Source: Salipiger sp. H15 (GTDB lineage: Bacteria; Pseudomonadota; Alphaproteobacteria; Rhodobacterales; Rhodobacteraceae). Taken from it: a DNA stretch of 64,000 nt. Both the position numbers and the translations under genes were made by a program. Shown here one piece after another: positions 1 to 64,000 of the stretch (its first letter is position 1; each line of letters starts with the position of its first letter). Below the pieces are notes generated by a model that saw only the letters and a program-made list of their open reading frames with translations, was not told the origin of the DNA and did not search any database. The stretch spans positions 1,656,001 through 1,720,000 of the forward strand of contig NZ_CP123384.1 in NCBI RefSeq assembly GCF_040409955.1, read 5' to 3'.

Positions 1-1
1 G

Positions 2-52
2 AACGGCCGCAGCTACCTCAAGATCCCGCTGAACGTCTTCGAGACGAGATAA
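2..52 (+). CDS. C-terminal end of an unidentified protein (partial at left edge)
   Basis: The only open reading to the left edge gives 16 residues ending in VFETR and then TAA. It is too short to assign a family. The gene ends 15 bases before the stop codon of the convergent amidohydrolase gene, so it may or may not belong to the same catabolic locus. Confidence 0.5.
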   Translation, partial: NGRSYLKIPLNVFETR

Positions 53-67
53 GGCACTGACGCCGCC

Positions 68-718
68 TCACCGGGCCGCGGAGATCCCGCCGCCCAGCTT
101 GGCGAAGTGCGCGAGACATGCCTCCATGCCGATCACGTCGGCGTATTTCGCGTTCATGTCGAAGAGGTTGGCCTCGTGCGGGGCCGCGTGGCGGTCGCCG
201 CAGGCCTCGCGCACCACCAGCGTGCGGAAGCCGTGGCTCATGGCATCGACGCAGGAGGCGCGCACGCAGCCCGAGGTGGTGAGCCCGGTCAGGATCACGC
301 TGTCACAGCCCATGGCTGTGAGGGTCGAGGCGAGCGACGTGCCGAAGAAGGCCGAGGGGTACTGCTTCGAGACCACCAGCTCGTCGGCCTCGGGCACCAG
401 CCCTTTGGCGAATTCGGCGGTGGCGCGGCCGGGCAGGAAGGCCCCGAGCGGCGCGGCCTTCTCGAAGAAGCGCCCGCCGTCGATGCCGCTCGGGTGCAGC
501 GCGATGCGGGTGTGGATGACCGGCACGCCCGCCGCCCGCGCCGCCGCCCGCAGCTGCAGCGCGGCGGCGAGCGCGGTCACCGCGCCCTCGCCGGCGAAGA
601 GCGGGCAGGCCGCGTCGTAATAGGCGTGGGCGAAGTCGATCAGCAGCAGCGCCGGGCGGGCCCCGAAGCCGACCGAGCGGTCGTAGACCCCCGCGTAATT
701 CTCCGCCGCGCCAGTCAT
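68..718 (-). CDS. Cysteine hydrolase of the isochorismatase / N-carbamoylsarcosine amidase family (RutB-like role)
   Basis: 216 residues. The isochorismatase-like triad is visible: Asp28 (LLLIDFAHAY), Lys118 (VVSKQYPSAF) and the nucleophile Cys151 (TSGCVRAS). The stretch around LTGLTTSGCVR and the later LFDMNAKYADV resemble N-carbamoylsarcosine amidohydrolase and maleamate amidase more than E. coli RutB, although RutB belongs to the same superfamily. The enzyme would hydrolyse a ureido or amide bond in a ring-opened intermediate. It is the last gene of a tight minus-strand operon; its start lies one base beyond the flavin reductase stop, with an AAAAGG ribosome site inside that gene. The exact substrate is inferred only from context. 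Confidence 0.85.
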   Translation of the reverse strand: MTGAAENYAGVYDRSVGFGARPALLLIDFAHAYYDAACPLFAGEGAVTALAAALQLRAAARAAGVPVIHTRIALHPSGIDGGRFFEKAAPLGAFLPGRATAEFAKGLVPEADELVVSKQYPSAFFGTSLASTLTAMGCDSVILTGLTTSGCVRASCVDAMSHGFRTLVVREACGDRHAAPHEANLFDMNAKYADVIGMEACLAHFAKLGGGISAAR

Positions 719-719
719 C

Positions 720-1211
720 TCAGGCCTTTTCCGTGCGGGTCAGGCTCTCGAACTTGCCCTCGTGGTAGAGCAGCGGGTCCGAGGGGCTGCCCCAGTCGGT
801 GACCGCGACCACCTCGCCGATGAAGATCGTGTGCGTGCCGAAGCTGCTCTTCTGCGCCGGGCGGCAGTCGAAGCTCACCTGCGCGCCACGGAGGGCAGGG
901 GCGCCGGTCTCCAGCTCGGACCAGTCGCCCATCTCGAAGCGGGTCTCGCGGTCCTTCGGCATGGCGAAGCGCGTCGCGATGTCCTGCTGCCCGCGCGAGA
1001 GCACGTTGACGCAGAAGGCCCGCGCCTCGCTCAGGTGCTCGTGGATCGAGGCCGAGGCGTTGACGCAGATCAGCAGGCTCGGCGGCTCGGCGCTGAGCGA
1101 GGTCACCGCGGTGGCGATCAGGCCGTGCCGCACGCCGTCGCACTCGCAGGTGATCAGCGAGACGCCGGCGGCAAGGCGCCGCATGCCGGATTTGAAGTCG
1201 TTGGGGTCCAT
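720..1211 (-). CDS. Flavin reductase-domain protein (RutF/HpaC-like)
   Basis: 163 residues covering a single flavin-reductase (FMN-binding split barrel) domain. It has the family pattern FKSGMRRLAAGVSLIT near the N-terminus, LSAEPPSLLICVN in the middle and the conserved FGTHTIFIGEV near residue 130. Such proteins supply reduced FMN to two-component monooxygenases. Lying in one operon with the RutA-like oxygenase, it most plausibly plays the RutF part. The gene abuts the amidase stop with no spacer, which suggests translational coupling. Specificity for FMN or FAD cannot be read from the sequence. Confidence 0.88.
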   Translation of the reverse strand: MDPNDFKSGMRRLAAGVSLITCECDGVRHGLIATAVTSLSAEPPSLLICVNASASIHEHLSEARAFCVNVLSRGQQDIATRFAMPKDRETRFEMGDWSELETGAPALRGAQVSFDCRPAQKSSFGTHTIFIGEVVAVTDWGSPSDPLLYHEGKFESLTRTEKA

Positions 1212-2498
1212 TCAGTCGTCCTTTCCTTCCTTCTCGGCGGGCCGGGAGGGGGCCAGCGCCGGGGCAATCTGGGCGGCGAGCCGGATCAGCCGGCTGTCCT
1301 GCGCCCGGGCCGCCACGAGCTGCACGCCGAGCGGCAGCGGATCCGCGCGCGCTGGAACATGAATGCAGGGCAGTTGCATCGCCGTCCAGAGCGCATTGAA
1401 CTTCGGCTTGCCGGCGCCGCGTCCGGGCGGGGCGAAACCGGGGGCGGCGGGGGCGATCACCGCGTCATAGGGGGCGGCCAGCGCCTCGAAGGCGCGGCGG
1501 TGATCGGCGAGCCGGTCGTAGGCCTCGAACATCTGCCGGGCGCTATGACCCTCGCTGCGGGCCGCGCGGTTCAGGAAATCGCGGTGCACCAGCGGCCCCT
1601 TGTGCATGAGGTTGCGCATGGCGGCGGCGCCCTCGCTCATCTGCACGCAGCGGTGCAGCGCGTCGAGGTCCGCCATCTCGGCGGGAAGCTGCAGCCATTC
1701 GGTGTCCGCCACGGCGTCGAGCCGTCCGGGCAGGCTCTGCATGAGGTCCATCATCTCGGGCGCCAGCTCGTCGGCGTAGGGGGTGAGGCAGAGCGCCAGC
1801 CTCGGCCGGGCAGCGGGCGTTCCGGTCTCGGGGAAGCCGTAGAGATCGCCGAGCAGCGCGAGGTCGTCGTAGGAGCGCGCGTAGAGCCCCACCGTGTCGA
1901 GGCTGGCGGCGTAGAGCTTCACCCCCTCGGTCGAGATCAGCCCCCAGCTCGGCTTCATCGCCGGGGTGCCGCAGAACGAGGCCGGGCGGATGGTCGAGCC
2001 GCCGGTCTGGGTGCCGAGCGCCAGCGGCACGTGGAAATCGGCCACGGCGGCGGCCGAGCCCGCCGAGGAGCCGCCGGAGCTGCGCGCGGGATCGGCCGGG
2101 CAGCCGGTCATTGCGTTGCGCCCGGCGGCGGCGAACTCGGTGGTGTCGGTCTTGCCGAGGATGATCGCCCCCGCCGCCCGCAGGATCTCGACGCAGGGCG
2201 CGTCGTCGCTCGGGCGGCGGGAGCCGTAGAGAGGGGAGTTGTGCGTGGTCGGCAGCTCCGCCGTGTCGATCACGTCCTTGATGCCGACGGGAATGCCGGC
2301 CAGCGGGCGCGGGTCCGAGGCGGCGATCGCCGACGCCTCGGCCTCGGCGCGCGGGTTGAGGCTCAGCCAGGCGCGGATCTCGCCGTCGCGCGCGGCGATG
2401 CGGGAAAGGCAGGCGCGCACGAGGTCGCGCGGCGTGAGCCGCCCCTCGCGCATCAGCCTGCGGGCGGTGGTGGCGTCGAGCCGGCTGGGGTCTGTCAT
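1212..2498 (-). CDS. Amidase signature family hydrolase
   Basis: 428 residues with the Ser-cisSer-Lys triad of amidase signature enzymes: Lys74 in VGIKDVID, the Gly/Ser-rich loop SGGSSAGSA with cis-Ser near 144-145, and nucleophile Ser168 in TQTGGSTI. Members hydrolyse linear amides, carbamoyl compounds or Glu-tRNA. It sits between rutA and the flavin reductase, so it probably acts on a product of ring opening or on an amide that must be removed first. No amidase of this type occurs in the E. coli rut operon, so this is a departure from the canonical set. No convincing Shine-Dalgarno is seen at this ATG. The substrate is unknown. Confidence 0.88.
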   Translation of the reverse strand: MTDPSRLDATTARRLMREGRLTPRDLVRACLSRIAARDGEIRAWLSLNPRAEAEASAIAASDPRPLAGIPVGIKDVIDTAELPTTHNSPLYGSRRPSDDAPCVEILRAAGAIILGKTDTTEFAAAGRNAMTGCPADPARSSGGSSAGSAAAVADFHVPLALGTQTGGSTIRPASFCGTPAMKPSWGLISTEGVKLYAASLDTVGLYARSYDDLALLGDLYGFPETGTPAARPRLALCLTPYADELAPEMMDLMQSLPGRLDAVADTEWLQLPAEMADLDALHRCVQMSEGAAAMRNLMHKGPLVHRDFLNRAARSEGHSARQMFEAYDRLADHRRAFEALAAPYDAVIAPAAPGFAPPGRGAGKPKFNALWTAMQLPCIHVPARADPLPLGVQLVAARAQDSRLIRLAAQIAPALAPSRPAEKEGKDD

Positions 2499-2598
2499 CG
2501 GAGGGGTCTTGATCGTCCGTGCGGGTCGTGTTGGCGCGGCCGCCCCGACAGGGAGCGTCGGGCAGGCCGCGCCGGGGCAGGCCCGGGCGGGCCGCCGG

Positions 2599-3678
<1,080 letters not shown>

Positions 3679-3710
3679 GTGAACTCTCCTGCTGGACGTA
3701 TCGTTTTTCT

Positions 3711-3722
3711 ATGTCCGAACTT
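3711..3722. promoter_or_regulatory. Degenerate GntR-type operator, 33 bases before rutA
   Basis: ATGTCCGAACTT is a diverged copy of the palindrome AAGTCCGGACTT found at five other places in the locus. Its position just upstream of the rutA start would suit repression. Confidence 0.45.
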
Positions 3723-3783
3723 GGTCGGGCCTAGCCTCACTTGGCCGGGGCAACCCTGTTCAGGTCCAGCGGATGTTCATGGG

Positions 3784-3797
3784 AAAGTCCGGACTTT
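3784..3797. promoter_or_regulatory. Perfect 14-bp palindromic operator upstream of rutA
   Basis: AAAGTCCGGACTTT is a perfect palindrome about 106 bases before the rutA start. The same core is found in front of the regulator, the transporter and the second operon. It has the size and symmetry expected for a dimeric GntR/HutC regulator site. Confidence 0.7.
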
Positions 3798-3801
3798 TGC
3801 G

Positions 3802-3815
3802 AAAGTCCGGATCCC
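3802..3815. promoter_or_regulatory. Second operator copy next to the rutA palindrome
   Basis: AAAGTCCGGATCCC repeats the left half of the perfect site, with the right half diverged. Its centre is 18 bases from that of the adjacent palindrome, giving a tandem pair. Confidence 0.55.
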
Positions 3816-3886
3816 TGATGATTTTCTGTGCAGCGCCGCCCGGCACTGATCCCTGCTTGGGCAGCCTTTGGGCGCCGCGCCGCGGC

Positions 3887-4663
3887 TCACTCGGCGGAAA
3901 GATTCGTCCGGTAGGCGAAGCTGTCGTCGGGCGAGGTCTGGATCGCATATTCCAGCAGCCGCCCACCCGAGGCGAGGTAGCGCCGGGTGATGCGCAGCCC
4001 GATGGTGCCTTCGGGCCGGTTCAGCTCGGCGCAGACCTCGGGGCAGATCGCGACGGCGCGGATCTCCTGCTGGATCTCCTCGATCCGCTCGCCGGTGCGC
4101 TGCTCGATGAGCTGGAAGAGCGACGAGCGCAGCACCGTCATGTCCGCCACCACGTCCTGCGCGATCGGGTCGAGATAGACCTCGTTCCAGCAGAACGGCG
4201 TCGGCTCGCCGATGAAATGCCGCGGTCCGGCCATGTAGATCAGGCGTTTTCCGGGGCGGCAGCCGATCTCGGCCGCGGTCTTGCCGCGCACCTCGCGCCG
4301 TTCCTTCTGCCGGATGAAGAACTCGCTCTGGCTGGCGAACTCGAAGAGGTCGTCGCGCGAATCGTTGCGGAAACGGTCGCGCCAGTCGGGTTTCGACGCC
4401 TCGACGCGGGTGCCGACGCCCTTGCGCGCCGCCAGCATGCCGCGCTTGCGCAGCTGCGCGATGGCCTGGCGCACGGTGTGGCGGCTGACGCCCAGCTGCA
4501 CGGCGAGCTCGGCCTCGGGCGGAAGCAGGCTGCCGACCGCACGCTCGCCCGAAACGATCTGGCGTTCGAGCCGGTGCGCCACCTGCAGGTAGAGCGGTGT
4601 CGAGGTCCCGGCGCCCTGCAGCTCCTCCGGCGCCGTGTCCTGATCGCTCTCATGGCCTGTCAT
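3887..4663 (-). CDS. GntR/HutC-family transcriptional regulator
   Basis: 258 residues. Winged helix at about residues 23-90 (STPLYLQVAHRLERQI, then SRHTVRQAIAQLRKRGML with the recognition helix), followed by a UTRA effector domain from about 110 to 250. The frame is open further upstream, but the start chosen is MTGHESDQD because AGGGGGGAGGAG precedes it; the longer form would run through two operator copies. It is divergent from the MFS transporter and very likely controls the whole locus through the AGTCCGGACT sites, including one 43 bases before its own start. The ligand is unknown, probably the substrate or an early intermediate. Confidence 0.9.
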   Translation of the reverse strand: MTGHESDQDTAPEELQGAGTSTPLYLQVAHRLERQIVSGERAVGSLLPPEAELAVQLGVSRHTVRQAIAQLRKRGMLAARKGVGTRVEASKPDWRDRFRNDSRDDLFEFASQSEFFIRQKERREVRGKTAAEIGCRPGKRLIYMAGPRHFIGEPTPFCWNEVYLDPIAQDVVADMTVLRSSLFQLIEQRTGERIEEIQQEIRAVAICPEVCAELNRPEGTIGLRITRRYLASGGRLLEYAIQTSPDDSFAYRTNLSAE

Positions 4664-4705
4664 CTTCGCTCCTCCCCCCTGCTTGCCGTGGACGATATTC
4701 TTGCC

Positions 4706-4723
4706 AATAAGTACGGACTTATT
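4706..4723. promoter_or_regulatory. Operator in the regulator/transporter intergenic region
   Basis: AATAAGTACGGACTTATT is an 18-base near-palindrome with mismatches only near the centre. It lies 43 bases before the GntR start and suggests autoregulation. Confidence 0.6.
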
Positions 4724-4760
4724 TAAGGGTTCTCCGCACCGCCCACCCACTGGCCCACTC

Positions 4761-4773
4761 AAGTCCGGACATT
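4761..4773. promoter_or_regulatory. Operator immediately before the MFS transporter start
   Basis: AAGTCCGGACATT ends six bases before the transporter ATG. Its centre is about 52 bases (five helical turns) from that of the preceding operator, a spacing compatible with cooperative binding. Confidence 0.6.
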
Positions 4774-4779
4774 ACGCGA

Positions 4780-6018
4780 ATGCGCGAGAGCTTGTCGACC
4801 CAAGGCGCCCCGGCCGCGTCCTGCCTCTGGATCAGGCCGCTGGCGGTCATGACGCTGGTCCAGGTGGCGGCCACCTGCAGCATCCTCGCGCTGACCGCCC
4901 TCGCGCCCGAGGTCGCTGCCTCGCTCGGCGTCGGCGCGCACTGGATCGGCTACCAGATCAGCCTCATCTACTTCTCGGGCATCTTCGCCTCGGCGTTCGC
5001 CGGCGCGGTGGTCGAGACGCTGCGGGCCGAGCGGGTGATCCGCCTCGAGCTGGCGATCTTCGTGCTCGGCCTGCTGATGCTCGCAAGCGGACAGCCGGTG
5101 CTGATGGTGCTGGCCTCGCTGCTCTTCGGCATCGGCTACGGGCTCAACAACCCCGCCTCCTCCGAGATCCTGCACCGCCACACGCCGCGGCGGCAGCAGA
5201 GCCTCGTCTTCTCGATCAAGCAGAGCGGCGTGCCGCTGGGCGCGGTGCTGGCGAACGTGATGATGCCGGCGCTGCTGGTCGCGCTCGGGGTCGGCTGGCA
5301 GGGGGCGCTGGCGCTGGCCGCGCTGCTGCCCGCGGGGCTGCTGCTCTGGTCGCTGGGGACGGACAGCCCGGAACCGGCGCAGCGCGGCGCCGCCTCGGAG
5401 GGCATCTGGCGCCGGATGCTGGGCGAGCAGCGGGCGATCCTGTCGAGCCCGCGCCTGCGCACGCTGGCGATCCTCGGCTGCCTCTACTCGGCGCTGCAGC
5501 TGATCGCCACCGCCTTCATCGTCGTCATGCTGGTCGAGCACGGCTGGACGCTGGTCGCGGCGGGCAGCGTCGCGGCGGCCTCGCAGCTGCTGGGCGCGGT
5601 GGGGCGCGTGGCCTGGGGTGTGGCGGCGGACCGGCTGGGCGGGTTCCGGACGCTGGCGCTGATCGGCCTCATCGCGGGTGGCATCCTGCTGTCGCTCAAC
5701 TGGGTCGGCAGTTTCCCGGCGGCGCTGCAGGCGGTGCTCCTCGCCGGCCTCGGCGGCGTGGCCTCGGGCTGGAACGGCGTCTTTCTCGCCGCCGCCGCGC
5801 GCACCGCGCCCGAGGGCAAGGTCGGCGCCAACACCGGCGCGCTGCTGGTCTACACCTTCCTCGGGGTGATTATCGGCCCGAGCTGCTTTGCCTTCATCTA
5901 CGGCATCGTCGGCGACTATGGCCTCGGCTTCGCGCTGTTCTCCTCCGTGGGCTTCCTCGGGGCGGCTCTGTCGTGGCGGCAGATGCGCGCGCAGGCCCGA
6001 GAGACCCGCGCCGCATAG
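4780..6018 (+). CDS. MFS transporter
   Basis: 412 residues, almost wholly hydrophobic, with about twelve predicted membrane segments; the first begins near LAVMTLVQVAATCSIL. Family features include FSIKQSGVPLGAVLANV in the fourth/fifth helix region and a charged loop (AADRLGGFR) near residue 285. It probably imports the compound degraded by the locus and so replaces the RutG uracil permease of the classical operon. The ATG follows an operator by six bases and has no Shine-Dalgarno, so the mRNA may be leaderless, or a later start such as 4849 may be used (this would remove the N-terminal tail). Substrate unknown. Confidence 0.88.
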   Translation: MRESLSTQGAPAASCLWIRPLAVMTLVQVAATCSILALTALAPEVAASLGVGAHWIGYQISLIYFSGIFASAFAGAVVETLRAERVIRLELAIFVLGLLMLASGQPVLMVLASLLFGIGYGLNNPASSEILHRHTPRRQQSLVFSIKQSGVPLGAVLANVMMPALLVALGVGWQGALALAALLPAGLLLWSLGTDSPEPAQRGAASEGIWRRMLGEQRAILSSPRLRTLAILGCLYSALQLIATAFIVVMLVEHGWTLVAAGSVAAASQLLGAVGRVAWGVAADRLGGFRTLALIGLIAGGILLSLNWVGSFPAALQAVLLAGLGGVASGWNGVFLAAAARTAPEGKVGANTGALLVYTFLGVIIGPSCFAFIYGIVGDYGLGFALFSSVGFLGAALSWRQMRAQARETRAA

Positions 6019-6425
6019 GTCCGCTTCGGCCGGGCGCGGCCCGGTTGCTGACTATCCGGGCACTTGGCGCCCGACGCGCGCATTCCGCCCGTCATCGCGT
6101 CGCGACTCGTTGACTTGGCTCTGCATAAGTCCGGACAATGTTCCCCAGCTCCCGACCTCCCCGGGGGCAGTGAACAGGGCATGGCCACCGGAACGCTGCA
6201 GATGCTGACCCTCCTCGAGACCGGGCCGACGAGCCGGACGCGTATCCCCCTCCGCTCCGGGCGGCGCCTGATTTCGCGGCACGACCCCCGCGCCGGAGAT
6301 CACCTCGCGGGCAGTTCCCGCCGCCGCGCCGCATTTCTCCCCCGGCCGTCTGGCGCTCGCCGCCCTGCCGGATCAGCAGTTAGCCGAGACAGCCGCATCG
6401 GAGCGGCTGGGAAAGGACCTCTCAC
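6019..6425. other. Intergenic region carrying the promoter of the second operon
   Basis: About 400 bases without a convincing gene. CCGGGC-GCG-GCCCGG at about 6032-6046 may end the transporter transcript, although no T-run follows. One operator/promoter lies at 6110-6139. A GGAAAGGA ribosome site stands before the next ATG. The remaining 280-base leader shows no riboswitch I recognise; short open frames there have random composition. Confidence 0.5.
6110..6139 (+). promoter_or_regulatory. Promoter with overlapping operator for the amidase-rutE operon
   Basis: TTGACT at 6110-6115, an 18-base spacer and GACAAT at 6134-6139 form a sigma-70-like promoter. The operator ATAAGTCCGGACAAT spans 6125-6139 and covers the -10 element, the layout expected for repression by the GntR protein. 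Confidence 0.55.
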
Positions 6426-6626
6426 ATGGAACAGGAGCTGACCGCCCTGCTGGGCCGCGCCCCGTCGGAGGGCGAGCTTGCCATCGCGCGGGACCAGCGG
6501 AAGCGCGTCGAGGCGGGCATCTTCGCGAGCCCGCTGCTGGCGCTGCCGGGTGACGGCCCGCTGCGCCCCTCGGGCCGCTGCGGCGCGCTCGCGGCGACCG
6601 ATCCCTTCGCGGAGGGCGGCGCATGA
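6426..6626 (+). CDS. Small GatC/AtzG-like (DUF4089-type) partner of the amidase
   Basis: 66 residues, well led by GGGAAAGGA. Its TGA overlaps the amidase ATG as ATGA. The pattern (short helical start, a leucine/alanine-rich middle ending in LLALPGDG, then an acidic-aromatic tail ATDPFAEG) recalls the DUF4089 / AtzG proteins that precede AtzE-type amidases and that resemble GatC wrapped around GatA. I infer a small subunit that stabilises the amidase. The family link rests on length, position and weak pattern similarity; alternatively it is an unrelated small protein. Confidence 0.6.
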   Translation: MEQELTALLGRAPSEGELAIARDQRKRVEAGIFASPLLALPGDGPLRPSGRCGALAATDPFAEGGA

Positions 6627-7981
6627 GCCTCGTGACCATCTCCGGCATCCTGGGCCGGCTCGCCACGGGCGAGACCACCGCGACCGCGCTGCTTGCCGAG
6701 CTGCAGTCCCGCATCGCCGCCCGCGGCACGCTCTCGCCCTTCCAGCGGCTCGAATGGGAACGCGCATACGAGCAGGCCGACCTGTCCGACCGCGCCCGCC
6801 GCGAGGGCAAGCCGCAGGGACCGCTCGCCGGGGTGCCGATGGCGCACAAGGACATGTTCGACCGCAGAGGCTCGACCGTCGGCTTCGGCGCGCACCCCTC
6901 CGCGCGCAAGACCGCGACCGCCACCGCGCCGGTGCTCGATCGCCTCGACCGCGCCGGGGCGGTGGACTTCGGCCGGCTGCAGATGTCCGAGTTCGCCATG
7001 GGCCCCACCGGGCAGAACCACCACCACGGCATGCCCGAGAACCCGGCGGTCGCGGGCGGCGTGCCCGGCGGCTCGTCGAGCGGCTCGGGCGTCGCCGTCG
7101 GCATGGGGCTGGTGCCCGCGGCGCTCGGCTCGGACACCGGCGGCTCGATCCGCGTGCCCGCCGCCTGCAACGGCGTCGTCGGCTTCAAGCCCGGGCTCGG
7201 CGTGGTGCCGCTCGAGGGCGCCATGCCGCTCAGCTGGACGCAGGACACGATCGGCCCGCTTGCCGCCTCGGTGGACTGCGCGCGGCGGGTGCTCTCGGTG
7301 ATCTCGGGCGGCAAGGTCCGCGCCCATGCCGAGACCCCGCGCAAGCTGCGCCTCGCCTTCGACCGCGGCGGTTTCGTCGAGGGCATCTCGGACCGGATGC
7401 GCGCCGCGCTGGCCGAGACCCGCGGCGCGCTGGCGGGGCAGGGGCATGACCTCGTCTCGCTCGACATGGGCTTCTTCGCCGATCTCACCGAGCCCGCCAA
7501 CGTCATCGCCATCGCCGAGGCCGCGACGGTCCACGCCGACCGGCTGCGCGACTGCCCCGAGACCTACGGCACCCAGGTGCGCGCGCGCCTCGCGCAGGCC
7601 GCCGGCATCTCCGCCCAGGCCTACCTGCGCGCCCGGCAGATCCGCGAGATCGCCCTTGCCCGCACCGAAGCCGAGATCTTCGCCGCCGCCGACCTGGTGA
7701 TCCTGCCCGGCCTCGCCGACGTGGCGCCCCAGGCCGAGGCACTCGTCCATGCCGAGGGCGCCGAGATCGCCCGGATGATCTCGGGCATGACCGGCTTCAC
7801 CCGCCCCGGCTCGATCCTCGGCCTGCCGGTGCTCTCGCTGCCCGTGGCCTGGACATCGGACGGCCCGCTCAGCCTCCAGATCATGGGGCCGCGCGGATCG
7901 GAGGATCTCATCGCCGATCTCGCGCAGACCCTTGAAACCACGCGCCAGCCGGTGGATGCCGTACTGGCGGAACTTGCATGA
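6623..7981 (+). CDS. Amidase signature family hydrolase (AtzE-like)
   Basis: 452 residues with the amidase triad: Lys76 ([10 protein letters not shown]), cis-Ser in the loop GGSSSGSG near residues 151-153, and nucleophile Ser175 ([16 protein letters not shown]). It resembles GatA and AtzE (1-carboxybiuret hydrolase) more than the first amidase in the locus. Coupling to the 66-residue gene upstream supports a two-subunit enzyme. rutE follows 19 bases later, so its product should feed the same degradation route, probably releasing ammonia or carbamate. Substrate not determinable from sequence. Confidence 0.88.
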
Positions 7982-8000
7982 CGACCGAAAGGCACGACAG

Positions 8001-8606
8001 ATGAAAGACCTCCTCCCCACCGGAGCGCTGGACCAGGACGCGCTCGACACGCTCTTCCTCGAGGCGCGCAGCCAGAACGGCTGGCAGGACAAGGACATCC
8101 CCGAAGAGGTGCTCGAGCAGCTCTACGACCTGGTGAAGATGGGCCCGACCTCGGCCAACTGCTCGCCCGCGCGCTTCGTCTTCATCCGCAGCAAGGACGC
8201 CAAGGAAAAGCTCTCCCCCGCCATGTCGAGCGGCAACCGCGACAAGACCATGGCCGCGCCGGTCACCGTCATCGTCTGCCAGGACATGGAGTTCTACGAC
8301 AAGCTCGGCGAGCTCTTCCCGCATGTCGACGCCAAGCCCTGGTTCACCGGCTCCGAGACGATGATCACCGAGACCGCCTTCCGCAATTCCTCGCTGCAGG
8401 GCGGCTACCTGATCATGGCGGCGCGCGCCCTCGGCCTCGACTGCGGCCCGATGTCGGGCTTCGACGCGAAACTCGTCGAGGAGACCTTCCTCGCCGGCAC
8501 CAGCTGGAAGGTGAACTTCATGGTCAACCTCGGCTACGGCGAGCCCTCCAAGGTCTTCGGCCGCCTGCCGCGCCTCGCGATGGAAGACGCCTGCAAGGTG
8601 CTCTGA
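8001..8606 (+). CDS. rutE: RutE-like malonic semialdehyde reductase (nitroreductase family)
   Basis: 201 residues. The nitroreductase-fold protein matches E. coli RutE closely: [11 protein letters not shown] near the start, [13 protein letters not shown] near residue 49, APVTVIV, the [10 protein letters not shown] stretch near 127 and [11 protein letters not shown] near 150. RutE reduces toxic malonic semialdehyde, the end product of uracil degradation, to 3-hydroxypropionate. The start is set at MKDLLPTG, behind AAAGG; the frame is open upstream but overlaps the amidase. Together with RutA this is the strongest evidence that the locus degrades a pyrimidine-like ring to a C3 semialdehyde. Confidence 0.9.
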
Positions 8607-8691
8607 GCCGTCCCCATGCCAAGACCCGCGCCGCCGCCGCCGTCCCCCGCGCGGCGGCGCGCCACCTCCCGGCCCGCGGGCTTCCACATGG

Positions 8692-8742
8692 TCCAAATAT
8701 CCCGGGGTGAATTGGCCGCAGGCCAAGAGGGGCAGCGCCCCT
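8692..8742 (+). repeat. Dispersed AAATAC / GGGGCAGCGCCCC repeat, copy 1
   Basis: TCCAAATATCCCGGGG is followed by the perfect hairpin AGGGGC-AGC-GCCCCT at 8728-8742. Similar sequence occurs in at least eight other intergenic places in the window. Here it lies after rutE and could end that transcript. Confidence 0.6.
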
Positions 8743-8848
8743 GCCTTGCTTCCCCGCCGGGACCACCGCCACCCCGGCCAACCCCCTTTCCCCTCCCGCT
8801 TCATTCCGCTAAGGACCGGACCCAAGCGAAACCAAGCCGGGCCGAGAG

Positions 8849-11245
8849 ATGAAATTCACGCTTTCCTGGTTGAAAGACCACCTCGACACCTCCGCCACGG
8901 TGGACGAGATCACCGAGGCGCTCACCGATCTGGGGCTGGAAGTCGAAGGGGTCGAGAACCCCGGCGACCGCCTGTCGGCCTTTACCATCGGCAAGGTCCT
9001 CAAGGCAGAGAAGCACCCGGACGCCGACAAGCTGCGCGTCTGCACGGTGATGACGGACGAGGGCGAGAGCCAGATCATCTGCGGCGCGCCCAACGCGCGC
9101 GAGGGGATCACCGTCGTCGTGGCCAAGCCCGGCACCTACGTGCCCGGCATCGATACCACCATCCAGGTCGGCAAGATCCGCGGCATCGAGAGCTTCGGCA
9201 TGATGTGCTCCGAGCGCGAGATGGAGCTGTCGGAAGAGCACGACGGCATCATCGAGCTGCCCTCGGGCGAGGTCGGCGAGCGCTTCATCGACTGGCTGGC
9301 GGCGCATGATCCCGCCAAGGTCGATCCGGTGATCGAGATCGCCATCACCCCGAACCGCCCCGACGCGCTCGGCGTGCACGGCATCGCCCGCGACCTCGCG
9401 GCGCGCGGTCTCGGCACGCTGAAGCCGCTGCCCGAGGTCACCGTACCCGGCACCTTCGCCTCGCCGATCAACGTCACCATCGACGAAGATACGCTCGACG
9501 ACTGCCCGGTGTTCTACGGCCGCGTCATCCGCGGCGTGAAGAACGGCCCCTCGCCGAAATGGCTGCAGGAGCGGCTGAAGGCCATCGGCCTGCGCCCGAT
9601 CAGCTTCCTCGTCGACGTGACCAACTACTTCACCTTCGACCGCAACCGCCCGCTGCACGTCTTCGACGCGGCCAAGGTCACCGGCGACCTGCGCGTGCAC
9701 CGTGCCAAGGGGGGCGAGACGCTGGAGGCGCTCGACGAGCGCACCTACACGCTCGAGCCCGGCATGGTGGTGATCTCGGCCGGTGACACGGTGGAAAGCC
9801 TCGGCGGCGTGATGGGCGGCGAGCCCACCGGCGTGTCGGACGAGACCGTGGATGTCTTCCTCGAGGCCGCCTATTTCCAGACCGTCCGCACCGCCTACAC
9901 GGGCCGCGCGCTGAAGATCAATTCCGACGCCCGCTACCGGTTCGAGCGCGGCATCGACCCCGCGTCGGTGGCCCCGGGCATCGAGGCGGCGACCGCGATG
10001 ATCCTCGACATCGCCGGCGGCGAGTCCTCGGAGGTGATCGTCGCAGGCGCCATCCCCGACGTGAGCCGCGCCTACAAGCTCGACACCGACCGGGTGATCA
10101 GCCTCGTCGGCATGGAGATCCCCGCGGACACGCAGCGCGCCACCCTGACCGCGCTCGGCTTCACCTTCGACGGCGACATGGCCAACGTGCCGAGCTGGCG
10201 CCCGGACGTGATGGGCGAGGCGGATCTGGTGGAAGAGGTCGCACGCATCGCCTCGCTCACCAAGCTGCAGGGCCAGCCGATGCGCCGCGCCCAGCCGGGC
10301 GTGCCGAAGCCGATCCTGTCGCCGATGCAGAAGCGCGAGCAGGTGGCCCGCCGCACCACGGCGGAACTCGGCTACAACGAGTGCGTGACCTACAGCTTCA
10401 TCGACAAGGCGGCGGCCGAGCTCTTCGGCGGCGGCACCGATGCGACCATGCTGGCCAACCCGATCAGCTCGGAGATGAGCCACATGCGCCCGTCGCTGCT
10501 GCCGGGCCTGCTGCAGGCGGCAGCCCGCAACCAGGCGCGCGGCTTTGCCGACATGGCGCTCTTCGAATGCGGTCCCGCCTTCGCTGGCGGTGAGCCGGGC
10601 GAGCAGGCGACGCAGGTCACCGGCATCCTCGTCGGCCGCACCGGTCCCAAGGACGTGCACGGCGCGGCGCGCGCCGTCGACATCTTCGACGCCAAGGCCG
10701 ATGCCGAGGCGATCCTCGCGGCCATTGGCGCGCCCGCCAAGATGCAGATCCTGCGCGGCGCCGAGGAATGGTGGCACCCGGGCCGTCACGGCAAGCTCTG
10801 CCTCGGCCCGAAGAAGGTGCTGGGCGTCTTCGGCGAGCTGCACCCCAAGGTGCTGCAGGCGATGGACGTGAAGGGGCCGGTCGTGGCCTTCACCCTCTAT
10901 CCGCAGGAAATCCCGCTGCCGCGCAGCACCGGCTCGGCGCGCCCCGCGCTCAAGCTGAACGACCTGCAGGCCGTCGAGCGTGACTTCGCCTTCGTGGTCG
11001 ACTCGAATGTCGCCGCGCTGGACCTCGTGAACGCCGCGGCCGGTGCCGACAAGGCGCTGATCGAGGACGTGCGGGTGTTCGACGAGTTCATCGGCGGCAG
11101 CCTCGGGGCCGGCAAGAAGTCGGTCGCCATCACCGTGCGCCTGCAGCCGAGCGAGGCGACGCTGAAGGAGAAGGACATCGAGGACGTGGCGGCCAAGATC
11201 GTCGCCAAGGTCGAGAAGGCCACCGGCGGCACGCTGCGCGGCTGA
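8849..11245 (+). CDS. pheT: Phenylalanyl-tRNA synthetase beta subunit
   Basis: 798 residues, the usual bacterial PheT length. Domain order is visible: N-terminal tRNA-binding domain (about 40-150, with KVLKAEKHPDADKL), B3/B4 editing domain, B5 domain (about 400-470) and the C-terminal ferredoxin-like anticodon-binding domain ending in KVEKATGGTLRG. The enzyme charges tRNA-Phe as an alpha2-beta2 tetramer. The alpha-subunit gene pheS is not in this window, so the two genes are not directly adjacent here. An intrinsic terminator follows. Confidence 0.97.
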   Translation: MKFTLSWLKDHLDTSATVDEITEALTDLGLEVEGVENPGDRLSAFTIGKVLKAEKHPDADKLRVCTVMTDEGESQIICGAPNAREGITVVVAKPGTYVPGIDTTIQVGKIRGIESFGMMCSEREMELSEEHDGIIELPSGEVGERFIDWLAAHDPAKVDPVIEIAITPNRPDALGVHGIARDLAARGLGTLKPLPEVTVPGTFASPINVTIDEDTLDDCPVFYGRVIRGVKNGPSPKWLQERLKAIGLRPISFLVDVTNYFTFDRNRPLHVFDAAKVTGDLRVHRAKGGETLEALDERTYTLEPGMVVISAGDTVESLGGVMGGEPTGVSDETVDVFLEAAYFQTVRTAYTGRALKINSDARYRFERGIDPASVAPGIEAATAMILDIAGGESSEVIVAGAIPDVSRAYKLDTDRVISLVGMEIPADTQRATLTALGFTFDGDMANVPSWRPDVMGEADLVEEVARIASLTKLQGQPMRRAQPGVPKPILSPMQKREQVARRTTAELGYNECVTYSFIDKAAAELFGGGTDATMLANPISSEMSHMRPSLLPGLLQAAARNQARGFADMALFECGPAFAGGEPGEQATQVTGILVGRTGPKDVHGAARAVDIFDAKADAEAILAAIGAPAKMQILRGAEEWWHPGRHGKLCLGPKKVLGVFGELHPKVLQAMDVKGPVVAFTLYPQEIPLPRSTGSARPALKLNDLQAVERDFAFVVDSNVAALDLVNAAAGADKALIEDVRVFDEFIGGSLGAGKKSVAITVRLQPSEATLKEKDIEDVAAKIVAKVEKATGGTLRG

Positions 11246-11263
11246 TCCGCTTCCAATGACAGG

Positions 11264-11299
11264 AAAGGCCCCGGCAGATCGCTCTGCCGGGGCCTTTTT
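11264..11299 (+). terminator. Rho-independent terminator after pheT
   Basis: A perfect 15-base stem beginning AAAGGCCCCGGCAGA, a TCGC loop, the complementary arm and a run of T. Confidence 0.9.
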
Positions 11300-11463
11300 C
11301 ATTGTCGGGTCCCGCGGTGGGGCCGTGGCGGGGAGTCACCCCCGCCAGAACCTCAGCACCTCGATCCGCGCCACCCGCAGCACGAGGCGCCAGACCGAGG
11401 CGAGGGTCGGGCGCGTGTCCGTGCGCGGGCCGGGCGCCGAGGGGGTGATGACGCGGGGCAGGG

Positions 11464-11901
11464 TCAGTTCCCCGGCCGCTTCGGCGGGGTCAGCTCGGCG
11501 CCGCTCAGCACGCCGTCGCCGTTGCGGTCCATGCGGGTGAACATCTCGTGCGCGCCGGCCTTGAACTCGGCCTTGGTGATCTTGCCATCGCCGTTGCTAT
11601 CGAGCTTCGGCCCGCCGGGCTGTCCGCCCTTTGCCGGGGCTTGCCCCCGCGCATCCTTGCCGGCCGCGGCACCCGGGCCACCCTGCGGGCGCGCCTCGGC
11701 CTCCGAGAGCACGCCGTCGCGGTTGCTGTCGAGCCGGGTGAACATCTCGGCGTTCTGCGCCTCGGCCTCGGCCAGCGTGACCTTGCCGTCGCCGTTCCGG
11801 TCCATCTGCTTGAGCATGTCGCCGGGGTTACCCTGCGGCTGCGCCGCGAGGGCAGTGGCCGAGAGGAGGAGGGCGGTTGCTGCTGCGATGAGGGGCTTCA
11901 T
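11464..11901 (-). CDS. Periplasmic EF-hand protein
   Basis: 145 residues. A signal peptide (MKPLIAAATALLLSATALA) is followed by four EF-hand loops: DRNGDGKVTLAE near residue 34, DSNRDGVLSEAE near 58, DSNGDGKITKAE near 100 and DRNGDGVLSGAE near 124. Each keeps the 1-3-5-12 acidic/polar ligand pattern, and a Pro/Gly/Ala linker separates the two pairs. It should bind calcium in the periplasm. It stands alone, so neighbours do not indicate its partner. Confidence 0.88.
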   Translation of the reverse strand: MKPLIAAATALLLSATALAAQPQGNPGDMLKQMDRNGDGKVTLAEAEAQNAEMFTRLDSNRDGVLSEAEARPQGGPGAAAGKDARGQAPAKGGQPGGPKLDSNGDGKITKAEFKAGAHEMFTRMDRNGDGVLSGAELTPPKRPGN

Positions 11902-11963
11902 GGGGCGTCCTTTCTTGCCTGTGTCGCCCTGATACGCAGCCCGCGCGCGCCTCCGTCGCGGGA

Positions 11964-12305
11964 TCAGCCCTCGGACACGAATTCGTCATAGGCGGCCAGC
12001 GCCTTGGCCGCGTACATCAGGCCCGGCCCGCCGCCCATCTGCACCGCCACGCCGCAGACCTCGGCGATCTCCTCGCGGGTGACGCCAAGGCGGACCAGCG
12101 CGTTCACGTGGCTCAGGATGCAGGCATCGCAGCGGATCGCGATGCCGATCCCGAGCGCCACGAATTCCTTTTCCTTGTGGTTCAGCGCGCCCTCGGCCGA
12201 GGCGGCCTTTTCCATCTCGACGAAGCCGGCGAAGGTCTCGGGGATGGCCTTGCGCAGCTCGCGCAGTTCGCTGCGTTTGCCGGCGAGTTGTTCCTTGAAC
12301 GACAT
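11964..12305 (-). CDS. AhpD-like carboxymuconolactone decarboxylase family protein
   Basis: 113 residues, all-helical CMD/AhpD fold. The redox motif is CDAC with the following His (IRCDACILSHVNALV, near residues 58-72), preceded by the conserved Glu in KEKEFVALGI. Such proteins act as small thiol peroxidases or disulfide reductants; a true decarboxylase role is unlikely because of the CxxC. An FnrL-type box 57 bases upstream suggests induction under low oxygen. Confidence 0.88.
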   Translation of the reverse strand: MSFKEQLAGKRSELRELRKAIPETFAGFVEMEKAASAEGALNHKEKEFVALGIGIAIRCDACILSHVNALVRLGVTREEIAEVCGVAVQMGGGPGLMYAAKALAAYDEFVSEG

Positions 12306-12361
12306 ATCGCTCTCCCTGCATGTGACTGCGTCCTGATGACCATGCGCGCCGGGCGGCGGCC

Positions 12362-12375
12362 TTGATCCAGATCAG
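12362..12375 (-). promoter_or_regulatory. FnrL/FNR-type box
   Basis: TTGATCCAGATCAG matches the TTGAT-N4-ATCAA consensus at nine of ten positions. It lies 57 bases before the AhpD-like gene in the divergent side of the gap, a typical activator position. Confidence 0.65.
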
Positions 12376-12416
12376 ACAAGGGGAGGGTAGCGGGTTTGCG
12401 TGTCCCGCAGAATGCG

Positions 12417-12438
12417 AAAGGCCCCGCTGGGGGCCTCT
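12417..12438 (-). terminator. Rho-independent terminator of the acyl-CoA dehydrogenase gene
   Basis: Read on the minus strand: AGAGGCCCC, loop CAGC, GGGGCCTTT. It lies 30 bases after the mcd stop codon. Confidence 0.75.
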
Positions 12439-12467
12439 GCATCGGTCGGACCTGTGCGCGGAGGCAA

Positions 12468-14156
12468 TCAGCCCAGCAACCGCCGCGCGATCACCTGCGC
12501 CTGGATCTCGGCGGCACCCTCGAAGATGTTGAGGATGCGCGCGTCGCAAAGGATGCGGCTGATCGTGTATTCCAGCGCAAACCCGTTGCCGCCGTGGATC
12601 TGCAGCGCGTTGTCGGCATTGGCCCAGGCGACGCGGGCGCCGAGCAGCTTGGCCATCCCGGCCTCGAGATCGCAGCGGATGCCCTCGTCCTTCTCGCGCG
12701 CCGAGAAATAGGTGAGCTGGCGGGCGATCATGATCTCGACCGCCATCATCGCCAGCTTGCCCGAGACACGCGGGAAAGCGATCAGCGACTTGCCGAACTG
12801 CTTGCGCTCCTGCGCGTAGCGCATGCCGACGTCGAGCGCCGATTGCGCCACGCCGATGGCGCGGGCGGCGGTCTGGATGCGGGCGCTCTCGAAGGTCTCC
12901 ATCAGTTGCTTGAAGCCCTTGCCCTCCTCGCCGCCCAGCAGGTTCCCGCCCTTCACCCTGAAGCCGTCGAAGCCGAGTTCGAACTCCTTCATGCCGCGAT
13001 AGCCCAGCACCTCGATCTCGCCGCCGGTCATGCCGGGGGTGGGGAAGGGGGTCTCGTCGTCGCCGGGGGTCTTCTCGGCGAGGAACATCGACAGGCCCTT
13101 GTAGTCGGAGCTGCCGGGATCGGTGCGGGCGAGCAGGGTCATCACGTGGGCGCGGGCGGCGTGGGTGATCCAGGTCTTGTTGCCGGTGATGATGTAGTCG
13201 CCGCTCTCGTCCTTCACCGCGCGGGTGCGCAGCGAGCCGAGGTCGGAGCCGGTGTTGGGCTCGGTGAAGACCGCCGTCGGGAGCTTCTCGCCGCTGGCGA
13301 TCTGCGGCAGCCACGTTTCCTTCTGCTCTTCGGTGCCGCCCGCGAGGATCAGCTCGGCGGCGATCTCGGAGCGGGTGCCGAGGCTGCCCACGCCGATGTA
13401 TCCGCGCGACAGTTCCTCGGAGACGACGCACATGGACGCTTTCGACAGGCCGAAGCCGCCGTATTCCTCGGGGATGGTCAGGCCGAAGACACCCATCTCG
13501 GCGAGCTCCTCGATCACCTCCATCGGGATGTAATCGTCCTTGAGGTGCCACTCGTGGGCGAAGGGCTCGACCTTCTCGACGGCGTAGCGGCGGAACTGCT
13601 CGCGGATCATCTCGAGCTCGTCGTCGAGCCCGGTGCGGCCGACGGTGATCTCGGCGGCGCGCTCCTCCATCAGCTGCACGAGGCGGGTGCGGGCGGCCTG
13701 GCTGTTGCCTTTGGCGGCCAGCGCCCCGGCGGCCCCCTCGCGCAGCGGCGTGGCGGCGGTGGCGGGCAGGCCGAGATCGGTGAGGCGCACCATCTCGCCC
13801 TGGTTCATCTGGATGCCGCCGGCGATCTGGCTGAGGTACTCGCCGAAGGCGATCTGCAGGAGCAGTTGCTCGACCTCGGAGAACGTGCCCTCGGCCACAA
13901 GCCGCTCGGCCCAGCCGTGCATCTGGCGCAGCGACTCGGCGTAGGTGGCGAGCCAGGCAAGGCCATGGGCGGCGAACTGGTGCTCTTCGATCAGGCGGCC
14001 CGAGACGCGGCCCTCCTCCTCGATCAGCGCGCGGACCGAGGCGCGGGCCTGTTCGAAGACCTGCGCGACCGGAGCCAGCGCCGCGCCGGTCAGTTCCAGA
14101 AGATCGTCCAGCACCGTTCCCTCTTCCAGCATGCCACCCTGTCCGTCATGAGCCAT
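12468..14156 (-). CDS. mcd: (2S)-methylsuccinyl-CoA dehydrogenase
   Basis: 562 residues, about 170 longer at the N-terminus than ordinary acyl-CoA dehydrogenases. This N-terminal helical extension is characteristic of Mcd of the ethylmalonyl-CoA pathway in Rhodobacter and Methylobacterium. The dehydrogenase body starts near residue 180; FTEPNTGSDLGSL binds FAD/substrate, and the C-terminal part has QIHGGNGFALEYTISRILCDARI. It oxidises methylsuccinyl-CoA to mesaconyl-CoA, permitting growth on C2 compounds without glyoxylate shunt. AGAGGAGA precedes the ATG. The other pathway genes are not in the window. Confidence 0.87.
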   Translation of the reverse strand: MAHDGQGGMLEEGTVLDDLLELTGAALAPVAQVFEQARASVRALIEEEGRVSGRLIEEHQFAAHGLAWLATYAESLRQMHGWAERLVAEGTFSEVEQLLLQIAFGEYLSQIAGGIQMNQGEMVRLTDLGLPATAATPLREGAAGALAAKGNSQAARTRLVQLMEERAAEITVGRTGLDDELEMIREQFRRYAVEKVEPFAHEWHLKDDYIPMEVIEELAEMGVFGLTIPEEYGGFGLSKASMCVVSEELSRGYIGVGSLGTRSEIAAELILAGGTEEQKETWLPQIASGEKLPTAVFTEPNTGSDLGSLRTRAVKDESGDYIITGNKTWITHAARAHVMTLLARTDPGSSDYKGLSMFLAEKTPGDDETPFPTPGMTGGEIEVLGYRGMKEFELGFDGFRVKGGNLLGGEEGKGFKQLMETFESARIQTAARAIGVAQSALDVGMRYAQERKQFGKSLIAFPRVSGKLAMMAVEIMIARQLTYFSAREKDEGIRCDLEAGMAKLLGARVAWANADNALQIHGGNGFALEYTISRILCDARILNIFEGAAEIQAQVIARRLLG

Positions 14157-14231
14157 GAATCATCTCCTCTCGTGCCACGGATGCAGATAGCGATTTTGCA
14201 GTCGCAGCGCAACAAAAATACCCAATGATGA

Positions 14232-14261
14232 CATATAATGTTGCGATTATTGCTTGACCAA
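14232..14261 (-). promoter_or_regulatory. Candidate mcd promoter
   Basis: On the minus strand, TTGGTC, an 18-base spacer and TATATG lie in an unusually AT-rich stretch about 75 bases before the mcd ATG. The match is partial. Confidence 0.35.
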
Positions 14262-14302
14262 TAGGGGCTGCCGGGCGGTTCCGCCCGTGATATGAGCAGC
14301 TT

Positions 14303-15073
14303 ATGGACGCGCTCTTCACCCTCGTATCGCCGCCGATGCTGGCGCTCGCCTTCGCCGTTGCAGCACTGGCGGGGCTGGTCAAGGGCATGGTCGGCTTTGC
14401 CATGCCGATGATCATGATCTCGGGGCTGGGATCGGTGGTCTCGCCCGAGCTGGCGCTGGCCGGGTTGATCCTGCCGACGCTGGCGACCAACGCCTTCCAG
14501 GCCTTCGGCGAGGGGCCGCGCGCGGCCTGGGAGACGGTGAAGCGCTTCCGCGTGCTGCTGATCGTGGCCTTCGTGATGCTGGTGCTCTCGGCGCAGTTGG
14601 TGCGCGTGCTGCCGGTGCAGGTGCTGCTGGCGATGATCGGCGGGCCGGTCCTCGTCTTCTGCCTGCTGCAGCTCGCCGGCTGGAAGCCGAACCTGCCGAA
14701 CGGATCGACCCTGCGGATCGAGGCGACCGTGGGCGGCGTGGCCGGGTTCATCGGCGGCATGTCCGGGGTCTGGGGCCCGCCCTTCGTGGCCTATCTCACG
14801 GCCATCGGCACGGAAAAGCGCGACCAGGTCCGGGTGCAGGGCGTGGCCTACGGGCTGGGGGCGATCTCGCTGACCGCGGCGCACAGCGTCTCGGGCGTGT
14901 TCAATGCCCAGAGCGCGCCCTTCTCGGCGGCGCTGCTGGTGCCGGCGATGGTCGGCATGTGGCTCGGGCGGCGCATCCACGACCGCATCGACCAGGCGAT
15001 GTTCCGCAGGCTGACACTGATCGTGCTGACGGTGGCGGCGCTGAACCTGCTGCGGCGGGCCTTCTTCGGCTGA
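14303..15073 (+). CDS. TauE/SafE-family membrane exporter
   Basis: 256 residues with about seven to eight hydrophobic segments. The family pattern is clear: AALAGLVKGMVGFAMPMI in the first repeat and GGVAGFIGGMSGVWGPPF in the second, two related halves typical of TauE/SafE. These transport sulfonates, sulfite or small organic anions across the inner membrane. It is divergent from mcd and not in an evident operon, so the substrate stays open. Confidence 0.87.
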   Translation: MDALFTLVSPPMLALAFAVAALAGLVKGMVGFAMPMIMISGLGSVVSPELALAGLILPTLATNAFQAFGEGPRAAWETVKRFRVLLIVAFVMLVLSAQLVRVLPVQVLLAMIGGPVLVFCLLQLAGWKPNLPNGSTLRIEATVGGVAGFIGGMSGVWGPPFVAYLTAIGTEKRDQVRVQGVAYGLGAISLTAAHSVSGVFNAQSAPFSAALLVPAMVGMWLGRRIHDRIDQAMFRRLTLIVLTVAALNLLRRAFFG

Positions 15074-15080
15074 AGCCCCC

Positions 15081-15506
15081 TCACTCGAAGAGCAGTTCCG
15101 GGTAGCCGGTACGCGGATCGAGCGCGCGGCGGAAATGCACCGGCGCGAGGCCGAGGATGACCTCGGCCGTGGTGCGGACGATCGAGCCCTCGAGCAGGTG
15201 TCCGCCGAGCATCGCGCCCTTCGAATCCGAGACCGCGATGTGAAGGTGCGGGCCCTGTTCCGAGAAGGTGCCCGAGAGCGAGACGATCTCCAGCGTCACC
15301 TGCAGCGACAGCGCGCTGTCGAGCCCGGCCGGGCGCAGGCAGACGGTCGAGAGGCTGCCGACGCAGGCGACGACAAAGCCCGCGTGTTCGCGCTCGGCGA
15401 CGAAGGCGGCATCGAGCGCGGCGCGCAGGTCGTCCCCCGGCAGAAGGCGCAGGGCGAGAAGCCGCGTTGCGGCCCCGGGCCAGGTGGATTTGAGATCGGC
15501 GCTCAT
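15081..15506 (-). CDS. PPC/DUF296-domain protein
   Basis: 141 residues. The single domain matches the plant-and-prokaryote-conserved (DUF296) fold: LRLLPGDDLRAAL near the start, GFVVACVGSLS in the middle and GPHLHIAVSDSKG followed by GGHLLEG near residue 100. In bacteria these form trimers of uncertain role; some plant members bind DNA through an AT-hook absent here. The gene is convergent with the TauE-like gene and has only a weak ribosome site. Confidence 0.85.
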   Translation of the reverse strand: MSADLKSTWPGAATRLLALRLLPGDDLRAALDAAFVAEREHAGFVVACVGSLSTVCLRPAGLDSALSLQVTLEIVSLSGTFSEQGPHLHIAVSDSKGAMLGGHLLEGSIVRTTAEVILGLAPVHFRRALDPRTGYPELLFE

Positions 15507-15572
15507 AGTCCAAGAATGCCACAGCTCGGGCGGATTCCCTAAGCCCTTCGCGGCGCCGGTCGTGCTTCGGCG

Positions 15573-15743
15573 TCAGGCTGCGTGGCGCTTCAATCTTGCC
15601 GGGGCAAGGTTGAGGTCGGCCCGGTTGTCGCCGGTGCCGTGCAGCAGCAGGAGCGCGGTGCCGTCGGGCGGGGCGGCGCGCTGCAGGTGATGCGCAAGGC
15701 GCGCGGCCCCGGGCTCCGGGGCGGGGGACGTTCGCGGGCGCAT
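15573..15743 (-). pseudogene. Remnant of an alpha/beta-hydrolase (phospholipase/carboxylesterase type)
   Basis: The minus strand codes for about 56 residues that include LAHHLQRAAPPDG and TALLLLHGTGDNRADL. This is the usual N-terminal start of phospholipase/carboxylesterases (LVLLHGTGGNEHDL type), with the oxyanion-loop HGTG. A stop follows about 16 residues later, and nothing downstream encodes the GFSQGA nucleophile region. I read it as a deletion remnant; a functional peptide is unlikely. Confidence 0.5.
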
Positions 15744-15824
15744 AGCCCGGCGGGGCCGACTTCGGGGGTGCCCCGGCGCGCGGCTTGCTGCTAGGAACGG
15801 CACAGGCCGAGGCAGGAGATCCGC

Positions 15825-16016
15825 GTGTTCGACTTTTCCCATCCGTTCTTTCGCCCGCTCTGGCGGCGCGTGGTGATCACGCTGGTCTGCCTTGGCTGGG
15901 GCGTGGTCGAGACGCGCACCGGCTCGCCCGGCTGGGCGGTGATCTTCCTCGGGCTGGGGGCGATCTGCGGCTACAAGCTGCTGCTGGCCTACGAGCCCCC
16001 GGCGGGCGGCGAGTGA
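15825..16016 (+). CDS. Small conserved membrane protein
   Basis: 63 residues starting with GTG seven bases after AGGAG. Short cytoplasmic start (MFDFSHPFFRPLWRR), then two hydrophobic segments (VVITLVCLGWGVV and WAVIFLGLGAICGYKLLLA). The HPFFRPLWRR motif followed by a WG-containing helix is something I recall as a recurrent small protein of Rhodobacteraceae. Function unknown. Confidence 0.75.
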   Translation: MFDFSHPFFRPLWRRVVITLVCLGWGVVETRTGSPGWAVIFLGLGAICGYKLLLAYEPPAGGE

Positions 16017-16088
16017 GGCAAGGGTGCTGCGCCGCGGGAGGGATAGGCGCTCTTCGCAACGGAAGCCGATTTTCGCGCCGATACCCTG

Positions 16089-16117
16089 TTGACCACGCCT
16101 GCAGAACCTTCTAGAGA
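16089..16117 (+). promoter_or_regulatory. Promoter of tRNA-Trp
   Basis: TTGACC at 16089-16094, a 17-base spacer and TAGAGA at 16112-16117. The predicted start is about five bases before the mature tRNA. Confidence 0.6.
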
Positions 16118-16128
16118 CCGCCGTATAC

Positions 16129-16204
16129 AGGGGTATAGCTCAGCTGGTAGAGCGACGGTCTCCAAAACCGTAGGTCGCGGGTTCGAACCCTGCTGCCCCT
16201 GCCA
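16129..16204 (+). tRNA. tRNA-Trp (anticodon CCA)
   Basis: A 76-base cloverleaf with acceptor AGGGGTA paired to TGCCCCT, D-arm GCTCAGCTGGTAGAGC, anticodon stem ACGGT/ACCGT with loop CTCCAAA (anticodon CCA at 16162-16164), T-arm GCGGGTTCGAACCCTGC and encoded CCA end. A GCACCGC-AAG-GCGGTGC hairpin at 16206-16222 may end the transcript. In related genomes this tRNA commonly precedes secE-nusG; that pair is not here. Confidence 0.97.
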
Positions 16205-16447
16205 CGCACCGCAAGGCGGTGCACCCTCTCCCGCACATCTCCAGATCGCCTCACGCGCCATCCGCGTCTGGTTGCGTTCGGCCAGACGGCGCCTGCCATC
16301 TCCGGTCCGCCTCTCGCGTGGTCATGTTTCCGCCGGGGCAAACATATACGCGGAAAAGTTGTTTCTTCCCTAGGGTAAATTAGCCTAGTCTTTGCAGAGA
16401 CATGTTCCCGAAGATTTTTCCCACACGATGCATTTCGGAGCGCTCCC

Positions 16448-17245
16448 ATGACATACCTTTCCAGAACCGTTGCGGCCGGCGCCGCAGCGGCGCTTCTCGC
16501 GAGTCCGGTGCTGGCGCAGGACAGTTCCAGCGCGGAGTTGCAGAAGCAGCTTTCGAACCCGGTGGCCTCGCTGATCAGCGTGCCGTTCCAGTTCAACTTC
16601 GACGACAACATCGGCCCGAAGGGCAAGGGCGAGCGCTGGACGATGAACATCCAGCCGGTGATCCCCATCGACCTCGGCGGTGGCTGGAACCTCATCTCGC
16701 GCACGATCGTGCCGGTGGTGTCGCAATACAACCTGCCCGCGCGCGGCGAGGACAGCTGGGGCCTCGGCGACACCACGCAGAGCTTCTTCTTCTCGCCGGC
16801 GCCGACCGCGGGCGGGCTGATCTGGGGGGTCGGCCCGGCCTTCCTCTTCCCCACGGCGACCGACGATGACCTCGGGCTCGACACCTTCGCGGCGGGCGTG
16901 ACCGGCGTGGTGCTGAAGCAGAGCGGGCCGTGGACGCTGGGCGTGCTGGCCAACCACCTCTGGGACTGGGACGGTCCCGCCGAGATCGACGCGACCTTCA
17001 CCCAGCCCTTCCTCGCCTATGCCTACGACAACGGCTGGACCGCGACGCTGCAGGCGGAATGGACGCATGACTGGGCGAACGACACCGATTCCGCGCCGAT
17101 CGGTCTCATCGCCTCGAAACTGGGCAATATCGGCGGCACGCCGGTCAGCTGGATGGGCGGGGTGCGCTACTACGCCGATTCCGCGCCGAACGGGCCCGAG
17201 GGCTGGGGCGCGCGCTTCGGCGTGACGCTGCTCTTCCCGAAGTGA
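16448..17245 (+). CDS. Outer-membrane beta-barrel protein
   Basis: 265 residues. Signal peptide MTYLSRTVAAGAAAALLASPVLAQ, then an alternating-pattern sequence rich in Gly, Trp and aromatic residues, ending in GARFGVTLLFPK, a typical barrel terminus. The overall pattern (WTMNIQPVIPIDLGGGWNLI, the SFFFSP strand, GVGPAFLFPTATDD) fits the transporter-like family described as MetA-pathway of phenol degradation. Its 240-base upstream region is AT-richer than the surroundings, but I could not place a promoter. Cargo unknown. Confidence 0.78.
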   Translation: MTYLSRTVAAGAAAALLASPVLAQDSSSAELQKQLSNPVASLISVPFQFNFDDNIGPKGKGERWTMNIQPVIPIDLGGGWNLISRTIVPVVSQYNLPARGEDSWGLGDTTQSFFFSPAPTAGGLIWGVGPAFLFPTATDDDLGLDTFAAGVTGVVLKQSGPWTLGVLANHLWDWDGPAEIDATFTQPFLAYAYDNGWTATLQAEWTHDWANDTDSAPIGLIASKLGNIGGTPVSWMGGVRYYADSAPNGPEGWGARFGVTLLFPK

Positions 17246-17434
17246 GTCGGGGCCCGGGCCGAGCGGCTCGCGACCGGGCCTGACAGCCCGGCCGCAGCGC
17301 TCCCGGACGGGCGGGGAAGGAGGTACTGGGGGAGGGAACCCGTTGCGCTCAGGCGCGTTTCTGCACCTGCAGCGTCACACTGACGATACATCGATTCGCC
17401 ATAAGGCGGGCGAACAGTGAAGGAACAAGCCCGG

Positions 17435-18277
17435 ATGCCGAGATCTTCCGAGAACCGGAACGCCCGCACCCCTTACCGCAGCCTGTTCATCTCCGACCTG
17501 CACCTCGGGGCGCGTGCCTGCCGCGCCGGTCCGATCCTCGACTTCCTGCGCGGGGTGGAGGCCGAGACCATCTACCTCGTCGGCGACATCTTCGACCTCT
17601 GGCACGGCGGGCGGCTGCACTGGGCGGCGGCGCATGACGCGATCATGGCCGAGCTGAGGGCGCGGGCGAAGACGGGCACGCGGGTCGTCTACCTGCCCGG
17701 CAACCACGATGCCCGGATGCGCGCGCCGGGCGCCGCGATCGAGGGCTGGGAGCTGCGCGAGGCGGTGATCCACCGGGCGGCGGACGGGCGGCGCTACCTC
17801 GTGCTGCACGGCGACCAGTGCGACCCGCGCATCCTGCGCTGGCACTTCATGACCCGGCTCGGCAGCCGCGCGGATGCACTTCTGCGGCAGCTCGACGCCT
17901 ACCTGCGCCGCCGCGCCGGGCTGACCGAGTGGGAGCAGAGCTTCGTCGACCGGGTGCTCTCGGCGGCGAACAGCGTGCTGGCCATGGGCGACGGCTTCGA
18001 GCGCAAGCTGACCCGGCTGGCGGGGGCGGCGGGCGCCATGGGGGTGATCTGCGGCCATTCCCACAAGCCCGGCGTGCGCAGCCACGGCGGGCTCGTCTAT
18101 GCCAACTGCGGCGACTGGGTCGACAGCCTGACCGCTCTGGCCGAGGATTTCGACGGGCGCATGCGCCTGCTGAGCTACGAGCGCGCGCCGCTGCCCGCGG
18201 CGCTGCCGCGTCCGGCGGCCCCGGCACGCCCGGCAGAGGGCAAGACCGACGGCGCGCTGGCGGAAGGGGTGATGTGA
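17435..18277 (+). CDS. LpxH/PlcP-like metallophosphoesterase
   Basis: 280 residues from the ATG at 17435, preceded by GAAGGA; an in-frame GTG at 17417 is possible. All calcineurin-type metal motifs are present: DLHLG near residue 22, GDIFDLW near 50, GNHD near 90, HGDQCD near 128 and GHSHKP near 208. LpxH-type enzymes cleave UDP-diacylglucosamine, but alphaproteobacteria normally use LpxI for that step. The PlcP phospholipases of Sinorhizobium and marine roseobacters carry the same annotation and open a lipid-remodelling operon with a glycosyltransferase. The GT21 gene directly downstream, overlapping by one base, favours the PlcP reading. Confidence 0.85.
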   Translation: MPRSSENRNARTPYRSLFISDLHLGARACRAGPILDFLRGVEAETIYLVGDIFDLWHGGRLHWAAAHDAIMAELRARAKTGTRVVYLPGNHDARMRAPGAAIEGWELREAVIHRAADGRRYLVLHGDQCDPRILRWHFMTRLGSRADALLRQLDAYLRRRAGLTEWEQSFVDRVLSAANSVLAMGDGFERKLTRLAGAAGAMGVICGHSHKPGVRSHGGLVYANCGDWVDSLTALAEDFDGRMRLLSYERAPLPAALPRPAAPARPAEGKTDGALAEGVM

Positions 18278-19410
18278 TGATCCTGGTCCTTGCGCTGCTC
18301 ATCCTCGTGCCGCTGGCGCTCCACCTTGCCAGCGCGGCGCTTGCCGGCTGGCGCTACGTCGTGCCGGAACCGCGCGGCGCGGCGGGGCCGAGGCCCTTCC
18401 TGTCGCTGATCCGGCCGGTCTGCGGGCTCGACGCCTTCGACGAGGAGACGCTGCGCTCGTCCTTCCGGCAGGCCTATCCCGCCTACGAGGTGATCTTCTG
18501 CGCCGCGCGCGAGGAGGATGCCGCCGTGCCGCTGGTGCGCCGGCTCATCGCCGAGCACCCGCACGTTCCGGCGCGGCTGCTGATCGGCGAGACGCGGCTG
18601 ACCGGCAACCCGAAGCTCAACAACCTGCTGAAGGGCGTCGAGGCGGCGCAGAGCGACGGGCTGGTGATGACCGACAGCAACCTGCTGCTCGACCGCGACT
18701 ACCTGGGCCGGCTGGTGCAGACCTGGCGCGACGACACCGGGCTTGTCTCGGCGCCGCCCGTGGGCAGCCGTCCGGGGAACTTCTGGGGGGCGGTGGAATG
18801 CGCCTTCCTCAACGGCTCGCAGGGGCGCTGGCAGCTGGCGGCGGACAGCGTCGGGCTCGGCTTCGCGCAGGGCAAGACGCTGTTCTGGAAACGCGCGGTG
18901 CTCGAGGCCGGAGGCGGGCTCGAGGCGCTCGGGCGCAACCTTGCCGAGGACGTGGCCTCGACCAAGTTGGTGCGCGAGCAGGGGCTGAAGGTGCGGCTGG
19001 CGCGGCGGCTCTTCGCGCAGCCGATCGGCCGCCGCGGGGCGCGGGCGGTCTGGGACCGGCAGCTGCGCTGGTCGCGGGTGCGGCGCGATGGGTTCCCGGC
19101 GCTCTTCGTCGGCGAGATCGCGCAGGGCCCGCTGCTGCCGATGATCGGGCTGGCGGGGCTGGTGTCGGCAGGCGTGCTCGGCGGCTGGCTGCTGCCGTTG
19201 CTGCCGCTCGCATGGTACGGCGCGGAATGGGCGCTCTGCCGCGTCGCGGGCTGGCCCGCCGGGCCGCGGGATATTGGCGCCATGCTGGTGCGCGACCTCT
19301 TGCTCCCGGCGATCTGGGTGGCCACATGGGCAGGGCGCGGCATCTCCTGGCGCGGAACGGACATGGCTCCGGGCAGCACATCGAAGGCGGCTGCGGGGCC
19401 CGCGGAGTAG
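18277..19410 (+). CDS. GT21-family lipid glycosyltransferase (ceramide glucosyltransferase-like)
   Basis: 377 residues. An N-terminal membrane anchor (LVLALLILVPLALHL) is followed by a GT-A domain with the GT21 signatures: NPKLNNLLK near residue 109, MTDSNLLL near 128, EDVASTKL near 226 and RQLRWSRVRR near 263, the last being the (Q/R)xxRW motif. Two or three C-terminal hydrophobic segments follow. GT21 enzymes of Agrobacterium and Mesorhizobium transfer sugars to diacylglycerol or ceramide. The start ATG overlaps the preceding TGA. With the upstream phosphoesterase it would make phosphate-free glycolipids; acceptor and sugar are inferred. Confidence 0.88.
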   Translation: MILVLALLILVPLALHLASAALAGWRYVVPEPRGAAGPRPFLSLIRPVCGLDAFDEETLRSSFRQAYPAYEVIFCAAREEDAAVPLVRRLIAEHPHVPARLLIGETRLTGNPKLNNLLKGVEAAQSDGLVMTDSNLLLDRDYLGRLVQTWRDDTGLVSAPPVGSRPGNFWGAVECAFLNGSQGRWQLAADSVGLGFAQGKTLFWKRAVLEAGGGLEALGRNLAEDVASTKLVREQGLKVRLARRLFAQPIGRRGARAVWDRQLRWSRVRRDGFPALFVGEIAQGPLLPMIGLAGLVSAGVLGGWLLPLLPLAWYGAEWALCRVAGWPAGPRDIGAMLVRDLLLPAIWVATWAGRGISWRGTDMAPGSTSKAAAGPAE

Positions 19411-19414
19411 GACC

Positions 19415-20023
19415 TTGATCGGACTGGAAACGGTAACCGCCCTCATCGCCAAGGAAGGCCTGGCGATCCTCGCCCCCATCGCCATGCTCGAGGGGCCGAT
19501 CGTCACGGTGATCGCCGCCTGGCTGGCGAGCCGTGGCCTGCTCGACATCCTCAGCGTGACGATCGTGGTGATCGCCGCCGACGTGGTGGGGGACATGCTC
19601 TACTACGCCATCGGCCGCTGGGGGCTGAACCGGCTGCCGCAGCCCTGGCTGATGAAGATGGGGCTGAACCGGGCGCGGCTCGCGGCGCTGGCGGGGCATT
19701 TCCACCACAAGGGCGGGCGCACGCTGGTGATCGGCAAGATCACCCACAGCGCCGGGGCGCCGATCCTCGTGGCGGCCGGGCTGGCAAAGATGCCGATCTG
19801 GCGCTTCTTCTGGGTCAACACGCTGGCCACCATCCCCAAGAGCCTGTTCTTCGTCGCGCTCGGCTACACGCTTGGCTCGGCCTACAGCCAGATCGACAAC
19901 TGGATCGCCCGCGCCTCGCTGGTTCTGCTGGGCGGGCTGGTGCTTTTCGGCGCGGCCTGGGTGCTGCGCCGGGGGATGAAGGGCGGGCTGAAGACGGGCC
20001 TGAAGCTGGGAGGCAAGCCGTGA
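19415..20023 (+). CDS. DedA-family membrane protein
   Basis: 202 residues from a TTG start placed behind GGAGTAGGACC; the frame is open upstream but overlaps the GT21 gene. The DedA/SNARE-associated pattern is visible: EGPIVTVIAAWLA, GDMLYYAIGRWG, then FHHKGGRTLVIGKITHSAG near residue 95 and the helix FFWVNTLATIPKS. DedA proteins of this class scramble or recycle lipid carriers such as undecaprenyl phosphate. Its place between two glycosyltransferases suggests handling of a lipid intermediate. Confidence 0.85.
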   Translation: MIGLETVTALIAKEGLAILAPIAMLEGPIVTVIAAWLASRGLLDILSVTIVVIAADVVGDMLYYAIGRWGLNRLPQPWLMKMGLNRARLAALAGHFHHKGGRTLVIGKITHSAGAPILVAAGLAKMPIWRFFWVNTLATIPKSLFFVALGYTLGSAYSQIDNWIARASLVLLGGLVLFGAAWVLRRGMKGGLKTGLKLGGKP

Positions 20024-20721
20024 GCCCGAGCACGCTCAGCTGCATCATACCCGCCTACAACGAGGCGCCGCGCATCGCCGCGGTGCTGGCGGCAGTGCTC
20101 GATCATCCGCTGATCGCCGAGGTGGTGGTGGTGGACGACGGGTCGTCCGACGGCACCGCCGGCGTGGCCGAGGCCGCGGGGCAGGGCCACCCGAAGCTGC
20201 GCGTGCTGCGCCAGCCGGTGAACGGCGGCAAGACCCGCGCCGTTGCCCGCGGCATCGCCGAGGCGCGCGGGGCGCATGTGCTGCTGCTCGACAGCGATCT
20301 CATCGGGCTGGACGCCGGGCACCTCTCGGCGCTGGCGGCGCCGGTGCTCGAGGGGCGCGCCGATGCCGCGATGAGCCTGCGCCGCAATGCGCCGCTGCTC
20401 TGGCGGCTGATCGGGATCGACTACATTTCGGGCGAGCGGGTGATGCCGCGCGCGGTGCTCGCCGCGCAGATGGAGGCGCTGGAGGCGCTGCCGCGCTTCG
20501 GGCTCGAGGTCTTCATGAACCGGCTCTGGATCGAGGCCGGGCTGCGCGTCGCCGTGGTGCGCTGGCCCGAGGTCGAAAGCCCGTGGAAGCACGACAAGCG
20601 CGGCGGCCGGATCGCCGGGCTGCGCGCCGACCTTGCGATGATGGGCGACATCTTCCGCACCGTGCCGCCGGCCGAGACGCTCCGGCAGGTGCTGACCCTG
20701 CGCGCGCGGCGGGTTTCCTGA
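20020..20721 (+). CDS. Family 2 glycosyltransferase
   Basis: 233 residues starting at GTG in the overlap GTGA. A soluble GT-A domain: IIPAYNEAPRI at residue 9, VVVDDGSSDGT near 38, GGKTRAVARG near 67 and the DSD metal motif (LLLDSDLIGLD) near 90. It resembles dolichyl-phosphate-mannose-synthase-like GT2 enzymes but lacks their membrane anchors. The late region (WPEVESPWKHDKRGG) suggests a distinct subgroup. It overlaps dedA by four bases and so is translationally coupled. Donor and acceptor unknown. Confidence 0.85.
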   Translation: MSPSTLSCIIPAYNEAPRIAAVLAAVLDHPLIAEVVVVDDGSSDGTAGVAEAAGQGHPKLRVLRQPVNGGKTRAVARGIAEARGAHVLLLDSDLIGLDAGHLSALAAPVLEGRADAAMSLRRNAPLLWRLIGIDYISGERVMPRAVLAAQMEALEALPRFGLEVFMNRLWIEAGLRVAVVRWPEVESPWKHDKRGGRIAGLRADLAMMGDIFRTVPPAETLRQVLTLRARRVS

Positions 20722-20768
20722 CCCGCGCGGCTTGATCGCCGCGCGGCGCCGGTCCAAGACTTGCCGCC

Positions 20769-21374
20769 ATGATCGACGCATATCTTCTGCCGCTGCAGCG
20801 CCGCCTTCTGCACCCCGCCGCCGCCGCGCTGCACCGCGCCGGGGTCCGGGCCGACCACGTGACGCTGGCGGGCTTCGCCTGCGGGCTGGCGGCGGCGGCC
20901 GCCGCGGCCTGCGGGGCTTACGGGCTGGCGCTGGCGGGGTTGGCCGCGAACCGGCTGGCCGACGGGCTCGACGGCGAGATCGCGCGGCGGGCGGGGCCGA
21001 CGGACCGCGGCGCCTTCCTCGACATCGCGCTCGACTTCCTCTTCTACGCGCTCTTCCCGCTCGGCTTCGCACTGGCCGACCCGGGAGCGAATGCGCTGCC
21101 GGCGGCGGCGCTGATCGCCAGCTTCATCGGCACGGGCTCGTCCTTCCTTGCCTTCTCGCTGATCGCCGAGCGGCGCGGCATGACGGCGGCGGACTACCCG
21201 AGCAAGGGCATCTACTACCTTGGCGGGCTGACCGAAGGGGCGGAGACCATCGCGCTCTTCGCGGCCTTCTGCCTCTTCCCCGGGGCCTTCGCGCCGCTCG
21301 CGTGGCTCTTTGCCGGGGCCTGCGCGCTGACCACGGCGACGCGCCTGATGGCGGGCTGGCGGCTGTTCCGCTGA
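20769..21374 (+). CDS. CDP-alcohol phosphatidyltransferase family protein
   Basis: 201 residues with about five to six membrane segments. The CDP-alcohol phosphotransferase motif is intact: LADGLDGEIARR followed by GAFLDIALD (DG-x2-D/A-R ... G-x3-D-x3-D) at residues about 63-90. These enzymes move a phosphoalcohol from CDP-alcohol to an acceptor, making phospholipid headgroups. It is the last gene of the lipid cluster, 47 bases after the GT2 gene. The specific alcohol cannot be told. Confidence 0.88.
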   Translation: MIDAYLLPLQRRLLHPAAAALHRAGVRADHVTLAGFACGLAAAAAAACGAYGLALAGLAANRLADGLDGEIARRAGPTDRGAFLDIALDFLFYALFPLGFALADPGANALPAAALIASFIGTGSSFLAFSLIAERRGMTAADYPSKGIYYLGGLTEGAETIALFAAFCLFPGAFAPLAWLFAGACALTTATRLMAGWRLFR

Positions 21375-21401
21375 CCGGCGCGGCCCTGCCTCCGGCCAAG
21401 C

Positions 21402-21433
21402 AAAAGGGGCGGTCCCGTTCGGGCCGCCCCTTC
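21402..21433. terminator. Bidirectional terminator between the lipid cluster and the cold-shock gene
   Basis: AAGGGGCGG and CCGCCCCTT arms around a CCCG-TTCGGG centre, with A-rich and T-bearing flanks. It lies between convergent genes and can serve both. Confidence 0.75.
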
Positions 21434-21468
21434 GCGTTGCGGGGGGTGTCCCCCGCGAATTCCGGTGC

Positions 21469-21675
21469 TCAGGCGAGCTGGATGTTCACGGCGCTTTCGC
21501 GGCCGTCACGGCCAGCCTGCAGCTCGTAGGTCACCTTCTGGTTGTCGGCGAGGCCGGTGAGGCCCGAACGCTCGACTGCAGAGATGTGGACGAAAACGTC
21601 CTTGGAGCCGCCATCGGGAGCGATGAAGCCATAACCCTTGGTGGTGTTGAACCACTTCACGGTGCCAGTTGCCAT
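21469..21675 (-). CDS. Cold-shock protein (CspA family)
   Basis: 68 residues, a single cold-shock domain with both RNA-binding motifs: KGYGFI (RNP1, residue 13) and VFVHI (RNP2, residue 27). The N-terminus is the typical MATGTVKWFN. It acts as an RNA chaperone. The long non-coding stretch upstream could hold the structured leader common to csp mRNAs. Confidence 0.95.
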   Translation of the reverse strand: MATGTVKWFNTTKGYGFIAPDGGSKDVFVHISAVERSGLTGLADNQKVTYELQAGRDGRESAVNIQLA

Positions 21676-22124
21676 GGGATAAACCCCTTCCTGTCTGTGC
21701 GCTGCCCACGGAACTGTGGCAGCCCGGCGTAGAAACGTCTGTATCGATAGACTGCGTGCCGGGAAGGAACTGGGTCGTCGAATAGAAGCCTAGGCGGAAG
21801 GTAAAATGGCACGAATTGCCCCGAAATTCAAGGCGATTCGCGGAAAGGGCGGTGGGGCGCCCTCACCACCCACACAAAATAGTCGCTATTGGCGTCAAGG
21901 GCTTGGCCGAGAATCGCGGGCGACTCGCGGGGGCGGCGGGCCCGGATCGGCGCGTTCGGCGGCATCCCGGGGCCGGTGCGGTGTGCCAGCAGCCTCATGA
22001 ACTGCAGGGCAGGAGGCCCGCGCGAGACGGGGCACCCGGCAGGCCCGGCTTGGCCCAACGCGCTGCGCTCTTGCGAACCGCCCGACCTTTCGGCAACCCT
22101 GTCGCGGGAACAGGGAGAAACGTG
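21676..22124. other. Intergenic region between divergent csp and DUF2938 genes
   Basis: About 450 bases. The part next to csp (21676-21806) probably holds its promoter and 5' leader; GCACGGCA-type short inverted pieces are present but I cannot fold them reliably. The rest has open frames of arginine/glycine-rich random composition on both strands and no family I recognise. Confidence 0.4.
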
Positions 22125-22601
22125 ATGCAGCAGGTACTTGTCGGGATCGCCATGGGGCTCGGGGGAACCATCGCCATGGACCTGTGGCAGCTCTTGCTGC
22201 ACCTCGTGCTGGGCTATCCGAAACCCGCCTGGCGCAACCAGGGACGCTGGGTGGTGCGGGCGCTGGGGGGCAAGGTCTTTCACGACGACATCACCGCGAC
22301 CCCGCCGATCCCGAACGAGAGCGCCATAGGCTGGAGCTTCCACTACGCGGTGGGCATCGCCTACGGGGTGATCTTCATGCTGCTGGCCGGGCCGGGCTGG
22401 CTGGCGGAGCCGCGCTTCGCCCCGCTCTGGGCCTTCGCGCTGGTCACCATCGCGGCGGGATGGTTCCTGATGCAGCCGGGCATGGGGCTGGGCCGGGCCC
22501 TGTCGAAAACGCCCACCCCCTGGAAGGGGCGGGCGCTGGGTCTGATTGCCCACACCGTCTTCGGTCTCGGCATGTGGGCGGTGGCGATGCTCGCCACCTG
22601 A
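22125..22601 (+). CDS. DUF2938-family membrane protein
   Basis: 158 residues from ATG at 22125 (an adjacent GTG at 22122 is in frame) behind CAGGGAGAAAC. Four hydrophobic segments; conserved pieces include GLGGTIAMDLWQLLL at residue 11 and IGWSFHYAVGIAYG near 68. The longer open frame upstream has a different, arginine-rich composition and is not likely coding. Function of the family is unknown. Confidence 0.8.
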   Translation: MQQVLVGIAMGLGGTIAMDLWQLLLHLVLGYPKPAWRNQGRWVVRALGGKVFHDDITATPPIPNESAIGWSFHYAVGIAYGVIFMLLAGPGWLAEPRFAPLWAFALVTIAAGWFLMQPGMGLGRALSKTPTPWKGRALGLIAHTVFGLGMWAVAMLAT

Positions 22602-22604
22602 GCG

Positions 22605-22706
22605 TCAGATCATCGCCCAGTCGGTGAAGCGGAAGTCGGGCTTCTGCTCGGGCTCCGGCTGCTTGCCGGCCGTCTGGCGGGATTTCTGTGCGGACTGCAT
22701 GCTCAT
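22605..22706 (-). CDS. Possible 33-residue peptide
   Basis: An ATG-to-TGA frame encodes MSMQSAQKSR, a Gln/Pro/Glu-rich middle and the end FRFTDWAMI. A weak GAAGAG ribosome site is present. The hydrophilic, non-arginine-rich composition is unlike the random frames of this GC-rich DNA, and the frame fills the gap between DUF2938 and ettA. I recognise no family. Confidence 0.4.
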   Translation of the reverse strand: MSMQSAQKSRQTAGKQPEPEQKPDFRFTDWAMI

Positions 22707-22796
22707 TTCGAACTCTTCAGAATTTGCTGTTCACGCGGGCGGCGCGACATGACGTGCCCCCGCGGCGGGGCAGGTAATCCCGCCGCGCCGGAAACG

Positions 22797-22827
22797 AAAG
22801 ACCCCACGCACGGTCAAGTGCGTGGGG
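22797..22827 (-). terminator. Rho-independent terminator of ettA
   Basis: A perfect ten-base stem (CCCCACGCAC / GTGCGTGGGG) with a six-base loop, followed on the minus strand by TCTTTCG. Confidence 0.85.
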
Positions 22828-22864
22828 CTGATCGCTTCGTGAACGAAGAGCGGCGGAAACCGGC

Positions 22865-24520
<1,656 letters not shown>

Positions 24521-24703
24521 CGGTTCCTCCGGTGAAAAAGCTTTGCGGGCGTGTATGGCACCGCGAGGGGGGAAAGCAAATGCCTTGTTTTCCGGGATCC
24601 CGCGTGCCCCGCGGACAGCCGCGGACGGGGCCGGGAAAATTGCGGTTGAACCCCGCGCGAAATCCTGTGCCTTAGTGCAGACATTCCTGAAGGAAGGGGC
24701 GCA

Positions 24704-25333
24704 ATGCTCTGGAATGCGTACGAGACCGGGTTTCATCTGGCGCCCGGACAGAGGATCGGATTGCTCGGCGGATCGTTCGACCCGCCGCACGAAGGCCATG
24801 TCCGCATCACGCTCGAGGCGCTGAAACGCTTCCGGCTCGACCGCGTCATCTGGCTGGTCAGTCCCGGCAATCCGCTGAAGGTCCAGGGCCCCGCGCCGCT
24901 GGAGGAGCGCATCGCCGCCGCGCGCGCGCTGATGCGCCATCCGCGGGTGATGGTCAGCGGCTTCGAGGCGCTGGCGGGCACCCGCCACACCGCCCGCACG
25001 CTGGCGCTGCTGCAGAAGCGTCACCCCGGCGTGCGCTTCGTGTGGCTGATGGGGGCCGACAACCTTGCGCAACTGCACCGCTGGGAGGACTGGCAGGAGA
25101 TCATGCACCGCGTGCCCGTGGGCGTGCTGGCCCGGCCCGGCAGCCGCCTCGCGGCGCGCGAGTCGGTCGCGGCCTCGGTCTTCCGCCACGCGCGCTTGCC
25201 GAGCAGCGCCGCGCCGCTGCTGCCGCAGAGCGCGCCGCCAAGCTGGTGCTTCGTCAACCTGCCCATGTCGGACCTCAGCTCGACCGAGCTGCGGGCACGG
25301 GCCGGCCGGCGGACCGGCGGAAATGTGAAGTAG
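24704..25333 (+). CDS. nadD: Nicotinate-nucleotide adenylyltransferase
   Basis: 209 residues. The nucleotidyltransferase motif [12 protein letters not shown] is at residue 22 and the second motif appears as [10 protein letters not shown] near 190. The enzyme adenylates nicotinate mononucleotide in NAD synthesis. GAAGGAAGGG precedes the ATG. It is divergent from ettA; a penicillin-binding protein gene follows 53 bases later. rsfS and proA, frequent neighbours of nadD, are absent. Confidence 0.95.
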
Positions 25334-25386
25334 CCAATCATTCTGGGTGCTTGCTGCCCCTTGTCCGCATGGGTTAAATCGACATC

Positions 25387-26991
25387 ATGAACCGCGGTCA
25401 GTCTCGTCGTCACTTCCTGCTCTCCCTTGCTGCATCGGGGCTTGCCTCGGCTGCTGCCCCGGCCTTTGCGGAGGCGCTGCAAAGCTCGCCGAGGCCGCGC
25501 GCGCGGGGCGATACCACCGTCAAGGCGCGCGGCGCGCAGGACACGCCCGAGGACCTGATCGCCAAGGCGCGGCTCGGCGACGGGGTGGTCGGCTACGCGG
25601 TGCTCAGCGCCGCCACCGGCAAGCTGCTGGAAAGCCATCGCGGCACGCTGGGCCTGCCGCCCGCGAGCGTCGCCAAGTCGCTGACCGCCGCCTACGGGCT
25701 CGACACGCTGGGGCCCGACTACCGCTTCTCGACCGAGCTCTGGACCACCGGCGCCATCGTCGGCGGCGAGCTCAACGGCGACCTTGTGCTGGTCGGCGGC
25801 GGCGATCCGACGCTGGACACCGACGGTCTCGCCAAGCTGGCGCGCAACCTCGAGGAGGTCGGCATCAAGTCGATCACCGGGCGCTTCATCGTCGATGGCG
25901 GCGTGCTCCCCTTCTCGCCGGTGATCGACACCGAGCAGCCGGTGCACGTGGCCTACAACCCCGCCGTCTCGGGCATCAACCTGAACTACAACCGCGTCAG
26001 CTTCGAATGGGAGCGCAAGGGCGAGGGTTACGATGTCAGCATGCACGCGCCCTCGATGGCGGGGCGGCAGGCCGTGCGCATGGCGCACATGGAGATCGCC
26101 GACCGCGCCGGGCCGATCTACACCTATGCCGACCTCAACAGCCGCGACGAGTGGAGCGTGGCCAAGGGCGCGCTCGGCAAGGACGGCTCGCGCTGGCTGC
26201 CGGTGCGCAAGCCCGAGCTCTACGTGGGCGAGGTGTTCCAGGCGCTGGCCGGATCGCGCGGGCTGCAGCTGCCCGAGCCGGTGATCGAGCACGGCGTCGA
26301 GACGGTGGACTTCATCGGCCGGGTCGAGAGCGAGCCGCTGCACGCGGTGCTCAAGGAGATGCTGAAATACTCGACCAACATCACCGCCGAGCTGGTCGGG
26401 CTCACCGCGACGCGCAAGCGGCTCGGTCATGCCCTGTCGATCCGGCAGTCGGCCGAGGAGATGAACCGCTGGGCGCGCGACACGATGGGGCTGACCCACG
26501 TCGCGATGGTCGACCACTCCGGGCTTGGCGGTGACAGCCGCGTCGCGGCGGCGGACGTGGCCATGGCGGTGCTGCAGGCCGAGCGCCGGCTGCAGCTGAA
26601 GCCGCTGATGAAGTCGATCACCGTGCTCGACAACCGCGGCCGCCCGGTGAAGGGCAATCCGCTCGAGGTCCATGCCAAGACCGGCACGCTCAACTTCGTC
26701 AGCGGGCTCGCGGGCTACGTCGACATGCCGAGCGGGCAGGGGCTGGTCTTCGCGATCTTCTGTGGCGACGTGCCCCGGCGCGACGCCATCCCCATCGAGG
26801 AGCGCGAGCGCCCGCCGGGGATGATGGAGTGGAACACCCGCGCCAAGATGCTGCAGCAGGACCTGATCCGGCGCTGGAGCGACCTCTTCCCCGATGGCAC
26901 CGGCCCCGAGGCGGTGGCGGCGTCGAGCGTGACGCCCGCCGCGCAGACCTCGACGGGCGCCATGGCCTTCACGGAAACCGCGGAGCCCTGA
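25387..26991 (+). CDS. dacB: D-alanyl-D-alanine carboxypeptidase/endopeptidase (PBP4, DacB type)
   Basis: 534 residues. The N-terminus has a twin-arginine-like signal (SRRHFLLSL, then LAASGLASAAAPAFA). The three serine penicillin-recognition motifs are present: SVAK at Ser94, STN in KYSTNITAE near 322 and KTG in HAKTGTLNF near 425. PBP4 enzymes cut D-Ala-D-Ala ends and peptide cross-links in the periplasm. A C-terminal tail rich in Ala/Thr extends past the catalytic region. Export by Tat rather than Sec is an inference from the RR motif. Confidence 0.92.
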   Translation: MNRGQSRRHFLLSLAASGLASAAAPAFAEALQSSPRPRARGDTTVKARGAQDTPEDLIAKARLGDGVVGYAVLSAATGKLLESHRGTLGLPPASVAKSLTAAYGLDTLGPDYRFSTELWTTGAIVGGELNGDLVLVGGGDPTLDTDGLAKLARNLEEVGIKSITGRFIVDGGVLPFSPVIDTEQPVHVAYNPAVSGINLNYNRVSFEWERKGEGYDVSMHAPSMAGRQAVRMAHMEIADRAGPIYTYADLNSRDEWSVAKGALGKDGSRWLPVRKPELYVGEVFQALAGSRGLQLPEPVIEHGVETVDFIGRVESEPLHAVLKEMLKYSTNITAELVGLTATRKRLGHALSIRQSAEEMNRWARDTMGLTHVAMVDHSGLGGDSRVAAADVAMAVLQAERRLQLKPLMKSITVLDNRGRPVKGNPLEVHAKTGTLNFVSGLAGYVDMPSGQGLVFAIFCGDVPRRDAIPIEERERPPGMMEWNTRAKMLQQDLIRRWSDLFPDGTGPEAVAASSVTPAAQTSTGAMAFTETAEP

Positions 26992-27006
26992 CGCCCGAAA
27001 GGCGCG

Positions 27007-27432
27007 TCAGGCGCGCAGGTGACGGGCGCGGGCACCGCGCTCGATTGCGGCGGCGTGCAGGCGGTCGATGTTCAGCTCGTAGCGGATTTCCTCGAGCAGG
27101 CGCAGCTCCTCGTCGCGCAGCGTGCCGTCGGCGGCGGCCACGTCGCAGGCCAGCGCATAGGCGGTCTCGTTCAGCCGCTCGGGCAGGTTGTCGCGCAGCA
27201 GGCCGAAGAGCGCGTCGAGCCCGTCCTCCTGTTCGAAGAGGTCGAAGACGAGATCGGTGATCACGCGCATCCGGTCGATGTCATAGTCGCTGAAGATCGG
27301 CAGCATGTTGACTGCGGATTCGATCTTCACCAGCTCGGCGGTGCGCATGTTCTCGTCCGAGGCCGAGACGGCGATCATCAGCGCGACGAGGCAATCTTGC
27401 GGCGTCAGCGGGTGCGGGGCGGCTTCGGACAC
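27007..27432 (-). CDS. TerB-like helical protein
   Basis: 141 residues, all-helical. The TerB/DjlA-N pattern is visible in ALMIAVSASDENMRTAELVKI and again in ACDVAAADGTLRDEELRLLEEI near residue 95, with acidic residues likely to bind a metal. Although such domains are called tellurite-resistance, no ter genes are nearby. It lies convergent to dacB and divergent from lysK. Function unassigned. Confidence 0.82.
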   Translation of the reverse strand: MSEAAPHPLTPQDCLVALMIAVSASDENMRTAELVKIESAVNMLPIFSDYDIDRMRVITDLVFDLFEQEDGLDALFGLLRDNLPERLNETAYALACDVAAADGTLRDEELRLLEEIRYELNIDRLHAAAIERGARARHLRA

Positions 27433-27552
27433 TGGAACACTCCGGAAAAATCATGCTACCGGCAATTTATTGACCCCGTGCCCCGCCTGCAATAGGACGC
27501 GGGCGCACTGCCCCGTGAACAGGGGCGTTTCTTCCCTAAGGAGTGTTTCCTC

Positions 27553-29130
27553 ATGTCCGAACTGCGCGATGCAGCAATGAGCTCGAAGGCCTGGCCCTTT
27601 GAAGAGGCTCGCCGGGTGCTGAAACGCTACGAGAAGAAACCGCCCGAGAAGGGATACGTGCTGTTCGAGACCGGCTACGGCCCGTCGGGCCTGCCGCACA
27701 TCGGCACCTTCGGCGAAGTTGCGCGCACGACGATGATCCGCCGCGCCTTCGAGGTGATCTCGGACATCCCGACCCGGCTCATCTGCTTCTCGGACGACAT
27801 GGACGGCATGCGCAAGGTGCCCGAGAACGTGCCGAACCAGGAGCTGCTGCACGAGAACCTGCAGCGCCCGCTGACCTCGGTGCCGGACCCGTTCGAGGAG
27901 TTCGAAAGCTTCGGCCACCACAACAACGCCATGCTGCGCCGGTTCCTCGACACCTTCGGCTTCGAGTACGAGTTCTACTCGGCCACCGATTTCTACAAGT
28001 CGGGCCAGTTCGACGAGATCCTGCTGCGCTGCTGCGAGCGCTACGATGATCTGATGAAGATCATGCTGAAGTCGCTGCGTGACGAGCGCGCCTCGACCTA
28101 CTCGATCTTCCTGCCGATCCACCCCGAGACCGGCCGCGTGCTCTACGTGCCGGTCAAGCATGTGAACGCCGCCGAGGGCACGATCACCTTCGACGACGAT
28201 GACGGCAAGGAATGGACCCTGCCGGTCACCGGCGGCAACGTGAAGCTGCAGTGGAAGCCCGACTTCGGCGCCCGCTGGGCCGCGCTCGGCGTCGATTTCG
28301 AGATGTACGGCAAGGACCACTCGACCAACACGCCGATCTACGACGGCATCTGCCGCACGCTCGGCGTGCCGGCGCCCGAGCACTTCACCTACGAGCTCTT
28401 CCTCGACGAGAACGGCGAGAAGATCTCGAAGTCCAAGGGCAACGGCCTGTCGATCGACGAGTGGCTGACCTACGCCTCGACCGAGTCGCTGTCCTACTTC
28501 ATGTTCCAGAAGCCGAAGACCGCGAAGCGCCTGTGGTGGGACGTGATCCCCAAGGCGATGGACGAGTACCACCAGCAGCTCCGCGCCTACCCGGCGCAGG
28601 ACGCGGCGGCACAGCTCGCCAACCCGGTCTGGCACATCCACGGCGGCGACGTGCCCGAGTCGAAGATGGTCGTGCCCTTCTCGATGCTGCTCAATCTCGC
28701 CTCGGCTGCCGGTGCCGAGGACAAGGAGGCGATGTGGGGCTTCATCCGTCGCTACGCGCCCGAGGCTGCGCCGAAGACCCACCCGGATCTCGACGCCGCC
28801 GCCGGCTACGCGGTGCGCTACTACAACGACTTCGTGAAGCCGACCAAGAAGTTCCGCGCCCCGACCGAGCAGGAGCGGGCGGCGATGGAGGATCTGGCGG
28901 CCAAGCTCGAGGGCTACGACGGCGCGGTCGACGACGAGGCGCTGCAGACGCTGGTCTTCGCGGTCGGCAAGGAGCACGGGTTCGAGAACCTGCGCGAGTG
29001 GTTCCAGGCGCTCTACGAGGTGCTGCTGGGCCAGAGCCAAGGGCCGCGCTTCGGCGGCTTCATCGCGCTCTACGGCGTGGCCGAAACCGCCGCGCTGATC
29101 CGCAAGGGCCTTGCCGGCGAGCTCGGCTGA
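27553..29130 (+). CDS. lysK: Lysyl-tRNA synthetase, class I
   Basis: 525 residues. This is the archaeal-type class I enzyme found in many alphaproteobacteria. Motifs: [15 protein letters not shown] with the HIGH-like element near residue 46 and KISKSKG near 290. It charges tRNA-Lys in place of class II LysS. AAGGAG precedes the ATG. A terminator follows. Confidence 0.96.
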
Positions 29131-29154
29131 CCCTCCGGAAAGACAAGCTTTACA

Positions 29155-29184
29155 GGGCCTTCCCGAGCGATCTGGGAGGCCTTT
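29155..29184 (+). terminator. Terminator after lysK
   Basis: GGCCTTCCC and GGGAGGCC arms (one bulge) with an eight-base loop, followed by TTTTG. Confidence 0.7.
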
Positions 29185-29316
29185 TGCTTGTCCGGTCCGT
29201 TGCCGTTGCGCGCCGCCGGGACGGTGCTGCCGGGGCGCGTTAACCTTCTCCCTCTAGCTCTGTCAGCCGTGGGGCCGGCGCGAACCCGCGAGGCGTTTCA
29301 GAGCAGAGGTGCAAGC

Positions 29317-31605
29317 ATGAATATTGCGGTGACCGACGGGGTGGTGCTGACCCCCACGCCATTTTCCGAGGGGCTGGATGTCTGGTCGCGGAGCGACGGG
29401 CGGCCGGGCTCCGACACCTACGACGGCTCGGCCACGGCGGCCTATGTCCCGGCCGACGCGGATTTCGCCGGCTGCCTCGAGCTGCTCAAGACCGATGCCA
29501 CGCAGACGCTGCGCTACATGGGCCAGACCCCGATCCTGCCCGGCGTCTACCTGCGCATCACCGCGCGGGTGAAGGCGATCTCGGGCAACCTGCCCGCGGT
29601 GCGCATCGCGGGCTGGGCGGGCAAGGGCTCGGACGTGGCGGTGAGCGGGGTGCCGATGCAGGGCGCTTCGGTGGCGCTGACAAGCTACGGCGAGGTGGTC
29701 GAGGTCTCGGCCATCGTCGGCGTGGGATCCCGCCCGGGGGTCGATCTCGTCTGGGGGATGGAGCCCACCTACGGCCATTTCGGCATCGACCTCACCGGGC
29801 TCACCGGCGGCGTGGTGCGCATCGACGACCTGCGGATCGAGGACGTGACCGAGGTCTTCCTGCGCAAGATGATGGCAAGCGTGGACGTGCGCGACTACGG
29901 CGCGCTCGGCGACGGCACGACGGATGACAGCGCCGCCTTCGAGGCCGCCGATGCTGCGGCCGACGGGCGGCTGATCATCGTGCCGGCGGGGACCTATCAC
30001 CTTGCCGCCTCGGTCACGCTCGAGAACCCGGTGCGCTTCGAGGGCCACGTGACCATGCCCGCCGCGGCGATCCTGTCGCTGACGCAGGATTTCCACCTGC
30101 CGGCCTATGCCGCGGCCTTCGGCGGCGACGAGGAACTGGCGCTGGCCAAGGGGCTGCAGTCGCTGCTCAACAATGCCGACCACGAGAGCTTCGACCTCTG
30201 CGGCAGGCGGGTGTCGCTGACCGGGCCGCTCGACGTGCGCGCGGCGGTGGACAACCGCGACACCTATTCCCAGCGCCGCGTGCTGCGCAACGGCCAGCTG
30301 CGGGCCGAGGAGAGCGGCGACTGGGCCTCGGCCAGCGTGACCAGCACCGCGACCTATTCGGCCTCGAACCAGTGGCGGCTGACGGCGGTCGCCAACGTCG
30401 CCAACATCGAGGTCGGCAGCCTTGTCACCGGGGCCGGGGTGGGGCGCGAGATCTACGTCAAGTCGAAGAATGTCGGCGCGCAGGAGATCACCCTGTCGCA
30501 GCCGCTGTCCGACGCGGTGGGCACGCAGAGCTACACCTTCACCCGCTTCCGCTACCTGCTCGATTTCTCCGGCTTCACCAAGCTCGAGAAGTTCGAGATC
30601 GAGAACGTGGAATTCCAGTGCTCGGAGCTGGCGAGCGGGGTCATGCTGCCGCCCTCGGGCACGGTCAACGTGATCCGCAGCTGCGTGTTCAACCGCCCCG
30701 CCAACCGTGGCATCACCTCGATCGGCGAGGGCTGCCAGGGGATGATGATCGATGGTAGCCAGTTCCTCAGCGCCGAGGGCGGGCTTGCCACCCAGAACCG
30801 GCAGTCGGTGGCGATCAACACCAACGCCAACGACGTGAAGATCCGCAACAACCGCGCCTCGCAGTTCCGCCATTTCGCGGTGATCTCGGGGGCGCAGGCG
30901 GTGATCTCGGGCAACCATTTCTTCCAGGGCGACGAGACCGGCAGCGGCATCCGCTCGGCGGGGATCGTGCTGTGCCTGCGCGCCTGCAGTACGACCATCT
31001 CGAGCAACTATATCGACAACTGCTTCATCGAGTGGACCAACGAGCGCGAGCCCGAGCCGGATTTCACCGGCGGCTTCGGCTTTGCCGGCCTGTCGGTGAC
31101 CAACAACGTGATGCTCTGCTCGAACGTGGCGGACTGGTTCTCCTTCCTCGTGGTGAAGCCATATGGCACCGGGCACATGGTCAACGGGATCAATGTCTCG
31201 GGCAATCTCTTCCGCTCGGTCGGCGGCACGATCACCCGGGTCGACCGGGTCGACACCTCCTTCGCCGGGCTGAACCTCGGTGCGATGCGGCGGGTCTTCG
31301 TGCACGAGAACACCTTCCACAACATCGACCTGCAGACCGAGAACCCGCTGCAGGTGAGCCACGACCAGAACAGCCACGCCAGCACCTGGGTGGTCGAGAC
31401 CGGCAACCGGCTGCCCTTCGGCGGGCAGGCCAAGGCGGTCGAGGGCCTGGTGCTGACCTCGCGCCCGCGCGATGCGGCCAACGTCAGCAAGTTCGCCATG
31501 CCCTATACCTCGGCGGGGCAGGGCAGCGGCCAGGACCAGGTCCACGTGATCTGGCCCGAGCCGATGCTGGGCGATCTGTCGTTGTCGGTCCGCATGGACA
31601 GCTGA
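29317..31605 (+). CDS. Right-handed beta-helix protein (pectate-lyase-3 / tailspike-like)
   Basis: 762 residues. The central signature VDVRDYGALGDGTTDDSAAF near residue 190, followed by IIVPAGTYHL, marks the head of a pectate_lyase_3 / GH28-related beta-helix as in phage tailspikes and depolymerases. Asn-ladder repeats (NVIRSCVFNR, KIRNNRASQF, VISGNHFFQG, TISSNYIDNC) run through residues 450-700. The first 180 residues look like a carbohydrate-binding or attachment domain. No signal peptide is seen. The start is MNIAVTDG; upstream in-frame codons are unlikely coding. Likely cell-surface polysaccharide binding or cleavage; no phage genes are adjacent. Confidence 0.82.
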   Translation: MNIAVTDGVVLTPTPFSEGLDVWSRSDGRPGSDTYDGSATAAYVPADADFAGCLELLKTDATQTLRYMGQTPILPGVYLRITARVKAISGNLPAVRIAGWAGKGSDVAVSGVPMQGASVALTSYGEVVEVSAIVGVGSRPGVDLVWGMEPTYGHFGIDLTGLTGGVVRIDDLRIEDVTEVFLRKMMASVDVRDYGALGDGTTDDSAAFEAADAAADGRLIIVPAGTYHLAASVTLENPVRFEGHVTMPAAAILSLTQDFHLPAYAAAFGGDEELALAKGLQSLLNNADHESFDLCGRRVSLTGPLDVRAAVDNRDTYSQRRVLRNGQLRAEESGDWASASVTSTATYSASNQWRLTAVANVANIEVGSLVTGAGVGREIYVKSKNVGAQEITLSQPLSDAVGTQSYTFTRFRYLLDFSGFTKLEKFEIENVEFQCSELASGVMLPPSGTVNVIRSCVFNRPANRGITSIGEGCQGMMIDGSQFLSAEGGLATQNRQSVAINTNANDVKIRNNRASQFRHFAVISGAQAVISGNHFFQGDETGSGIRSAGIVLCLRACSTTISSNYIDNCFIEWTNEREPEPDFTGGFGFAGLSVTNNVMLCSNVADWFSFLVVKPYGTGHMVNGINVSGNLFRSVGGTITRVDRVDTSFAGLNLGAMRRVFVHENTFHNIDLQTENPLQVSHDQNSHASTWVVETGNRLPFGGQAKAVEGLVLTSRPRDAANVSKFAMPYTSAGQGSGQDQVHVIWPEPMLGDLSLSVRMDS

Positions 31606-31617
31606 GGCCCGCGCGGC

Positions 31618-32286
31618 TCAGAACTCGGTCCAGAGCCCCAGCAGCAGGCCGGCACTGGTGTCGCCGGCCATCCCCCAGCTGAGGCCGAGCTCGGTCTGCA
31701 GGCTCCGGCGCAGCGGAAGCACCACCGAGGGGGCGAAGCGCGCGAAGGGCGCATCCCCCGCCTGCACGCCGCTCTGGATCTGCAGGATCAGCTTCGCCTC
31801 GCGCGGCAGCGCGGCGCCGAGCGTGAGGTCGAGCTTGAGGTCGGTCTCGCCGGTGCCGCGCATCTCGGCCAGCAGGTCGGCATTGAGCCAGCCGCGCGCA
31901 TGGCCGAGCCCGACCGAAAGCCCGGGCCGCAGCGCCGCCGTGCCCGCGATCCGGCCCAGCCCCATCTCCGCGGCAACACGCAGGGGGCCGGTTCCGAGCA
32001 GCGGCCAGCGCAGGAACACCAGCGCCTTGCCGCCGCCCGAGATCGACCGCCCGAGATCGGCGCCAAGCGCCAGGTGATCCCCCAGCCCGTAGTCGAGGAA
32101 AAGCGTGTCGTAGCGGCCCTGCGGCGCCTGCCAGCCCTGCAGCGCCACGTCCTGCGACCAGGTGAGCCGCGTCGTCGTGCTGGCAAAGCCGGTGCCGCGC
32201 GGCGGCAGCCAGGCCCCGGCCCGGCAGGGCGGCGGCGCGAGGCCCAGCAGGACGCAGGCCAGTGCTATCCATGGCAAGTGCCGCAT
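31618..32286 (-). CDS. Secreted outer-membrane barrel-like protein
   Basis: 222 residues. Signal peptide (MRHLPWIALACVLLGLAPPP, cleavage probably after CRAGA). The remainder alternates hydrophobic and polar residues, with repeated glycine turns (DYGLGDHLALGADLG, SVGLGHARG, TLGAALPREAKLILQI) and ends LLLGLWTEF with a terminal Phe, a hallmark of outer-membrane barrels. Family not recognised. It is convergent with the beta-helix gene. Confidence 0.7.
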   Translation of the reverse strand: MRHLPWIALACVLLGLAPPPCRAGAWLPPRGTGFASTTTRLTWSQDVALQGWQAPQGRYDTLFLDYGLGDHLALGADLGRSISGGGKALVFLRWPLLGTGPLRVAAEMGLGRIAGTAALRPGLSVGLGHARGWLNADLLAEMRGTGETDLKLDLTLGAALPREAKLILQIQSGVQAGDAPFARFAPSVVLPLRRSLQTELGLSWGMAGDTSAGLLLGLWTEF

Positions 32287-32450
32287 CGGAGGCCTCCTGC
32301 CCGCAGACTGTCCGAAACGTGGTTAAGGGCGGGTGAACGGCGGTGCTGTCGAACGCCCGGCCCTTGCGTCACATGGCCACTGGACGGCTTGCCCGGTTCG
32401 GTTATGCTGCAGGTGCGAAGGGCCTCGCCACGGGGCCGGAAGGGGGCTTC

Positions 32451-33092
32451 ATGACCGGATCGGTGATCACCGTCGCGCAGCAGAAGGGGGGCTCGGGCAA
32501 GACCACGCTCTCGGCCAATCTCGCCATCGGCTTCCTCGCGCAGGGCAAGTCCGTCGCGCTGGTCGACATCGACCCGCAGGGCAGCCTCGGGCGCTGGTTC
32601 ATGACCCGGCTCGAGCGCGACCCCGAGGGCGCCGGCGGGCTCGAGTTCGCCACCTCCTCGGCCTGGGGCGTGACCTACGAATGCCGCAAGCTCGCCGCAA
32701 GCCACGACGTGGTGATCGTCGACACCCCGCCCAAGGCCGACAGCGACCTGCGCCCGGCGCTGCGCGCCGCCGACCTCGTGGTGGTGCCGGTCTCGATGAG
32801 CCATCTCGACCTCTGGGCCACCGAGGGCGTGCTCGACCTCGCCCGGCGCGAGAATCGCTCGGCCCTCGTGGTGCTCAACCGCACGCGCCCCGGCACCCGG
32901 CTCTCGGGCGAGATCGCCGAGGCGGTGCAGGCCATGGACGTGCCGATCGCCGCGGCGCAGCTCGCCAACCGGGTCGGCTATGCCGAGGCCTTCGGCCGCG
33001 GACAGAGCGCCGCCGAGGGCCGCCGGACCCCGGCCCGCGACGAGATCGCCGCGCTGACCGCAGAGGTGGCGGAGGCGCTGGCAAACGGGTAA
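32451..33092 (+). CDS. ParA-family ATPase
   Basis: 213 residues. Deviant Walker A QKGGSGKTT at residue 11, switch I-like DIDPQGS near 40 and Walker B-like VVIVDTPPK near 84. It is shorter than chromosomal ParA and lacks an N-terminal DNA-binding domain, like the orphan ParA proteins that position cellular cargo. No parB, plasmid replication gene or parS-like repeat is near. The start ATG at 32451 follows GGAAGGGGG; the frame is open further up. The next gene starts 26 bases downstream and may be a partner. Confidence 0.87.
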   Translation: MTGSVITVAQQKGGSGKTTLSANLAIGFLAQGKSVALVDIDPQGSLGRWFMTRLERDPEGAGGLEFATSSAWGVTYECRKLAASHDVVIVDTPPKADSDLRPALRAADLVVVPVSMSHLDLWATEGVLDLARRENRSALVVLNRTRPGTRLSGEIAEAVQAMDVPIAAAQLANRVGYAEAFGRGQSAAEGRRTPARDEIAALTAEVAEALANG

Positions 33093-33117
33093 AGCGGGCG
33101 GCAACAGGAGATTTGTC

Positions 33118-33960
33118 ATGACCGACCACGCCGCGCTTGCCGAGACGATCCGCCGCCACCAGCAGGGCCAGGGCCAGCCGATCTCGCGCCTCGGCTATTT
33201 CTGCGCGCCCTTCCGCCCGGTGGATGGGCCCTTCGCCGACAAGGTGGTCAAGGTCTACCGCGGGCTGCCCGACGGCGCGGCGCTGGAGCGGCTGGCGCGG
33301 GCGCATGACGCCTATGTCGCGGCGCTGCAGCAGACCGGCGTGCCGCTGCCGCAGACCGAGTTCCTGCTGATGCAGACCGGGCAGGGCCGCGTGCCGGTGA
33401 TCCTGCAGGAGGCATTGCCTGAAAGCGCGCTGATGCGCCCGCGGATGCAGCGCGAGGATCTCGCCTCGACGCTGGCGATGATGGAAAGCGCCGGGCAGGT
33501 GATCGCGCAGTTCTGGAACAACGCGGACCGGATCGAGGGCCGCGTCGGCTTCCACCCCTCGATCCGCAACTTCGCCGTGGTCGACGGGCAGGCGATCTTC
33601 TTCGACACCTTCCCGCCGCTGATCGGCTATTCCCGCGAGGAAATGGGCGAGCTCTTGCTGCAATTCTCGGAAAAGCGCCTGATGCGCTGGGTCGGGCCGT
33701 TCCTGAAGTCCAAGGTCACCGGCATCCAGGACGAGTGGTACTCGGCCCCCGAGACGCTGGTCGGCCTCGTCGGCTCGGCCTGCCGGCTGCGCCCCGAACA
33801 CGCCGACGCCTATCTCGACTGGGGCCGCGACTTCGCGCCGCGCGCCATGCCGCGCTTTGCCGAGGAGGCGCTCGAGGGGCTCTCGCAGCCGCCGCGCCTG
33901 CCGGGTTACTGGACCGGCTTCCGCAAGCTGCTGGGCCTGCAGGGCGAGCCCAACCTCTGA
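33118..33960 (+). CDS. Unrecognised protein, weakly kinase-like, following parA-like gene
   Basis: 280 residues, soluble. I cannot name the family with confidence. The stretches VILQEALPES near 98, GFHPSIRNFAVVDG near 143 and IFFDTFPPLIG near 159 faintly recall the His/Asn and Asp of aminoglycoside-kinase-like folds, with the DTFPP part where the metal-binding Asp would be. CAGGAG lies seven bases before the ATG. It probably shares a transcript with the ParA-like gene. Confidence 0.72.
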   Translation: MTDHAALAETIRRHQQGQGQPISRLGYFCAPFRPVDGPFADKVVKVYRGLPDGAALERLARAHDAYVAALQQTGVPLPQTEFLLMQTGQGRVPVILQEALPESALMRPRMQREDLASTLAMMESAGQVIAQFWNNADRIEGRVGFHPSIRNFAVVDGQAIFFDTFPPLIGYSREEMGELLLQFSEKRLMRWVGPFLKSKVTGIQDEWYSAPETLVGLVGSACRLRPEHADAYLDWGRDFAPRAMPRFAEEALEGLSQPPRLPGYWTGFRKLLGLQGEPNL

Positions 33961-33988
33961 CGCCTGCGCGGGCCCCGAGGGCGGGCCT

Positions 33989-34010
33989 GCGTATTTGAAA
34001 AGAGAAGAAG
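33989..34010 (-). repeat. Dispersed AAATACGC repeat, copy 2
   Basis: On the minus strand CTTCTTCTCTTTTCAAATAC followed by GC. It lies 29 bases after the preceding stop codon. Confidence 0.6.
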
Positions 34011-34040
34011 ATGCGGGCGCGGCGCGAATTTCCGCGTTTG

Positions 34041-34057
34041 GTAACCTTGGGTTAACC
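34041..34057 (+). promoter_or_regulatory. CtrA-like box
   Basis: GTAACC-TTGGG-TTAACC has two TTAACC-type half-sites eleven bases apart, the spacing of CtrA sites. No gene starts within 1 kb downstream on this strand, so its target is unclear. Confidence 0.4.
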
Positions 34058-34190
34058 GCTTCTGCGGCAGTCTGGGGATGCGGTACAGGCTGGCGAGCCG
34101 ATGACCGCAAGAGGAGAAGCCCCGCGCCCCGGCCTGCCGAAGTCCCTCCAAGATCACGGTCGCCGGGGGCGGGGTGGACTTTCCCACCCG

Positions 34191-34214
34191 TCTTTCTTCT
34201 CTTTCAAAATACGC
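34191..34214 (+). repeat. Dispersed AAATACGC repeat, copy 3
   Basis: TCTTTCTTCTCTTTCAAAAT followed by ACGC, in inverted orientation to copy 2. Confidence 0.6.
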
Positions 34215-34254
34215 AAGGCGCGCCGCGGACACCGGGCGCGGCGCCAGAAAAGCA

Positions 34255-34285
34255 AAGGCCCGCCTCCTTGCCGGAGGCGGGCCTT
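34255..34285 (-). terminator. Rho-independent terminator of fsa/tal
   Basis: A perfect 13-base stem (AAGGCCCGCCTCC and its complement) with a five-base loop, 40 bases after the gene. Confidence 0.85.
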
Positions 34286-34324
34286 GTCGTTCCCGCGGGG
34301 CGCTTGCGGCCCCGGGTCGCGCGA

Positions 34325-34978
34325 TCAGACGATCTTGATGCCGGCCTTCTCGGCGTCGGCGAGGAAGGCGGCGAGGCCCTTGTCGGTCAGCACGTGGTTC
34401 GCCATCGCCTTGATCACCGACGGCGGCGCGGTGCAGACATCGGCGCCGATCTTGGCGCAGTCCGACATGTGGTTGGCCGAACGGATCGAGGCCGCCAGCA
34501 CCTGGGTCTCGTAGCCGTAGTTGTCGTAGATCTGGCGGATGTCGGCGATCAGCTGCAGCCCGTCGAGGTTCAGGTCATCGAGGCGGCCGATGAACGGCGA
34601 GATGAAGGTCGCGCCGGCCTTGGCGGCGAGCAGTGCCTGGTTGGCCGAGAAGCAGAGCGTCACGTTGACCATGTTGCCCTCTTCCGAGAGCACCTTGCAG
34701 GCCTTGAGCCCGTCCCAGGTCAGCGGCACCTTCACGGCGATGTTCGGCGCGATCTCGGCCAGCTTGCGGCCCTCGGCGATCATCGCCTCGGCTTCGGTCG
34801 CGACCACTTCGGCGGACACGGGGCCGGGCACCATGTCGCAGATTTCCTTGGTGACCTCGAGGATGTCGCGACCGGACTTGGCGATCAGCGACGGGTTGGT
34901 GGTGACGCCATCCACCATGCCGAGCTCGTGAAGCTCGCGGATTGCGTCCACGTCGGCGGTGTCGACAAAGAATTTCAT
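34325..34978 (-). CDS. fsa: Transaldolase of the fructose-6-phosphate aldolase type
   Basis: 217 residues, the short subfamily of transaldolases. Key regions: [15 protein letters not shown] near residue 22, the Schiff-base lysine in NIAVKVPLT near 84 and ASIRSANHM near 163. It works in the non-oxidative pentose phosphate route or as an aldolase; the two activities in this subfamily differ by one active-site residue and cannot be assigned surely here. It is divergent from priA. Confidence 0.92.
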
Positions 34979-35082
34979 CTCAGTAAGCCCTCCAGGCTTG
35001 GCTTGGCATTCGCTCGCGCCTGTCTTACCTCATGCAGGGAAGGGCTGAAACCCTTGACGACACGCTCAGGGACCGGCCCCGC

Positions 35083-37272
35083 ATGGATGATTTCTACGAC
35101 GAAGGCACGCTCATCTCGGTGCTGACCACGCAGCCGCTGGACCGGCTGCTGGACTACAAGGCACCGGCGGGCGGCTGTCCGCAGGGGGCCTATGTCGAGG
35201 TGCCGCTCGGGCCGCGCAAGGTGCTGGGCGTGGTCTGGGGACCGGGGCAGGGCGGCTTCGATCCCGCCAAGGTGCGCGCCGCCTTCCGCGTGCTCGACGC
35301 GCCGACGATGCGCGCCGAGCTGCGCGATTTCCTCGAACGCTCGGCCGATTACACGCTGACCCCGCGCACCGCCATGCTGCGCCTTGCCACCCGCGCGCCG
35401 GGGCTGGGCGAGCCGCCCTCGATGCGCAAGATCTACCGCAAGGGCGACAGCGAGCCCGACCGGATGACCGACGCCCGCCGCCGGGTGCTCGAGGTGCTGG
35501 ACGAGATGGGCGGGCTCTCGCTGACCCTCAAGGAACTGGCCGAGGCTGCCGGGGTCACCACCTCGGTGGTCAAGGGGCTGGCCAAGCAGGGCGCGGTGCG
35601 CGAGGAGGAGGCGCCGCGCGACGTGCCCTTCTTCCGGCTCGACCCGGACCACGGCGGCAAGGAGCTGACCGAGGACCAGGCGGCGGCGGCGGAGGTGCTG
35701 CGCGAAGGGGTGCGGTCGGGAAAATACGGCACGGTGCTGCTCAAGGGTGTGACCGGCTCGGGCAAGACCGAGGTCTACCTCGAGGCGGTGGCCGAATGCC
35801 TGCGCAAGGGCCGGCAGGCGCTGGTGCTGCTGCCCGAGATCGCGCTCACCTCGGAATTCCTGACCCGCGTCGAGGCGCGCTTCGGCGCGCGGCCCGCCGA
35901 GTGGCACTCGGGCGTCACCGTGACCGAGCGGCGGCGGGTCTGGCGGCAGGTGGCCGAGGGCGGCGCGCAGCTGGTGGTCGGCGCGCGTTCGGCGCTCTTC
36001 CTGCCGTTCCGCGACCTTGGCCTCACCGTCGTCGACGAGGAACACGACACCTCCTACAAGCAGGAGGAGGGCGTGCTCTACAACGCCCGCGACATGGCGG
36101 TGCTGCGCGCCTCGATCTGTTCCGGGCGGGTGGTGCTGGCCTCGGCGACCCCCTCGCTCGAGAGCTGGGCAAATGCCGACGCGGGCAAGTACCAGCGGCT
36201 CGACCTCGTCTCGCGCTTCGGCCCGGCGGTGATGCCGCAGATGCGCGCGCTCGACATGCGCGCCGAGGATCTGCCGGGCAGCCGCTGGATCTCGCCCTCG
36301 CTGCAGGCGGCGGTGAAGCGGCGGATCGCGCAGGGCGAGCAGTCGCTGCTCTTCCTCAACCGGCGCGGCTATGCCCCGGTCACCATCTGCCGCGCCTGCG
36401 GCCACCAGATCGCCTGCCCGCATTGCGACGCGCGCATGGTCGAGCACCGCTTCCAGCAGCGGCTGATCTGCCACCAGTGCGGCGAGAGCACGCCGAAGCC
36501 CGAGAAATGCCCCTCCTGCGAGGTCGAGGGCAAGCTCGCGGCGGTCGGGCCGGGGGTCGAGCGGCTGGCCGAGGAGGCGGCGGAGGTCTTCCCCGACGCC
36601 CGGCTCGCGGTGCTCTCGTCGGACCTCTTCGGTTCGGCCCGGCAGCTGAAGGACGAGATCGAGAAGATCGCCACGGGCGGCGCCGACATCGTCATCGGCA
36701 CGCAGCTGGTGGCCAAGGGGCACAACTTCCCCAACCTCACGCTGGTGGGGGTGATCGACGCCGATCTTGGCTTGCAGGGCTCGGACCTGCGCGCGGCGGA
36801 GCGGACGTTCCAGCTGATGCGGCAGGTGGCGGGGCGCGCCGGGCGGGCCGAGAAGCCGGGCACGGCGCTCCTGCAGACCTTCCAGCCCGAGCACCCGGTG
36901 ATCCGCGCCATCCTCTCGGGCGACGAGGAAGGGTTCTGGAAGGCCGAGGCGGACGAGCGCCGTATCGCCGGGATGCCGCCCTATGGCCGCCTCGCGGGGG
37001 TGATCCTGTCGTCGACCGAGGTGCAGGAGGTGTTCGACCTCGGTGCCGCCATGGCGCGGCAGGACGGGCCGCTGCGGCGGATCGGGGCGCAGGTCTACGG
37101 TCCCGCGCCGGCGCCGATCGCCCGGGTGCGCGGAAGGCACCGGGTTCGGCTGCTGGTCAAGGCGCCGAAGGGCGTGGCGCTGCAGGCGGCGCTCGCCGAA
37201 TGGGCCGGGCAGTTCCGCCTGAAGGGCGAGCTGCGCATGGCGATCGACATCGACCCGCAGAGCTTTTTCTGA
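35083..37272 (+). CDS. priA: Primosomal replication protein N' (PriA helicase)
   Basis: 729 residues from MDDFYDEGTL; an earlier in-frame ATG at 35032 has no ribosome site. N-terminal DNA-binding domain, then helicase: Walker A GVTGSGKTEVY near residue 225, DEEHD near 320, and paired zinc sites CRACGHQIACPHC near 435 and CHQCGESTPKPEKCPSC near 462. PriA restarts stalled forks. It is divergent from fsa, with only about 100 bases between. Confidence 0.96.
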   Translation: MDDFYDEGTLISVLTTQPLDRLLDYKAPAGGCPQGAYVEVPLGPRKVLGVVWGPGQGGFDPAKVRAAFRVLDAPTMRAELRDFLERSADYTLTPRTAMLRLATRAPGLGEPPSMRKIYRKGDSEPDRMTDARRRVLEVLDEMGGLSLTLKELAEAAGVTTSVVKGLAKQGAVREEEAPRDVPFFRLDPDHGGKELTEDQAAAAEVLREGVRSGKYGTVLLKGVTGSGKTEVYLEAVAECLRKGRQALVLLPEIALTSEFLTRVEARFGARPAEWHSGVTVTERRRVWRQVAEGGAQLVVGARSALFLPFRDLGLTVVDEEHDTSYKQEEGVLYNARDMAVLRASICSGRVVLASATPSLESWANADAGKYQRLDLVSRFGPAVMPQMRALDMRAEDLPGSRWISPSLQAAVKRRIAQGEQSLLFLNRRGYAPVTICRACGHQIACPHCDARMVEHRFQQRLICHQCGESTPKPEKCPSCEVEGKLAAVGPGVERLAEEAAEVFPDARLAVLSSDLFGSARQLKDEIEKIATGGADIVIGTQLVAKGHNFPNLTLVGVIDADLGLQGSDLRAAERTFQLMRQVAGRAGRAEKPGTALLQTFQPEHPVIRAILSGDEEGFWKAEADERRIAGMPPYGRLAGVILSSTEVQEVFDLGAAMARQDGPLRRIGAQVYGPAPAPIARVRGRHRVRLLVKAPKGVALQAALAEWAGQFRLKGELRMAIDIDPQSFF

Positions 37273-37276
37273 CGCG

Positions 37277-37738
37277 CTAGCCCGACCGGCTCAGCTTCGT
37301 GCTGAGGTGGATGAGGCTTTCCGAGCTCTTCACCCCGCGCGCCTCGGCGATCCTGTCGAGCGTGGCGTCGAGCTCCTCGGTGCTGCGCGCGCTCACCTGC
37401 ACCAGCAGGTCGACCCGCCCCGAGGTAGTGTGCGCGGCCTCGACCGCGGGCATCTGGCGCAGCCGGGCCAGCACCTCGGGCTGGCTGCGCGGCTCGATGC
37501 ACACCAGCACCGTCGCGCGGATCGGCGCCTTCAGCGCGGCGCCGCGGCGGAGGGTGAAGCCGGCGATGATGCCGCGCGCCAGCAGCCGGTCGATGCGCGC
37601 CTGCACCGTGGTACGCGCCAGCCCGAGCTTGCGCGCGAGATCGGCCACCGGCAGCCGCGCATCGGCCTCGAGCAGCGCGATGAGCTGGCGGTCCGTCTCG
37701 TCGATCTGAAGGGTCTTGTCGTCGATCTGTCGCATCAT
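37277..37738 (-). CDS. Lrp/AsnC-family transcriptional regulator
   Basis: 153 residues from the MMRQIDDKTL start. Helix-turn-helix at about residues 25-50 (LPVADLARKLGLARTTVQARIDRL) and a C-terminal RAM domain. The open frame continues upstream but is arginine-rich and unlikely coding. It is divergent from a decarboxylase gene 85 bases away. A 9-base palindrome ATACCGTAT at 37737-37745 overlaps its start and could be a binding site. It probably senses an amino acid, perhaps ornithine or lysine. Confidence 0.9.
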   Translation of the reverse strand: MMRQIDDKTLQIDETDRQLIALLEADARLPVADLARKLGLARTTVQARIDRLLARGIIAGFTLRRGAALKAPIRATVLVCIEPRSQPEVLARLRQMPAVEAAHTTSGRVDLLVQVSARSTEELDATLDRIAEARGVKSSESLIHLSTKLSRSG

Positions 37739-37823
37739 ACCGTATAGTCTGCGCCATCTGCCACGCGGATCCGAGCGTTTTCTGCGCCATGCTGAAAAGA
37801 AAACCGACAGGAGGCAGTGACCC

Positions 37824-38951
37824 ATGCGCATCGATCCCACCCTCGCCCCGACGCCGGAATCCTGGCTCGCGGCCAATGCGCCGGACGAGCCGGTGTTCTT
37901 CTTCCACCCGGCGCGGCTGATGCAGGTCGCGCGGGATTTCCTTGCCGGGTTTCCCGGGCTGGTGACCTACGCGGTCAAGGCCAACCCCGCTCCCGAGATG
38001 ATCCGCACGCTGCATGCGGCGGGGATCAGCGCCTTCGACGTGGCCTCGCCCGCCGAGATGGAGCTCGTCCGCGCCCATGCGCCGGGCGCGGCGCTGCACT
38101 ACCACAACCCGGTGCGCTCGGCGGAAGAGGTCGCCGCGGGGCTGCGGGCCGGGTGCGTGTCGTGGTCGGTGGACCGCCCGGCGGAACTCGCCAAGCTCGC
38201 GGGCCTGCCGCGGGGCACCGAGATCGCCGTGCGGCTGAAGCTTCCCGTTCCCGGAGCGGCCTATGACTTCGGCGCCAAGTTCGGCGCGACGCCAGAGCAG
38301 GCGGCGGCACTGCTGCGGCAGGTGGTGGCGATGGGCTTCACGCCCTCGCTCACCTTCCACCCCGGCACGCAATGCACCCGGCCCGAGCCCTGGGCGCGCT
38401 ACATCGTCGAGGCCGCGGCGGTCGCGCGCTCGGCGGGAGTGACGCTGCACCGGCTGAACGTCGGCGGCGGCTTCCCCGCGCATCGCGACGCGGCCCGGCC
38501 CGACCTTCAGGGCATCTTCGACACCATCCGCGAGGCGACGCAGGGCGCCTTCGACGAAGCTCCGCTGCTGGTCTGCGAGCCCGGCCGGGCGCTGGCCGCC
38601 GAGGCGCTGACGCTGGCGACCCGGGTCAAGGGCGTGCATGACGAGGCGGTCTTCCTCAACGACGGCGTCTACGGCGGGCTCGCCGAGTGGCGCGACATCG
38701 CGCCGATGGACCGGGTGCGGGCGGTGGGCCGGCAGGGCGGGGCGCTGACGGGCGAGACCCTGCGCCGCGTGGTCTTCGGCCCGACCTGCGACAGCATCGA
38801 CCGCCTGCCCGAGACCCTGCCGCTGCCCTCTGACCTGCAAGAAGGCGATTTCCTGCTCTTCGCGGGCATGGGTGCCTATTCTCGCGCCCTCGTGACCGGG
38901 TTCAACGGCTACGGCGTGCGCAAGGTGGTGGAAATCGAAAGTCAGGACTGA
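37824..38951 (+). CDS. Ornithine/lysine-type PLP decarboxylase (fold III)
   Basis: 375 residues. Alanine-racemase-type barrel with the PLP lysine in YAVKANP near residue 52, glycine loop NVGGGFP near 215, phosphate-binding CEPGRAL near 254 and the active-site GPTCDSID near 316. The CDS motif is typical of eukaryotic-type ornithine decarboxylases. It would make putrescine (or cadaverine). ACAGGAGG precedes the ATG. The divergent Lrp-like gene is the likely regulator. Confidence 0.9.
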   Translation: MRIDPTLAPTPESWLAANAPDEPVFFFHPARLMQVARDFLAGFPGLVTYAVKANPAPEMIRTLHAAGISAFDVASPAEMELVRAHAPGAALHYHNPVRSAEEVAAGLRAGCVSWSVDRPAELAKLAGLPRGTEIAVRLKLPVPGAAYDFGAKFGATPEQAAALLRQVVAMGFTPSLTFHPGTQCTRPEPWARYIVEAAAVARSAGVTLHRLNVGGGFPAHRDAARPDLQGIFDTIREATQGAFDEAPLLVCEPGRALAAEALTLATRVKGVHDEAVFLNDGVYGGLAEWRDIAPMDRVRAVGRQGGALTGETLRRVVFGPTCDSIDRLPETLPLPSDLQEGDFLLFAGMGAYSRALVTGFNGYGVRKVVEIESQD

Positions 38952-39032
38952 GATCACAGTCCCGGGTGCTGGACTCTGCCGCCGCGGCCTCTACAGTCGC
39001 GGCGAATACGCAGTCGCGGGAGGACCAGCCAG

Positions 39033-41324
<2,292 letters not shown>

Positions 41325-41385
41325 GGCCGCCAGCACGTGACGCGAGGAAGGTCAAGATTTTTTCATCACATGATCGCGAGGGGTC

Positions 41386-41501
41386 TTCAATCTGTGGCAT
41401 TTTCGCCTAACTCTGGTGCAGAGGCGCGGATCTGGAACCTCCGCGACCCCTTCACTGTCCCTCGTTCCGTAACTGCGTCCGGGTTTTCCCGGACGCTTTT
41501 T
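41386..41501 (+). ncRNA. Candidate small RNA (or leader) with promoter and terminator
   Basis: TTCAAT at 41386-41391, a 17-base spacer and TAACTC at 41409-41414 form a weak promoter. From about 41421 come a hairpin CGCGGA-TCTGGAACC-TCCGCG (41426-41446), a C/U-rich single-stranded stretch, and a strong terminator: GCGTCCGGG-TTTT-CCCGGACGC then TTTTT (41475-41501). The transcript would be about 80 bases. No coding frame is seen. It could instead be an attenuator of the CoA-binding protein gene 60 bases downstream. Confidence 0.5.
41475..41501 (+). terminator. Rho-independent terminator between coxL-like and CoA-binding genes
   Basis: A perfect nine-base stem, TTTT loop and five T. It is 150 bases after the molybdenum hydroxylase gene, rather far to be its own terminator. 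Confidence 0.88.
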
Positions 41502-41562
41502 CTTTCCGCGGGAGGCGCCGCGGCGGCTTCCTCTTCCCGCGGCGCTGTGACAGGCTGAACGC

Positions 41563-42015
41563 ATGAGCTATTCCGACGCATTCCTCAAAGACATCCTGAC
41601 GCGGACCCGGGTGATCGCCGTGGTCGGCATCTCGACCAACCCCGTGCGACCGAGCCATTACGTCTCGCGCTTCCTGCACCAGCGCGGCTACCGGATCATC
41701 CCGGTGAACCCGGCGCATGTCGGCCAGACCCTCTTCGGCGAGGAGTTCCGCGCGGGGCTCTCCGAGATCGACGCGCCGGTCGACATGGTCGACATCTTCC
41801 GCCGCCACGACGCGGTGCCCTCGGTGGTCGGCGCGGCCCTGTCGCACCTGCCGCAGCTGCGCACCATCTGGATGCAGCTCGGCGTGGAACATGCCGAGGC
41901 CGCTGCGAAGGCGCAGGCGAAGGGCATCGACGTGGTGCAGGACCGCTGCACCAAGATCGAGTACGAACGGCTGCTGGGTGCCGGCGTGCCGCTGGCCGAG
42001 GTCATCGGCGGCTGA
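41563..42015 (+). CDS. CoA-binding (YccU-type) protein
   Basis: 150 residues, a Rossmann CoA-binding domain: VIAVVGISTNPVRPSHYV near residue 17, YRIIPVNPAHVG near 43 and IWMQLGVEHAEAAAKA near 106. It matches the YccU family that resembles the N-terminal part of succinyl-CoA synthetase alpha. Partner and role unknown. Confidence 0.88.
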   Translation: MSYSDAFLKDILTRTRVIAVVGISTNPVRPSHYVSRFLHQRGYRIIPVNPAHVGQTLFGEEFRAGLSEIDAPVDMVDIFRRHDAVPSVVGAALSHLPQLRTIWMQLGVEHAEAAAKAQAKGIDVVQDRCTKIEYERLLGAGVPLAEVIGG

Positions 42016-42024
42016 CCCTGTCCC

Positions 42025-42039
42025 GGGGGCGCTGCCCCC
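42025..42039 (-). repeat. Dispersed repeat core hairpin, copy 4
   Basis: GGGGGCGCTGCCCCC, reverse complement of the repeat core, ten bases after the CoA-binding gene. It can act as a terminator. Confidence 0.5.
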
Positions 42040-42120
42040 GCCACGCCGGGCGCGCCTCCGCAGGACTGTTCCGCCCGCGGCAAGACCCGCCGCCGCGCCG
42101 GGCAGGGGCGGCATGTCCGA

Positions 42121-42184
42121 TCTTCTTCTCTTGAAAAATACGCCGGGGGTGAGCCGCGCAGCGGCGAGGGGGCAGCGCCCCCTC
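42121..42184 (+). repeat. Dispersed AAATACGCC / GGGGGCAGCGCCCCC repeat, copy 5 (full length)
   Basis: TCTTCTTCTCTTGAAAAATA, CGCCGGGGGTGAGC and the hairpin AGGGGGC-AGC-GCCCCCT (42167-42183). It ends nine bases before the hisE stop codon and probably terminates hisF-hisE on the minus strand. Confidence 0.65.
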
Positions 42185-42192
42185 TCTTCGGC

Positions 42193-42516
42193 TCAGCCCT
42201 TGGGGCGCGCGGCCTTCTCGGCGATGCCGGACTGGCCCTGCCGGCGTTCGAGCTCGGCCATCACCTCGGCCAGCGGCAACTCGCGCGCGCGCAGCATGAC
42301 GAGGAAGTGGAAGAGCACGTCGGCGGCCTCGGAGGCAAGTTTCTCGCGATCGCCCTTCACCGCTTCGATGATGGCCTCGATCGCTTCCTCGCCGAACTTC
42401 TCGGCGCATTTCTCCGGGCCCTTGGCGAGCAGCTTGGCGGTCCAGCTCTCGTCGGGCGAGGCGGCGGCGCGGGCGGCGACGATCTCTTCGAGCTTTTCGA
42501 GGGACATGCCGGTCAT
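42193..42516 (-). CDS. hisE: Phosphoribosyl-ATP pyrophosphatase
   Basis: 107 residues, all-helical MazG-like domain: [20 protein letters not shown] near residue 25 and [13 protein letters not shown] near 63 supply the metal-binding acidic residues. It is the second step of histidine synthesis. One base separates it from hisF, so they are coupled. Confidence 0.94.
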
Positions 42517-42517
42517 C

Positions 42518-43276
42518 TCAGAGCCTCACGGGAACGCCGGCCGCGGCCATGTGCGCCTTGGCCTCGGCAATGGTGTAGGTGCCGAAGTGGAAGATCGAGG
42601 CGGCGAGCACCGCCGAGGCATGGCCCTCGGTCACGCCCTCGACCAGGTGGTCGAGCGTGCCGACGCCGCCCGAGGCGATCACCGGGATCGGCACCGCGTC
42701 GGCGATGGCGCGGGTGAGCGGCAGGTTGAAGCCCGCCTTGGTGCCGTCGCGGTCCATCGAGGTCAGCAGGATTTCCCCGGCGCCCTTGCGCGCCATGGTG
42801 ATCGCGAACTCGACCGCGTCGATGCCGGTGGCGCGGCGACCGCCATGGGTGAAGATCTCCCAGCGGCCGGGCTCGACGGTCTTCGCGTCGATGGCGCAGA
42901 CGATGCACTGGCTGCCGAAGTGGTCGGCGGCCTCGGCCACGACGTCGGGATTGGCGACGGCGGCGGAGTTGAACGAGACCTTGTCGGCCCCGGCCAGCAG
43001 CAGCGCCCGCACATCGGCGACGGTGCGCACGCCCCCGCCCACGGTGAGCGGGATGAAGCACTGCTCGGCGGTGCGGGTCACCACGTCGAACATCGTGCCG
43101 CGGTTTTCATGCGTGGCGTGGATGTCGAGGAAGCAGATCTCGTCGGCGCCGGCGGCGTCATAGGCTCGGGCGGCGTCGACCGGGTCGCCCGCATCGCGCA
43201 GGTCGACGAAGTTGACGCCCTTGACCACGCGGCCATCGGCCACGTCGAGGCAGGGGATGATGCGCGTCTTCAGCAT
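42518..43276 (-). CDS. hisF: Imidazole glycerol phosphate synthase cyclase subunit
   Basis: 252 residues, (beta-alpha)8 barrel. Start [20 protein letters not shown] with the catalytic Asp11, and the second catalytic Asp in [12 protein letters not shown] near residue 130. The phosphate sites GGGVRT and GGVGTLDHL are present. It forms IGP and AICAR with ammonia from HisH. hisH is 7 kb away in this window. Confidence 0.96.
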
Positions 43277-43354
43277 GGGGACCTGATAGTGCGGAATTTC
43301 CCCGGGGGGAAGAGGATGTTGCGGCCCCGTTTTCCGGAAGGGTGCCGAACGGAA

Positions 43355-43382
43355 GGGGGCGCGCCGTTGCCGGCGCGCCCCC
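43355..43382 (-). terminator. Terminator of the 5'-nucleotidase gene
   Basis: A perfect 12-base stem GGGGGCGCGCCG / CGGCGCGCCCCC with TTGC loop, 25 bases after the gene. Confidence 0.75.
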
Positions 43383-43406
43383 TGTTCGTGGCCGAGGCCG
43401 GGCGGA

Positions 43407-44966
43407 TCACTCCTTCACGGTGATCCGGCCGTCGGTGTAGGGCGTGTAGGGCGTGCCGGCGGCGATGAACTCGGCCGTCACGTCGGCGAGGTCGGGGCCG
43501 AAGTCGTAGGCCTTCTCGGCGGTGGTGAACATCGCATAGCCGTCACCGCCGTTGCGCACGAAGTTGTTCGACACGACGCCGTAGGTCTTGGCCTCGTCCA
43601 GCGCGGCGGCGCCGACCATCACGTCCGAGATGCGGCTGCCGACCTCGGCCGAGGGGGTCACGGTGAAGCTGATCCCCGAGACCTGCGGGAAGCGGCCGCC
43701 GCCTTCCTCCATCTGGCTGACGCCGTTCTCCAGCGCTTCCTTGATGACCGCGCCGGTGACCTGGAAGGTCGAGAGCGTGTTCTGGAAGGGCAGCACGGTC
43801 AGCACCTCGCCCATGGTCACCTCGCCCGCGTCGATCGAGGCGCGCAGCCCGCCGCCGTTGGTGATGGCAAGGTCGATGCCCTGGTCCTTGACCCGGTCGA
43901 GCATGGCGTCGGCCACGAGGTTGCCCATCGGGCACTCCTCGGCGCGGCACATGTCGCGGTTGCCGTTGATCTCGTCGGTGGATTCGCCGATGACCTTGTT
44001 GCGGATCTCGTCGAGCGGCTTCGCGGCCTCCGAGATGCGCTCCTTGGTGGCGGCGTCCTCGGTCACGGCGGCGTCGAGGATGAGCGGCGCGCCCGAGGCC
44101 TCGGTGATGTTGCCCGCGTCGTCGAAGGTCACCTTCAGCTCGCCCAGGAACTTGCCGTAGGCATAGGCCGAGACGATGGCCGTGTCCTTGACCATGGTCG
44201 GGTAGGGGCCCTCGGCGCCGTCCATGTCACCGAGCAGCGTGTTGGAGTGGCCGCCGACGATCACGTCGACGCCGGTGGTCTCCTCGGCGATGCGCAGGTC
44301 GACGTGGTAGCCCGAGTGCGAGAGCACGACGATCTTGTTCACCCCCTCGGCGGTCAGCGCGTCGACCTCGGCCTGGACCGAATCGACCGGGTCGGTGAAG
44401 ACGACGTTCTTGCCGGGGCTCGAGAGCTCGTCGGTGTCGACCGGCGTCAGGCCGATGAGGCCGATCTTCTGGCCGTCCTTCTCGATGATCGTGGATTTCT
44501 TGATCGCGCCCTTGAGCAGCTCCTCGCCGGTAAGGTCGGCGTTCGACATGAGCACGGGGAATTTCACCGAGTCGACGAAGCCGCGCAGCACCTCGGGGCC
44601 GTCGTCGAACTCGTGGTTGCCCACGGTCATCGCGTCGTAGCCCATCTGGTTCATCATCTCGGCGGCGAGCTTGCCCTTGTAGTAGGTGTAGAAGAGCGAG
44701 CCCTGGAACTGGTCGCCGCCATCCACCAGCAGGTAGTTGCCGGCGCGGGCCTTGGCCTCGGTGATCGCGGTCTGCAGGCGCGGCGAGCCGCCGAAGCACT
44801 TGCCCTCCGCGTTGTCCGCCTCGCCGCAGGTGGAATCGTACTTGCTGATCGGCTCGAAGCGCGCGTGGAAGTCGTTGGTGTGCAGGATGGTGATCGAATA
44901 GTCCGCGCTGGCTGCGCCGGCGGTCAGGGCGAGCGCTGCGGCGCCGGTCAGAAGACGAAGCGACAT
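43407..44966 (-). CDS. Periplasmic 5'-nucleotidase / bifunctional metallophosphoesterase
   Basis: 519 residues from [10 protein letters not shown] behind AGAGGA. Signal peptide cleaved near [10 protein letters not shown]-terminal metallophosphatase: [39 protein letters not shown] and GGHSNT; C-terminal 5'-nucleotidase domain from about residue 320 ([13 protein letters not shown] near 380, [11 protein letters not shown] near 475). A Cys pair in the [14 protein letters not shown] insert may form a disulfide. It dephosphorylates extracellular nucleotides, salvaging nucleosides and phosphate. No Pho box was recognised. Confidence 0.92.
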
Positions 44967-45027
44967 CTGGAATCCTCTCTGTCGGGTTTTTCTTATCTGC
45001 CGATCCTGCAACGGGTCTTCCCTTGAG

Positions 45028-45621
45028 TCAAAGCACGGGAGGTGAAGTTTTCACGGCAATCCAGCCTTGGCACAGAACGCGGGCAAGTATCTGGGGATCA
45101 TCGTCTATTCCGCCCGAGAGCAGTTTGAACCAGAGCGTCGCGATGACGGAGTCGGCAAGCCGGGCAGGGGGCAGGCCGGGCGCCAGCTCGCTGCGGGCGC
45201 CGGCGCGGGCGATCACCGTCTCGAGCCCGGCGCGCCGTTCGAGGCGGAACTCGGCCAGCGCCTCGGCCACGTCCGGCTCGGCCTGCGCCGCGGCGATGAT
45301 CGAGCGGAACACCTGCCCGGTCTCGCCCTGCCAATGCGCGAAGACCTGCGCGAAGACCGCCGCGAGATCGCCCTCGAGCGTGCCGGTGTCGGCGTAGGCA
45401 TCGACCGGCTTGCGGCGCCGGTAGAGCGCCAGCAGCAGCGCGCCGCGGGTGGGCCACCAGCGGTAGAGCGTCGCCTTGCCGGCGCGGGCGCGTTTCGCCA
45501 CCGCCTCCATGCGCAGCCCGGCGATGCCCGCCTCGGAGAGGATCTCGGCGGCGGCATCCAGCACGGCGGCTTCCGTCTGGGGGTTGCGGCGGGCGCCGAT
45601 GGAGGCGCGCTTTTCGGTCAT
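45028..45621 (-). CDS. TetR-family transcriptional regulator
   Basis: 197 residues from MTEKRASIGARR behind AAGGAC; a longer frame to 45663 is possible. N-terminal HTH at about residues 14-58 (AVLDAAAEILSEAGIAGLRM ... GKATLYRWWPTRGALL), then a C-terminal ligand domain of the TetR_C type. It is divergent from a small membrane protein gene; an imperfect palindrome lies between. Confidence 0.9.
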   Translation of the reverse strand: MTEKRASIGARRNPQTEAAVLDAAAEILSEAGIAGLRMEAVAKRARAGKATLYRWWPTRGALLLALYRRRKPVDAYADTGTLEGDLAAVFAQVFAHWQGETGQVFRSIIAAAQAEPDVAEALAEFRLERRAGLETVIARAGARSELAPGLPPARLADSVIATLWFKLLSGGIDDDPQILARVLCQGWIAVKTSPPVL

Positions 45622-45697
45622 GTCCTTGGCTCCGGGGCGGATTGCAGGGGCTGCGACCGGCATAGCGCTTTACAGCCGCGCGCACCAAGCGTTATGA

Positions 45698-45713
45698 AAC
45701 GAAACGTATCGTT
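45698..45713. promoter_or_regulatory. Probable TetR operator
   Basis: AACGAAACGTATCGTT is symmetric at 14 of 16 positions. It lies between the TetR gene and the divergent 72-residue membrane protein, overlapping likely promoter sequence. Confidence 0.5.
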
Positions 45714-45745
45714 CCGATATGCCCCCCCCGACACTGGAGACAGCC

Positions 45746-45964
45746 ATGACACCCCCGTCGCGTCCTCCCTCGCGCCCGCGTCTCGCCCTCTTCGTCTTTC
45801 TCGCCGTCTATCCGCTGGTGACGCTGCTGCTCTACCTCATCGGCCCGGTGACGGCGGAGTGGGAACTCTGGCAACGCAACCTGCTCTTCGTGCCGATCAT
45901 GGTGGTGGCGATGGTCTGGGTGATCATCCCGCGCATCCACCGCCATCTCGGCCGCTGGCTCTGA
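45746..45964 (+). CDS. Small two-helix membrane protein under a divergent TetR
   Basis: 72 residues from the ATG behind CTGGAGACAG; an earlier ATG at 45719 is in frame. A proline-rich start, then two membrane segments (LALFVFLAVYPLVTLLLYLI and NLLFVPIMVVAMVWVII) and a basic end. The ...LIGP...W...RN...PxMV pattern recalls small antibiotic-biosynthesis-monooxygenase-associated or DUF2798-like helices, but I cannot name it. It is the only evident TetR target here. Confidence 0.72.
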   Translation: MTPPSRPPSRPRLALFVFLAVYPLVTLLLYLIGPVTAEWELWQRNLLFVPIMVVAMVWVIIPRIHRHLGRWL

Positions 45965-46034
45965 GCGCGCTTTCGCCCGGCCGCACCTGACGGCGGGGAT
46001 TGACCGGAACGGGGTTCCACGGCATCAGCCGTTC

Positions 46035-46376
46035 ATGCTGATCTACAAAATCCTCCGGGCCGACGAATGGGCGGCGTTGCAGGCGCAGGGCGAGACCGCC
46101 GGCGCCCCGATCGACGTGGCCGACGGCTACATCCACTTCTCCACCGCCGAGCAGGTGCGCGAGACGGCGGCGAAGCATTTCGCCGGTGTCGAGGGGCTGC
46201 AGCTCCTGTGCTACGAGGTCGAGGATTTCGGCGACAGGATCACCTGGGAGCCCTCGCGCGGCGGGGCGCTGTTCCCGCATCTCTATTCCGCGCTGCCGCT
46301 GGCCGGGATACTATGGTCGCGGCCGCTGCCGCTCGGCAGCGCCGGGGCGCACGTGTTTCCGGACGATCTGGCATGA
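46035..46376 (+). CDS. DUF952-family protein
   Basis: 113 residues. Conserved pieces [10 protein letters not shown] at the start, [20 protein letters not shown] near residue 30 and [13 protein letters not shown] near 77 match the DUF952 family. Its stop overlaps the pyrD start, so they are co-translated. Biochemical role unknown. Confidence 0.87.
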
Positions 46377-47434
46377 TGAGATTCATCGAGAAGATGGGAC
46401 TGCCGCTGTTCCACAAGTTCGACCCCGAGCAGGCGCACGGGCTGGCGATCATGGCGCTGAAGATGGGCCTTGCCCCGGCGCCGGGCCTCGTCACCTCGGA
46501 CCGCCTGCGCTGCGAGCTGGCGGGGCTGGCGCTGCCCAACCCGATCGGCCTCGCGGCGGGGTTCGACAAGAACGCCTCGGCGCTGCAGGGCCTTGCGCGC
46601 GCGGGCTTCGGCTTCGTCGAGGTCGGCGCGGTGACGCCCCGCCCGCAGCCGGGCAATCCCAAGCCGCGGCTCTTCCGCCTGACCGAGGACCGCGCGGTGA
46701 TCAACCGCTTCGGCTTCAACAACGAGGGCATGGAGGTCGCGGCGCAGCGCCTTGCGCAGCGTCCGCGCGGCATGGTGCTGGGTCTCAACCTCGGTGCCAA
46801 CAAGGACAGCGAGGACCGCGCGGCGGATTTCGCCAAGGTGCTGACGCGCTGCGGCGAGCACCTCGACTTCGCCACCGTCAATGTCAGCTCGCCCAACACC
46901 GAGCGGCTGCGGGACCTGCAGGGCAAGGACGCGCTGACCGCGCTGCTCGGCGGGGTGATGGAGGCGCGGGCGCGGCTCGACGACCGCATCCCCGTCTTCC
47001 TCAAGATCGCGCCCGATCTCGACGAGCAGGGGCTGAAGGACGTGGCCGAGGTCGCCATGGCCTCGAAGGTCGACGCGGTGATCGCCACCAACACCACCCT
47101 CTCGCGCGAGGGGCTGAGCTCGCCCTTCGCCTCCGAGGCGGGGGGCATGTCGGGCCGTCCGCTCTTCGAGAAATCCACCCGCGTGCTGGCCAGGCTCTCG
47201 GAGCTGACCGGGGGCCAGATGCCGCTGGTCGGCGTCGGCGGCATCGGCTCGGCCGAGCAGGCCTTCCAGAAGATCCGTGCCGGCGCCTCGGCGGTGCAGC
47301 TCTACTCGGCGCTGGTCTACGGCGGGCTCTCGCTGGTGCAGGAGATCGCCGAGGGGCTCGACGCGATCCTCGCGCGCGAGGGTTTCGCCTCGGTCGAGGA
47401 GGCCGTGGGCACCGGGCGGGGCGACTGGACATGA
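46373..47434 (+). CDS. pyrD: Dihydroorotate dehydrogenase (quinone), class 2
   Basis: 353 residues. N-terminal membrane-associating helices ([14 protein letters not shown]), [10 protein letters not shown] near residue 61, NRFGFNN near 111 and class 2 catalytic Ser in [14 protein letters not shown] near 174; [12 protein letters not shown] near 285 binds FMN phosphate. It oxidises dihydroorotate with quinone as acceptor. Overlaps both neighbours by four bases. Confidence 0.96.
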
Positions 47435-47769
47435 TCCTCTGGCACAACCCGCGCTGCAGCAAGTCGCGCGAGGCGCTGGCGCTGCTGCAGGGCAAGGGCG
47501 TCGAGCCCGAAGTGCGGCGCTACCTCGAGGACGCGCCCAGCCTTGACGAGCTGAAGGCGGCGCAGGCCGCGCTCGGCCTCCCCGCGATCAAGATGGTCCG
47601 CGTGAAGGAGCCCGAGTTCGCGGCGGCGGGCCTGTCGAAGGACAGCGACGACGAAACCCTGCTGCGCGCCATGGCCGAGGTGCCGAAGCTGATCGAGCGC
47701 CCCATCGCCTTCGCGGCGACCCGCGCGGTGATCGGCCGCCCGCCCGAGCGCGTGCTCGACCTGCTCTGA
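47431..47769 (+). CDS. ArsC-family glutaredoxin-like protein
   Basis: 112 residues. The reductase motif [12 protein letters not shown] has Cys9; LIERPIAF near 90 is the second conserved region with Arg. The gene sits in a pyrD transcript, not in an ars operon, so it may be a YffB/Spx-like relative rather than a true arsenate reductase. It overlaps pyrD by four bases. Confidence 0.85.
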
Positions 47770-47780
47770 CGGGACATGTG

Positions 47781-48884
47781 ATGGACAAGACATTCGAGAT
47801 CTTCCTGGCCTGCGCGCCGGGGCTGGAGCCCGTGCTGGTGGCCGAGGCCAAGTCGCTCGGCTTCGGCCCGCTGAAGCCCGAGCAGGGCGGCGTCAGCTTC
47901 CAGGGCGGCTGGCCCGAGGTGGCGCGCGCCAACCTCGAGCTGCGCGGCGCGGCGCGGGTGCTGGCCCGCATCGGCGGCTTCCCGGCGGTGCACCTCGCGC
48001 AGCTCGACAAGCGCTCGCGCAAGTTCCCCTGGGCCGAGGTGCTGCGCCCCGACGTGCCGGTGAAGGTCGAGGCGCTGAGCCGCAAGTCGAAGATCTACCA
48101 CGCCGGCGCCGCGAAGGAGCGCATCGAGCGGGCAATCACCGAGGAACTGGGCGCGCCGCTCGCCGACGACGGCGTGCGCATCCTCGCGCGGATCGAGGAC
48201 AACATGGTTTCGTTCTCCGTCGACACCTCCGGCCAGCCGCTGCACCGGCGCGGGTTGAAGCAGGCGGTCAGCAAGGCGCCGATGCGCGAGACGCTGGCCT
48301 CGCTCTTCCTGCGCGCCTGCGGCTATGACGGGATCGAGCCTGTGCTCGACCCGATGTGCGGCTCGGGCACCTTCCCGATCGAGGCCGCCGAGATCGCCGC
48401 CGGGCTGCTGCCCGGCCGGGCGCGCGCCTTCGATTTCGAGCGGCTGGCGGTGTTCTCCCCCGCCGAGCTGAAGGGGCTGAAGCGCCAGGAGCCGCTGCGC
48501 ACCCCGTCGTCGCGCTACTACGGCTCGGACCGCGACGCGGGCGCGGTGCGCTTTGCCACCGAGAACGCCGCGCGCGCCGGGGTCACCGACTGGACCCGCT
48601 TCGAATGCCGCCCGGTGAGCGAGCTCGAACGCCCCGACGGACCGCCCGGCCTCGTCATGGTGAACCCGCCCTACGGCGCCCGGATCGGCGAGAAGGGCCC
48701 GCTGCACGCGCTGCACGCCTCGCTCGGCTCGGTGCTGAAAGAAAGGTTCGGAGGCTGGCGCGTCGGCATCATCACCACCGAGCCGGGGCTCGCCAAGGCG
48801 ACCGGCCTGCGCTTCCTGCCGACCGGCGCGCCGGTGGCGCATGGCAGCCTCAAGGTGAAGCTCTACCGCACCGAGCCGCTCTGA
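47781..48884 (+). CDS. THUMP-domain RNA methyltransferase (RlmL-like)
   Basis: 367 residues. N-terminal THUMP region (about 1-150), then a class I methyltransferase: MCGSGTFPIEAAEIAAG near residue 192 binds SAM, YGSDRDAGAV near 243, and catalytic NPPYGARIG near 294. The NPPY motif marks N-methylation of guanine. It corresponds to the N2-G methyltransferase half of RlmL; the target rRNA base is inferred. Confidence 0.9.
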   Translation: MDKTFEIFLACAPGLEPVLVAEAKSLGFGPLKPEQGGVSFQGGWPEVARANLELRGAARVLARIGGFPAVHLAQLDKRSRKFPWAEVLRPDVPVKVEALSRKSKIYHAGAAKERIERAITEELGAPLADDGVRILARIEDNMVSFSVDTSGQPLHRRGLKQAVSKAPMRETLASLFLRACGYDGIEPVLDPMCGSGTFPIEAAEIAAGLLPGRARAFDFERLAVFSPAELKGLKRQEPLRTPSSRYYGSDRDAGAVRFATENAARAGVTDWTRFECRPVSELERPDGPPGLVMVNPPYGARIGEKGPLHALHASLGSVLKERFGGWRVGIITTEPGLAKATGLRFLPTGAPVAHGSLKVKLYRTEPL

Positions 48885-48900
48885 GCCGGGACAATGCAAG

Positions 48901-48925
48901 AAGGGCCGCCCTTGGGGCGGCCCTT
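48901..48925. terminator. Bidirectional terminator between the RNA methyltransferase and hisA
   Basis: AAGGGCCGCCC-TTG-GGGCGGCCCTT, 11-base perfect stem, T-rich on the plus side (TCGCTTTT). Confidence 0.85.
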
Positions 48926-48950
48926 TCGCTTTTGGGGGTGTCGCGCCGGA

Positions 48951-49673
48951 TCAGCCCTTGAGGGCGACCAGCGCCTCTTTCAGGTCGATCGCGCCATCGT
49001 AGAGCGCCCGGCCCGAGATCGCGCCGTTGAGCGCAGCGCCACAGTCGCGCAGGGCGATGAGGTCGGCCAGCTTCGACACGCCGCCCGAGGCGATCACGGG
49101 GATCGACACGGCGCGTGCCATGGCGGCGGTGTACTCGATGTTGGGCCCCTGCATCGCGCCGTCGCGGTTGATGTCGGTGTAGATGATCGCCGCGACGCCA
49201 TCGTCCTCGAAGCTGCGTGCGAGGTCGACCGCGTCGACGTCGGTCACCTCGGCCCAGCCCTTGGTCGCCACGCGCCCGTCGCGCGCGTCGATGCCCACGG
49301 CGACCTTGCCGGGGAAGGCCCTGGCGGCCTCGCGCACCAGCGCCGGGTTCTCCACCGCCACGGTGCCGAGGATGACCCGGGCGAGCCCCTTGTCGAGCCA
49401 GCGCTCGATCGTCGCCATGTCGCGAATGCCGCCGCCGAGCTGCGCCGGCACCTTGGTGCGCGCGAGGATCGCCTCGACCGCCGCGGCGTTCACCGGCTCG
49501 CCGGCAAAGGCGCCGTTGAGGTCGACGAGGTGCAGCCAGTCGCAGCCCGCCTCGACGAACTCCATCGCCTGCGCGGCGGGATCGTCGTTGAAGACCGTGG
49601 CCTTCTCCATGTCGCCGCGCAGCAGGCGCACGGCCTTGCCGTCCTTGAGGTCGATGGCGGGGTAGAGGATCAT
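48951..49673 (-). CDS. hisA: Phosphoribosylformimino-AICAR isomerase
   Basis: 240 residues. [17 protein letters not shown] with catalytic Asp8, GGGIRDMA near residue 80, the second catalytic Asp in [13 protein letters not shown] near 129 and [10 protein letters not shown] near 174. It is a half-barrel-duplicated relative of HisF. It is the last gene of the hisB-hisH-hisA block. Confidence 0.96.
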
Positions 49674-49766
49674 GGCGCGGCTCCCGAAATCAGTGTCGGC
49701 CCCCTATAGCCGCGAGCGACCGCGCTTTGCAATCCGCGCGCTGCCGCCGCGTGAGGCGAGGGGCGC

Positions 49767-50402
49767 TCAGGGCGCCCAGGTCAGGAAGTTGCCGATCATC
49801 CGCAGCCCGGTCTCGGCGCTCTTCTCGGGGTGGAACTGGAAGCCCAGCATGTTGTCCTGCCCGACGATGGCGGTGACCGTGCCGCCGTAGTCCACATGCG
49901 CCAGCCGGTGCTCGGGGGTGAGCATGCGCATCTGGTAGGAGTGCACGAAATAGGCGTGATCGCCGCTCTCCACCCCGTCCAGCACCGGGTGGGCGCGGTC
50001 GATCACCAGTTCGTTCCAGCCCATGTGCGGCACCTTCAGCGAGGTGTCGTCGGGCAGGATCTTCTCGACCTCGCCATCGACCCAGCCGAGCCCCTGCGTC
50101 TCCTCGTACTCGTAGCCCACCCGCGCCATCAGCTGCATGCCGACGCAGATGCCGAGGAAGGGCCGGCCCTTGACCGTCACCGCCTCGACCATGGCCTCGA
50201 AACAGCCCGAGTGGCGCAGCGCCCGGGCGCAGGCAGGGAAGGCGCCGTCGCCGGGCAGCACCAGCCGGTCGGCGCGGGCCACCACCTCGGGCGCGTCGGT
50301 CACCACGACCTCGCCCGCGCCGAGCTCCCGCGCCATGCGCTGGAAGGCCTTCTCGGCGGAATGCAGGTTGCCGCTCTCGTAGTCGATGATCGCCGTCAGC
50401 AT
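49767..50402 (-). CDS. hisH: Imidazole glycerol phosphate synthase glutaminase subunit
   Basis: 211 residues from MLTAIIDYESGNLHS. Class I glutaminase: nucleophile Cys in GICVGMQLM near residue 87, and His/Glu in GFQFHPEKS near 194. It supplies ammonia to HisF. The open frame continues upstream through the dispersed repeat copy and is not coding there. Confidence 0.96.
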   Translation of the reverse strand: MLTAIIDYESGNLHSAEKAFQRMARELGAGEVVVTDAPEVVARADRLVLPGDGAFPACARALRHSGCFEAMVEAVTVKGRPFLGICVGMQLMARVGYEYEETQGLGWVDGEVEKILPDDTSLKVPHMGWNELVIDRAHPVLDGVESGDHAYFVHSYQMRMLTPEHRLAHVDYGGTVTAIVGQDNMLGFQFHPEKSAETGLRMIGNFLTWAP

Positions 50403-50440
50403 GGATCCCACCTTTCCGGGCCGGATCGGTCCGGCCCCCT

Positions 50441-50490
50441 TTTCATCTTTCCGCAAATACTCCGGGGAGCGCGAGGGGCAGCGCCCCTCG
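50441..50490 (+). repeat. Dispersed AAATAC / GGGGCAGCGCCCC repeat, copy 6
   Basis: TTTCATCTTTCCGCAAATAC, TCCGGGG and hairpin CGAGGGGC-AGC-GCCCCTCG (50472-50490). It lies between hisB and hisH, so it could partly end transcription of hisB. Confidence 0.62.
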
Positions 50491-50507
50491 CCGCGCGCCG
50501 GCAAACG

Positions 50508-51095
50508 TCAGAGCGCACCCTTGGTCGAGGGGATCGCGTCCCCCTTGCGCGGGTCGGGCTCGACCGCCTCGCGCAGGGCGCGGGCCACGGCCTTGAACGC
50601 CGCCTCGACGATATGGTGCGAATTCACCCCGTCCAGCATCTCGATGTGCAGCGTGATGCCGCCATGGGTCGCCAGCGCCTGGAAGAACTCGCGCACAAGC
50701 TCGGTGTCGAAGCTGCCGATCTTCTCGGTGGGCAGCGCCACCTTCCAGACGAGGAAGGGCCGGGCCGAGAGGTCGAGCGCGGCGCGCACCAGCGCGTCGT
50801 CCATCGGCAAGAGGCACGAGCCGTAGCGGCGGATGCCGCGCTTGTCGCCGAGCGCCTTGGCCAGCGCCTGGCCGATCGCGATGCCGGTGTCCTCGACGGT
50901 GTGGTGGTCGTCGATGTGCAGGTCGCCCTCGGCGCGCACCACCATGTCGATCAGCGAATGGCGTGCAAGCTGGTCCAGCATGTGGTCGAAGAACCCCACG
51001 CCGGTCTTCATGTCGTAGCTGCCCGTGCCGTCGAGATCGAGGCTGACCTCGATCTTCGTCTCGGCGGTACTGCGGCTCACCTCGGCCTTGCGCAT
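50508..51095 (-). CDS. hisB: Imidazoleglycerol-phosphate dehydratase
   Basis: 195 residues, the monofunctional dehydratase form. Metal-binding motifs: [13 protein letters not shown] near residue 38, [12 protein letters not shown] near 66, then [11 protein letters not shown] and [12 protein letters not shown] near 165. It lacks the N-terminal histidinol phosphatase domain of E. coli HisB. Confidence 0.96.
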
Positions 51096-51239
51096 GGACC
51101 ATACTCCTCGATGTCTCGCAGGGGCTTATAGGGCGGGGCAGGGCGCAGGCCAAGCCCCGCGCGTGCCGGGCGTCGGGGCGTGCTTGCGGCGGCAGGGCCG
51201 GTGTGACAGCTTGCCCGCATATCAATGAAAGGCCCGCCC

Positions 51240-51479
51240 ATGACCACCTGCGTCTTCGTCCAGATCCGCTGCAAGCCCGGCACCACCTACGAGGTCGCCG
51301 ACCAGATCGCCCTGCGCGAGATCCATTCCGAGCTCTACTCGACGTCGGGCGAATGGGACCTGCTGCTCAAGCTCTACATCCCCGAGGGCGCCGACGTGGG
51401 GCATTTCATCAACGAGAACCTGCTCACGGTGCCGGGAATCGAGCGCACGCTGACCACGCTGACCTTCAAGGCGTTCTGA
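51240..51479 (+). CDS. Stand-alone RAM (Lrp/AsnC ligand-binding) domain protein
   Basis: 79 residues. It matches the C-terminal RAM domain of Lrp/AsnC regulators (FVQIRCKPGTTYEVAD, SGEWDLLLKLYIP, VPGIERTLTTLTF) without a helix-turn-helix. Such proteins form decamers and bind amino acids; some modulate full-length Lrp. The start at 51240 follows AAAGG; an in-frame ATG at 51225 is the alternative. Confidence 0.9.
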   Translation: MTTCVFVQIRCKPGTTYEVADQIALREIHSELYSTSGEWDLLLKLYIPEGADVGHFINENLLTVPGIERTLTTLTFKAF

Positions 51480-51665
51480 GACGACGGGGCCGGGGCGGCC
51501 GGGTGCCGCCCAGCATCCATGCGCTGCGCGCGACGGCAGAAGGGGCAGGCGGCAGAAGGGGCAGAGGCCGGCGAAGGTGAAGCGCCGGAAACGCGAAAGG
51601 CCCGTCGCAAGGACAGGCCGCGTGATCAGCGATCCGGGAAATTCTTCTTCGAGGAAAGTGGTGAA

Positions 51666-51740
51666 TGGAGCGGGCGAGGCGATTCGAACGCCCGACCCTT
51701 ACCTTGGCAAGGTAATGCTCTACCCCTGAGCTACGCCCGC
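51666..51740 (-). tRNA. tRNA-Gly (anticodon GCC), copy 2
   Basis: 75 bases with encoded CCA: acceptor GCGGGCG / CGCCCGC, anticodon stem TTACC / GGTAA with loop TTGCCAA, T-arm GGGCGTTCGAATCGCC. Identical base for base to the copy 71 bases upstream. Confidence 0.97.
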
Positions 51741-51811
51741 AAACCATTCATCATGTGGGTCTTTCGACCCGTCCGGCCTTTCACCGGCCCGGCTTGCGCC
51801 GGAGGTCCAAC

Positions 51812-51886
51812 TGGAGCGGGCGAGGCGATTCGAACGCCCGACCCTTACCTTGGCAAGGTAATGCTCTACCCCTGAGCTACGCCCGC
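51812..51886 (-). tRNA. tRNA-Gly (anticodon GCC), copy 1
   Basis: 75 bases, same cloverleaf as the copy at 51666-51740. It is the promoter-proximal member of a tandem pair, probably cotranscribed. Confidence 0.97.
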
Positions 51887-51904
51887 TTCCTTGTTGGTGT
51901 GGGC

Positions 51905-51933
51905 GATTTAGAATTTCCCGCGGACCTCCGCAA
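51905..51933 (-). promoter_or_regulatory. Promoter of the tandem tRNA-Gly genes
   Basis: On the minus strand TTGCGG, a 17-base spacer and TAAATC, ending 19 bases before the first tRNA. Confidence 0.6.
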
Positions 51934-52083
51934 GGGGAAAAACGACCTTTTTTCCGGAAATTTCTTCGAGGGCGAAAAAAACCCAATAAGACGCGACGGA
52001 AACCTCGGCCCCGCGCGTGAGGTCTTCGGAGCCGCGGGGGAGGACGCGGCGCCGGGACAGTCACTCACGGAGCCAGCCGAGCC

Positions 52084-52596
52084 ATGAAACCGCTTCTCAA
52101 CCGCTACGCCACGCCCTTCATCACCGGACTTTTCCTCGTTTCGCTGATTTCGGGAATCGCCCTTTTCTTCCACTGGAACTCCGGATGGTTCCACGGGATG
52201 CACGAATGGCTCAGCATGGTGCTGATTCTGCCCTTCGCGCTGCACCTGTGGAAGAACTGGCGGTCGATGACCACCTACCTGCGCAAGCCGGCCTTCGCGC
52301 TGGCGATGGCCGCCTCGCTGGTCATGGCGGCCGCCTTCGTGCTGCCGGGCCTCTCGGCCCAGCAGGGCGAGCGCCGCGGCGGCCCGCCGCAATTCGCCGC
52401 CGCGCAGATTCTCCTGAACGGCAGCGTGGCCGAGGTGGCGGCGCTGCTCGATGCGCCGGCGGACCAGCTTGCGGACGGGCTCGTGGCGGCGGGATTCGCC
52501 GTCGGCAGCACGGAGGAGAGCCTCTCGGCCGTCGCCGAAGCCTCTGGCCACAGCGACACCGAGCTGCTCGCGGCCCTGGTCTCCGCGGCACGCTGA
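52084..52596 (+). CDS. DUF4405-type membrane protein
   Basis: 170 residues. Two or three membrane segments: FITGLFLVSLISGIALFF, then MHEWLSMVLILPFALHLWKNW and ALAMAASLVMAAAFVLPGL. The histidines (HGMHEW and ALHLWKNW) are placed as in DUF4405 cytochrome-b-like membrane proteins and may bind haem. The C-terminal 75 residues are soluble, with two helix-hairpin pieces. Role unknown. Confidence 0.8.
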   Translation: MKPLLNRYATPFITGLFLVSLISGIALFFHWNSGWFHGMHEWLSMVLILPFALHLWKNWRSMTTYLRKPAFALAMAASLVMAAAFVLPGLSAQQGERRGGPPQFAAAQILLNGSVAEVAALLDAPADQLADGLVAAGFAVGSTEESLSAVAEASGHSDTELLAALVSAAR

Positions 52597-52600
52597 GGAC

Positions 52601-52660
52601 CGCCTCCGGCGGGCGTATGTTGAAAGAGAAGAAGCCCGGAGCGTTCGGCCACGGGCTTCT
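52601..52660 (-). repeat. Dispersed repeat, copy 7, joined to the uvrD terminator hairpin
   Basis: On the plus strand CGCCTCCGGCGGGCGTATGT followed by TGAAAGAGAAGAAG, then an AGAAGCCCG / CGGGCTTCT hairpin (52630-52660). Read on the minus strand the hairpin is followed by TCTCTTTC, so it probably terminates uvrD. Confidence 0.6.
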
Positions 52661-52731
52661 GTCGTGATCGGGTATCCCGTCGCAGGCGCGCGCAGCGGCG
52701 CTGGGGCGGAGTCCCATCCTCAGCCTGCGGG

Positions 52732-55194
52732 TCAGAACGGCACGTCGCCCGCCGAATCCGCCGCGGCGACGAATCGCGCCACCACCTTCTTCACCCCGGC
52801 CTTCTCGAAATCGATCTCGAGCTTGTCGCCCTCGATGCCGATGATCGCGCCGTAGCCGAACTTCTGGTGGAAGACCCGCTCGCCCATCTCGAAGGCCGAG
52901 ACCGCCTGCAGGTCGATCACCGTGTTGCGGCTCTCGCGTGGCTGGCTGACCGGGCGCACGCTCGACGAGCGCTCCTGCAGCCGCTTCCAGCCGGGGGAGT
53001 TGTAGACATTCGCCTCGGCGGCGCGGGTTTCGAGCCCGGAGCCGCCGCCGTAACCGCCCCCGCCGAAGCCGCCGCTCATCCCCGCCGCGCCGTAGCCGCC
53101 GCCGTAAAGGCCGGGCGGGGTGAGAATCTCCACATGCGCCTCGGGCAGCTCGTCGATGAAGCGCGACGGCAGGGCGGATTGCCACTGCCCGAAGACCCGG
53201 CGGTTGGCAGCAAAGGAGATGGTGCAGAGCTCCTCGGCGCGGGTGATCCCCACGTAGGCGAGGCGCCGCTCTTCCTCGAGGCCCTTGAGGCCGCTCTCAT
53301 CCATCGAGCGCTGCGAGGGGAAGAGCCCGTCCTCCCAGCCCGGCAGGAAGACCGCCGGGAACTCGAGCCCCTTGGCCGCGTGCAGCGTCATGATCGATAC
53401 CTTGGCGCCGGTCTCCTCGGTCTCGTTGTCCATGATCAGCGCGACGTGCTCGAGGAAGCCCTGCAGGTTGTCGAAGCTCTCGAGCGCCTTCACCAGTTCC
53501 TTGAGGTTCTCGAGCCGGCCCGGCGAGTCGGGATTCTTGTCGGCCTGCCACATCTCGGTGTAGCCGCTCTCGTCGAGAATGGTCCCCGCCAGTTCCATGT
53601 GGCTGACCGCGCGGCTCAGCGGCTTGTCCTCGTCGATGAGCACGAGATCGTCGTCGTCCTGCTGCACCTCGGAGGGCAGGCCCATCTGCTGCCGCGCGAC
53701 CTCGTGCCAGCGCTCGATCTGCTCGACGAAGGTGGCGAGCCTGGCCGCGCCCTTGCCGGTGATCTCCTTGTCGCGCAGCATCAGCCGCGCGCCGGCGAGC
53801 AGCGACACGCCATGTTCGCGCGCCTTCAGCTGGATCTTCTGCTGCGCCTTGTCGCCGAGCCCGCGCTTGGGGGTGTTGACGATGCGCTCGAAGGCGAGAT
53901 CGTCCTCGGGCGAGACCACCAGCCGGAAATAGGCCATGGCGTCGCGAATCTCGAGCCGCTCGTAGAAGCGCGGGCCGCCGATCACGCGGTAGGGCAGGCC
54001 GATGGTCAGGAACCGGTCCTCGAAGGCGCGCATCTGGTGCGAGGCGCGCACGAGGATCGCCATGTCGTCGAGCGAGTAGGCGTGCATCCCGCGCGAGCCG
54101 CGCTGCGCCGCCTCGATCTCCTCGCCGATCCAGCGCGCCTCTTCCTCGCCGTCCCAGTGGCCGATCAGCCGCACCTTCTCGCCGCCGGGGGCGTCGGTCC
54201 AGAGCTCCTTTCCGAGCCGGTTCTCGTTGCCGCGGATCACCGAGGAGGCGGCGGCGAGGATATGCGCGGTCGAGCGGTAGTTCTGTTCCAGCCGCACCAC
54301 GTGGGCGCCGGGGAAGTCCTTCTCGAAGCGCAGGATGTTGCCCACCTCGGCACCGCGCCAGCCGTAGATCGACTGGTCGTCGTCGCCGACGCAGCAGATG
54401 TTGGTGTGGCCCTGCGCCAGCAGCCGTAACCAGAGGTACTGGGCGACGTTGGTGTCCTGGTACTCGTCCACGAGGATGAAGCGGAACCAGCGCTGGTATT
54501 GCTGCAGCACGTCCGCATGCTGCTGGAAGATCGTCACCACGTGCAGCAGCAGGTCGCCGAAGTCGCAGGCATTCAGCTCGCGCAGGCGGGTCTGGTACTG
54601 GGCGTAGAGCTCGGTGCCGCGGTTGTTGAAGGCCGAGGCCTCCGACGCGGGCACCCGGTCGGGCGTCCAGGCGCGGTTCTTCCAGTTGTCGATGAGGCCC
54701 GAGAGCTGGCGGGCCGGCCAGCGCTTCTCGTCGATGTTGTTGGCAGCGATCACCTGCTTCAGCAGGCGGATCTGGTCGTCGGTGTCGAGGATGGTGAAGT
54801 TGGTCTTCAGCCCCACCAGCTCGGCGTGGCGGCGCAGCAGCTTGACGCAGATCGAGTGGAAGGTGCCCATCCAGGGCATGCCCTCAACCGCGTGGCCGAG
54901 CAGGCGCGCGACCCGTTCCTTCATCTCGCGCGCGGCCTTGTTGGTGAAGGTCACCGACAGGATCTCGTTCGGGCGCGCGCGGCCGGTCATCAGCAGGTGC
55001 GCGATGCGGGCGGTCAGCGCCTTGGTCTTGCCGGTGCCTGCCCCGGCGAGCATCAGCACGGGGCCGTCGAGCCGCTCGACCGCCTCGCGCTGCGCCGGGT
55101 TGAGATCGTCGAGATAGGGCGCGGGACGCGCCGCCATGGCCCGCGCCGACAGCGAGGCTCCCTCGAATGCATCCATGTCGTCGAAACTGCTCAT
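52732..55194 (-). CDS. uvrD: UvrD/PcrA-type DNA helicase
   Basis: 820 residues. SF1A helicase motifs: Q-motif LNPAQREAV near residue 31, Walker A LAGAGTGKTKAL near 53, DEYQDTN near 245, GDDDQSIYGWRGA near 270, MTLHAAKGLEFPAVF near 593 and YVGITRAEEL near 642. A glycine-rich linker (GGGYGAAGMSGGFGGGG) precedes a C-terminal Tudor-like domain (GERVFHQKFGYGAIIG). It acts in nucleotide excision and mismatch repair. A LexA box stands 40 bases upstream. Confidence 0.95.
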   Translation of the reverse strand: MSSFDDMDAFEGASLSARAMAARPAPYLDDLNPAQREAVERLDGPVLMLAGAGTGKTKALTARIAHLLMTGRARPNEILSVTFTNKAAREMKERVARLLGHAVEGMPWMGTFHSICVKLLRRHAELVGLKTNFTILDTDDQIRLLKQVIAANNIDEKRWPARQLSGLIDNWKNRAWTPDRVPASEASAFNNRGTELYAQYQTRLRELNACDFGDLLLHVVTIFQQHADVLQQYQRWFRFILVDEYQDTNVAQYLWLRLLAQGHTNICCVGDDDQSIYGWRGAEVGNILRFEKDFPGAHVVRLEQNYRSTAHILAAASSVIRGNENRLGKELWTDAPGGEKVRLIGHWDGEEEARWIGEEIEAAQRGSRGMHAYSLDDMAILVRASHQMRAFEDRFLTIGLPYRVIGGPRFYERLEIRDAMAYFRLVVSPEDDLAFERIVNTPKRGLGDKAQQKIQLKAREHGVSLLAGARLMLRDKEITGKGAARLATFVEQIERWHEVARQQMGLPSEVQQDDDDLVLIDEDKPLSRAVSHMELAGTILDESGYTEMWQADKNPDSPGRLENLKELVKALESFDNLQGFLEHVALIMDNETEETGAKVSIMTLHAAKGLEFPAVFLPGWEDGLFPSQRSMDESGLKGLEEERRLAYVGITRAEELCTISFAANRRVFGQWQSALPSRFIDELPEAHVEILTPPGLYGGGYGAAGMSGGFGGGGYGGGSGLETRAAEANVYNSPGWKRLQERSSSVRPVSQPRESRNTVIDLQAVSAFEMGERVFHQKFGYGAIIGIEGDKLEIDFEKAGVKKVVARFVAAADSAGDVPF

Positions 55195-55234
55195 GCCCCA
55201 AATCTAGCGTGCCATGCCGCGTTGCGAAAGGTGC

Positions 55235-55249
55235 GTTCTGTGTTTGTTC
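55235..55249 (-). promoter_or_regulatory. LexA (SOS) box upstream of uvrD
   Basis: GTTC-TGTGTTT-GTTC is an exact match to the alphaproteobacterial LexA consensus GTTC-N7-GTTC. It lies 40 bases before the uvrD start. Confidence 0.75.
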
Positions 55250-55302
55250 ATCACTTTCCTCGGCGTCGGATCCCCGTGCCGGACGCGCCCTGCGCGGGGG
55301 CT

Positions 55303-55340
55303 TTTGCAAACTGCCGAAACTCTGGTGCTAACTTTGCATA
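55303..55340 (+). promoter_or_regulatory. ScfR/RamB-like sites before pyruvate carboxylase
   Basis: TTTGCAAA at 55303-55310 and TTTGCATA at 55333-55340, spaced 30 bases, about 75-113 bases before the pyc start. TTTGCAAA is the half-site of RamB and of the Rhodobacter acyl-CoA regulator PccR, but the usual four-base spacing is absent. Confidence 0.4.
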
Positions 55341-55415
55341 GACACCTTGCGCTGCAACGCAGCATGGCGTTCACTCCACGTCAACCGGCCCGGCAGGCCT
55401 GTGACGGAGGAAAGA

Positions 55416-58400
55416 ATGCCAGAGTTCCAGAAGATCCTCATCGCCAACCGTGGCGAGATCGCGATCCGCATCATGCGGGCGGCGAACGAGATGGGGAAGA
55501 AGACAGTTGCCGTCTTTGCCGAGGAGGACAAGCTGGGGCTGCACCGCTTCAAGGCCGACGAAGCCTATCGCATCGGCGAGGGGCTCGGGCCGGTGGCGGC
55601 GTACCTGTCGATCCCCGAGATCATCCGCGTCGCCAAGGAGTCCGGCGCCGACGCGATCCACCCGGGCTACGGGCTGCTGTCCGAGAATCCCGAGTTCGTC
55701 GACGCCTGCGACGCGGCGGGGATCACCTTCATCGGCCCGCGCGCCGAGACCATGCGCGCGCTCGGCGACAAGGCCTCTGCCCGCAAGGTGGCGGTCGCCG
55801 CCGGGGTGCCGGTGATCCCGGCGACCGAGGTTCTGGGCGACGACTGGGAGGCCATCGAGAAGGAGGCCGGGGAGATCGGCTACCCGCTGATGCTCAAGGC
55901 GAGCTGGGGTGGCGGCGGGCGCGGGATGCGCCCGATCAACGGCCCGAAGGAGCTCAAGGAGAAGGTGCTCGAGGGCCGGCGCGAGGCCGAGGCCGCCTTC
56001 GGCAACGGCGAGGGCTATCTGGAAAAGATGATCCTGCGCGCCCGCCACGTCGAGGTGCAGATCCTCGGCGACAAGATGGGCAACATCTACCACCTCTACG
56101 AGCGCGACTGCTCGGTGCAGCGCCGCAACCAGAAGGTCGTCGAGCGCGCCCCCGCGCCCTACCTTTCGGAGGCGCAGCGCGAGGAGATCTGCGAGCTCGG
56201 CCGCAAGATCTGCGCCCATGTGAGCTACGAATGCGCCGGCACCGTCGAGTTCCTGATGGATATGGACACGGGCAAGTTCTACTTCATCGAGGTCAACCCG
56301 CGCGTGCAGGTCGAGCACACCGTCACCGAGGAGGTGACCGGCATCGACATCGTGCAGGCGCAGATCATGATCGCCGAGGGCAAGAGCCTCGCCGAGGCCA
56401 CCGGCAAGGCCAGCCAGTACGACATCCGGCTGACCGGCCACGCGCTGCAGACGCGGATCACCACCGAGGATCCGACCAACAACTTCATCCCCGACTATGG
56501 CCGGATCACCGCCTACCGCTCGGCCACCGGCATGGGCATCCGGCTTGACGGCGGCACCGCCTACGCCGGCGGGGTGATCACCCGCTACTACGACTCGCTG
56601 CTGGTGAAGGTGACCGCCAAGGCGCCGACCCCCGAGAAGGCCATCGCCCGCATGGACCGCGCCCTGCGCGAGTTCCGCATCCGCGGCGTGAGCACGAACA
56701 TCGACTTCGTGATCAACCTGCTCAAGCACCCGACCTTCCTGACCAACCAGTACACCACCAAGTTCATCGACACGACGCCCGAGCTCTTCGACTTCAAGAA
56801 GCGCCGCGACCGCGGCACCAAGGTGCTGACCTACATCGCCGACATCACCGTCAACGGCCACCCCGAGGTGCAGGGCCGCCCGCGGCCCCATGCCGAGCTG
56901 AAGCCCGCCCGCGCGCCCCAGCTGCGCGCGGACCTGCCGCCGCCGGGCACCCGCACGCTGCTCGAGGAGAAGGGCGCGCAGGCGGTGGCCGACTGGATGG
57001 CGGCGCAGAAGCGGCTCCTGATCACCGACACCACCATGCGCGACGGCCACCAGTCGCTGCTCGCCACCCGCATGCGCTCGCTCGACATGATCAAGGTGGC
57101 GCCGGCCTATGCGGCGAACCTGCCCGGGCTCTTCTCGGTGGAATGCTGGGGCGGCGCGACCTTCGACGTGGCCTACCGCTTCCTGCAGGAATGCCCCTGG
57201 CAGCGCCTGCGCGACATCCGCGCCAAGATGCCCAACATCCTGACGCAGATGCTGCTGCGCGCCTCGAACGGCGTCGGCTACACCAACTACCCCGACAACG
57301 TGGTGCAGAGCTTCGTCGCCCGCGCGGCGGAGAGCGGCGTCGACATCTTCCGCGTCTTCGACTCGCTGAACTGGGTCGAGAACATGCGCGTCGCCATGGA
57401 TGCCGTGATCGAGAGCGGCAAGATATGCGAGGGCACGATCTGCTACACCGGCGACATCCTCGATCCCGCCCGCGCCAAGTACGACCTCAAGTACTACGTC
57501 GCCATGGGCAAGCAGCTTCGCGACGCCGGCGCGCATATCCTCGGGCTGAAGGACATGGCCGGGCTTCTCAAACCCTCGGCCGCCGGGGCGCTGATCACCG
57601 CACTGAAGGAAGAGGTCGGCCTGCCGATCCACTTCCACACCCATGACACCTCCGGTGCCGCCATCGCCACCATCATGGAAGCCTCGCGCGCCGGGGTCGA
57701 CGCGGTGGACGCGGCGATGGACGCGCTCTCGGGCAACACCTCGCAGCCCACCCTGGGCTCGATCGTCGAGGCGCTGCGCCACACCGACCGCGACACCGGG
57801 CTCGACGTCGACGTGATCCGCGAGGTCTCGAACTACTGGGAGGCGGTGCGCGGCCAGTACGCCGCCTTCGAGAGCGGCATGCAGGCGCCCGCCTCCGAGG
57901 TCTACCTGCACGAGATGCCGGGCGGGCAGTTCACCAACCTCAAGGCGCAGGCGCGCTCGCTGGGGCTGGAAGAGCGCTGGCACGAGGTCGCCAAGACCTA
58001 TGCCGACGTCAACATGATGTTCGGCGACATCGTGAAGGTGACCCCGTCCTCCAAGGTCGTGGGCGACATGGCGCTGATGATGGTGAGCCAGGGCCTCAGC
58101 CGAGCGCAGGTCGAGGATCCGAAGACCGAGGTCAGCTTCCCCGACTCGGTCATCGACATGATGCGCGGCAACCTCGGCCAGCCGCCGGGCGGCTTCCCCG
58201 CAGGCATCCTCAGGAAGGTGCTGAAGGGCGAGACCCCGAACACCGAGCGCCCGGGCAAGCATCTGCCGCCCGCCGATTTCGCCAAGCTGCGCGCCGAGCT
58301 GCAGGCCAAGTTCCCGGATGTCGAGTTCGACGACGAGGACTTCAACGGCTACCTCATGTACCCCAAGGTCTTCACCGACTACGTGGCGCGGCACGAGGAT

Positions 58401-58859
58401 TACGGCCCCGTGCGCACCCTGCCGACGCTGACCTACTTCTATGGCATGGAGCCCGGCGAGGAGCTCACCGCCGAAATCGACCCCGGCAAGACGCTGGAGA
58501 TCCGCCTCATCACCGTCGGCGACACGCAGGATGACGGCGAGGTGCGGGTGTTCTTCGAGCTGAACGGCCAACCGCGCACCGTGCGCGTGCCCGACCGCAA
58601 GGCCAAGGCCGCAGGCGGCGCCAAGCCCAAGGCCGAGGTGGGCAACCCGGGCCACATCGGCGCGCCGATGCCGGGCGTGGTCGCCACCATCGCGGTGCAG
58701 GCGGGCGCCAAGGTCAAGGAGGGCGACCTGCTGCTCACCATCGAGGCGATGAAGATGGAGACCGGCCTGCACGCCGAGCGCGACGCCACCATCAAGGCGG
58801 TGCACGTGCTGCCGGGCGGGCAGATCGACGCCAAGGACCTGCTGATCGAGCTGGAGTGA
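55416..58859 (+). CDS. pyc: Pyruvate carboxylase
   Basis: 1147 residues from MPEFQKILIANRGEIA behind GGAGGAAAG. Biotin carboxylase domain (1-460; GGGGRGM loop near 184, EVNPRVQVEHTVTEE near 295), carboxyltransferase barrel (about 535-805; DTTMRDGHQS near 538 and the lysine in ILGLKDMAG near 712), allosteric linker, and a C-terminal biotinyl domain with EAMKMET near 1112. It makes oxaloacetate from pyruvate, ATP and bicarbonate. The earlier in-frame ATG at 55347 overlaps the putative promoter. Confidence 0.97.
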   Translation: MPEFQKILIANRGEIAIRIMRAANEMGKKTVAVFAEEDKLGLHRFKADEAYRIGEGLGPVAAYLSIPEIIRVAKESGADAIHPGYGLLSENPEFVDACDAAGITFIGPRAETMRALGDKASARKVAVAAGVPVIPATEVLGDDWEAIEKEAGEIGYPLMLKASWGGGGRGMRPINGPKELKEKVLEGRREAEAAFGNGEGYLEKMILRARHVEVQILGDKMGNIYHLYERDCSVQRRNQKVVERAPAPYLSEAQREEICELGRKICAHVSYECAGTVEFLMDMDTGKFYFIEVNPRVQVEHTVTEEVTGIDIVQAQIMIAEGKSLAEATGKASQYDIRLTGHALQTRITTEDPTNNFIPDYGRITAYRSATGMGIRLDGGTAYAGGVITRYYDSLLVKVTAKAPTPEKAIARMDRALREFRIRGVSTNIDFVINLLKHPTFLTNQYTTKFIDTTPELFDFKKRRDRGTKVLTYIADITVNGHPEVQGRPRPHAELKPARAPQLRADLPPPGTRTLLEEKGAQAVADWMAAQKRLLITDTTMRDGHQSLLATRMRSLDMIKVAPAYAANLPGLFSVECWGGATFDVAYRFLQECPWQRLRDIRAKMPNILTQMLLRASNGVGYTNYPDNVVQSFVARAAESGVDIFRVFDSLNWVENMRVAMDAVIESGKICEGTICYTGDILDPARAKYDLKYYVAMGKQLRDAGAHILGLKDMAGLLKPSAAGALITALKEEVGLPIHFHTHDTSGAAIATIMEASRAGVDAVDAAMDALSGNTSQPTLGSIVEALRHTDRDTGLDVDVIREVSNYWEAVRGQYAAFESGMQAPASEVYLHEMPGGQFTNLKAQARSLGLEERWHEVAKTYADVNMMFGDIVKVTPSSKVVGDMALMMVSQGLSRAQVEDPKTEVSFPDSVIDMMRGNLGQPPGGFPAGILRKVLKGETPNTERPGKHLPPADFAKLRAELQAKFPDVEFDDEDFNGYLMYPKVFTDYVARHEDYGPVRTLPTLTYFYGMEPGEELTAEIDPGKTLEIRLITVGDTQDDGEVRVFFELNGQPRTVRVPDRKAKAAGGAKPKAEVGNPGHIGAPMPGVVATIAVQAGAKVKEGDLLLTIEAMKMETGLHAERDATIKAVHVLPGGQIDAKDLLIELE

Positions 58860-58907
58860 ACGGGAAGGGGCCGCCGCCCCGCCGCGGGGCGTGCGGCAGG
58901 TCATGAA

Positions 58908-58973
58908 AGAGGGGGCTCCGCCCCCGCCGCGCTGCGCGCGGCTCCTCCGGCGTATTTGAAGAAGAGAAGAAGG
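58908..58973 (-). repeat. Dispersed repeat, copy 8 (full length)
   Basis: On the plus strand GGGGGC-TCC-GCCCCC (58911-58925), then CCTCCGGCGTATTTGAAGAA and GAGAAGAAGG. It starts 49 bases after pyc and probably forms its terminator. Confidence 0.65.
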
Positions 58974-58991
58974 GGAGGGCGCGCGCCTTTG

Positions 58992-59027
58992 CCTTCTTCT
59001 CTTTGAAAAATACGCCCGCCGGAGGCG
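58992..59027 (+). repeat. Dispersed repeat, copy 9, inverted against copy 8
   Basis: CCTTCTTCTCTTTGAAAAAT then ACGCCCGCCGGAGGCGG. With copy 8 it forms a 23-base inverted repeat (19 matches) around an 18-base centre. Confidence 0.62.
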
Positions 59028-59134
59028 GTCCTGCCCGGGCCACGGGCGCGGCGCCCGAGGGAAAGTGCCGGGGACGCCGGGAAAAGCGCGGGCGCGTCTG
59101 GTGCGCGGCGCGCGGCTTTAGTAGGGTCGCCGGC

Positions 59135-60673
59135 ATGACGGCACCCGCGATCAGTTTCTCCGAGGATCAGGCCGAAGCCTGGGACCGCGTGGCCGAGATG
59201 CTGCGCGGCGCCGGCGTCGATCTCGACGAGGGCACCACCGAGCCCGCGCGCGAGGGCCTTTCCAAGGTCATGGCGCTGATGGGCAAGGCCGGCTCGGGCA
59301 AGACGCTGTTGCTGGCCGAGCTCTGCAAGGCGCTGCAGGAGGCGGGCTGCGAGGTGGTCTCGGGCGATTTCGAGAGCCGCCGCAAGCGCGACAAGCGCAC
59401 GCTGGCGATCCTCGCCCCGACCAACAAGGCCGCCTCGGTGCTGCGCATGCGCGGCGTTCCGGCGACCACGATCCACCGCATCCTCTACACGCCGGTCTAC
59501 GATCCGGTCTACGAGCGCATCGCCGAATGGCTGATGGGCAACGAGGAGCGCCCGGTGATCGAGGCGCTGACCGACGAGGCGCTCGACCGGGCCCATGCGT
59601 CGTACCAAGGCCACAAGTCGGTGCCGGCGGCGCTGGCGGCGGCCGGGCTGCGCGGCAGCGATTTCATCACCGGCTGGAAGCGCCGCGAGGAACCGCTCGA
59701 CATCGGTTTCGTCGACGAGGCCTCGATGCTCGACGACCGGCAGTTCGAGGACCTGAAAGAGATCTTCCCCAACCTGCTGCTCTTCGGCGACCCGGCGCAG
59801 CTGGCGCCGGTGAACCAGTCGGGCAAGATGGTCTTTGACGCGGTGCCCGAGGACCGCAAGATGGAGCTCTCGCGCATCCACCGGCAGGAGGCGTCGAGCC
59901 CGATCCTCGACCTTGCGCACGCGCTCGCCGACCCGGAGGTGGACTTCTACCGTTTCGAGCGGCTGGTCGAGGAGGCGGCGGCAAGGGACGACCGGGTGGT
60001 CTGGGGCCAGCGGGTCGAGGTCGACCTCATGGCGCGCTCGCCGGTGCTGGTCTGGCGCAACGCCACGCGCATCCGGCTGATCAACGCCTTCCGCGCGGTG
60101 CATGGCGCGCCCGAGACCGAGCTGCTGCCCGGCGAGCCGCTGATCTGTGACGGCATCGAGCTGCCGCTCAAGCACCGCAAGAAACGGCTCGACCTCGAGG
60201 CGCGTGGGCTCATCAAGGGCGCGCAGGTGGTCTATCTCGGGCCGGGCAAGAAACCCGGCTTCTCGCGGCTGCACGTCATCGGCGCGCCCGACCCGCAGGT
60301 CTCGGCCGCCTCGATCGTGAAGATCGAGAAGCCCGACGAGGAAGAGCCCTTCATCCCCTTCGCCGCGCGCATGGGGGCGACCTTCCTGCACGGGGCGGCG
60401 GTGACCATCCACAAGGCGCAGGGCTCGCAATGGGAAAACGTGCAGGTCTTCGCGCCCGATCTCTACACCGCGGCGCGCATGGGCCGGGTCGAGGCGGGCC
60501 AGCCGCTGTGGAAGCGCCTTGCCTATGTCGCGGTCACCCGCGCCTCGGACCGGCTCTACTGGGTGGTGCGCAACCGGCTGTCGCGCCCCTCGGGGCCGCT
60601 GCGGGTGGATGACCTCGGCGGCGGGCCGGTGCCGCTCGAGCTCGAGATGCAGGGCGAGGACGTGGAGGGCTGA
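59135..60673 (+). CDS. RecD-like SF1 helicase/ATPase
   Basis: 512 residues from MTAPAISFSEDQAEAW. Walker A MGKAGSGKTLLLAEL near residue 50, TNKAASVLRMRG near 100, Walker B FVDEASMLDD near 192, GDPAQLAPVNQSG near 217, and a C-terminal UvrD_C_2 part with TIHKAQGSQWENV near 420 and YVAVTRASDRLYW near 462. Related to the RecD2/Dda group without a RecB or RecC partner. A DNA repair or replication role is inferred. Confidence 0.88.
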   Translation: MTAPAISFSEDQAEAWDRVAEMLRGAGVDLDEGTTEPAREGLSKVMALMGKAGSGKTLLLAELCKALQEAGCEVVSGDFESRRKRDKRTLAILAPTNKAASVLRMRGVPATTIHRILYTPVYDPVYERIAEWLMGNEERPVIEALTDEALDRAHASYQGHKSVPAALAAAGLRGSDFITGWKRREEPLDIGFVDEASMLDDRQFEDLKEIFPNLLLFGDPAQLAPVNQSGKMVFDAVPEDRKMELSRIHRQEASSPILDLAHALADPEVDFYRFERLVEEAAARDDRVVWGQRVEVDLMARSPVLVWRNATRIRLINAFRAVHGAPETELLPGEPLICDGIELPLKHRKKRLDLEARGLIKGAQVVYLGPGKKPGFSRLHVIGAPDPQVSAASIVKIEKPDEEEPFIPFAARMGATFLHGAAVTIHKAQGSQWENVQVFAPDLYTAARMGRVEAGQPLWKRLAYVAVTRASDRLYWVVRNRLSRPSGPLRVDDLGGGPVPLELEMQGEDVEG

Positions 60674-60807
60674 GCCCCTGCCGGGCGGCGTGCTGCCCGG
60701 ATTTTGTCTTGCCAGCGGCAGGGGCGATCCGCCACTCTGCCCCGGGATCCGGATCATCGCGGGAGACGGGATGCGGCGCGGAAGAGTTCGAAGCGGGGGA
60801 GCGGGCC

Positions 60808-61254
60808 ATGCCGGCTGAGGCAATTCTGGAAATGGAGCCCAAGGTGTCGCGCTGGTTCACGCTCGACGCCGAGACCGTGGCACGCTTCGGGCAGGTGACC
60901 GGCGATCTCAAGTTCTTCCATTCCGACGAGGAGCGCGCGGCCGAATTCCTGTTCGGCGCGCCGGTGGCGCAGGGGTTCCTGACGCTCTCGCTGCTCTCGG
61001 CCATGTGCGCCGATGCCGTGCCGCCCTTTCCCGGGCAGATCGCCAACGTCAACTACGGCTTCGACCGGGTGCGTTTCGTCACGCCGGTGCCGGTGGGCTC
61101 GCGCGTGCGCGGGCATTTCACCGTCGGCGGGGTCGAGGAGGAGGACGAGCGGCTGACCGTGCACTGGGATGTCGAGGTCGAGATCGAGGGCCGGGGACGC
61201 GGCGAGCCGGCGCTTGTCGCGCAGTGGCTGACCTTTCTCGAGCTGCGCGACTGA
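60808..61254 (+). CDS. MaoC-like hotdog dehydratase
   Basis: 148 residues from ATG behind GGGGGAGCGG. Single hotdog domain with the hydratase-2 pattern in FGQVTGDLKFFHSDEERA (catalytic Asp and His near residues 29 and 34), then PVAQGFLTLSLLSAM. It would hydrate or dehydrate a short enoyl-CoA. A thioesterase gene follows. Longer upstream frame not supported. Confidence 0.85.
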   Translation: MPAEAILEMEPKVSRWFTLDAETVARFGQVTGDLKFFHSDEERAAEFLFGAPVAQGFLTLSLLSAMCADAVPPFPGQIANVNYGFDRVRFVTPVPVGSRVRGHFTVGGVEEEDERLTVHWDVEVEIEGRGRGEPALVAQWLTFLELRD

Positions 61255-61323
61255 GGTTCGGGCGCATGGCTTGACCCCGCCGCGTGCAGGGCCGAGAACG
61301 GGCGCGCAGAGCAGGAGAGGCCC

Positions 61324-61740
61324 ATGGACAAGCAGAGCGCGGACACCCAGATCACCGAGGCCCCGTCGGGCTACCTGTCGCATCTCGGCATCGAGATGGT
61401 GGCATGGGGCGAGGGGTTCTCGCGGTTCGAGCTGGCCATCGCGCCCGAGCACCTGAACCGCCACGACAACCCGCATGGCGGGGTGCATGCCTCGATGATC
61501 GACACCGCCATGGGCTACGCGGGCTGCTGGACCGGCGACGCGGAGGACAGGCTCATGGCGCTGACGCTCTCGCTCAACGTGCAGTACCTGTCGCGGCCCA
61601 GGGGCACGCGGCTGATCGCCGAGGGAGTGAAGACCGGCGGCGGCAAGAGCACCTTCTTCGCCGAGGCGACGATCTCGGACGAGACCGGCGAGGTGATCGC
61701 CAAGGGCACCGGCGTCTTCCGCTACCGCCGCCGGGGCTGA
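61324..61740 (+). CDS. PaaI-family hotdog thioesterase
   Basis: 138 residues. Key region NRHDNPHGGVHASMIDTAMGYAG near residues 44-66, where HGG plus the Asp form the active site of PaaI-like acyl-CoA thioesterases; SLNVQYLSRP near 82 and KTGGGKSTFFAEA follow. It lies 69 bases after the MaoC-like gene, same strand, and may act on the same class of acyl-CoA. Confidence 0.9.
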   Translation: MDKQSADTQITEAPSGYLSHLGIEMVAWGEGFSRFELAIAPEHLNRHDNPHGGVHASMIDTAMGYAGCWTGDAEDRLMALTLSLNVQYLSRPRGTRLIAEGVKTGGGKSTFFAEATISDETGEVIAKGTGVFRYRRRG

Positions 61741-61744
61741 GGCC

Positions 61745-62392
61745 TCAGGCCAACGCCTCGAGCGCCGCCACGTCGCCTGCTTCGAGCGCGGGGCGGGCGG
61801 CGGCGATGCGCTCGGGCGGCCAGTCCCACCACGCAAGGCGCAGCAGGCGGGCGATCTCGTCTTCCGTGAAGCGCAGTCGCGCAACCCGCGCGGGGTTGCC
61901 GGTGACCACGGCATAGGGCGGGATCTCGCCCCGCACCACCGTGCCCGCGCCGATGATCGCCCCCGAGCCGATCCGCGCCCCGGCCAGCACCAGCGCGCCG
62001 GTGCCGAGCCAGACGTCGTGGCCGATCTCGATGCCGCGCGGGTCGGGCTGGGCATCGTGCATGGCGTCGGGGTCGAAGGCGGTGAACGGGTAGGTGGTCA
62101 GCCCGGTCATCGCGTGGTTCGCCGAGCCGCCGATGAAGCGCACGCCGTGGGCGATCTGGCAGAACCTGCCGATCACCAGCCGGTCGCGCGAGAAGGGGAA
62201 GAGATAGGGGGCGAGCCGCGCGATCCAGCCGCCCGGCGGCGGCGGGTCGAAGTCCGAGGCATAGGTGTAGGCGCCGATCTCGGCCTGCGGATGGTCCGCG
62301 ACCACGGCAAGGTGGACGGTGCCCGCGTGGGGCGTGCCATCCGGCAGGATGATGGGGTGAACGGCATCCGCCGGGGGAAGGGCAAAGGGCAT
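61745..62392 (-). CDS. CatB-related left-handed beta-helix O-acetyltransferase
   Basis: 215 residues. Hexapeptide repeats ([49 protein letters not shown]) form the left-handed helix; the active-site His is in [10 protein letters not shown] near residue 92. It matches xenobiotic acetyltransferases (CatB/Vat). Despite the name of the family, no resistance role can be inferred; many chromosomal members acetylate unknown alcohols. It is convergent with the thioesterase. Confidence 0.87.
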
Positions 62393-62520
62393 GGGAGCCT
62401 CCTTTCGAAACGCGTGTGACTGGGTTTCAAAGGTGCTGGTCCATGGCGCCCTCCCTCGGTGGATGGCTCAATTATAGGGCAGGGCGCGCCGGGGCAAAGG
62501 CGGGCGGGCGGAAACCCGCC

Positions 62521-63123
62521 TCACTCGCCCGGGCGCTTGAGCGAGAAGACCTCGCGGATCACCGAGTAGTCGCGGTAGCCGAGCCGGGTGAGCGGCTGGA
62601 ATTTCGTCACGTCGAACCGCCCGTCGACAAGGCAGTCGTCGCGCATGTGCACGCCGGTCACCTCGCCGAAGACCGCGAAATTGGCCTCGCCCTCGAGCCT
62701 GACGATCTGCGTCACCCGGCATTCCAGCGAGGCGGGGGCATTGGCGACGCGCGGGCAGTCGATGGTCTGGCACTGGGCCTTGTCGATGCCGGCCAGCGCG
62801 AACTCGTCCTCGCCCGCGGGCCAGGGGCCCGAGCTGAGGTTCATCACGTCGCGCGCCGCATATTCGACGATGTTGACGCAGAAGACGCCGCTCTCGCGGA
62901 TCTGCGCCACGCTGTCCTTGGTGCCGTCGCGATCCTCCTTGGCCGAGGTCGAGGCGAACATCACCTGCGGCGGCACATAGGCCACGGCGTTGAAGAAGGA
63001 GTAGGGGGCGAGGTTGTCGCCAAGGCTGCCACGGGTCGAGATCCAGCCGATGGGGCGGGGCGTCACGATGGCGTTGAACGGGTTGTGCGGCAGTCCGTGG
63101 CCGTCTTCCGGGCGATAGAACAT
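62521..63123 (-). CDS. Flavin reductase-like domain protein
   Basis: 200 residues of the DIM6/NTAB flavoprotein class: RPIGWISTRGSLGDNLAPYSFFNAV near residue 24, FASTSAKEDRDGTKDS near 56 and VCRVTQIVRLEGEANFAVFGEV region near 143. It differs from the RutF-like protein at the window start (larger, other subgroup). It is divergent from a GNAT gene. Partner oxygenase not in the window. Confidence 0.87.
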   Translation of the reverse strand: MFYRPEDGHGLPHNPFNAIVTPRPIGWISTRGSLGDNLAPYSFFNAVAYVPPQVMFASTSAKEDRDGTKDSVAQIRESGVFCVNIVEYAARDVMNLSSGPWPAGEDEFALAGIDKAQCQTIDCPRVANAPASLECRVTQIVRLEGEANFAVFGEVTGVHMRDDCLVDGRFDVTKFQPLTRLGYRDYSVIREVFSLKRPGE

Positions 63124-63160
63124 GCCAGTCCTCTCAGCTGTTTGCGCGTGTGTCGGACCC

Positions 63161-63691
63161 GTGATAGGGCGGATTCGTCCGAAACGCCACGGGGAGAGCC
63201 CGCCTCTGTACAGTCTGTCTCAGGAACGCCCGGACGATCTCTGGGAGGTCGAGGCCCTTTACGACCTGTGCTTCGCACCGGGTCGGACGCTGCTGTCGTC
63301 CTACCGCCTGCGCGACGGCGTGCCGCCGGTGGCCGAGCTGTGCCGCGTCGCCAAGGACGAGGCCGGCACGATCGGCGGGGCGATCCGCTACTGGCCGGTG
63401 CGCATTGGCCCTGCGCAGGCGCTGCTGCTGGGGCCGGTCGCGGTGCACCCGACGGCGCAGGGCGAGGGGCTGGGGGCCGCGCTGATCCGCGACACGCTGG
63501 AACGGGCACGGGCGCTGGAATGGGGCCGGGTGCTGCTGGTCGGCGACGAGCCCTATTACCGCCGCTTCGGGTTCACCAAGATCGAGGGGGTCACCATGCC
63601 CCCGCCGACCAACCCCGACCGGGTGCTGGCGCTCGAGCTGCGCCCCGGCGCCTGGGCCGGGGTGACCGGCGAGGTCATGCGCAAAGCTTGA
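63161..63691 (+). CDS. GNAT-family N-acetyltransferase
   Basis: About 176 residues from GTG at 63161; the frame is open from ATG 63122, which would collide with the divergent gene's start, so the true start is uncertain. GNAT motif A is LLGPVAVHPTAQGEGLGAALI with the Q/RxxGxG/A acetyl-CoA loop; the YYRRFGFTKIEG motif B follows. It is the predicted N-acetyltransferase (YhbS-like) type. Substrate unknown. Confidence 0.82.
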   Translation: MIGRIRPKRHGESPPLYSLSQERPDDLWEVEALYDLCFAPGRTLLSSYRLRDGVPPVAELCRVAKDEAGTIGGAIRYWPVRIGPAQALLLGPVAVHPTAQGEGLGAALIRDTLERARALEWGRVLLVGDEPYYRRFGFTKIEGVTMPPPTNPDRVLALELRPGAWAGVTGEVMRKA

Positions 63692-63740
63692 AATCCGCCG
63701 TTGCGGGCCGATCTTCTATGGAAGACCGTAGGAGGCGCCC

Positions 63741-64000
63741 ATGACCGCACCCGTCACCGGAACGCAGCTCGTTCCCCTCAGCATCGACGCGGAGATCGCC
63801 GCGCTTGCCCGCCGTCACCGCGCCGCGGGCGGGGTCGGGCTGCAGGTGCTCAACATCATCGGAGGCAAGGCCGAGAACCTGCTCGAGCGCCTGCCGGACA
63901 AGGTGAAGGAACGGCTCGAAGGCAGCACGGCCAAGGCGCTGGAGCTGGCGTTCAAGGCCGCGTCGGGCTCGCGCCGGGCGGTGCCCGACCAGAAGGGCTG
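63741..64000 (+). CDS. EcsC-family protein (N-terminal part, cut by right edge)
   Basis: 86 residues visible from ATG behind GGAGGCGCCC. The pattern ALARRHRAAGGVGLQVLN, GGKAENLLERLPDKVKERLE and ALELAFKAASGSR is the N-terminus of EcsC-family proteins, named from the Bacillus ecs operon. The remainder lies outside. Function unknown. Confidence 0.75.
   Translation, partial: MTAPVTGTQLVPLSIDAEIAALARRHRAAGGVGLQVLNIIGGKAENLLERLPDKVKERLEGSTAKALELAFKAASGSRRAVPDQKG

Follow-up and report, generated by a model that had tools for sequence, protein, structure and literature searches.

The RutA oxygenase is described to cleave an amide bond of uracil and thymine by flavin-N5-peroxide chemistry. In the E. 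coli rutABCDEFG system, the RutA-family oxygenase is accompanied by a flavin reductase; a cysteine hydrolase presumably acts second and RutE last. The catabolism of cyclic imides, hydantoins and creatinine starts with an imidase or HyuAB, followed by a half-amidase or N-carbamoylsarcosine amidohydrolase. A third kind of system comprises the atzG-atzE clusters, among them the cyanuric acid operon of Pseudomonas ADP and clusters of Bordetella and Achromobacter (excerpts of PMC6219798). In the excerpted text of PMC6946804, RutA is mentioned a single time, where a tree of flavin monooxygenases is divided into five groups and RutA is one of these. No paper on the RutA paralogue clade or the locus described here was found among titles and abstract openings of the openly licensed PMC literature.

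The locus is located in a 64-kb window of the marine-type bacterium Salipiger sp. H15 (GCF_040409955.1; NZ_CP123384.1, forward strand, positions 1,656,001-1,720,000), to which all coordinates below refer. Each of the eight genes named in an earlier note on this DNA is an intact frame. Encoded on the minus strand are a cysteine hydrolase of the N-carbamoylsarcosine/maleamate amidohydrolase branch with an isochorismatase domain (CSH, 68..718), a RutF-like flavin reductase (FLR, 720..1211), an amidase-signature enzyme (AMD1, 1212..2498), a paralogous RutA-family flavin oxygenase (RutA2, 2599..3678) and a GntR/UTRA regulator (3887..4663; PF00392 and PF07702, frame with start codon). The plus strand carries the genes for an MFS transporter (4780..6018; PF07690), an AtzE-like amidase-signature enzyme (AMD2, 6623..7981) and RutE, a nitroreductase of the malonic-semialdehyde-reductase type (8001..8606, ATG at 8001). 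A conserved ORF of 66 amino acids (SMALL, 6426..6626, plus strand) overlaps the start of AMD2. The locus shares the oxygenase, the reductase, a cysteine hydrolase and RutE with the E. coli operon, but differs from it by the addition of GntR, two amidases, the short ORF, the MFS protein and, in 10 of 14 related loci, an ABC importer, and by the lack of a RutB above the model cut-off and of RutC, RutD and RutG. As had been stated before, the latter three are unrecognisable at the locus; tblastn of the window and the adjoining 11 kb on the left revealed no relatives of them. The 66-aa ORF, five palindromes, the importer of the relatives, and the rutABCD genes and third RutA of the same genome were absent from the earlier note.

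The locus had been regarded as a rebuilt rut operon. This does not hold: since rutABCD is retained on a different contig of the genome (C2), the RutA2 locus is an additional paralogous system beside rut. RutA (699.7 bits on TIGR03612), RutC and RutD encoded there exceed their cut-offs, and RutB (375 bits) is 2.5 bits short of its cut-off of 377.95. The best RutG-like permease of the genome (C6:136591) reached 535 bits, below a cut-off of 758.65 that was also out of reach for all 14 control genomes, E. coli among them. The occurrence of rutC, rutD and rutG elsewhere in the genome, which the earlier note had listed as a sign of an ordinary rut locus, is therefore given for the first two genes, while for the third only this permease under the cut-off was found. 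A better RutF match than FLR is encoded at C3:63215 (211 bits).

RutA2 scored 616.4 bits on the RutA model TIGR03612 and passed the cut-off (498.3). It is 62% identical to the canonical RutA of its own genome, where a third RutA (55%) is encoded as well. In a tree of 90 rows, the RutB/C-linked RutAs formed one clade of 23 rows (support 100/99). RutA2 does not nest in this clade, the position which would have pointed to ordinary uracil use, and is placed instead in a clade of 27 rows (support 96/90) without RutB, RutC or RutD neighbours. Four positions, one of them the O2-pocket threonine, distinguish the two groups by different fixed residues (T105S, Q140A, C205A and N305T; 22/22 canonical versus 27/27 RutA2-clade rows). 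The residues L65, N134, W139 and F224 are invariant across all 64 RutA rows compared; the known O2-pocket residues are mostly unchanged in RutA2, which counts against a substrate other than uracil.

The only RutB match in the window and the 11 kb to its left was a weak one to CSH, which reached 37.5 bits on the RutB model (cut-off 377.95). CSH is 41% identical to the aligned segment of the N-carbamoylsarcosine amidohydrolase 26st and 42% to that of 3ot4, which we take to be the maleamate amidohydrolase NicF. Its Asp, Lys and Cys positions, presumably the catalytic residues, align with those of 1nba, 26st and 3ot4, in line with the branch assignment, and CSH is proposed as a stand-in for RutB. 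The best match of FLR was RutF, with a score (139 bits on TIGR03615) under the cut-off of 254.75. RutE was clearly assigned (304.9 bits on PRK05365, cut-off 152) and is the only match at E 1e-30 in its genome. It was found in all five examined genomes with a window-type locus and in none of seven others, so that malonic semialdehyde stays a plausible end point of the pathway. The correlation is not clean, since in two genomes (G738 and G859) RutE is encoded inside the canonical operon and is missing from the window-type locus.

Among PDB entries, malonamidase E2 is the nearest to AMD1, though with only about 210 bits to 1obl. It contains the motif GGSTIRPA with an arginine at Ser+3 as in malonamidase E2; the Lys and both Ser positions are retained, so that, if the residue roles and numbers of that enzyme apply as we assume, the Ser-cisSer-Lys triad and the equivalent of Arg158 are present. 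The two best PDB matches of AMD2 were 2dc0 and 6c62, the latter labelled biuret hydrolase and presumably AtzE. With 257 bits on PRK09201 (cut-off 461) and 235 on a further AtzE model (cut-off 425.75), AMD2 is far under the AtzE cut-offs. With a short ORF immediately preceding the gene of an AtzE-like amidase, the arrangement resembles the atzG-atzE clusters as described in parts of PMC6219798, and those of Bordetella and Achromobacter also include a monooxygenase, an FMN reductase and a regulator. The RutA2 locus, which is set against these clusters by their description, differs in the low AMD2 scores and in SMALL, for which no match was obtained in Pfam (E up to 1) or NCBIfam (E 1e-5), one insignificant match among PDB profiles (a phage head-to-tail adaptor, E 0.21) and none with Foldseek at E ≤ 0.001. 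Assignment of SMALL to a known family in Pfam, NCBIfam or the PDB was rejected accordingly, and a VIA-align row for similarity to a transamidosome was too weak to use. SMALL has a counterpart upstream of AMD2 in all 14 window-type loci and is predicted to form a helix-loop-helix plus tail, and it is a candidate for a GatC/AtzG-like partner of AMD2.

Conservation of the gene set was counted in 14 window-type loci of Rhodobacterales. GntR, the MFS protein, the short ORF and both amidase types were found in all of them, the cysteine hydrolase in 13, and the flavin reductase and RutE in 12 each. Due to this recurrence, the gene set is beyond chance and the partners of RutA2 are not bystanders; the two extra amidases in particular, noted before as unusual for a rut locus, show no free variation. 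In 10 of the 14 loci, genes for a CUT2-type ABC importer follow the MFS gene and precede that of the second amidase, while in the window and the three relatives closest to it the locus holds the MFS gene without an importer. The MFS protein pointed out earlier as a new transporter is therefore present, but most loci of this type encode a further transporter. Relatives of the importer adjoin HyuAB or PuuE-like proteins, i.e. other cyclic-amide openers, in a small number of loci (the binding protein was found in 3 of 289 genomes of the class besides that of H15). A fungal cyclic imide hydrolase is reported to be similar to a protein for which PuuE is the closest relative characterised (excerpt of PMC9304392). 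The ligand of the importer could not be deduced from its PDB relatives, the best of which (4y9t, E 6e-8) was followed mostly by sugar-binding proteins.

The palindrome WWGTNCGNACWW occurs five times in the 64 kb, each time at the RutA2 locus, in three promoter regions. Two of the operator-like copies are located in the RutA2 promoter region (3711..3722 and, as AAGTCCGGACTT, 3785..3796), two between GntR and MFS (4709..4720 and, directly ahead of the MFS start, 4761..4772) and one ahead of SMALL-AMD2-RutE (6127..6138). The rest of the genome contains three exact matches to a narrower pattern. In the 14 window-type loci, 70 palindromes were observed compared to a simulated mean of 1.4 (maximum of 5 in 20 simulations), 66 of them not more than 420 nt upstream of a gene of the system, and 15 canonical rut loci contained a single one. 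The cysteine hydrolase gene of four Loktanella/Yoonia loci is located elsewhere, yet has its own palindrome. The sites are fewer in the sister RutA clade (13 rows; 18 palindromes in 12 loci) and absent from 6 of these 12 loci, including two (L041 and L134) with a GntR relative and the importer, which counts against a common regulon. Judged from the sequence, the RutA2 locus has the appearance of a single GntR regulon; the earlier proposal of two operons flanking one regulator is borne out, with operator-like sites now added.

Taken together, the RutA2 locus is probably a self-contained regulon, paralogous to rut, for the degradation of some cyclic ureide or imide that is not plain uracil. The identities of the genes, the clade of RutA2, the recurrence of the gene set, the palindromes common to the loci and the conservation of the short ORF are computed results, and the substrate class, the reactions and their order, the binding of GntR to the palindromes, and the roles of SMALL and the transporters are inferred. 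FLR would supply FMNH2 to RutA2, which would open the ring at an N-C(=O) bond by the flavin-N5-peroxide chemistry proposed for RutA. CSH, in place of RutB, would take off a terminal carbamoyl or carboxamide, the malonamidase-like AMD1 and AMD2, perhaps with SMALL as subunit, would strip one or two further amides, and RutE would reduce the resulting 3-oxo acid. GntR would bind the palindromes of all three promoter regions until the substrate or an intermediate releases it. In most relatives, both the CUT2-type importer and the MFS protein may take part in uptake. With the catabolism of cyclic imides, hydantoins and creatinine this route would share an initial ring opening and a CSHase-branch enzyme that then hydrolyses a half-amide or carbamoyl acid, as well as a related importer adjoining HyuAB or PuuE-like genes; in contrast, the ring would be opened by an O2-dependent flavoenzyme and not by a hydrolase. 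More tentatively, the ring might bear an extra amide, as in a uracil with a C5 carboxamide or carbamoylmethyl group, of the kind that occurs as base in modified wobble uridines. After opening by RutA2, AMD1 would remove the amide adjoining the new carboxylate and CSH the carbamoyl group, and loss of CO2 would yield a semialdehyde to be reduced by RutE.

A second uracil/thymine pathway is somewhat unlikely but has several points in its favour. In it, RutA2 would open these pyrimidines, with CSH substituting for RutB and no need for RutC or RutD; the amidases would act on conjugates or in side reactions, and RutE would yield 3-hydroxypropionate or its methyl analogue. RutA2 exceeds the RutA equivalog cut-off and RutE is present. 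In two genomes (G188 and G800) the window-type locus holds the only RutA and no RutB was found at E 1e-60, so that the locus could be the uracil pathway there. E. coli needs neither rutC nor rutD to use uridine (excerpt of PMC8113886), so their lack says little and was dropped as a sign of a new substrate, and thymine is cleaved by RutA as well (excerpts of PMC8113886 and PMC7662398). On the other hand, G000, G738 and G859 keep both the canonical and the window-type system, G239 possesses a canonical system plus a sister-clade locus, and the fixed differences include Q140A, adjoining W139. Furthermore, two amidase types and, in most loci, the CUT2 importer are conserved, for which we know of no role in uracil breakdown.

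That RutA2 opens a maleimide-type unsaturated cyclic imide to a maleamate-like half-amide, which CSH then hydrolyses in the manner of maleamate amidohydrolase, is improbable. It would suit the similarity of CSH to 3ot4, and several of the closest CSH relatives outside RutA2 loci adjoin HyuAB, PrpB-like lyases or LeuCD-like hydratases, which could handle (alkyl)maleates; one such set (L148 in G067) includes a RutA-like gene (42%). This route is retained as a rival only, because RutE and two further amidases do not fit a simple maleimide, and no such hydratase or lyase was seen among the genes of the window locus. Least of all is an ordinary rut locus with bystander amidases to be expected. Although RutA, a RutF-like reductase and RutE occur together and the equivalog model would name RutA2 pyrimidine utilization protein A, this is contradicted by the conservation of the amidases, CSH, GntR and MFS across the 14 loci, by the palindromes common to their promoter regions and by the position of RutA2 outside the RutB/C-linked clade.

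A paralogous regulon for a ring other than plain uracil, in a conserved sister clade of RutA, would mean that RutA chemistry was recruited for other rings. Since the RutA equivalog model accepts the non-canonical RutA2, such loci are likely labelled as pyrimidine utilization, a label that leads the reconstruction of pathways astray. For finding the inducer and the partner, two handles are at hand, namely the operator-like palindrome and the short ORF with its conservation. If the substrate bears an extra amide, RutA-family loci would comprise a class of nitrogen-ring catabolic regulons hitherto filed under uracil use.

All genes that the earlier note had named for a Rut-type ring-degradation locus were present in the first 8.6 kb of the window, with open frames and plausible starts. 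The RutA-family paralogue (RutA2, 2599-3678, minus strand) scored 616 bits against TIGR03612 (cut-off 498), and RutE (8001-8606, plus strand) 305 bits against PRK05365 (cut-off 152). For the flavin reductase, RutF was the nearest model in the profile search, with a score under its cut-off. The cysteine hydrolase (CSH) is distant from RutB; its nearest PDB entries were 26st (N-carbamoylsarcosine amidohydrolase) and 3ot4, a putative isochorismatase which we take to be maleamate amidohydrolase. Of the two amidase-signature enzymes, AMD2 is AtzE-like and AMD1 was closest to malonamidase E2 in the PDB comparison. As in malonamidase E2, in which the arginine three residues past the nucleophilic serine presumably binds the carboxylate, arginine occupies Ser+3 in 31 of 33 AMD1-labelled rows (duplicated species counted); the pattern was not recognised in the other two, a single Jiella locus fetched twice. 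Rows of AMD2 and of a third amidase type (AMD3) with a recognisable pattern carry arginine at Ser+2. A 66-aa ORF (SMALL, 6426-6626) overlaps the start of AMD2, and the regulator is a GntR protein with a UTRA domain. Left of the window (L015, G000:C1:1645001-1656000), frames resembling a TRAP transporter, an FAD monooxygenase and acyl-CoA-type enzymes were judged by eye.

The RutA tree called for in the earlier note was built from 100 frames of 85 loci (>250 bits, at least 85% query coverage), of which 90 rows were left after removal of 10 duplicates, and RutA2 was placed outside the canonical clade. The latter comprises 23 rows (100/99); RutB and RutC adjoin RutA in 22 of them, and L129 has neither. 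One more RutB/C-linked row (L131) lies outside this clade on a long branch. RutA2, which is 90-92% identical to the RutAs of Alloyangia pacifica and Salipiger mangrovisoli, belongs to a 14-row clade (100/94) nested in a 27-row clade (96/90), and no RutB, RutC or RutD was found within the fetched flanks of any of these 27 rows. The deeper fork uniting 32 rows has lower support (91/60). Among the genomes searched RutA is uncommon, with matches at E 1e-80 in 6 of 248 genomes of the family, 10 of 390 of the order and 27 of 398 of the phylum (own genome included each time). The stretch 4617-10753 of L054 (Acetobacteraceae H6797) encodes in succession an ABC transporter, an arylmalonate-decarboxylase/EutA-like protein, RutA (69%) and a CSH-type protein.

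The gene-neighbourhood search showed the recurrence of amidases, GntR and MFS across the window-type loci: GntR, MFS, an AMD1-type gene and AMD2 were found in all 14, CSH in 13 (absent from L133), the flavin reductase and RutE in 12 each, and a third amidase in six. In 11 loci AMD1 follows RutA2 in the same orientation, with the third amidase between them in six of these; in L031, L033 and L035 the AMD1-type gene is at the opposite locus end. It is 41% identical in both Paracoccus loci and truncated by the locus edge in L031. Ten loci encode a CUT2-type ABC importer made up of a Peripla_BP_4 binding protein, a double ATPase and a permease. The window locus and the three loci most closely related to it lack the importer and have some 0.6 kb between MFS and AMD2; a relative (46%) of the binding protein is encoded elsewhere in the own genome (C2:421628). 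At identical thresholds, GntR, MFS, CSH, AMD1, AMD2 and the importer were detected in none of 23 canonical-clade loci. A SMALL counterpart precedes AMD2 in all 14 window-type loci (in L042 within a longer frame; elsewhere approximately 55 to 83 aa long, with uncertain starts) and in three loci of the sister clade. L039 has a weakly matching frame. An actinobacterial locus (L047, Goekera) combines importer, RutA2, CSH and amidase.

Palindromic sites accompany this gene set. With up to two mismatches, AAGTCCGGACWT gave 16 matches in the window versus 3.7 expected, ten of which represent five palindromic places read on both strands (3711, 3785, 4709, 4761 and 6127), and AWGTYCGKACWT was found at three more places across the whole own genome. 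In the 14 window-type loci (262,768 bases), WWGTNCGNACWW occurred 70 times, compared to a mean of 1.4 and a maximum of 5 in 20 first-order simulations, and 66 of these sites lie at most 420 nt in front of a gene belonging to the system. The sister clade has 18 occurrences in 12 loci (none in six of these), and 15 canonical loci have one. Where CSH is relocated beside RutE (L032, L034, L036 and L038), it has a palindrome site of its own. The GntR protein of the locus is the putative binder of these palindromes.

Active-site residues are numbered as in E. coli RutA, with a +19 offset that matches Thr105, Asn134, Trp139 and Phe224 as given in the published accounts (PMC10005588, PMC7662398). Comparison of 22 canonical rows (without L129 and L131) with the 27 rows of the window clade yielded 12 positions that passed a group-difference filter, four of them fully fixed in both groups. 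Thr105, which coordinates O2 together with Asn134, is replaced by Ser in all 27 rows, Gln140, adjoining Trp139, by Ala, Cys205 by Ala and Asn305 by Thr. The T105S exchange is also found in the remaining non-canonical rows of the comparison (10 RutA3-type, 5 acetobacterial). Leu65, Asn134, Trp139 and Phe224 do not vary across the 64 rows compared, and Val136 hardly does. Judged from these invariant residues and fixed exchanges, the oxygen chemistry of RutA2 looks to have been kept and its surroundings changed.

The own genome (6.1 Mb) also carries rutABCD on C2, with RutA (700 bits), RutC (238) and RutD (251) each over the cut-off and RutB (375) slightly under its cut-off of 378. Upstream of it, a frame (L016:12924-13403) matches the end of IS256-type transposases (58 bits, cut-off 150). 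A third RutA on C2 is 55% identical (490 bits, cut-off 498). Its neighbourhood (L017, G000:C2:1-20000) encodes an MFS protein of the DHA2 type together with a cysteine hydrolase and a hydrolase of the nitrilase type, and genes for a TRAP transporter, a nucleoside hydrolase and a racemase-like protein are close by; the RutA/MFS/hydrolase set was seen again in relatives (L040, L070, L071, L136, L138 and L142), where it at times adjoins second and third RutAs. A RutG-like permease on C6 scored under a cut-off that no control genome, E. coli included, reached. The RutF match on C3 scored 211 bits versus 138 for the window reductase, and the window RutE is the sole match in the own genome at E 1e-30. 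Of 12 genomes examined, RutE was over the cut-off in all five with a window-type locus (G000, the own genome, and G188, G738, G859 and G800) and in none of the remaining seven, including the canonical-RutA-bearing G239 and G810. G738 and G859 belong to the same genus, and their RutE sits in the canonical operon. RutB was found at E 1e-60 only in G000, G239, G738, G859 and G810. From these distributions, G188 and G800 combine a window-type locus and RutE with no RutB at E 1e-60.

CSH relatives were found at E 1e-35 in 42 of 289 genomes of the class (own counted). Of the 20 neighbourhoods retrieved, several of the closest contain HyuA/HyuB, PrpB-like lyases, LeuCD-like proteins or CoA-transferase-like genes, and others had no recognised partner. 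The CSH of 13 window-type loci and L144 form a single clade (14 rows, 98/98) in a tree with several long branches, inside a 32-row group (100/99) otherwise made up mostly of HyuAB- or lyase-linked relatives. In L192 the importer is found together with HyuAB, a GntR relative and two CSH-type genes; in L192 and L206 (G1004:C4), PrpB-like lyase, PrpD-like and YrdC-like genes lie beside this set. Importer relatives in the own genome, G1074 and G959 adjoin PuuE-like proteins, two of which were scored and fell under the PuuE cut-off. A cyclic imide hydrolase resembles a protein with PuuE as closest characterised relative, according to PMC9304392. Guilt by association at these few loci suggests that importer and CSH may be tied to cyclic-amide openers. 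A RutA-like gene (42%) with LeuCD-like, PrpB-like, HyuAB and CSH genes (L148, G067:C47:12000-31900) appears to form a distinct ring pathway of the alkylmaleate type.

Of the Rut-type locus proposed earlier, the Rut-like working stands, with predicted reactions and a putative substrate class for the RutA2 locus. Membership in rut does not, as the RutB test failed, RutC, RutD and RutG are missing at the locus and its RutA lies in another clade. The window locus is a conserved RutA-paralogue locus, apparently under regulation of its own. Since the TIGR03612 equivalog cut-off passes this non-canonical RutA and almost the third one, such loci are probably labelled as pyrimidine utilization.
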